Shown: positions 1 to 23,148 of the stretch, in pieces
How the letters are laid out: each line of letters begins with the position of its first letter
How positions within the stretch are numbered: the first letter of the stretch is position 1
Source of the DNA: a virus
Direction: 5' to 3' (one strand)
Virus record (IMG/VR): IMGVR_UViG_3300042731_000701
Coordinates: 1 to 23,148 of that record
Length of the DNA: 23,148 bases
Position numbers and translations under genes: made by a program
Notes under the pieces: generated by a model
The model's input: the letters and a program-made list of their open reading frames with translations, nothing else
Told to the model about the DNA's origin: nothing
The model's database searches: none

Positions 1-1478
1 TCACAGTTCCGGATTCTAAGATCGGATGGGCTAAGTCTTTTAGGGAACTTCTGTCTATGTTGTGGATTGGACACATTCCTAATTGGGATCTTTCTAATCT
101 ACGTGGTGCTGGAGAGCGCCTAAAGACTTTTGGTGGAAGGTCCTCGGGACCTGCTCCTCTGGACGATTTATTTAAGTTTACGGTCTCTTTGTTCCAGAAT
201 GCCGCTGGAAGACGTCTCACGTCGCTTGAGTGCCACGATCTGGTATGTAAGATAGCTGATATAGTGGTTGTTGGAGGAGTCCGTAGAAGCGCTCTCATTT
301 CGTTGAGTAATCTGTCTGACGATCGTATGAGAGAGGCTAAAACAGGCAAGTGGTGGGAAGATGATGGGCAACGTGCCCTCGCTAACAATTCTGCTTGTTA
401 TACTGAAACTCCAGGAATGGGTGTTTTTCTAAAAGAGTGGAAATCATTATATGACTCAAAATCAGGTGAACGAGGAATATTTAATAGAGTTGCTGCACAG
501 AAGCAAGCTGCTAAAAACGAGCGCAGAGATTCTATTAGAGAATTTGGAACAAATCCTTGTGGTGAAATCATCCTCAGATCCAAGCAGTTCTGCAATCTTA
601 CAGAAGTTGTTGTCAGACCAACAGACACTTTTGAGGAACTTAAAACAAAGGTGCGATTTGCTACGATACTTGGAACCCTCCAAGCCACACAGACAAACTT
701 CAGGTATTTAAGGAAAGAGTGGAGAACTAATACTGAAGAAGAAGCATTGCTTGGCGTAAGTCTCACTGGCATTATGGACCATCCATTAATGAATGGTACT
801 GACTCTAGCGTAGCTCTTGTGAAGCTATTAGGTATTTTAAAACAAGTAGCTATTGATACTAACAAAGAATGGGCAAAAAAACTTGGTATTAATCCTTCTG
901 CTGCTATCACTTGCGTTAAGCCTAGTGGAACCGTCAGCCAGCTTGTTGATTCTTCTAGTGGCATTCATACTAGACATAGTCCGTACTACATACGGACTGT
1001 AAGGTGTGATAAAAAAGATCCTATTGCCAAATTCATGGTAGAACAAGGATTTCCTGTAGAAGATGATATTACTAAGCCTGATCACAACTATGTGTTTAGT
1101 TTTCCTTGTAAAGCGCCAGAAGGCGCGCTAACTCGTAAAGATATATCTGCTGTTGATCACTTAAACCTATGGAAAATTTATCATGATTTCTGGTGTGAGC
1201 ACAACCCATCTATAACTGTATCTGTTAAAGAAGATGAGTGGTTTAAAGTTGGTGCTTGGGTATACGAGAATTTTGATAACAATTGTGGGGTATCCTTCCT
1301 ACCTTGGGTAGATCACGTATATCAACAAGCCCCATATCAAGAGTGTACAGAAGAACAATACAATGAAGTACTTAGTAGAATGCCTTCTGGTATTGATTGG
1401 GATAACATTGTAGAACTAGAAGATGGTACTATTGGTATTCAAGAGTTAGCCTGCACTGGTAATCAATGCGAGATATAA
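1..1478 (+). CDS. nrdJ: Class II (adenosylcobalamin-dependent) ribonucleoside-triphosphate reductase, 5'-truncated
   Basis: Reduces ribonucleotides to deoxyribonucleotides with a B12-generated thiyl radical, supplying dNTPs for phage replication. The frame is open from base 3 to the left edge, so the N-terminus is missing. An internal ATG at 57 follows conserved sequence and is not the start. NPCGEI places the thiyl-radical Cys at 558-560 with Glu two residues later. A second Cys (591-593) lies exactly 11 residues on, as C408 and C419 do in Lactobacillus leichmannii RTPR. Other family blocks are TFGGRSSGPAPL, GGVRRSALISLSN and CVKPSGTVSQLVDSSSGIH. The C-terminus ends in a CX4C pair (1452-1469), equivalent to the C731/C736 shuttle. 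About 220 N-terminal residues, including the partner of the second Cys, lie outside the window. I see no iron-binding small subunit, as expected for class II. It converges on the structural operon. Confidence 0.95.
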   Translation, partial: TVPDSKIGWAKSFRELLSMLWIGHIPNWDLSNLRGAGERLKTFGGRSSGPAPLDDLFKFTVSLFQNAAGRRLTSLECHDLVCKIADIVVVGGVRRSALISLSNLSDDRMREAKTGKWWEDDGQRALANNSACYTETPGMGVFLKEWKSLYDSKSGERGIFNRVAAQKQAAKNERRDSIREFGTNPCGEIILRSKQFCNLTEVVVRPTDTFEELKTKVRFATILGTLQATQTNFRYLRKEWRTNTEEEALLGVSLTGIMDHPLMNGTDSSVALVKLLGILKQVAIDTNKEWAKKLGINPSAAITCVKPSGTVSQLVDSSSGIHTRHSPYYIRTVRCDKKDPIAKFMVEQGFPVEDDITKPDHNYVFSFPCKAPEGALTRKDISAVDHLNLWKIYHDFWCEHNPSITVSVKEDEWFKVGAWVYENFDNNCGVSFLPWVDHVYQQAPYQECTEEQYNEVLSRMPSGIDWDNIVELEDGTIGIQELACTGNQCEI

Positions 1479-1503
1479 TCTTAGGCTAGTTTTATATGAG
1501 CAT

Positions 1504-1535
1504 AAAAAAGGCCCCTTAATTGGGGCCTTTCTTTT
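1504..1535. terminator. Bidirectional intrinsic terminator
   Basis: A perfect 9-bp stem AAAGGCCCC / GGGGCCTTT with a 6-base loop TTAATT. The left arm is preceded by an A run (1504-1509) and the right arm is followed by a T-rich stretch (CTTTTGT). It therefore has a U tract in both directions. It sits 25 bases after the reductase stop and 10 bases beyond the stop of the last - strand gene, at the meeting point of the two convergent units. Confidence 0.92.
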
Positions 1536-1544
1536 GTCTTGAAT

Positions 1545-1790
1545 TTATTGTTTTGGTTTTTCAACTACTAGTGGAATGTTTAACCTAACTAAGATAGCGT
1601 TTAGAGAATCTTGAATCCTATTCATGTCTTGATCAATCTTCTTCTCGTTCTTTTCAATAGCTTTAGCATTAACGGTAGTTACAGTTTTTACAGCAGCTAT
1701 ATCGGGAGTGTTCTTTACAAAAACCTGAGTAGCGGTACTTCCAACAAGTAAACTTAGAAGACTTACAATAACTGGTTGTTGCCATGCCAT
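1545..1790 (-). CDS. Small single-pass membrane protein, possible holin or spanin-like
   Basis: An 81-residue protein. Residues 6-26 (PVIVSLLSLLVGSTATQVFV region) form one hydrophobic segment. A polar, charged stretch follows (about residues 35-68, rich in K, E, N and D with hydrophobic residues at heptad-like spacing) that looks like a short coiled coil. It is the last gene of the late operon; its ATG shares one base with the stop of the large internal virion protein (TAATG), so translation is probably coupled. Small one-TM proteins at this position in podoviruses are often holins or inner-membrane spanins, but no diagnostic motif or partner lysis gene is visible here. The gene is clear; the function is only suggested. 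Confidence 0.8.
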   Translation of the reverse strand: MAWQQPVIVSLLSLLVGSTATQVFVKNTPDIAAVKTVTTVNAKAIEKNEKKIDQDMNRIQDSLNAILVRLNIPLVVEKPKQ

Positions 1791-4700
1791 TAGCGGCCTC
1801 CTCTACTTGCAGATCTTCCTGAAGATCGCGAAGCATTTCTTCCTCTTTTCTTAGCTTTGTGGATTACACGTAATTCATCCAATAGCTTTTGTTTTAAAGG
1901 AAATCCACCAACCATCTGCACAGCAGCCCTAGCTATAGGCTTAACAGATTTAGACTCTGTAGCCTGTACTGTACTACGTGCAAGATTAGTAGCATCGCCT
2001 GCTGCTGGACCTAACAAAGCTCCTACAGCACGTCCAGGATTATCTGAAGCTAAACCACTAAATATATCCATAGCAATACCAATACCTCCAACAGCAATCA
2101 TACCACGAAGTACTCGTTCCGTCATAGTGAATTCGCGATCATCTGCGGTTATTGTTCGTCTTAGTTCATCGACTCCCATTCCTAGTGGAGTACTAACAGT
2201 TAGGTATGTAACTAACGGCATAAAATTCCCATCAAGGGCTTCTTTAACAACATTATCTTTAATAAATTTCCCTGCATTAAACGCGAATGATTTAAACTTA
2301 GTAAACAGGCGACCATAAGGTCCTCGCCAAGCAAGAGGCAACTTACTCATATCATTAGTAAAGTTCACAATATTGGAGAACTTGTGCATAGCTTGTAGTG
2401 CATCGCCTTCTGTAAACTCTCCTACAGATTTGTTAGAGTCTAGCCCAAGTTCGTCTAAAGCCTTCTTAACCCATGCTTGTTGTTTAGCCAGATCTTTACC
2501 ACCAATCTCTCCGGCCTCGATCATCGCCTTACGATTCATGACACTCTCGAAATGTGCACGGCCCATATTAGCGGCAAGTATGCGTTGCCATTGTTCAGCC
2601 TTTACAAACCCTACCGATCTAAGAAAAGATGAAGGATCGTTGATCGGATCGAATACGCTAGGTAATGAGTTTATGATCTTGTGATTTAAAGACCCCTCTC
2701 CAAGTACCTGCAACACCGTAGCCTCATAAGCTGCTGCTGATCGTAACGCCGCATCCCTGGAGAACTTACCTTCTTTTCTAAACAATCCTTGAATGCCCTT
2801 TCTATATGCATTAAGTAAAGAAAGAGGATTCTTATTGTATTTTGCTAACTGAGTAAGACCAAATACAGTTGCTTGAGTAACATTAGGTATCTGTGACAAA
2901 GATAACTTAAGTGTCTCAAATGCATTTATAGAACCAAGGATTTGCCGACTACTTTCAGATATAGCTAATTGCTTAGCTATTGCCATTCCTCTAGAATCGC
3001 CCACAGAAGAATAATAAGTATGACTAGCCACATCGAATGCATGTGCTCCGTGTTGATTTTTAAGGGTATTAGCTAACGAGTTAAAGATTTCATCATTAGC
3101 TCCGAACTCGTCTGCATAAGCAAACCTCTTTGCGACATCGTGAAAATACTCTGTCAAGACTACAGTAGGATCATCCAATAAGAAAGGATTTAATAGTTGT
3201 TCGTTCTTAGGAAATAACACTCTTCGTTTTTCAAGATGGTGTGATCTTTGTTTAGGTGCTACGTTTTTTCGCTTCGATAGCAGCTTTAAGGCTGCGTCTC
3301 GGGTCATAATGTATTTGCCATTTTTGAAACTAAAGAAATCTCCAAGTTCCCCAACCTTGCCATGCGTGATGTGCTCTAATATATTTTCAGCATCTAGCTT
3401 ATCAAATTGCTGAGAAGTTAAAGTATCCACCCACAGAGATTTCCCTTCCTTGGTAGCAAGGTAAGGATCATTATAGACACGAGGCCAATAAGGTTTTTTA
3501 GAAAAAGCAGCAGCTTGATTTGAACTCATCATGCCGCGTCGTACAGCATGATTCAAAATGTGATCGAACTGTGCTTTAGTGATGGCCCGAAGATCCGCCA
3601 CTTTCTTAGATATGGGTTTAGTAATACCTTGCATGACCCTACTAAAATTAGCAAGTTCTTCTTTAGAAAATGTTCTAAGACGTTTAGATATAGGCAACAT
3701 CATAGTTGTGCCAAGCTTTTGAACGTCCATTTCTGCTTGGTCTAATTTCTTAGCTATAACCTCTCCAACATTCCCAAAAGCTCTTAATTGACGCTGTGGG
3801 CTAGCAATCTTATATCCCCAATAATTATCTTTAGCAACAGCCTCGGAGAATTCATGAAGATTCTTCTTAAGATATTGAGATGTCTTTCCTAAAACCTTAT
3901 AGGTTTTACCAGCCGTCCACGGCAACCCTAAACCTATAGCAGCTCCTACAATAGCGCCTTCTGGACCATCCATCTTATAACCAACAGCAGCACCTAACCC
4001 TGCTGCTCCCATATGAGCTAACAAATTGTTGCTTATATTCCCAGCTTGATTTTTAAATATCAAAGGAAGATCTGTTGAAGCTCCGGGCGATCTAGTAGGA
4101 TCGCCGCCAGCTTGTTGTTTAAGAAAGGCAACAGCAGCCTCATCTTCTTTATCAATAAGTCTGGAAGCCTTATCAAACATTTCAGGAGAAGGCAATGCGG
4201 GTAGTTCTTTTTTAGGACGTAAGACAGCCGGAACTTCTGGTGCCTCGACTCTACCAACTTCTTGTAATTCAATATCTTTAAGCAATTTAGTACGCTGAAG
4301 AGCTTGTTCTTCGGCTGTACCAGCATCTGAAAGAGCTCTAATTGTTTTAGCGTTTTTCGAGTAGTTCGCAAGAAAATCTTCTAGCTGCTTAAATTCCTTA
4401 ACACTTTCATATGTCAACGCTTTTTGCGAAGTTTCACTAGGAGCAGGCAAACGCTTTGCCGGAGGAGGTAACGCTTGCTGTTGTATAGTATTTAATTCAG
4501 GAACTAGCTCAGTACTAGCTGTCTTGGATTTAGGAACTAAAGCTGTCGATCCTTTATTGTTAAGATTTAATTTTGAATTAACCGTTTCAGCCAAAGCTTT
4601 CGGATCAGCGTCTTTTATATCGTATTTCTCTAATTGACGCGACATGTCCTCAGCTGTTACTGGAACACCGTCTCTCATCTTTCCAGTAATCCACTTAGTA

Positions 4701-5425
4701 AAGTGGTAGCCGCCCTTAATCAATAAGGGACCAGCAATAGCACCCAAACCAAAAGCCACAGCAGAGGATTCCGGATCTATTTGTCCGGAGCGTGCTAAAT
4801 CAAATACACTTTGATCGAAAGCAGCCAGAGACCCTGATGCAAGTGCTATTTTATAGATAGATGTAGCGGCACTTCCTACTGGAAGTGCTGTAGAAGGATC
4901 TGCAACTACCTTTCCAAAACCACCTAAAGTAGCTTCCCAAGAATCTTGCCATCGTGTACCATAGATGTTTGCAAACTCTTTTTGGAGCATTTGTTCATGT
5001 TGATATTGTTGTTTTTGGCGCACTGCTTCTTTATATTGATCTGCTTCTGCTTGCTTCTGGGCTTCCATAGGAAACCTAGCTGTGGGCTGCATTAAAGCTC
5101 CTGTAAAACTTCCAGGAGAACTTAACACAGACATAGACAAATCTTTAAGCGCCTTATTTTCAATACCAGCAGTAAGTTTTTCTAGGTGGCTTGATCTAGC
5201 CTGCCTGGAGTACTCATCTTGCAATGAGTTCTGTTGAGAGATATCAAATATATTCTGAGTAAGATTTTTTGCTCTTTTAAAACCAAACTTTAATTTCTCC
5301 ATGCTACTAGGAGTATCCATTTTACCTTCAGCGATTAAGCGCTCCTCTAGCTTAAGCTTAAGTTTTTGCTTAGCTTCATCTGGAAGATTATTAATTAGAG
5401 AAATAGTTTGTTTTGTAATAGGCAT
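1790..5425 (-). CDS. Large internal virion / DNA-ejection protein
   Basis: A 1211-residue protein, the largest in the window. I see no catalytic motif for transglycosylase or peptidase. The N-terminal ~160 residues are helical and Gln/Lys/Glu rich. A hydrophobic Gly/Ala stretch follows (about 165-240), then a Pro/Ala/Glu-rich linker (about 290-415). At 470-500 there is a glycine-zipper-like segment (GAAGLGAAVGYK, then GAIVGAAIGLG). More hydrophobic segments lie near the C-terminus (LVTYLTVSTPLGMGV; VLRGMIAVGGIGIAMDIF). The last 22 residues hold nine Lys/Arg and no acidic residue. Size, position after the tail genes and membrane-active segments fit the largest ejected proteins of podoviruses (P22 gp16 or T7 gp16 by role, not by visible homology). 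There is no clear Shine-Dalgarno, and the start is 11 bases after the upstream stop. Confidence 0.8.
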   Translation of the reverse strand: MPITKQTISLINNLPDEAKQKLKLKLEERLIAEGKMDTPSSMEKLKFGFKRAKNLTQNIFDISQQNSLQDEYSRQARSSHLEKLTAGIENKALKDLSMSVLSSPGSFTGALMQPTARFPMEAQKQAEADQYKEAVRQKQQYQHEQMLQKEFANIYGTRWQDSWEATLGGFGKVVADPSTALPVGSAATSIYKIALASGSLAAFDQSVFDLARSGQIDPESSAVAFGLGAIAGPLLIKGGYHFTKWITGKMRDGVPVTAEDMSRQLEKYDIKDADPKALAETVNSKLNLNNKGSTALVPKSKTASTELVPELNTIQQQALPPPAKRLPAPSETSQKALTYESVKEFKQLEDFLANYSKNAKTIRALSDAGTAEEQALQRTKLLKDIELQEVGRVEAPEVPAVLRPKKELPALPSPEMFDKASRLIDKEDEAAVAFLKQQAGGDPTRSPGASTDLPLIFKNQAGNISNNLLAHMGAAGLGAAVGYKMDGPEGAIVGAAIGLGLPWTAGKTYKVLGKTSQYLKKNLHEFSEAVAKDNYWGYKIASPQRQLRAFGNVGEVIAKKLDQAEMDVQKLGTTMMLPISKRLRTFSKEELANFSRVMQGITKPISKKVADLRAITKAQFDHILNHAVRRGMMSSNQAAAFSKKPYWPRVYNDPYLATKEGKSLWVDTLTSQQFDKLDAENILEHITHGKVGELGDFFSFKNGKYIMTRDAALKLLSKRKNVAPKQRSHHLEKRRVLFPKNEQLLNPFLLDDPTVVLTEYFHDVAKRFAYADEFGANDEIFNSLANTLKNQHGAHAFDVASHTYYSSVGDSRGMAIAKQLAISESSRQILGSINAFETLKLSLSQIPNVTQATVFGLTQLAKYNKNPLSLLNAYRKGIQGLFRKEGKFSRDAALRSAAAYEATVLQVLGEGSLNHKIINSLPSVFDPINDPSSFLRSVGFVKAEQWQRILAANMGRAHFESVMNRKAMIEAGEIGGKDLAKQQAWVKKALDELGLDSNKSVGEFTEGDALQAMHKFSNIVNFTNDMSKLPLAWRGPYGRLFTKFKSFAFNAGKFIKDNVVKEALDGNFMPLVTYLTVSTPLGMGVDELRRTITADDREFTMTERVLRGMIAVGGIGIAMDIFSGLASDNPGRAVGALLGPAAGDATNLARSTVQATESKSVKPIARAAVQMVGGFPLKQKLLDELRVIHKAKKRGRNASRSSGRSASRGGR

Positions 5426-5436
5426 AGGAATATGGA

Positions 5437-6417
5437 CTATTTAAAATTAATCGAATTTAAGTATTGATACAGTTCAGAAACATCTTGAATATTATCAGGC
5501 GCAGCCAGTGCCTCACTTATATCGTAATCATTTAGTTCTTCCTCAGTTCGAGGACGAAATACTCTACCCCCACCAAAAATGCCTGTGCTATCGAGTATCC
5601 ATTTACGTTGAATATATTGTTTAGCTTTATCAAAGTCCTTATACCGCTTGATGGCTTGTTCAAAATCTTTTTGTGTAACCAAGTATGAACTTTGATCTAC
5701 GTCATATTCTGGATTGCCAGAAGAGTCCACAGCCCCTAAATCTGGAAAAGCGTCCTTCATACTTGAAGCTAGTTCATTTTGTTCAGCCTTACGCGCATTA
5801 GCTCGTTCTTCTTGATCAAGAGCTTTTAAGTACTGTTGTGTTACGGCTGCAACGGCTGTATCGCCTCTAGCCATAGCGACTTGATAATCGTTAGCAAGCT
5901 TAGCTCGATTACTTTTATAAATATCAGGATCAAACTTAAGCTTTAAAGCTTCAAGCATATTTTTTAAACCGTACTCGTAATCAAGTAAATCTTTTGCTTT
6001 ACGCTGATCTACATCATTTACGACTTCGTCTTCAATAGCTTGAATGTTTTGCTTAGTGCGGCTGGAGTATATAGGTTCAAGTCCCCAAGACAACAACTTA
6101 TCCTTGCGTTCTTGAGGATCTAGGTTTGGATACGTGTTGTTAAAGAAAGCCGATGTCGCATCGTTATAAGACTTATAGTCTCCTACATTTTGCAACATTG
6201 AAGCAAGTTTTCTTTTGTCAGATAAATCCTTCTGTTTAGCAGCTTCGTCTTTGATGCCTTCAACTCGAAAAGGAGCTGTTTCCTTAGCCTCAGATGTCGC
6301 CTGTTCAGTTGATGCTGCTTGAGCTCTTTCCAAGCGTTTGCGCTCTAGATTTAAACTTCTAGGTTGAGGAGGTTCCCACGTACGAGCCAACAAAGAAAGT
6401 AGTGTATCACTAACCAT
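5437..6417 (-). CDS. Putative internal virion / ejection protein, unrecognised family
   Basis: A 326-residue soluble, highly charged protein, predicted mostly helical: long Lys/Glu/Gln/Ala-rich stretches such as residues 20-90 and 190-220 look coiled-coil prone. I see no membrane segment and no catalytic motif. It lies between the repeat-bearing ejection-type protein and the 1211-residue protein, matching the middle gene of the three-gene ejection cassette of P22 (gp7, gp20, gp16) by position only. The start is well supported: AGGAG lies 8 bases upstream of the ATG, and the stop of the preceding gene (TAG) is embedded in that Shine-Dalgarno. The ejection role is inferred from context. Confidence 0.72.
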   Translation of the reverse strand: MVSDTLLSLLARTWEPPQPRSLNLERKRLERAQAASTEQATSEAKETAPFRVEGIKDEAAKQKDLSDKRKLASMLQNVGDYKSYNDATSAFFNNTYPNLDPQERKDKLLSWGLEPIYSSRTKQNIQAIEDEVVNDVDQRKAKDLLDYEYGLKNMLEALKLKFDPDIYKSNRAKLANDYQVAMARGDTAVAAVTQQYLKALDQEERANARKAEQNELASSMKDAFPDLGAVDSSGNPEYDVDQSSYLVTQKDFEQAIKRYKDFDKAKQYIQRKWILDSTGIFGGGRVFRPRTEEELNDYDISEALAAPDNIQDVSELYQYLNSINFK

Positions 6418-6428
6418 TTATTAGTCTC

Positions 6429-7700
6429 CTATAAACCAAAAAAAGAACCTAAACTATCGCCAATAGATTGTAGTGAGCCTCCAATACTGCCCCAAGTACC
6501 TAACTTACCAGATGCATTAATTTGTCCTATATCAGCGCGCTGTGCTGCTAAAGTATCGTATCCACCAGTATAAAGATTAGATAAATTAGCACCTAATGTA
6601 CCGCTAGCATTGCTCAAACCACCAGCAGCAGTATAACCAAGATTAGCTAATCCTTGATAATTCTGTATTTGCTGTAATTGGTTTTGACGAACCATGTCGT
6701 ACTCATTAAGAGCACGAGTATACGCGTCAGTTTGTCTGCCGTAGTTAAGGTTCTGCAAATCAATATCTCTATTATAGCCTAGCTCGTTTACGCCTAATGC
6801 ACGATTAAATGTATCAGTTTGTCGTTGATAGCCTAATTGATTTTCATTAAGACCTATTCCATAAACATCCATTTGTCTGTTATATGCCGTCTGATTCTCA
6901 TCGCGAGAACGGCCATAAGTGTCTACTTGGCGATTGTACAATGTTTGATTAGCATTCATTGCTCGATCGTAAGTATCTACTTGACGATTATAACCAAGCT
7001 GGTTTTCTCCTAAAGCTGTAGTATACTTATCTTGATACTCTCCGAACTGTCTATTATACTCATTTTCATATTCTGTAGAAGCCAGACCTTGAGCGTAGTC
7101 AGTAAGACCTGCTACCCTATTTCCACTAAGCTTATAACCGCTTGCTGCCATTTGTCTGTCAACAGCCTGCAATCCTTGATTCAGACGGAAATTATATGAA
7201 TCAGTTGATCCTAATTGCGAAGCATCAAATGAAAAACGAGGCAACGATCCCAATGAATTATCTATATTAGGAGTATTGCCTAAGGAATTATCAATTCCGG
7301 GAAGATTTCCTAGTGATGTATTAACTTGTGGTAAACCGTCCAAACTTCCATTCACAGACGGAAGAGAATTTAGTGAGTATTTTGGATCTTTGACAGAGGT
7401 TTGTACAGTTCCATAATAGTGAAACGGTCTAGGATCATATCCTAAAACAGATTTTTCATATCCAGATATGCCTGTATTTCCTAATTGAATATACGGTGAC
7501 ATTAATTCAGTTTGTGTATCATAGGAGTTCTGTAACGCTTCAACAGATTTATCCATGCCCTCTTGTGTATAGCCCATAGCCGCTTCCACACCAGTGCGGG
7601 CTTGTTTTGTTGCTTGCTTTGATCCGTGCGCCCCTAAAAGACCTGTTATTCCTCCAGTAACACCGCTTACCAAATCTCCTAATCCACCTAATAAACCCAT
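6429..7700 (-). CDS. DNA-transfer / ejection-type virion protein with two tandem repeat arrays
   Basis: A 423-residue protein. The ATG at 7700 is preferred over an upstream in-frame TTG (7712) because GGAG lies 6 bases before it. The N-terminus is Gly/Leu-rich and could insert in membranes (MGLLGGLGDLVSGVTGG). Residues 109-158 are five 10-residue repeats around SLGNLPxIDN. Residues 171-216 carry the block YNFRLNQGLQAVDRQMAASG followed by SGNRVAGLTDYAQGLAS, which I recognise from phage DNA-transfer or minor tail proteins. Residues 237-337 are 18-residue repeats of the form YNRQVDTYxRAxxENQxx, then a Gly/Ser-rich C-terminus. By position and composition it corresponds to the small ejection proteins (P22 gp7 or T7 gp14 type). 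It is the first of three consecutive putative ejection genes. Confidence 0.85.
   Translation of the reverse strand: MGLLGGLGDLVSGVTGGITGLLGAHGSKQATKQARTGVEAAMGYTQEGMDKSVEALQNSYDTQTELMSPYIQLGNTGISGYEKSVLGYDPRPFHYYGTVQTSVKDPKYSLNSLPSVNGSLDGLPQVNTSLGNLPGIDNSLGNTPNIDNSLGSLPRFSFDASQLGSTDSYNFRLNQGLQAVDRQMAASGYKLSGNRVAGLTDYAQGLASTEYENEYNRQFGEYQDKYTTALGENQLGYNRQVDTYDRAMNANQTLYNRQVDTYGRSRDENQTAYNRQMDVYGIGLNENQLGYQRQTDTFNRALGVNELGYNRDIDLQNLNYGRQTDAYTRALNEYDMVRQNQLQQIQNYQGLANLGYTAAGGLSNASGTLGANLSNLYTGGYDTLAAQRADIGQINASGKLGTWGSIGGSLQSIGDSLGSFFGL
6690..6992 (-). repeat. Coding tandem repeat, 18-residue units
   Basis: Five 54-base units, encoding YNRQVDTYDRAMNANQTL, YNRQVDTYGRSRDENQTA, YNRQMDVYGIGLNENQLG, YQRQTDTFNRALGVNELG and, after a shortened unit, YGRQTDAYTRALNEYDMV. 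A more divergent copy precedes them. Codons for identical residues differ between units (for example CGT CAA GTA GAT versus CGC CAA GTA GAC), so the array is old at the DNA level while the protein pattern is kept. Periodic Tyr and Gln with charged positions suggests an extended helical rod. Confidence 0.9.
7227..7376 (-). repeat. Coding tandem repeat, 10-residue units
   Basis: Five 30-base units encoding SLNSLPSVNG, SLDGLPQVNT, SLGNLPGIDN, SLGNTPNIDN and SLGSLPRFSF. The consensus is S-L-G-N-L-P-x-I/V-D/N-N. Proline at a fixed position argues against a continuous helix and for a turn-rich or beta-solenoid-like spacer between the N-terminal region and the conserved core of the ejection protein. 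Confidence 0.9.
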
Positions 7701-7712
7701 TGTATTCTCCAA

Positions 7713-8222
7713 TTAAATATAATAAAGACGCATTTGTATATGATCAACATACCACGTTGATGGAAGATTTACAAGGTATTCGCCCGTTGCGAATGCAATA
7801 CAACCGAAATTTGTATTTGTAACCTGAGACAAAGTCAATTCTGTTGACCATCTATCGAAACCGCCAACTGTATAAGTAGCATCTGTTCCTGTAAAATTAA
7901 GTCGTTTTTCTCCGAAAATAAGAGAACCAGTTTCATCTAATAAATACAACTGAAGCTCATTTGATGAACCTGCTATTTTATATCCCTTTACTTTTATTTC
8001 TGCGCTTATAATACTAGATGCAGGAATAGAAAAATTATAATTTTGTGTCCTTAAGCGTTGTGTGTTTTCAAGGGCCGTACTTATAATAGAAGTTGCATAA
8101 GTAGTATCAGCTGCTAAAACATTAGATGGATTGTTCCACGGATTATCTCCGATAGCAACATTATCAGCTAATCCTGGAGATTTCCACTCAGTTATCTTCA
8201 AACCAGAACCATTAAATAACAT
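7713..8222 (-). CDS. Small jelly-roll-like virion protein, putative receptor-binding or fibre component
   Basis: A 169-residue protein made almost entirely of one beta-rich domain. The reading frame is open further upstream, but the ATG at 8222 is chosen because it forms a TAATG junction with the previous stop. The domain has WNNPSNVLAADTTYAT, then NFSIPASSIISAEIKVKGY, then VGGFDRWSTELT. The same layout occurs in the C-terminal part of the Kelch protein at 14303-15922 (WTNASNLLVDDGNYAT, SPSIPSDATNIGCQIYY, FGGSAEDWGVTLT), so the two share a module. Its place after two fibre or receptor-binding genes suggests an exposed tail component. No exact function can be assigned. Confidence 0.78.
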   Translation of the reverse strand: MLFNGSGLKITEWKSPGLADNVAIGDNPWNNPSNVLAADTTYATSIISTALENTQRLRTQNYNFSIPASSIISAEIKVKGYKIAGSSNELQLYLLDETGSLIFGEKRLNFTGTDATYTVGGFDRWSTELTLSQVTNTNFGCIAFATGEYLVNLPSTWYVDHIQMRLYYI

Positions 8223-8812
8223 TATGAAGCATCCAAAATTGATAATGATCCAACCCAAGAAGTACCTGCATTTACAGTATAGAAATCAAGCACATCAACA
8301 GAACCAGCAGCTGTACTTAATGTGGGTTCTACGCCTACGTTCCATATAACTGATCCAGGCCAAGTTATAGTCCGGAAACCAGTACCATCCTGAGTAACAA
8401 TTAATCTAAATTGACCATATGTGCCTGAGGACGGAGGATTAGAAAAGGTTAAAGTACAATTAGAATCTAAAGTAATTCCATGTACATTACCATCCTCAAG
8501 ATCTATTGTCTCAGTTGCACCTGTAGATCCATGTGAATTATAGGTTAAACCATAATCCGATATTGTTTGAGCAGACGAAGTTCCGCCCGTTATAGTAGGA
8601 CCGTTAGTTAAAACGTATGTTAAATTAGCTGGTGTTAGAGCTCGATTTGTAGCTGTACCAGTAGCTGCTTCGGCATTCGTAGCTAGTTCTACAAACCCCT
8701 CAGCTGAATCAGACGCAGTAACAAGTACTGTATTAATATTAGTGAAGTTATCATCAAGTTCTTGATAAGTAAGGGCAGAGCCTTTACCTAGTCTTGTTAC
8801 AATTGTGACCAT
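8222..8812 (-). CDS. Tail fibre protein, short
   Basis: A 196-residue protein. The N-terminus VTRLGKGSALTYQELDDNFT is the common fibre opening seen in many phages (KGSxLTYxELDxNFxNLN), probably a virion-attachment segment. Residues 39-64 contain a tail-fibre repeat unit of the type GFVELATNAEAATG ... ALTPAN. The C-terminal ~110 residues form a beta domain with GNVHGITLDSNCTLTFSNPP and FRLIVTQDGTGFRTITWPG, typical of short phage fibre heads. It likely mediates host-surface contact as part of a fibre or spike. Both ends are TAATG junctions, so its translation is probably coupled to the genes on either side. Confidence 0.87.
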   Translation of the reverse strand: MVTIVTRLGKGSALTYQELDDNFTNINTVLVTASDSAEGFVELATNAEAATGTATNRALTPANLTYVLTNGPTITGGTSSAQTISDYGLTYNSHGSTGATETIDLEDGNVHGITLDSNCTLTFSNPPSSGTYGQFRLIVTQDGTGFRTITWPGSVIWNVGVEPTLSTAAGSVDVLDFYTVNAGTSWVGSLSILDAS

Positions 8813-9222
8813 TATTGTTCTGCCTTAAAAAATATTCCGGATAACGATAACCAAACACTAGTAGTAACGTAATTAATAATTACACTTCCATCAGGATATA
8901 TTAATACATCATAAGGATCTGCTTGGTATTGTACACTTATAAAAATTAATCGCTTAGTTGGTCTATAGCCTTGAGGTAATGTAAATAATGTAGTGCCGTT
9001 AGTTGTTGTACCGTCTTTTATTAGGCCTTGTAATTCAACAATACCACCAACTTTTCTGTATCTTGCACCCTGATATTCGCCACCAAGATCAACCCACGAG
9101 TTAAGTAAAGTTGGCGTATACCACTTAGTACCAACCACCCAATCATATAATCGGTGCACCCACGAAATAAGCTTCGATGATTCTCCTTCAAGTTGTGGCG
9201 GCTCAAGCCCTAAGATAGCCAT
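8812..9222 (-). CDS. Receptor-binding / tail fibre head-like protein
   Basis: A 136-residue protein. After a short N-terminal stretch (MAILGLEPPQLEGESSKLIS) comes a beta domain with WYTPTLLNSWVDLGGEYQGA, RKVGGIVELQGLIKDGT, LFTLPQGYRPTKR and WLSLSGIFFKAEQ. This series (PTLLNxW, GIVxLxGLIKxGT, FTLPxGYRP, DGxV, SLxGI) is the receptor-binding head domain found in many phage tail and baseplate proteins. It follows the gp10-like hub with a TAATG overlap and precedes the short fibre, so it probably sits at the tail tip. The receptor is unknown. Confidence 0.86.
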   Translation of the reverse strand: MAILGLEPPQLEGESSKLISWVHRLYDWVVGTKWYTPTLLNSWVDLGGEYQGARYRKVGGIVELQGLIKDGTTTNGTTLFTLPQGYRPTKRLIFISVQYQADPYDVLIYPDGSVIINYVTTSVWLSLSGIFFKAEQ

Positions 9223-11192
9223 TATTTGGTACCTGACAATAATGCAAGTTCAATAGCTTCTAGCCTATAAGGCTTAGCTGTTGTATATTCAAGTTCAAAA
9301 CTCCTGCGACTAAATCTGCCGCATCTAGTCAACTTACTTTTCTTGTAAGTATTTATCCTTCTCCCAGTAGGAGTTTCTCTTATCGTTAAATTTGAAACCG
9401 ATCCATCAAAATCTGAGTCTGGAACAAATGTAAATGTAGATGTACTTGATGTACAAGCTACAGTTTCTATATAAGTTCCATTGCTAGACCTAGTGGTCCC
9501 GCTATCCGAAGACCCTATTCGTGCAGTTATATTACCTGCTGTTACATTCGATAATGTAAAAGTGATAACATAATCTCGTCCGGATTGAAACAGATGAAAC
9601 GGAGTATTAGGCAATGTTCCTGTCGAACTTACTCCTACTGGAAATCCACCATAAATAAGATTACTCCCAGAAGGAACACACGTTGCAGTATTATCAGCAA
9701 AAATCCAGTCTCCTGTCGTATATGACCATAAATTAGAATCAGAAAATAATCTTGCTGAGTTCTGAATAAGTTCAGGACTATAGGTGTCAAATGACGAATC
9801 AGTTGAATACGAATCCGACCATCGAATTATCATCTGATTAGCATCTGCTGATGGAGCAGAACCAGCAGTCTCTTCTATATAATCTCCAGCTATAGAAAGT
9901 CTATTACAATACTTATACTTGGTAGTTCCAAAATCCATGTGTCCAGTACGTATTTTAAGAGTTTGATTAACGGATATTTCTTCTGCTTGCTCGACGTAGT
10001 CTGCATCCACATAACCACCTAAAACATAAATTGAACCACTCTGTCTATCTACAGGTAAGAAGTCGTCATAAACAGTGATTAGGTTTCCATTACTTAATAT
10101 TCCTTCGCCAAGTCTAACATCACTTCCTAATGCAAATGACCAGGAAATAATTGGAATAGAAACAGAATCTCCTAATTCTGCTAAATTGGTTCCTGCTAAA
10201 TACCAAAATCCTGTGGTTGTATCAAATATAAAAGTATAACTAGGAGTTATAACTCCGGAAACAAGTTTATAAGCTGTGAGGAAATATAAAGCCTTAGCTT
10301 GGCCGGGGATACCACTACCAATTAAGTAGCCCTCTTCGCGAGTAAGATAATTAGTAAGAAATACATCTAAACCAGGAGGAGATACTTTTGTAAGCCCAAA
10401 ATTTTCGAGTTTGTATACACCAACTCCCCCCTCCGGAGTTGTTCCAGGAAAAAGAATAATATTGCCTGTTTCCCAAACACCAGCCCCAGAAACACATCCT
10501 ACATTATGAAAAATATCTTGTCGGCGTGCTAACGGACTTCCTGTTGCATTGGCGTTGTCATAAAAGAATTCGCAGGTTTTTGAGCCTAGCGCGACTATAT
10601 TATCGTGATGCTTAGTTAAATATATTCCACTATCTTTATCACGCTCTGCTGTAATATAATCTAAAGCTCCCCAAGTTGTTGCGTCGCCATTAGCTGAATT
10701 ACTTATAGTACCATCCGATGATAATACATAAGCATAGTCATTTAGATTGACTAATCCATCCACTAAATCACTTGGAAAATCTGCATCAGTTATTTGTGTT
10801 AGTGTATTTCCAGAATCGATAGTCCACCCTTCGTCATTCTCAGGATCAATTAGAACTAGATCAGCTCCTACAGGATAGAAATATACTTTACTTGATCCTG
10901 ACGATATGGTACCAACAGTAGTAGCATAATTATTTTTGTATACGGTATCATCATTAACAAAATACCCAGCAGAATTATCGGCCCAATAAATATATCCTCT
11001 TCCTTTTTCAGTACCTGTATCGTTTTCCTCATATACATCAAAGCTCGGACGGCAAGTAACTACCACCTTATCATAAGGATCACTTTTCTGTATCTCAACT
11101 ATTCCATTTTTAATAAACGACGAAAAATTAGTGATTGAACTACCACTAAAATTTTCAATAGTTAAATCTACAGCTAAAGGTACACGATACAT
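9222..11192 (-). CDS. gp10-like tail hub / packaged-DNA stabilisation protein with probable inserted beta domain
   Basis: A 656-residue protein related to P22 gp10, the tail accessory factor that closes the head and holds the packaged genome. Residues 140-275 carry the clearest family blocks: LVNLNDYAYVLSSDGTISNS, WGALDYITAERDKDSGIYLT, ALGSKTCEFFYD, FHNVGCVSGAGVWETGN, GGVGVYKLENFGLTKVS. The family C-terminal block (YKKSKLTRCGRFSRRSFELE, then KPYRLEAIELALLSGT) is at 616-655. About 130 residues (475-607) rich in Ser/Thr/aromatics separate RWSDSYSTDSSFDTY from that block and resemble a carbohydrate-binding jelly roll; I infer an insertion. The start is one base after the stop of the gp4-like gene. 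The family call is from pattern recognition, not an alignment. Confidence 0.85.
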   Translation of the reverse strand: MYRVPLAVDLTIENFSGSSITNFSSFIKNGIVEIQKSDPYDKVVVTCRPSFDVYEENDTGTEKGRGYIYWADNSAGYFVNDDTVYKNNYATTVGTISSGSSKVYFYPVGADLVLIDPENDEGWTIDSGNTLTQITDADFPSDLVDGLVNLNDYAYVLSSDGTISNSANGDATTWGALDYITAERDKDSGIYLTKHHDNIVALGSKTCEFFYDNANATGSPLARRQDIFHNVGCVSGAGVWETGNIILFPGTTPEGGVGVYKLENFGLTKVSPPGLDVFLTNYLTREEGYLIGSGIPGQAKALYFLTAYKLVSGVITPSYTFIFDTTTGFWYLAGTNLAELGDSVSIPIISWSFALGSDVRLGEGILSNGNLITVYDDFLPVDRQSGSIYVLGGYVDADYVEQAEEISVNQTLKIRTGHMDFGTTKYKYCNRLSIAGDYIEETAGSAPSADANQMIIRWSDSYSTDSSFDTYSPELIQNSARLFSDSNLWSYTTGDWIFADNTATCVPSGSNLIYGGFPVGVSSTGTLPNTPFHLFQSGRDYVITFTLSNVTAGNITARIGSSDSGTTRSSNGTYIETVACTSSTSTFTFVPDSDFDGSVSNLTIRETPTGRRINTYKKSKLTRCGRFSRRSFELEYTTAKPYRLEAIELALLSGTK

Positions 11193-11193
11193 A

Positions 11194-12180
11194 CTAATAC
11201 TTCTCTAGATCTGGGTATAAACTCAATTCCATCATAGTGTCGCTGTTGAAAGCTTCCATTTCGGCTAAGGCAGCTTGTCGCTCAATACGAGACGCTACAT
11301 CACGAGGACACCCAACCTTATTAATAAGCCTGTTGGCTAGGTTAATCGACAATGCCCAAAAGAACTCTTGAGGAAATCCAATTGATCCAGCTGAAGCTGC
11401 TATAGAATCTGTAGCAGAAGATAACAACTGTGTAGGGGAGTGAACCCACAACACTAGACATTGATCCCAAGTACTAGGAGCTTGCCACACCCGCAAATCT
11501 CCAGTAACAACCTCACGATTATACATAAGTTGTGAGACTTGTCCTGTTGTAGTTTTATTAGGAAGATAATTATAATCCGAGTAATTGATAATATCTAATC
11601 CTAAATCAATATTTGTATGAAAATTACGTAAAGCTGCTGATATGATATTAAGTGGACGAGTCATTATACTACTCGAATACACCATGTCAAATGACGTATC
11701 AACATCATCAGTCAAGGCATCAGCAATTGTAAAGGTAGAACCTCCAGAAGAAACCGTAGTCCAGTGCACACTTCCATCAGCTTGAGGTATGCCTACTACT
11801 GAATCTGCGGCTATAGAAGTCGCGTCGTCCGTAGTTATAGACGTAGCTCCCGAGGATGCTGCTGACAATCCTACAGTGTTGTAATCATACACATAAGGAG
11901 CAAGCCCTGTTAAGCCAGGACTTACATAAGACGTGCTAGCACTTTGACTGAACACACTAGTATCATATTGATACTTATTCTTAACAAGAAAGAGAAAAGT
12001 TTCTTGTAGAGCAAATACATTGATTGATTTTTGCCACTCATACGCCAGCATAGCTAGGGTAGGAAGTGCAGAATCAAACTGAGCTGTATTATAAGTATCA
12101 CCTTCTTCTAGCACCTGAAGCTGTTCATAAGCTTCTTGGATTATAGAATCAACGGTTGCTACATAATTAGAATTGGCCAT
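11194..12180 (-). CDS. gp4-like head-tail adaptor / tail accessory protein
   Basis: A 328-residue protein with the N-terminal helical signature of the P22 gp4-like adaptor family: IIQEAYEQLQVLEEGDTYNT, then LPTLAMLAYEWQKSINVFAL and a short strand region with YQYDTS. In P22 the protein docks on the portal and forms the platform for gp10, matching its place immediately before the gp10-like gene. The middle (about 95-180) is a Ser/Thr/Asp-rich beta segment; the C-terminal ~130 residues return to helices (FFWALSINLANRLINKVG). It is considerably longer than P22 gp4, mainly because of this middle segment. The start is one base after the preceding stop (TAATATG). Confidence 0.82.
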   Translation of the reverse strand: MANSNYVATVDSIIQEAYEQLQVLEEGDTYNTAQFDSALPTLAMLAYEWQKSINVFALQETFLFLVKNKYQYDTSVFSQSASTSYVSPGLTGLAPYVYDYNTVGLSAASSGATSITTDDATSIAADSVVGIPQADGSVHWTTVSSGGSTFTIADALTDDVDTSFDMVYSSSIMTRPLNIISAALRNFHTNIDLGLDIINYSDYNYLPNKTTTGQVSQLMYNREVVTGDLRVWQAPSTWDQCLVLWVHSPTQLLSSATDSIAASAGSIGFPQEFFWALSINLANRLINKVGCPRDVASRIERQAALAEMEAFNSDTMMELSLYPDLEKY

Positions 12181-12181
12181 A

Positions 12182-12484
12182 TTAATCTACAGTAAAAGTT
12201 CCATCTGGAACGGCGCTAGTAGGATCAAGAAACGTAACATCAGTATATTCAGGTTCGGAGGGTGTTCTTACAGGTTCGTTTGCTTTTACTTTATCGTCCA
12301 CTGCTCTAACAAACTCTTGAGGATGTACAGGATCAAAACATCCATCTTTACACACCTTAAACGTTTTGTGTCCGCCCTTACTTCGTTCGACTACAATCTG
12401 ACTTGCGTATCGATGTTTACCGCACCGTTCGCACTCAACCCAGTGTTCACCAGATTTATAGCCAGGATTTAGTCCGTGCGACAT
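12182..12484 (-). CDS. Zinc-ribbon small virion-module protein
   Basis: A 100-residue protein with four cysteines arranged as a zinc ribbon: C18-x2-C21 (ECERCGKHRYASQ) and C45-x3-C49 (FKVCKDGCFDPVHPQE). The second knuckle runs into DPVHPQEF, a pattern I have seen in small phage proteins encoded among head-tail genes. The C-terminal half is acidic, proline-containing and likely flexible. The start is well supported: AAGGA lies 6 bases before the ATG and overlaps the TAA stop of the upstream gene. It could be a structural cofactor of the connector or a DNA-binding protein; the sequence does not decide. Confidence 0.8.
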   Translation of the reverse strand: MSHGLNPGYKSGEHWVECERCGKHRYASQIVVERSKGGHKTFKVCKDGCFDPVHPQEFVRAVDDKVKANEPVRTPSEPEYTDVTFLDPTSAVPDGTFTVD

Positions 12485-12493
12485 GACTAGTCC

Positions 12494-12808
12494 TTAAGGA
12501 GCAGAAGCTTGTAAAATATCAAATACAGTAGAATTTGTTCCTGCATGAGTTAATTTTAACCCGCATATTGGAGCTTTAATAGATTTAGCTGTGTTCGAAG
12601 TTGCGGCTGTCATGTCTGTTACATCATGCCAATCATCTGCAACCAAGGCTGCATAAACAATAGGATCATGAATATTTTTCAGCGTATATTGAACTGTATA
12701 AGAAGTACCAGCCTCATAATCAGCGGCCACAGACACATCACCACCAAAACGATCAACTGCAATAATTTTAGATGCAGCACTTGTAACAGTCACTGTAATA
12801 GGTTTCAT
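12494..12808 (-). CDS. Small conserved-looking beta protein, unknown function
   Basis: A 104-residue protein with no recognised family. It is rich in Thr, Val, Ala and Asp, with alternating hydrophobic residues (ITVTVTSAASKIIAV; TSYTVQYTLKNI; GLKLTHAGTNSTVFDILQ), which predicts a small beta sandwich. It has no signal peptide or membrane segment. Its ATG shares a base with the stop of the 49-residue miniprotein (TAATG), and GGAG lies 11 bases upstream. Lying between an adhesin cassette and connector genes, it is probably a small virion component, possibly a head or tail decoration. That is inference from context only. Confidence 0.7.
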   Translation of the reverse strand: MKPITVTVTSAASKIIAVDRFGGDVSVAADYEAGTSYTVQYTLKNIHDPIVYAALVADDWHDVTDMTAATSNTAKSIKAPICGLKLTHAGTNSTVFDILQASAP

Positions 12809-12957
12809 TAAGTTTTATTCTCCACAATATCATCCACAGGATCTGATTCCTTATCTTCTACTATAGAAGAAGTTCGTATAGTTAGGGTTTGAGCCCATAT
12901 AGTAGGGTCCCATATAGACTCGTCCCATATGTCAGCCCATATTATTCCAATGGCCAT
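12808..12957 (-). CDS. Tryptophan-repeat miniprotein, 49 residues
   Basis: A short gene that fills exactly what would otherwise be a 148-base gap. The ATG at 12957 and the TAA at 12808-12810 both form TAATG junctions with the neighbouring genes, and GGAG lies 11 bases upstream. The protein begins MAIGIIWADIWDESIWDPTI and continues WAQTLTIRTSS, then an acidic tail (VEDKESDPVDDIVENK). Trp occurs at 7, 11, 16 and 21, each preceded by Ile, giving an I-W-x-(2-3) repeat. Short IWAD/IWDx repeats occur in other phage tail-region proteins. Perfect nesting in the operon argues it is real. Function unknown; it may be an accessory or cap for the adhesin encoded just before it. Confidence 0.78.
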   Translation of the reverse strand: MAIGIIWADIWDESIWDPTIWAQTLTIRTSSIVEDKESDPVDDIVENKT

Positions 12958-14306
12958 TATATGCTAAACTCCGTTCCAGTACTTCCATTACCTGTAATAG
13001 TAACGGTATTAATCTCTTCTATATTAGCCGAAACATTACCATTACTAAATGTAAAAGAAGCTGTTATCGCATCTTGCGCTTCGCTCTGAACCTCAGCATC
13101 CCAAGCAGCATTCCACGGTATAGAAGTAAAAGCTGAACCATCGCCTTGAATAGCAGTAACAGCCGTAGAATTAGGAGCATCTACAAAGTCCATTTCATCA
13201 CCAGCCTTCGCAGGCGCGTAATTACCTTGCAATGTAGCAAGCGTCACGCCGTCAACGCCGGTTACAATATCCAGATCATTTTGAGCTGTGGTTTGTGCAG
13301 AAATAATCGCTGCCAATTGTGTGCTGTTACTGTCAATCTCGGATCTAATTTCAGCAACCGTTGGATCATTTAATGCAGCAATTGCACCCGGTATATCGTC
13401 GGTTTGCAGTTCGTTGGTATCAACCAAAATACTAGCTATTTCGGTGGCAATTTCTCCAAACGTCCCAGCACCAACATGGCCTGATTGCAATTCGTCCCAC
13501 ACACCATCTGCAATATCTGCAACGGTTAGACTTGAACCGCCGCCGACATCATCTTGTGTTTGCGCGCTGGCCGAATCAGCATTATCAAAAAACGTATTGA
13601 AATTTCCGGCAATGCGTCCGGACGATGATTCGGTTACAGAAGAACCACTGATCTGTTCAATATTGGCGTTGGCAACACCGCCTGACGTTGTGATCGCCCC
13701 GCCTGATACAATATCCGTTGCGGCAATATCATTCAGTCCGGCAATATCACTCTGCGTTTGCGCATGTTGTGTGTCTTGCGCAGTATCCAAAGCGTCTAAA
13801 GTAGTAATAGTTCCAGCTATACCTCCCACATTACCTGTAACACTACCTACTGAGCCTGATAGGTTTCCTGTAATGTCCATTGTTTGGTTAGGCAGATTAA
13901 TTGCAGTTAAATGGTCACCATCACCGCCGGCTTCAGTCAATCCAGACCCGTTATTATTAGCAGCCAATGGACCAGGAGCACTCGCAGCGAATAAATTATC
14001 ATATACCGCCTCTTCCAAAACGATAAATTCATGATAAACAGGCAGCGCACCAGTAGCATTAATACATAATTGCAACCGCCCAACCGTAGCCGTATCAGTC
14101 GCATCTAATGTGATCGTGTAATATCCAATCTCGTCATGTGTACCTCCGCCTGAGTTCTTAGCTACCATATTCCCGCCGTTAGCAGACAAGCGAATATCAG
14201 TATTAGCAATCGTCAAACCAGTTTCGGCTGTCACGCCATCTGTTGAATCAACAAACGGCCCAACTAGCACGGACTGCGATGCTGTTGATTGACGTAAATA
14301 AATCAT
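12957..14306 (-). CDS. Modular tail structural / adhesin protein
   Basis: A 449-residue protein, Ala/Thr/Ser/Gly/Asp-rich with almost no basic residues, typical of tail appendages. The N-terminal ~105 residues form a beta domain (VGPFVDSTDGVTAETGL, SANGGNMVAKNS, EIGYYTITLDATDTATVG, then VLEEAVYDNLF) seen at the start of many phage structural proteins. Next is a Gly/Val-rich repeat-like stretch (ITGNLSGSVGSVTGNVGG), likely a fibrous shaft. Further common modules are RIAGNFNTFFDN, VADIADGVWDELQSGHVGAG and a C-terminal ANIEEINTVTITGNGS. It overlaps the upstream Kelch gene by four bases (ATGA). GC is uneven inside the gene: about 37 percent at 12961-13020, 60 percent at 13201-13260. It is probably a fibre or baseplate-like adhesin. 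Confidence 0.82.
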   Translation of the reverse strand: MIYLRQSTASQSVLVGPFVDSTDGVTAETGLTIANTDIRLSANGGNMVAKNSGGGTHDEIGYYTITLDATDTATVGRLQLCINATGALPVYHEFIVLEEAVYDNLFAASAPGPLAANNNGSGLTEAGGDGDHLTAINLPNQTMDITGNLSGSVGSVTGNVGGIAGTITTLDALDTAQDTQHAQTQSDIAGLNDIAATDIVSGGAITTSGGVANANIEQISGSSVTESSSGRIAGNFNTFFDNADSASAQTQDDVGGGSSLTVADIADGVWDELQSGHVGAGTFGEIATEIASILVDTNELQTDDIPGAIAALNDPTVAEIRSEIDSNSTQLAAIISAQTTAQNDLDIVTGVDGVTLATLQGNYAPAKAGDEMDFVDAPNSTAVTAIQGDGSAFTSIPWNAAWDAEVQSEAQDAITASFTFSNGNVSANIEEINTVTITGNGSTGTEFSI

Positions 14307-15922
14307 CGTTTCATCATCCTATAATGGTGATACAGTGGTGGAACAGTAGATGCTGGCGGTTCTGCTGCCGAATCCCAATACCAACGTCTTGCGACAAACT
14401 CAACTGCTGTTTCTTCCGGGTATCCATCATCTGAATAAAGCTGTGGTAAAGCTGAAAACGTGCTTCCATTAGCAGCTGTATACGTTAATGTCACACCCCA
14501 ATCTTCAGCAGATCCACCAAAACTATGTGATTCTGCTACGCCAGAGTACTGAGTAGCAAGACCCTGTATCTGATCAGAAGCAGTAGTCCCGTCTATCGAT
14601 ATCTGCGCGGCTGTTGTGCAGCCACCATCAGGATAGGTATCGTAAACGCTTCGGTAATAAATCTGACAGCCAATATTTGTTGCATCTGATGGGATGCTCG
14701 GTGAAGCTGTTTGCGCATAAAGTCGATGTTTTGCACCGCTTCCGCTCGGGGTTGCGTAATTACCATCATCAACAAGCAAATTGGACGCATTGGTCCAGCC
14801 GCCGCTTGCGAATACGGCTTGTGAGCCAAAGCCAACAGTTGTGGAATGTTGCTTCGCGGCGTAACCAGACGTATCCAGCTTAAAAGCATATGTAGATTCG
14901 TCTATATCATTTACAACGATCAGGCACCCTGTTTCAGCGTGGTATTGGAAACGGCCAAAAGTACCGTTTGCTTGTGCACTGGTTGGTGTTGAACCAGCAA
15001 CGCTTAAAGCAGACCAAATCCATGTTTCCGGGTGTAGTTCATATAATGCTTGGCCTCCATTCCAACCTATGTAACGATCCATTTCGGGCACATATACAAA
15101 TCCTGGTGCAGATGCATTTATAAGCGCCTGTCCGCCGGCGGCACCAGAATCAGTGATGCTCACAAGCGTACATGGTAGATCAAGCTCGAACAGACCCTCG
15201 ATTGTCCATAAATTACCGTCACCGCAGAATACAGCACGATCACGAACTGGATCGTATGCAACGGAGACCTGATCTTCCATTGATGTGATATCGACGACTT
15301 TTTCGGTATGAGTATCGGTTGATGGATTGTAGATGATTATCCCGTCAGCAGCTGTACCAAAGTACGCGATCATTCCTGTAGTCGGGTGTCGCAGTGTACA
15401 GCCTTCAATGCTGCCACTTATCGTCGGTATATTCGTCAAATCCGATGTACCTGACGTAATCAAATACGCTGACGTATCTAGATCGTACGCGATAAGATAA
15501 CGAAAACTATCCGCATTCGTTGACCAAATTGCAGGCAATCCAAACTGCAACAAGCAATTATTGACCGAATCGTAGACAAGGTTACCGTAAGTATGGTTTG
15601 AGCTTGGTGCGTCGTCAGCCCAAATTCCATTACCGTCGTTGTACACGGTATTGGTCGAGTTGCTCTGACTGTTAGCCAATGCACTCCACGTCGGCGAATC
15701 AGACGACAAATCAAGTGCATACCACCCGTTGACCCAACCATCAGTATGTCCTCCACCTTTCAAGGCAAATATATCAGTCGCTAAAACACCACCAGACCAC
15801 GGGGAGCATATATTCTCATCGCCCGGTGATTTTGTATAACCGGGAAGTGCATTGTTAATCGTATCAGTAGTAACCGTTCCCCAATTACCAGCGGAAATGC
15901 TTGAAGCCCAACCGTAAGCCAT
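14303..15922 (-). CDS. Kelch-type beta-propeller virion adhesin with C-terminal jelly-roll-like domain
   Basis: A 539-residue protein. Six Kelch-like blades span about residues 40-355; each has the pattern small/Gly, YxP or YD, a turn, a hydrophobic strand, then a Tyr/Leu strand ending in W. The clearest are IFALKGGGHTDGWVNGWYAL, VAYDPVRDRAVFCGD, FVYVPEMDRYIGWNGGQALY and FGRFQYHAETGCLIVVND. Residues 370-515 form a second beta domain (WTNASNLLVDDGNYAT, SPSIPSDATNIG, FGGSAEDWGVTLT) related to the protein at 7713-8222. There is no signal peptide, as expected for a virion protein. Kelch propellers usually bind glycans or proteins, so a receptor-binding spike is likely. GC is higher than in flanking genes (about 48-52 percent in hand-counted lines), pointing to transfer. 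A sialidase- or galactose-oxidase-like enzyme is possible, but I see no catalytic set. Confidence 0.8.
   Translation of the reverse strand: MAYGWASSISAGNWGTVTTDTINNALPGYTKSPGDENICSPWSGGVLATDIFALKGGGHTDGWVNGWYALDLSSDSPTWSALANSQSNSTNTVYNDGNGIWADDAPSSNHTYGNLVYDSVNNCLLQFGLPAIWSTNADSFRYLIAYDLDTSAYLITSGTSDLTNIPTISGSIEGCTLRHPTTGMIAYFGTAADGIIIYNPSTDTHTEKVVDITSMEDQVSVAYDPVRDRAVFCGDGNLWTIEGLFELDLPCTLVSITDSGAAGGQALINASAPGFVYVPEMDRYIGWNGGQALYELHPETWIWSALSVAGSTPTSAQANGTFGRFQYHAETGCLIVVNDIDESTYAFKLDTSGYAAKQHSTTVGFGSQAVFASGGWTNASNLLVDDGNYATPSGSGAKHRLYAQTASPSIPSDATNIGCQIYYRSVYDTYPDGGCTTAAQISIDGTTASDQIQGLATQYSGVAESHSFGGSAEDWGVTLTYTAANGSTFSALPQLYSDDGYPEETAVEFVARRWYWDSAAEPPASTVPPLYHHYRMMKR
14378..14815 (-). other. 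Shared jelly-roll-like domain (C-terminal part of the Kelch protein)
   Basis: Encodes residues 370-515. It matches the protein at 7713-8222 in the order of three landmarks: W-x-N-x-S-N-x-L ... YAT, then S-I-P-(A/S) ... I-x-x-x-I, then (F/V)GG ... W-x-x-x-LT. One copy is a stand-alone protein and the other a C-terminal domain, which suggests a mobile binding module within this virion. Confidence 0.65.
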
Positions 15923-15953
15923 TTATTTACTCTTTGTAAAATAAGAAAATGTA

Positions 15954-15977
15954 GCGCCGCCAGTTGATAGACGGCAC
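15954..15977 (-). terminator. Weak hairpin, possible attenuator or leaky terminator
   Basis: On the - strand, GTGCCG pairs with CGGCGC (six pairs, one of them T-G) around a 12-base loop and is followed by TACATTTTCTTATTTT. It lies in the 76-base gap before the Kelch gene, one of the few sizeable gaps in the operon. The stem is short and the T run is delayed, so it is at best a weak terminator. It could reduce expression of the adhesin cassette relative to capsid genes. Confidence 0.35.
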
Positions 15978-15998
15978 CACAAACTAACTACAATTATA

Positions 15999-16607
15999 TT
16001 ATGCGTACAGACTTGTCCAGTTAATTACAACAGTTCCATCAAGGGTAGCATCTGTATCATCTACATTAGCCCATGTGTCTGCATAATTAAAATAGATAGT
16101 GTGATCACCTGCTGTTTCAATAGCAAGAGCAGAAGATTGAGTTAATAGTTCCGCTGTACCAGCAATATCATCGGCTACAGCCGGGCCTAAAATATTCTCA
16201 GCAGCTGCATCAACATCACCTAAGGTAGCATTAACTCCAGTGCCTTGCGTAGTACCCAACCCGAGTTCTGGTGTATCCGTAGTAGGAGTACCAGTAGTTA
16301 AAGTTAGTCCAACATTCATAGTAGCTGAATTAACCAGGATTGGACCAGCAGGAAGCGTATAAATTAACGCGCCGCCAGCTAAAGCAGCATTATCTCCGAT
16401 AGTCGCAGCTACGCCACTCAAAGTCAATACAGTTGTATGATTATGACCATCGCCATATTCTACAGCCGTAACACCAGTTCCTGCTGTACCGACATTAGAT
16501 GTAGCACGCAAATCTCCAGTAACTGCAATATCAACATTTCCGCTAGAATCTTCAGTAACTTCGAATGTTCCGCCTTCCCAGCCTAGTAATTTAAATAAAC
16601 TTGTCAT
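15999..16607 (-). CDS. Putative minor capsid / structural protein
   Basis: A 202-residue acidic beta-rich protein with no membrane segment. Blocks VTAVEYGDGHNHTTVLTLSG, GGALIYTLPAGPILVNSATM and TPELGLGTTQGTGVNATLGD resemble a conserved phage structural family usually encoded next to the major capsid protein (EYGDGxxHxTVLTL, liYTxPAG, GLGT). I know no established function. The start at 16607 follows TTTGGAGTAAAC, with GGAG 6 bases before ATG, nearly identical to the ribosome binding site of the gene starting at 18163. A GC-rich hairpin separates it from the capsid gene. It is likely a capsid decoration, fibre or connector-proximal protein. Confidence 0.78.
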   Translation of the reverse strand: MTSLFKLLGWEGGTFEVTEDSSGNVDIAVTGDLRATSNVGTAGTGVTAVEYGDGHNHTTVLTLSGVAATIGDNAALAGGALIYTLPAGPILVNSATMNVGLTLTTGTPTTDTPELGLGTTQGTGVNATLGDVDAAAENILGPAVADDIAGTAELLTQSSALAIETAGDHTIYFNYADTWANVDDTDATLDGTVVINWTSLYA

Positions 16608-16625
16608 AGTTTACTCCAAAGTAAT

Positions 16626-16649
16626 GGAGGGAGTTTTTAGGCTCCCTCC
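16626..16649. other. Hairpin immediately downstream of the capsid gene
   Basis: A perfect 8-bp stem GGAGGGAG / CTCCCTCC with an 8-base loop, starting 11 bases after the capsid stop on the - strand. No U tract follows the stem on the - strand (next bases ATTACTTT), so it is not a standard intrinsic terminator. It could block 3' exonucleases and stabilise the abundant capsid message, or mark a processing site. The arms contain GGAGG, so pairing also hides a Shine-Dalgarno-like sequence. Confidence 0.7.
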
Positions 16650-16660
16650 TGTCAATTAAA

Positions 16661-17572
16661 TTACGCTCCAGCAGAACCATAAATAGCACGAGGATCAGTC
16701 CAACCAAAACTATAACGTTCGGTTGCTTTATACAGCGCATTTTCAGTAGCGAAATCGTTATCGATATCGAACTCCATCTTACGCCGGGACCAATACTTCA
16801 TACCATTAGGTACATTAGTACGAATAAACCATGCGGTAGTACTAGAAAAATAGATATTGTCTTTTACACCACTCTTAAAGATTCCCTTAGAGTATAGTGC
16901 GGAAATATCGTTATTTGCTGTACCTACACGATTCGGAGTCTTAAAAAGACGTTCAGCTTCCCAGATAAGATCTACAGGGATATGCAGACTTACAGGTAAG
17001 GCGCGAATTTTCAATCCGCGATCATCCGTCCATTTCATGATATCAATACATGCTTGTTCAACCGCAGCTTCTGATAATGATGCAGAAGTACTGGATTCGT
17101 TAGCCCATGTACCACCAGAAAAATTTGGATGGACCAAGCTACATAACTCTACACCATCGCCGCCTAAATAAGAACTACTGAAAGCACGATTATATACGTT
17201 AGCAGCATTAATTTCCTTTGTTTGACGCAGTGAGCGAGCTAAGCCTTTAGCTTTTGCTGGACCAACTACATCATACAAATCGTCTTCAATCGACTCACGA
17301 GTAAATATAATACCCTTACCCCATACCGTATGTGAGTAACGAGTAATGAAGCCTTGTGATGTTTCGTCGTATGTAATACTCTTACCTTCGGATTTCTTCT
17401 GAGCGAGACCCAGTCCTACAGTACCAACATCTTCTTCATATGCTCGCCGTGAAGTATAAGTATCGAATAAATCAGGATATAATTCTTCCCAATCATTATA
17501 CTCCATACCAAACCACGAACTCACACCAGGATACAAGGATTTTGCAAAACTTGAACTTGTTACAACACCCAT
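16661..17572 (-). CDS. Major capsid protein (HK97 fold)
   Basis: A 303-residue coat protein building the icosahedral head. Family-like features are the N-terminal SLYPGVSSWFGMEYNDWEEL, a central DDLYDVVGPAKAKGLARSLR helix, the block YLGGDGVELCSLVHPNFSGG followed by ANESSTSASLSEAAVEQAC, and the C-terminal FDIDNDFATENALYKATERY. These resemble coat proteins of the Mu-like gpT and podovirus HK97-fold groups. It has no N-terminal delta domain; a separate scaffold gene is present at 18710-19642. The start is decided by a strong AGGAG 6 bases before ATG that overlaps the TAG stop of the upstream gene, fitting high expression and reinitiation. A hairpin follows the gene. Confidence 0.92.
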   Translation of the reverse strand: MGVVTSSSFAKSLYPGVSSWFGMEYNDWEELYPDLFDTYTSRRAYEEDVGTVGLGLAQKKSEGKSITYDETSQGFITRYSHTVWGKGIIFTRESIEDDLYDVVGPAKAKGLARSLRQTKEINAANVYNRAFSSSYLGGDGVELCSLVHPNFSGGTWANESSTSASLSEAAVEQACIDIMKWTDDRGLKIRALPVSLHIPVDLIWEAERLFKTPNRVGTANNDISALYSKGIFKSGVKDNIYFSSTTAWFIRTNVPNGMKYWSRRKMEFDIDNDFATENALYKATERYSFGWTDPRAIYGSAGA

Positions 17573-17581
17573 TATAATCTC

Positions 17582-18163
17582 CTAGCTTTGAGCATTAACT
17601 GGATTAATAAACATCACATAATGAACCGCATTAGCGGAAGTCGTATCGTTGTTCGGACTTGTGTCGTCTTCTACAACAATAACATCATTATCAGATGCAG
17701 TTGTTAATTCAGCACTTGAAAAACCAGTAGTCCGGCTACCGTGCGCAGTAGCTGCTACGACATTAAAATCAGCCAATTCACCAGGACTCAAATCAAGATC
17801 TGAATCGGTTTGAATGCTGAAAATAGTATCCTTAGCATCAACAACCCATACATAACCAGCTTCATCGTGTGCGATATATCGCTGTGTAAGATCGCTAGCA
17901 TTGAAAGGACCATTATCACCATGAGTGATACTAGACGCGTCGCCAACACCTACAACTACACCTAATACATCGGAACCACTATTAGCTACTGTAATAACAC
18001 CAGAGGTTGATAAATTAACTGGATCTCCCAGATAAATATCTCCATGATTATTGGTCGCATCCGACCGAGCAGCAACAGCATATCTGCGGACTTTAGCAGT
18101 CCACGAAGCACCACTGACTGTGCCTTCAGGATGAAATCCATTAGGACGATCAATATTTGCCAT
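17582..18163 (-). CDS. Putative head decoration / cement protein
   Basis: A 193-residue acidic protein immediately preceding the major capsid gene. It opens MANIDRPNGFHPEGTVSGAS, an N-terminus I recognise from phage head-associated proteins, and continues with beta-barrel-like segments (GDIYLGDPVNLSTSGVITVA, SDVLGVVVGVGDASS, RYIAHDEAGYVWVVDAKD). Position and beta-rich content fit a decoration protein that stabilises the expanded capsid. GGAG lies 6 bases before the ATG. The C-terminal third (about 135-180) is polar and low-complexity (Asp, Thr, Asn). Pattern-based assignment without an alignment; it could also be a head fibre protein. Confidence 0.78.
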   Translation of the reverse strand: MANIDRPNGFHPEGTVSGASWTAKVRRYAVAARSDATNNHGDIYLGDPVNLSTSGVITVANSGSDVLGVVVGVGDASSITHGDNGPFNASDLTQRYIAHDEAGYVWVVDAKDTIFSIQTDSDLDLSPGELADFNVVAATAHGSRTTGFSSAELTTASDNDVIVVEDDTSPNNDTTSANAVHYVMFINPVNAQS

Positions 18164-18215
18164 AATTTACTCCAAAATTAAAATAAAATAACACATGGAG
18201 ATGTAACTACTAACC

Positions 18216-18704
18216 TTAGTCTAAATCTTCAGGATTGTAAAACTTAGTACGTGTAGTAACTTCTCCATATTCTCCTTCTTCACGTTTTGTGCGGGTTGCG
18301 TCTTTCTCTGCGGCCTCTATCTCGGCTTCCTCAGCCTTTTTATCCTCTAAATACCATTCCATCGGTTTACGCATCAAATAAAGATACGTATTACCGAACT
18401 TGGATGCAGGAATTCGATAAATAGAGCCAGCGTTATGCGAACTAAAGTGAAGGTTTTTGCTCACATCCAAATTTTCATTGGTTGAGCACAATTGATAACC
18501 AGCACGCTGAAACCTAAAAATGTTGTTACCATCTTCAGATGCATCTTCAACCCAATAATAAAAAAATTTAGGATCTTTACCTCTAACAGTTAAGATATCT
18601 CTTGGGCCACTTAGGCGTTCGCGTGTTGGACGATTAGCTTGAGCTTCTCTCTGAGCTACTTCAATCTTTGTGGGGCGGCCTCTACGGCGCTTAGTCTGTT
18701 CCAT
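18216..18704 (-). CDS. AT-hook-like basic protein of the capsid module
   Basis: A 162-residue protein. The N-terminus MEQTKRRRGRPTKIEVAQRE contains RGRP within a basic cluster, the core of an AT-hook that enters the minor groove of AT-rich DNA. It continues with RDILTVRGKDPKFFYYWVED and FRFQRAGYQLCS; this block (xDxLTVxGKDPxxxYxWVxD ... FxxAGYE) occurs in phage proteins encoded near scaffold and capsid genes. The C-terminal ~45 residues are strongly charged (EDKKAEEAEIEAAEKDATRT) and probably helical. Lying between scaffold and decoration genes, it may act in genome packaging or be packaged with DNA. DNA binding is inferred from the motif only. Confidence 0.76.
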   Translation of the reverse strand: MEQTKRRRGRPTKIEVAQREAQANRPTRERLSGPRDILTVRGKDPKFFYYWVEDASEDGNNIFRFQRAGYQLCSTNENLDVSKNLHFSSHNAGSIYRIPASKFGNTYLYLMRKPMEWYLEDKKAEEAEIEAAEKDATRTKREEGEYGEVTTRTKFYNPEDLD

Positions 18705-18709
18705 TGTAA

Positions 18710-19642
18710 TTACCTTTTATCTGCGAAATAACCAATCTTTTCCAGTTGATCAACATATGCTTGTTCTGATTCAAATGTACCAGATCGTACTAATGTACGA
18801 ACAATATGTTGTGTATCTTCATCTAAATCTCTAATCGTATACTTAGAGTTAGCACCCCTGTTTTTAGTAGTTGACGGATTCCCAACTCCTACTTTACTAA
18901 CAGCAGCTTTCTTGATACCAAACCTATCTGGAAATTGCTCCTTAACAAACTCATCAACTTTCTTGACAAGCTCAGCAGGAGTCAAATTGGGGTTCTCTTT
19001 ACGTAAAACTGTTGCGTGACCGTCTGCTGCATAACGCATAGCAGCATTGGTGTGATACCACGCATTTGCAGGGTTATCAAGATATTCCATAATTTCGATA
19101 GGAATACCACCTTCTTGTGATGTGTCTGCTGAAGTATCATCTTCGACGATGTCCTCAGGAGAATCATCAACCTCTTTCTTAGCTTGCTTCAATTCATTTA
19201 TTTGCTCATCGATTTCCACAATCGCTTCGTGGTCATCTGATTGAAGAGCATCAACTTTGTTTCGTTTAAGCTCTGCTAAAGCTTTTTTATATTCAATTTC
19301 TTGAATTTTCTTGTTATGTTCACCAAGAGTTTTTAGGGCTTTAGTTAGATCCTTAATCTTCTTATCGTATGAAGATAGCTGTTTATTTTGATGGATAATC
19401 TTACCAAGTAATTCTCCACGAATATTAAATGTTTTTGCATCTAACCATTCGTTAGGATCTTTACCTTGTTCTATCCACTCTTCCTTGGAAACGTGCCCAT
19501 TAGCTGCGGCTCGTTGTTCTTGGAAAGTATCATAATCTTCGTGTTGATCATCAGAAGTAGTATCATCTTCTTGGTCTGTGCCAATTTCGTAAATATCTAC
19601 TTTCTTCTTGACATCATCTTTTTTGTCTTTGTCGTCCGGCAT
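18710..19642 (-). CDS. Capsid scaffolding protein
   Basis: A 310-residue, highly charged protein without hydrophobic core motifs. The N-terminal ~45 residues are very acidic (DQEDDTTSDDQHEDYD). Residues about 78-160 form a strong coiled coil (LLGKIIHQNKQLSSYDKKIK and following), then another acidic stretch (DDSPEDIVEDDTS). The C-terminal third holds helices (NPANAWYHTNAAMRYA; LTPAELVKKVDEFVKEQF) and ends in a Lys/Arg-containing segment, where scaffolds usually contact the coat protein. Position two genes ahead of the capsid protein, composition and length fit a scaffold that guides procapsid assembly and is then released. It starts two bases after the co-chaperonin stop. Confidence 0.85.
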   Translation of the reverse strand: MPDDKDKKDDVKKKVDIYEIGTDQEDDTTSDDQHEDYDTFQEQRAAANGHVSKEEWIEQGKDPNEWLDAKTFNIRGELLGKIIHQNKQLSSYDKKIKDLTKALKTLGEHNKKIQEIEYKKALAELKRNKVDALQSDDHEAIVEIDEQINELKQAKKEVDDSPEDIVEDDTSADTSQEGGIPIEIMEYLDNPANAWYHTNAAMRYAADGHATVLRKENPNLTPAELVKKVDEFVKEQFPDRFGIKKAAVSKVGVGNPSTTKNRGANSKYTIRDLDEDTQHIVRTLVRSGTFESEQAYVDQLEKIGYFADKR

Positions 19643-19644
19643 TA

Positions 19645-20004
19645 TTAATCTTCCTCGTTATCTCTTTTAGAATTATCTTTACAGATAATATCTTCATCAT
19701 TAAATAAAGCAAACTCTTCTCCTGAATCAGTATCTACTACCTTCTGACCAGCATATTTGTTTACTAAAACTTTATCGCCAATTTTGACCCACGGTCTTCC
19801 ATTCTTCTCGATTCCGCTGTCGTCAACATATCTAAAGGCTTGCCATGCTATGGGCCCAATAGCAACCACTGTCGCTCGCTGCTGCGCCCACTGAACTAAT
19901 TTTTCGTCTTGAGCGAGTATGATCCCTCCTGGAGTAACACGTTCAATATCGTCTAATTTTACTAATACTCTAAATCCTAATGGTTCTATACTAGTTTTAA
20001 TCAT
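19645..20004 (-). CDS. GroES-like co-chaperonin (Cpn10 family)
   Basis: A 119-residue protein of the GroES fold: IEPLGFRVLVKLDDIERVTP at the start, GGIIL (residues 26-30) as the mobile-loop tripeptide that docks on GroEL, then VVAIGPIAW, VKIGDKVLVNKYAGQKV and GEEFALFNDEDIIC. Bacterial GroES is about 97 residues and T4 gp31 about 111; the extra length lies mainly in the roof-loop region (about 52-72) and a charged C-terminal tail. It probably forms a heptameric lid on host GroEL and, by analogy with T4 gp31, helps the capsid protein fold. Its place between portal and scaffold/capsid genes supports this. The start overlaps the preceding gene by 8 bases. Confidence 0.93.
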   Translation of the reverse strand: MIKTSIEPLGFRVLVKLDDIERVTPGGIILAQDEKLVQWAQQRATVVAIGPIAWQAFRYVDDSGIEKNGRPWVKIGDKVLVNKYAGQKVVDTDSGEEFALFNDEDIICKDNSKRDNEED

Positions 20005-20290
20005 TCTCTTCTTCCAATACTTTTAAATCCTCTATTTGAAGTAATGTATCTTGTAGCGCTTCTGCGCGACCAATATTAATCAAATTCTTTTGAGAGCTAC
20101 GATCTGCATTATCCTCATCCACAAAAGCTGAATTACTCCATGCTTCCTGTAGCCACAATACTTCTGCTGAAATGTGACAAATTAAAGCACGGGTAAATGG
20201 ATTTATCTTCCATTGATGTAAATCACTTTTATTGCATGTCGCAATGAGTTCGTTAGCTTCTTTTCGATACTGTTCGGATCGATTCAGCAC
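19997..20290 (-). CDS. Small helical protein between portal and co-chaperonin, unknown function
   Basis: A 97-residue protein starting with GTG at 20290, two bases after the portal stop; AGGAAA lies upstream. The 8-base overlap with the co-chaperonin gene and tight junction with portal support it being real. It looks all-helical: SEQYRKEANELIATCNKSDL, then FTRALICHISAEVLWLQEAW, then an acidic C-terminus (LLQIEDLKVLEEEND). No motif is recognised. Small helical proteins follow the portal in some podoviruses, where they may be assembly factors; that is context only. Confidence 0.72.
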   Translation of the reverse strand: MLNRSEQYRKEANELIATCNKSDLHQWKINPFTRALICHISAEVLWLQEAWSNSAFVDEDNADRSSQKNLINIGRAEALQDTLLQIEDLKVLEEEND

Positions 20291-20292
20291 TA

Positions 20293-22290
20293 TTAAGTTT
20301 CCTTAGGTTCTTTAGTTTCCTGTTTGGCTTTACGCCTAGATTCCATCTCCTTGGTAATTATCTCTAACTCTTTTAGAGCTAATTCACGTTCTTTGTTTAT
20401 TTGATCAAGGTGCTGTTGAACCTCCTTCTGCTGTTGTTCAGAAAGTTTAATATCAAGTTGACGTAATGTACTAATAGCAGAGGCATTATCTCTAATAGCT
20501 TGAGCCCTAATCTTAGTAGCCTCAAGCTGACGCTCGATCATACGATCTTGAGCCTCCATCTGCAACTTCTGTTTTTCTAGTTCAATCTTAGGATCAGGCT
20601 GAGGTTGAACAGTCATCAATTCCTTGATGTTCTCTTGGTTTTCCGCCTCAAGAATCATGCGAGTAACTACAGTCGGATTCAACGGAAGCCCTTCTCGTAG
20701 TTTTACAAGTAATCCATTAGCCTTGACAATCTTCTGAGCTTCTTGAACCATGTCAGGCTCAGCTGAAGGAATTACATCTAGATTCTCTAGACTAAAATCC
20801 TCGCTCATCTTTACAGGCTCGTCAAGGATAGTCTGATACATCTCATCGTCAGGATACAAAGAATTTAATCTGTAAAGCTTTTTAAGCTCTTCAGTAAACG
20901 ACCTATAAACACGTTTATAGATACCGTTAAATACTTTTATACCTTGTTCTAATACTGCTTCAGTAGTAGAAAATGGAGTATTCTGACCTGGAGATTTACC
21001 AACCATTACATCTTGAATGGATGCCAAATCTTTAGATCCTTGAATCAACAACCCGAGTAATTGAAAAAGAGTTGAGGACGGTTCTTTTACTGGTAATGGA
21101 TAAATGACTTTACGCAAATCTTCTGCATGAATCGGAAGCATAGTCCATTTACCCGGAGTAAAACCAAAACTTCCTCCTGGAGTTCTCGCACCTTTTCCTA
21201 TAAACCCGCCTTGAATATTAGACAATACGCCTGCATCTACAAGAAGATTTATAATTGTATTGATTGCTTCGTTAGACGGACCTAATAGAATACCAAACCC
21301 AATAGCATAAACCTTGCTTTCTGGATCAGGCATAAATTGATATGCAGTAAAGTAGTTGGTAGGAACTATTTTGATTAAATTCCCATCTTCGTCTTGTTTA
21401 ATATCTTCTGGTCTATCCCACCTAGCTACTATACGAGCTACTTCGTGAGTAGACTTCTTGATATAAACAATATACGGTTCTTTATAGCCATCCTCATCCA
21501 AATCAAGCTCTGTATGAACTTCATAGAATAAATGATCGTGACTTCCATATTCCTTACTGCCGTTACTTGCTGGTGGGGTTAAGCCTTGAATTGTGTCTTC
21601 TGGACCCTCCCGTTTCATTTCTTCTGGAGAGTCTTTATCAAGCTCTATATCATCAAATAAACCAGCATTAATATACTCTATAACGATATTTTCAGGTAAG
21701 CTGTACCTGTGAGTCATTCGAGCCGATTTGTAGTCTCGTGCTGCATAATTAATGATAACATCACGAGGATGAATCATTATAGAATATTTCTTAGCGTCGA
21801 TAGGATCAAAGTAAGTCTTCTTGTAGACTAGTCCTATTACAGGTAAAAGAAATAAAAGTCTATCCATTTCCTCGTGCCAATCTGGCATAAGGTCATTAAT
21901 TTGAATAGACATGTAGCTTGCTATACGATTACCTACTTGCGTCTTAGATCCGTCTTTATCCTTACCTATAATCTTAGGTTTAACAAGATCCTTGTTATTA
22001 AGTAGGGACGCGTAGGCGCGTGAATGAAACTGCACAGCAGCAGTATTCAATACAGGAAATTTTATATTTGAGGCATTTGGCCACGGAGTACTTTTAGGCG
22101 AAATAACTTGAGTAGCTAAAGTTAACCAACGATCGTTCTTTTCTTCCCAATCTTTTCTTGAGTCAAGATCTTCGTCGATTAAACTAACAAGTTCATTACC
22201 TATTTCTTTTAGCTTATCTTCATCAATGTATTTAGTTAAATTTAACTCTTGATGAGCAGTAGCAATATCGTAAGGTTCTTTGTCTGCCAT
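20293..22290 (-). CDS. Portal protein (P22 gp1-like)
   Basis: A 665-residue protein forming the dodecameric DNA channel at one capsid vertex; it recruits terminase and nucleates head assembly. Family features: N-terminal WPNASNIKFPVLNTAAVQFH, WHEEMDRLLFLLPVIGLVYK, MIHPRDVIINYAARDYKSAR, the acidic DLDEDGYKEPYIVYI strand, GFGILLGPSNEAINTIINLL and LASIQDVMVGKSPGQNTPFS. These conserved segments belong to the podovirus P22-type portal group. Residues about 575-655 are a long Gln/Glu/Lys/Arg helical region (EKQKLQMEAQDRMIERQLEA), consistent with the C-terminal barrel of P22-like portals that extends into the head. It starts one base after the terminase stop (TAATATG). Confidence 0.93.
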   Translation of the reverse strand: MADKEPYDIATAHQELNLTKYIDEDKLKEIGNELVSLIDEDLDSRKDWEEKNDRWLTLATQVISPKSTPWPNASNIKFPVLNTAAVQFHSRAYASLLNNKDLVKPKIIGKDKDGSKTQVGNRIASYMSIQINDLMPDWHEEMDRLLFLLPVIGLVYKKTYFDPIDAKKYSIMIHPRDVIINYAARDYKSARMTHRYSLPENIVIEYINAGLFDDIELDKDSPEEMKREGPEDTIQGLTPPASNGSKEYGSHDHLFYEVHTELDLDEDGYKEPYIVYIKKSTHEVARIVARWDRPEDIKQDEDGNLIKIVPTNYFTAYQFMPDPESKVYAIGFGILLGPSNEAINTIINLLVDAGVLSNIQGGFIGKGARTPGGSFGFTPGKWTMLPIHAEDLRKVIYPLPVKEPSSTLFQLLGLLIQGSKDLASIQDVMVGKSPGQNTPFSTTEAVLEQGIKVFNGIYKRVYRSFTEELKKLYRLNSLYPDDEMYQTILDEPVKMSEDFSLENLDVIPSAEPDMVQEAQKIVKANGLLVKLREGLPLNPTVVTRMILEAENQENIKELMTVQPQPDPKIELEKQKLQMEAQDRMIERQLEATKIRAQAIRDNASAISTLRQLDIKLSEQQQKEVQQHLDQINKERELALKELEIITKEMESRRKAKQETKEPKET

Positions 22291-22291
22291 A

Positions 22292-23148
22292 TTAGTAATG
22301 TGTTATCCAATTCATTCCGATTTCGATAGGATCTTGAAGTTCCTCTTTTTCTTCTTCGTAGAGTTCTTCTTCGATTTCTTTTTTAGTTGGAACATAAGCC
22401 ATTTTATCAATCATGAAACCTAACCAAGCTAGAGCATCTACTTGGTCGTTGTATTTACCACGAGGAAAATGTATTAACTCTTGCTGTAACTCAGGCCACC
22501 ATTCTGCGTCTTGATCAAATTGAACTTTGCCGGCCCTAATCAATTTTTGGATCGGTCTAGCTCGGACTTCCTTATCGTGAATTGGAGGTAGTTTTTCAAT
22601 AGAAACGTATGGATTACCATCTATACCCATTTCCTTGTACAGAATAGGTCCTATGGCTTTAGCGATGTTTTCTTGCTCAATCCCGAATAATTCAATATCG
22701 TATCTACCTTGAGTAGCGAAGATATTATTAATAATATCCAGAGAATCTCCACGAAATCGTAATACATCGACAATCTGTAGAACGCCTGAATTTAGTAGCT
22801 TACCTGTAATAATTACTGAGTAGGCTCTGTGGTCCTTTTGGGATATAGCCAAATCCGCCGCAGCATAATGTTCTCCGTACTCACCTAAAGTTTCTTCGTC
22901 TATAGGAAGTAGGTCTGCTTTTCGAAAATATGCTGTAGATTCATCGATGGGATAATTCAGGTACTCTTGTGAGTATCCTTCAGGATGGCCTTGATTTATA
23001 TAGCGTTGACGTATGGCCTTAAGGCGTTCCTCGCTAAACTTCTCTGGCCACAGAATTTTAGAAAAATCCTTATTGTGAGCTTGGTATCTGTACGATACCC
23101 AATCTCCTGGTTCATATTTATCTTGAGGTTTCCACCACTTCAGACCGT
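22292..23148 (-). CDS. Terminase large subunit, C-terminal part (N-terminus beyond window)
   Basis: ATP-driven DNA packaging motor and headful nuclease. The frame is open to the right edge, so only about the last 284 residues are present. A TTG at 22852 is internal to conserved sequence and is not the start. From the edge, the visible part reads LKWWKPQDKYEPGDW, then SYRYQAHNKDFSKILWPEKF, GYSQEYLNYPIDES and the nuclease block HYAAADLAISQKDHRAYSVI, whose Asp is the first metal ligand. Near the end, GKYNDQVDALAWLGFMIDK supplies the final nuclease motif (DQVDA). The ATPase domain (Walker A and B) is not in the window. An acidic C-terminal tail (KKEIEEELYEEEKEELQDPI) precedes the stop. The gene leads the packaging-capsid operon. 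Confidence 0.92.
   Translation of the reverse strand, partial: GLKWWKPQDKYEPGDWVSYRYQAHNKDFSKILWPEKFSEERLKAIRQRYINQGHPEGYSQEYLNYPIDESTAYFRKADLLPIDEETLGEYGEHYAAADLAISQKDHRAYSVIITGKLLNSGVLQIVDVLRFRGDSLDIINNIFATQGRYDIELFGIEQENIAKAIGPILYKEMGIDGNPYVSIEKLPPIHDKEVRARPIQKLIRAGKVQFDQDAEWWPELQQELIHFPRGKYNDQVDALAWLGFMIDKMAYVPTKKEIEEELYEEEKEELQDPIEIGMNWITHY

Follow-up and report, generated by a model that had tools for sequence, protein, structure and literature searches.

In a gp7-family phage ejection protein, a modular spacer varies in length by whole helix turns, with few exceptions

A viral DNA fragment encodes a 423-residue protein belonging to PHROG 598, the family of the P22 ejection protein gp7, and this protein carries a 130-residue spacer that parses fully into modules of 7 and 11 residues. 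From one family member to another, nearly all length differences of the spacer amount to whole helix turns. Computation established the family membership, the module grammar, the selection on residues, the whole-turn length change at one site and the predicted helix. The family itself is known, and no description of the modular, phase-locked spacer within it was found in the portions of the open-licence literature consulted.

The window, i.e., the whole stretch of DNA analysed, is a 23,148-base IMG/VR fragment. The gp7-like gene lies at 6429..7700 on the minus strand and encodes 423 residues from an ATG at 7700, and an alternative TTG start at 7712, 12 bases upstream, would add four residues. 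The 427-aa open reading frame matches the 'DNA ejection' profile of PHROG 598 over residues 24-221 (E=1.8e-14), and P22 gp7 itself matches the same profile at 2e-95, in agreement with the initial annotation, which had called the product an ejection protein. As a predicted ejection protein, it probably enters the cell before the viral DNA does. Genes around it were recognised by profile matches as a head-closure Hc3/stabilisation protein (656 aa, 8.2e-23), the portal and the major head protein. The next gene (5437..6417, minus strand, 326 aa) had no family match in the profile search and is assigned by gene order only to the position of P22 gp20 and T7 gp15 (tunnel protein). The third gene (1790..5425, minus strand, 1211 aa) occupies the position of gp16 of P22 and T7 and shows a weak match to the virion structural protein family PHROG 684 (2.4e-06). 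The order of the window, which is adaptor-like, stabilisation/Hc3, three small genes, gp7-like gene, 326-aa gene and 1211-aa gene, agrees with the P22 order gp4-gp10-gp26-gp14-gp7-gp20-gp16. As in a P22 gp7-like family, the gene follows the stabilisation protein and precedes the genes at the gp20 and gp16 positions. The profile searches gave no match of the 423-aa protein to tape measure proteins, and its neighbours, the stabilisation/Hc3 gene and the genes at the ejection positions, are of podophage type; judged by this gene neighbourhood, the protein does not count among the tape measure proteins.

The nearest named phage by portal is Alcaligenes phage QDWS535 (40.8%), which has the gene order, a co-chaperonin and a ribonucleotide reductase in common with the window (locus L097, 13207-18853). 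The frame at 19645-20004 (minus strand) of the window looks by eye like a GroES-type co-chaperonin, and in QDWS535, as in two further records, a co-chaperonin is annotated at a similar spot following the portal gene. A second frame, at 57-1478 on the plus strand, opposite to the ejection genes and adjoining them, looks by eye like a ribonucleotide reductase, as is likewise annotated in QDWS535. The QDWS535 proteins at the three ejection positions had no detectable similarity to those of the window, and its ejection module may have been swapped or have diverged past recognition. Because these three proteins are dissimilar, the head module and the ejection module form a mosaic, and no unit count could be taken from QDWS535.

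The array covers residues 215-344 (6669..7058, minus strand) when bounded by the conserved core of the family and the next conserved family motif, and its modules run 11,11,(7,11)x4,11,7,7,11. All of the 14 modules start with Tyr or Phe, none of 2000 composition-keeping shuffles parsed as well, and proline does not occur among the 130 residues. The conserved core before the array (YxFRLxQG...DYAQGLASxEYxN; 7041..7220, minus strand), which was found in three alignments, served as the left anchor. The right anchor IQNYQGLANLGYTAA (6624..6668, minus strand) aligns with YNRLSSLAGIGQTA of the relatives and scored 13.8 in a position-specific scan, against 8.4 for the second best position. The initial annotation had described five YNRQxDTYxRAxxxNQxx units at 6690-6992, and their coordinates, residues and count hold, but the units are not in tandem. 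Four of them are contiguous (6777..6992), namely YNRQVDTYDRAMNANQTL (6992-6939), YNRQVDTYGRSRDENQTA (6938-6885), YNRQMDVYGIGLNENQLG (6884-6831) and YQRQTDTFNRALGVNELG (6830-6777); the fifth, YGRQTDAYTRALNEYDMV (6743-6690), is separated from the fourth by the 11-residue unit YNRDIDLQNLN (6744..6776) and divides into two 7-residue modules plus 4 residues of the 11-residue module that follows, all on the minus strand. The 18-residue repeat is therefore real but had been mis-framed, since each unit is a 7+11 pair of the true modules and the array extends on both sides to 7058-6669. Self-matching of residues 201-345 (428-residue frame) gave a top lag of 18 with 45 matches and helical side peaks at 7, 11, 29 and 36, and Tandem Repeats Finder reported nothing at the array position. 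The mean base identity between the five 18-residue units is 0.54. Among their 85 residue-identical pairs the codons differ in 45, as compared to 43.1 expected for independent draws from the phage's own codon usage. The codons between units have thus been randomised while the residues were kept, which argues that the units are old and the residues under selection, and bears out the earlier proposal of long-term selection instead of recent slippage.

Spacer lengths were read with a 15-column matrix of the post-spacer motif, scanned at every offset with the close relatives of the scanned protein left out. The first set comprised 80 distinct proteins, of which 79 were scanned and 68 were confident; L005 was missing from the scan because the left-anchor rule misplaced it (its spacer is 11 by eye). 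The 11 of 79 that were not confident were L009, L022, L024, L046, L053, L065, L067, L068, L070, L074 and L075, with L046 among them because it has no right anchor. The 68 confident lengths were 0 (14 proteins), 11 (32), 18 (3), 22 (10) and 29 (2), and the lengths 39, 47, 58, 101, 105, 119 and 130 were each seen once. Pam1, Pan3 and L058 scored 0, with 11 also possible, and the 39 of L056 is doubtful in view of the 11 of its close relatives, so the analysis below includes it once and omits it once. Without 39, the ten distinct non-zero lengths have a period of 3.61 residues with R 0.96, and none of 3000 random sets was as good; with 39 kept, R is 0.895 (1/3000).

The phase rule was written down before the held-out loci were fetched with other queries. 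The left anchor was missing from 12 of the 166 loci (0 or 11 by eye), and 86 of the rest were unique; 83 of these were confident, and the three below threshold were all read as 11. In these scans, which took the best 80 of 164 and the best 80 of 188 relatives and are not exhaustive, 82 of 83 proteins were in phase, and so were 37 of the 38 whose core is less than 70% identical to the first set. Most of the 83 again had lengths of 0, 11 or 22 (length 0 in 14). The query of the 164-relative scan had a spacer of 0 and may favour short spacers. The rule is broken by one protein with a length of 55, which is 0.28 turn off. A stricter rule that allows only sums of 7 and 11 fails in three held-out proteins with lengths of 4, 15 and 15, which are yet in phase. 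The four lengths new in the held-out set (4, 15, 51 and 55) are weakly significant by themselves (168/5000), and all 14 distinct lengths of both sets together give R 0.914 (0/5000).

At the other length-variable site of the family, which served as control, 69 of these proteins took 39 different lengths, with R 0.15 and 1889 of 2000 random sets as good. In the window protein this site holds a second repeat of five 10-residue units SLxxLPxVNx (7227..7376, minus strand; self-match peak at lag 10 with 22 matches), which AlphaFold2 predicts to be mostly non-helical with low pLDDT, and in the relative L020 it holds repeats of the form YGYDL...EYDxxRF. Spacer length was unrelated to how large the next gene is (rho -0.21, p 0.14, n=53). 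Since relatives with a length of 0 occur in both sets (14/68 and 14/83), the rod is not essential to the function of the family. A length change that keeps phase means that the residues flanking the spacer must keep their angle, which argues for a rod packed against something; a free helix or a tether would have no reason to do so.

The array of the window is unlike any other at the sequence level, and only the conserved core retrieves the family. Whole-protein tblastn against 50,697 phage records matched 22 records, none with 80% query coverage, and when 12 sequences were aligned, the array stood out as an insertion, absent from the 11 named phages or present in them in short form only. No relatives were found when viral contigs were searched with the whole protein or the array alone, nor when named phages were searched with the array alone. 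Queries with the conserved core gave 12 loci and then 68 loci in viral contigs. The single locus that a scan of genome contigs gave was rejected as an N-acetylmuramoyl-amidase-like protein (by eye) with a chance match over the motif. Most relatives have 0 to 2 modules. The closest one, L025, whose core is 62% identical, carries a 105-residue array of its own with 11 of 11 modules aromatic-first (0/2000 shuffles). Parses are less clean in L029 (6/11 aromatic starts, 74/2000 shuffles as good) and L036 (3/5, 216/2000), and the aromatic starts number 7/13 in L020 (4/2000) and 5/6 in L063 (1/2000). Outside the spacer, L029 and L036 are 87% identical, and their spacers of 101 and 47 residues differ by 54, i.e., three 18-residue units; related Vibrio and Shewanella phages have spacers of 11, 18 and 29, with differences of 7, 11 and 18 at 70-83% identity. 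In 17 spacers of at least 18 residues, clustered at 50%, aromatic pairs at lags 7, 11, 18, 22 and 29 were far above shuffles, and this enrichment persisted without the window and L025. In the same spacers, Arg stands at +2 from the aromatic residue at a frequency of 0.40 (0.10 overall) and Asn/Gln at +1 at 0.51 (0.26 overall). The initial annotation had named a unit number or pattern not conserved among relatives as what would speak against it; half of this is what we found, as the unit number varies (mostly 0 to 2 modules, and a 54-residue gap at 87% identity), while the pattern itself, i.e., modules, phase and YNR, is conserved. The 769-aa PHROG 598 relative L046 (2618-4924) has a long run of 11-residue [YW]DRN units, and lacks the right anchor and the usual glycine-rich tail at its end.

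The helical rod proposed initially finds support in both the AlphaFold2 prediction and the locking of the family's spacer lengths to 3.6 residues. From 43 sequences, AlphaFold2 predicted helix at residues 193-302 and 312-400, with 121 of the 130 array residues helical, pLDDT 73-91 over residues 201-300 and pTM 0.32; the secondary structure of this model is credible and its packing is not. The helix is broken at 303-311, just before and into the unit YNRDIDLQNLN, with pLDDT <50 at 303-310, so any rod length is an upper bound. For L029 (36 sequences), helices were predicted at 274-338 and 343-463, with blocks up to 92 and 97 of 101 spacer residues helical. The aliphatic residues ILVM make up only 0.16 of the array, and the packing is accordingly not that of a classical coiled coil. 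On the module wheel, Tyr/Phe stands at 0 degrees (14/14), aliphatics mostly around 60, Asn/Gln around 300 and 120 and Arg/Lys around 180 (11/28), with Arg at about 200 degrees in 11 of 14 third positions. Tyr and Arg are thus on opposite faces and Asn/Gln flank Tyr, contrary to the earlier suggestion that Tyr, Arg and Gln line up on one face. The protein had no sequence match in the PDB up to E=1, the family profile searched up to E=10 matched only a TATA-box-binding protein (0.22), and a PDB fold search gave none at E 0.001 or better. A looser search returned generic coiled coils and helical hairpins with Z up to 9.5, a range considered common, and a viral fold library returned proteins annotated as 'DNA transfer' and as fibres, four of them at E 0.001 or better.

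We give about an even chance to the reading that the array forms a segment of a DNA-entry conduit, as a helical rod or barrel locked in register. A spacer within one long alpha-helix of a gp7-family protein would have been enlarged to 130 residues by stacked Tyr-first heptads and hendecads, and each copy would be a straight rod, up to roughly 195 A long for a rise of 1.5 A per residue. The rod may pack against its neighbours, be they further copies of itself or different ejection proteins, through faces that must keep the register, with Tyr and the aliphatic positions flanking it as the putative packing face and Asn/Gln and Arg as candidates for contact with a lumen or a partner. Several copies could form a helical barrel or sleeve, the head-proximal part of a conduit for DNA crossing the envelope. 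Gain or loss of whole-turn modules would alter the length of this segment without rotating its faces, and phages might thereby tune the conduit length to the geometry of envelope or tail.

Mutation alone may also give such arrays, if slippage or unequal recombination at a recurring YNR-coding motif duplicates modules, the helix tolerates any whole module and length has no function. The highly variable unit number, which differs by 54 residues even in the 87%-identical pair, fits this explanation, as do 11 and 22 as the commonest non-zero lengths and the likeness of both anchors to module starts (YNR...YNRL). We consider it unlikely because duplication of 11 residues gives multiples of 11, whereas 11 of the 14 distinct lengths are otherwise and still in phase, because the codons are fully randomised though Tyr (14/14) and Arg (11/14) are kept, and because lengths at the other expandable site of these proteins are not quantised.

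It is less likely again that the array is a rod acting inside the head, where the Arg/Asn/Gln face would bind packaged DNA or the portal barrel instead of lining a conduit. N+Q+R indeed make up 0.36 of the array and 0.15 elsewhere in the protein, and P22 ejection proteins are located close to the portal barrel, where they and the DNA compete for space (PMC8402733). However, acidic and basic residues are about equal in the array (D+E 0.13, R+K 0.11), and a DNA-binding helix by itself needs no whole-turn length changes.

A part of a trimeric coiled-coil tail needle or fibre that is not ejected is highly improbable. The homologue in Pseudanabaena phage Pam1, Pam1_12 (L094, 4530-5414), has been deposited as 'needle protein', and a fibre-typical endosialidase-chaperone tail is present in, or annotated for, some relatives; Pam1_12 nevertheless matches PHROG 598 at 3.8e-23, the PHROG 598 homologue of the sister phage Pan3 is annotated as an ejection protein with the needle encoded by another gene, and gp7 and the needle gp26 of P22 are separate genes. 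An endosialidase-chaperone-like C-terminal domain is present or annotated in L004 (2851-3762, Pseudomonas phage PAE2), in L079 (3755-4723) and in viral fold matches; this domain is usually found on tail fibres and is odd in an ejected protein. A disordered, low-complexity polar spacer that merely parts two membrane-active ends would suit the richness in N, Q, R, D and G and the low confidence at 303-310, and is scarcely credible given 0 prolines in 130 residues, the helix with pLDDT 73-91 over 201-300 and a 3.6-residue phase lock unexpected of a flexible tether.

The register-locked rod can be compared with known systems. P22 gp7 belongs to the same profile family and has the same gene position before two larger ejection genes, but it has 229 aa with no Tyr-first array evident by eye, whereas the window protein has 423 aa with a 130-residue array. 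P22 gp7 is present in about 12 copies, and a role in building the virion-proximal part of the conduit has been suggested for it (PMC8402733). T7 gp14 is the counterpart, a small first ejection protein with long helices; six copies form a channel after ejection, with two long antiparallel helices per copy (PMC11784390). Among the three ejection proteins, the gp14-like one was described as varying least in length, at <30% and 181-240 aa in 14 phages (PMC8954989), a picture not supported in our wider family sample, whose members far exceed this range.

The closest design to the array is the tube of phiX174 protein H, and the second closest a tape measure protein with [FW] markers. The H tube is made of a helix of hendecads followed by heptads (121 residues, 170 A) and its lumen is mostly Gln, Asn and Arg (PMC7354561); the window array resembles it in its full 7/11 parse and predicted helix. 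Module position 1 in H is mostly Gln and faces the lumen (N/Q/R/K 11/15), whereas it is Tyr/Phe in 14 of 14 modules of the window, where a different face could line a lumen. The H tube is a decamer and the window protein was modelled as a monomer only, and no sequence relation to H was found by protein and family profile searches against the PDB. Siphophage tape measure proteins have [FW] markers at 11 or 11-11-18 residues and a unit number that varies between phages (PMC3271669). The likeness lies in an aromatic marker every 11 or 18 residues, helical units and variable unit number, and the differences are a Tyr marker, free 7-residue steps, and an ejection-type protein of a short-tailed phage with no long tail.

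A bolder reading, which we hold to be rather unlikely, is that podophages have a tape measure of their own, with the gp7-family rod as a modular ruler and its length in whole turns setting that of the first conduit segment. The 7-11-18 grammar of Tyr/Phe/Trp would then be convergent with that of the siphophage tape measure and, with Gln, of microvirus H, as a shared answer to the need for rods to be unfolded during ejection and to reassemble in register afterwards.

Ejection proteins exist only transiently and are difficult to observe, and a strict length rule in many divergent phages points, from sequence alone, to this part of gp7 as a register-locked helix with contact at both ends of the insert. 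If this is right, one design rule would join podophage conduits, the phiX174 tube and tape measure proteins, and the length of a conduit would be readable from the gene.
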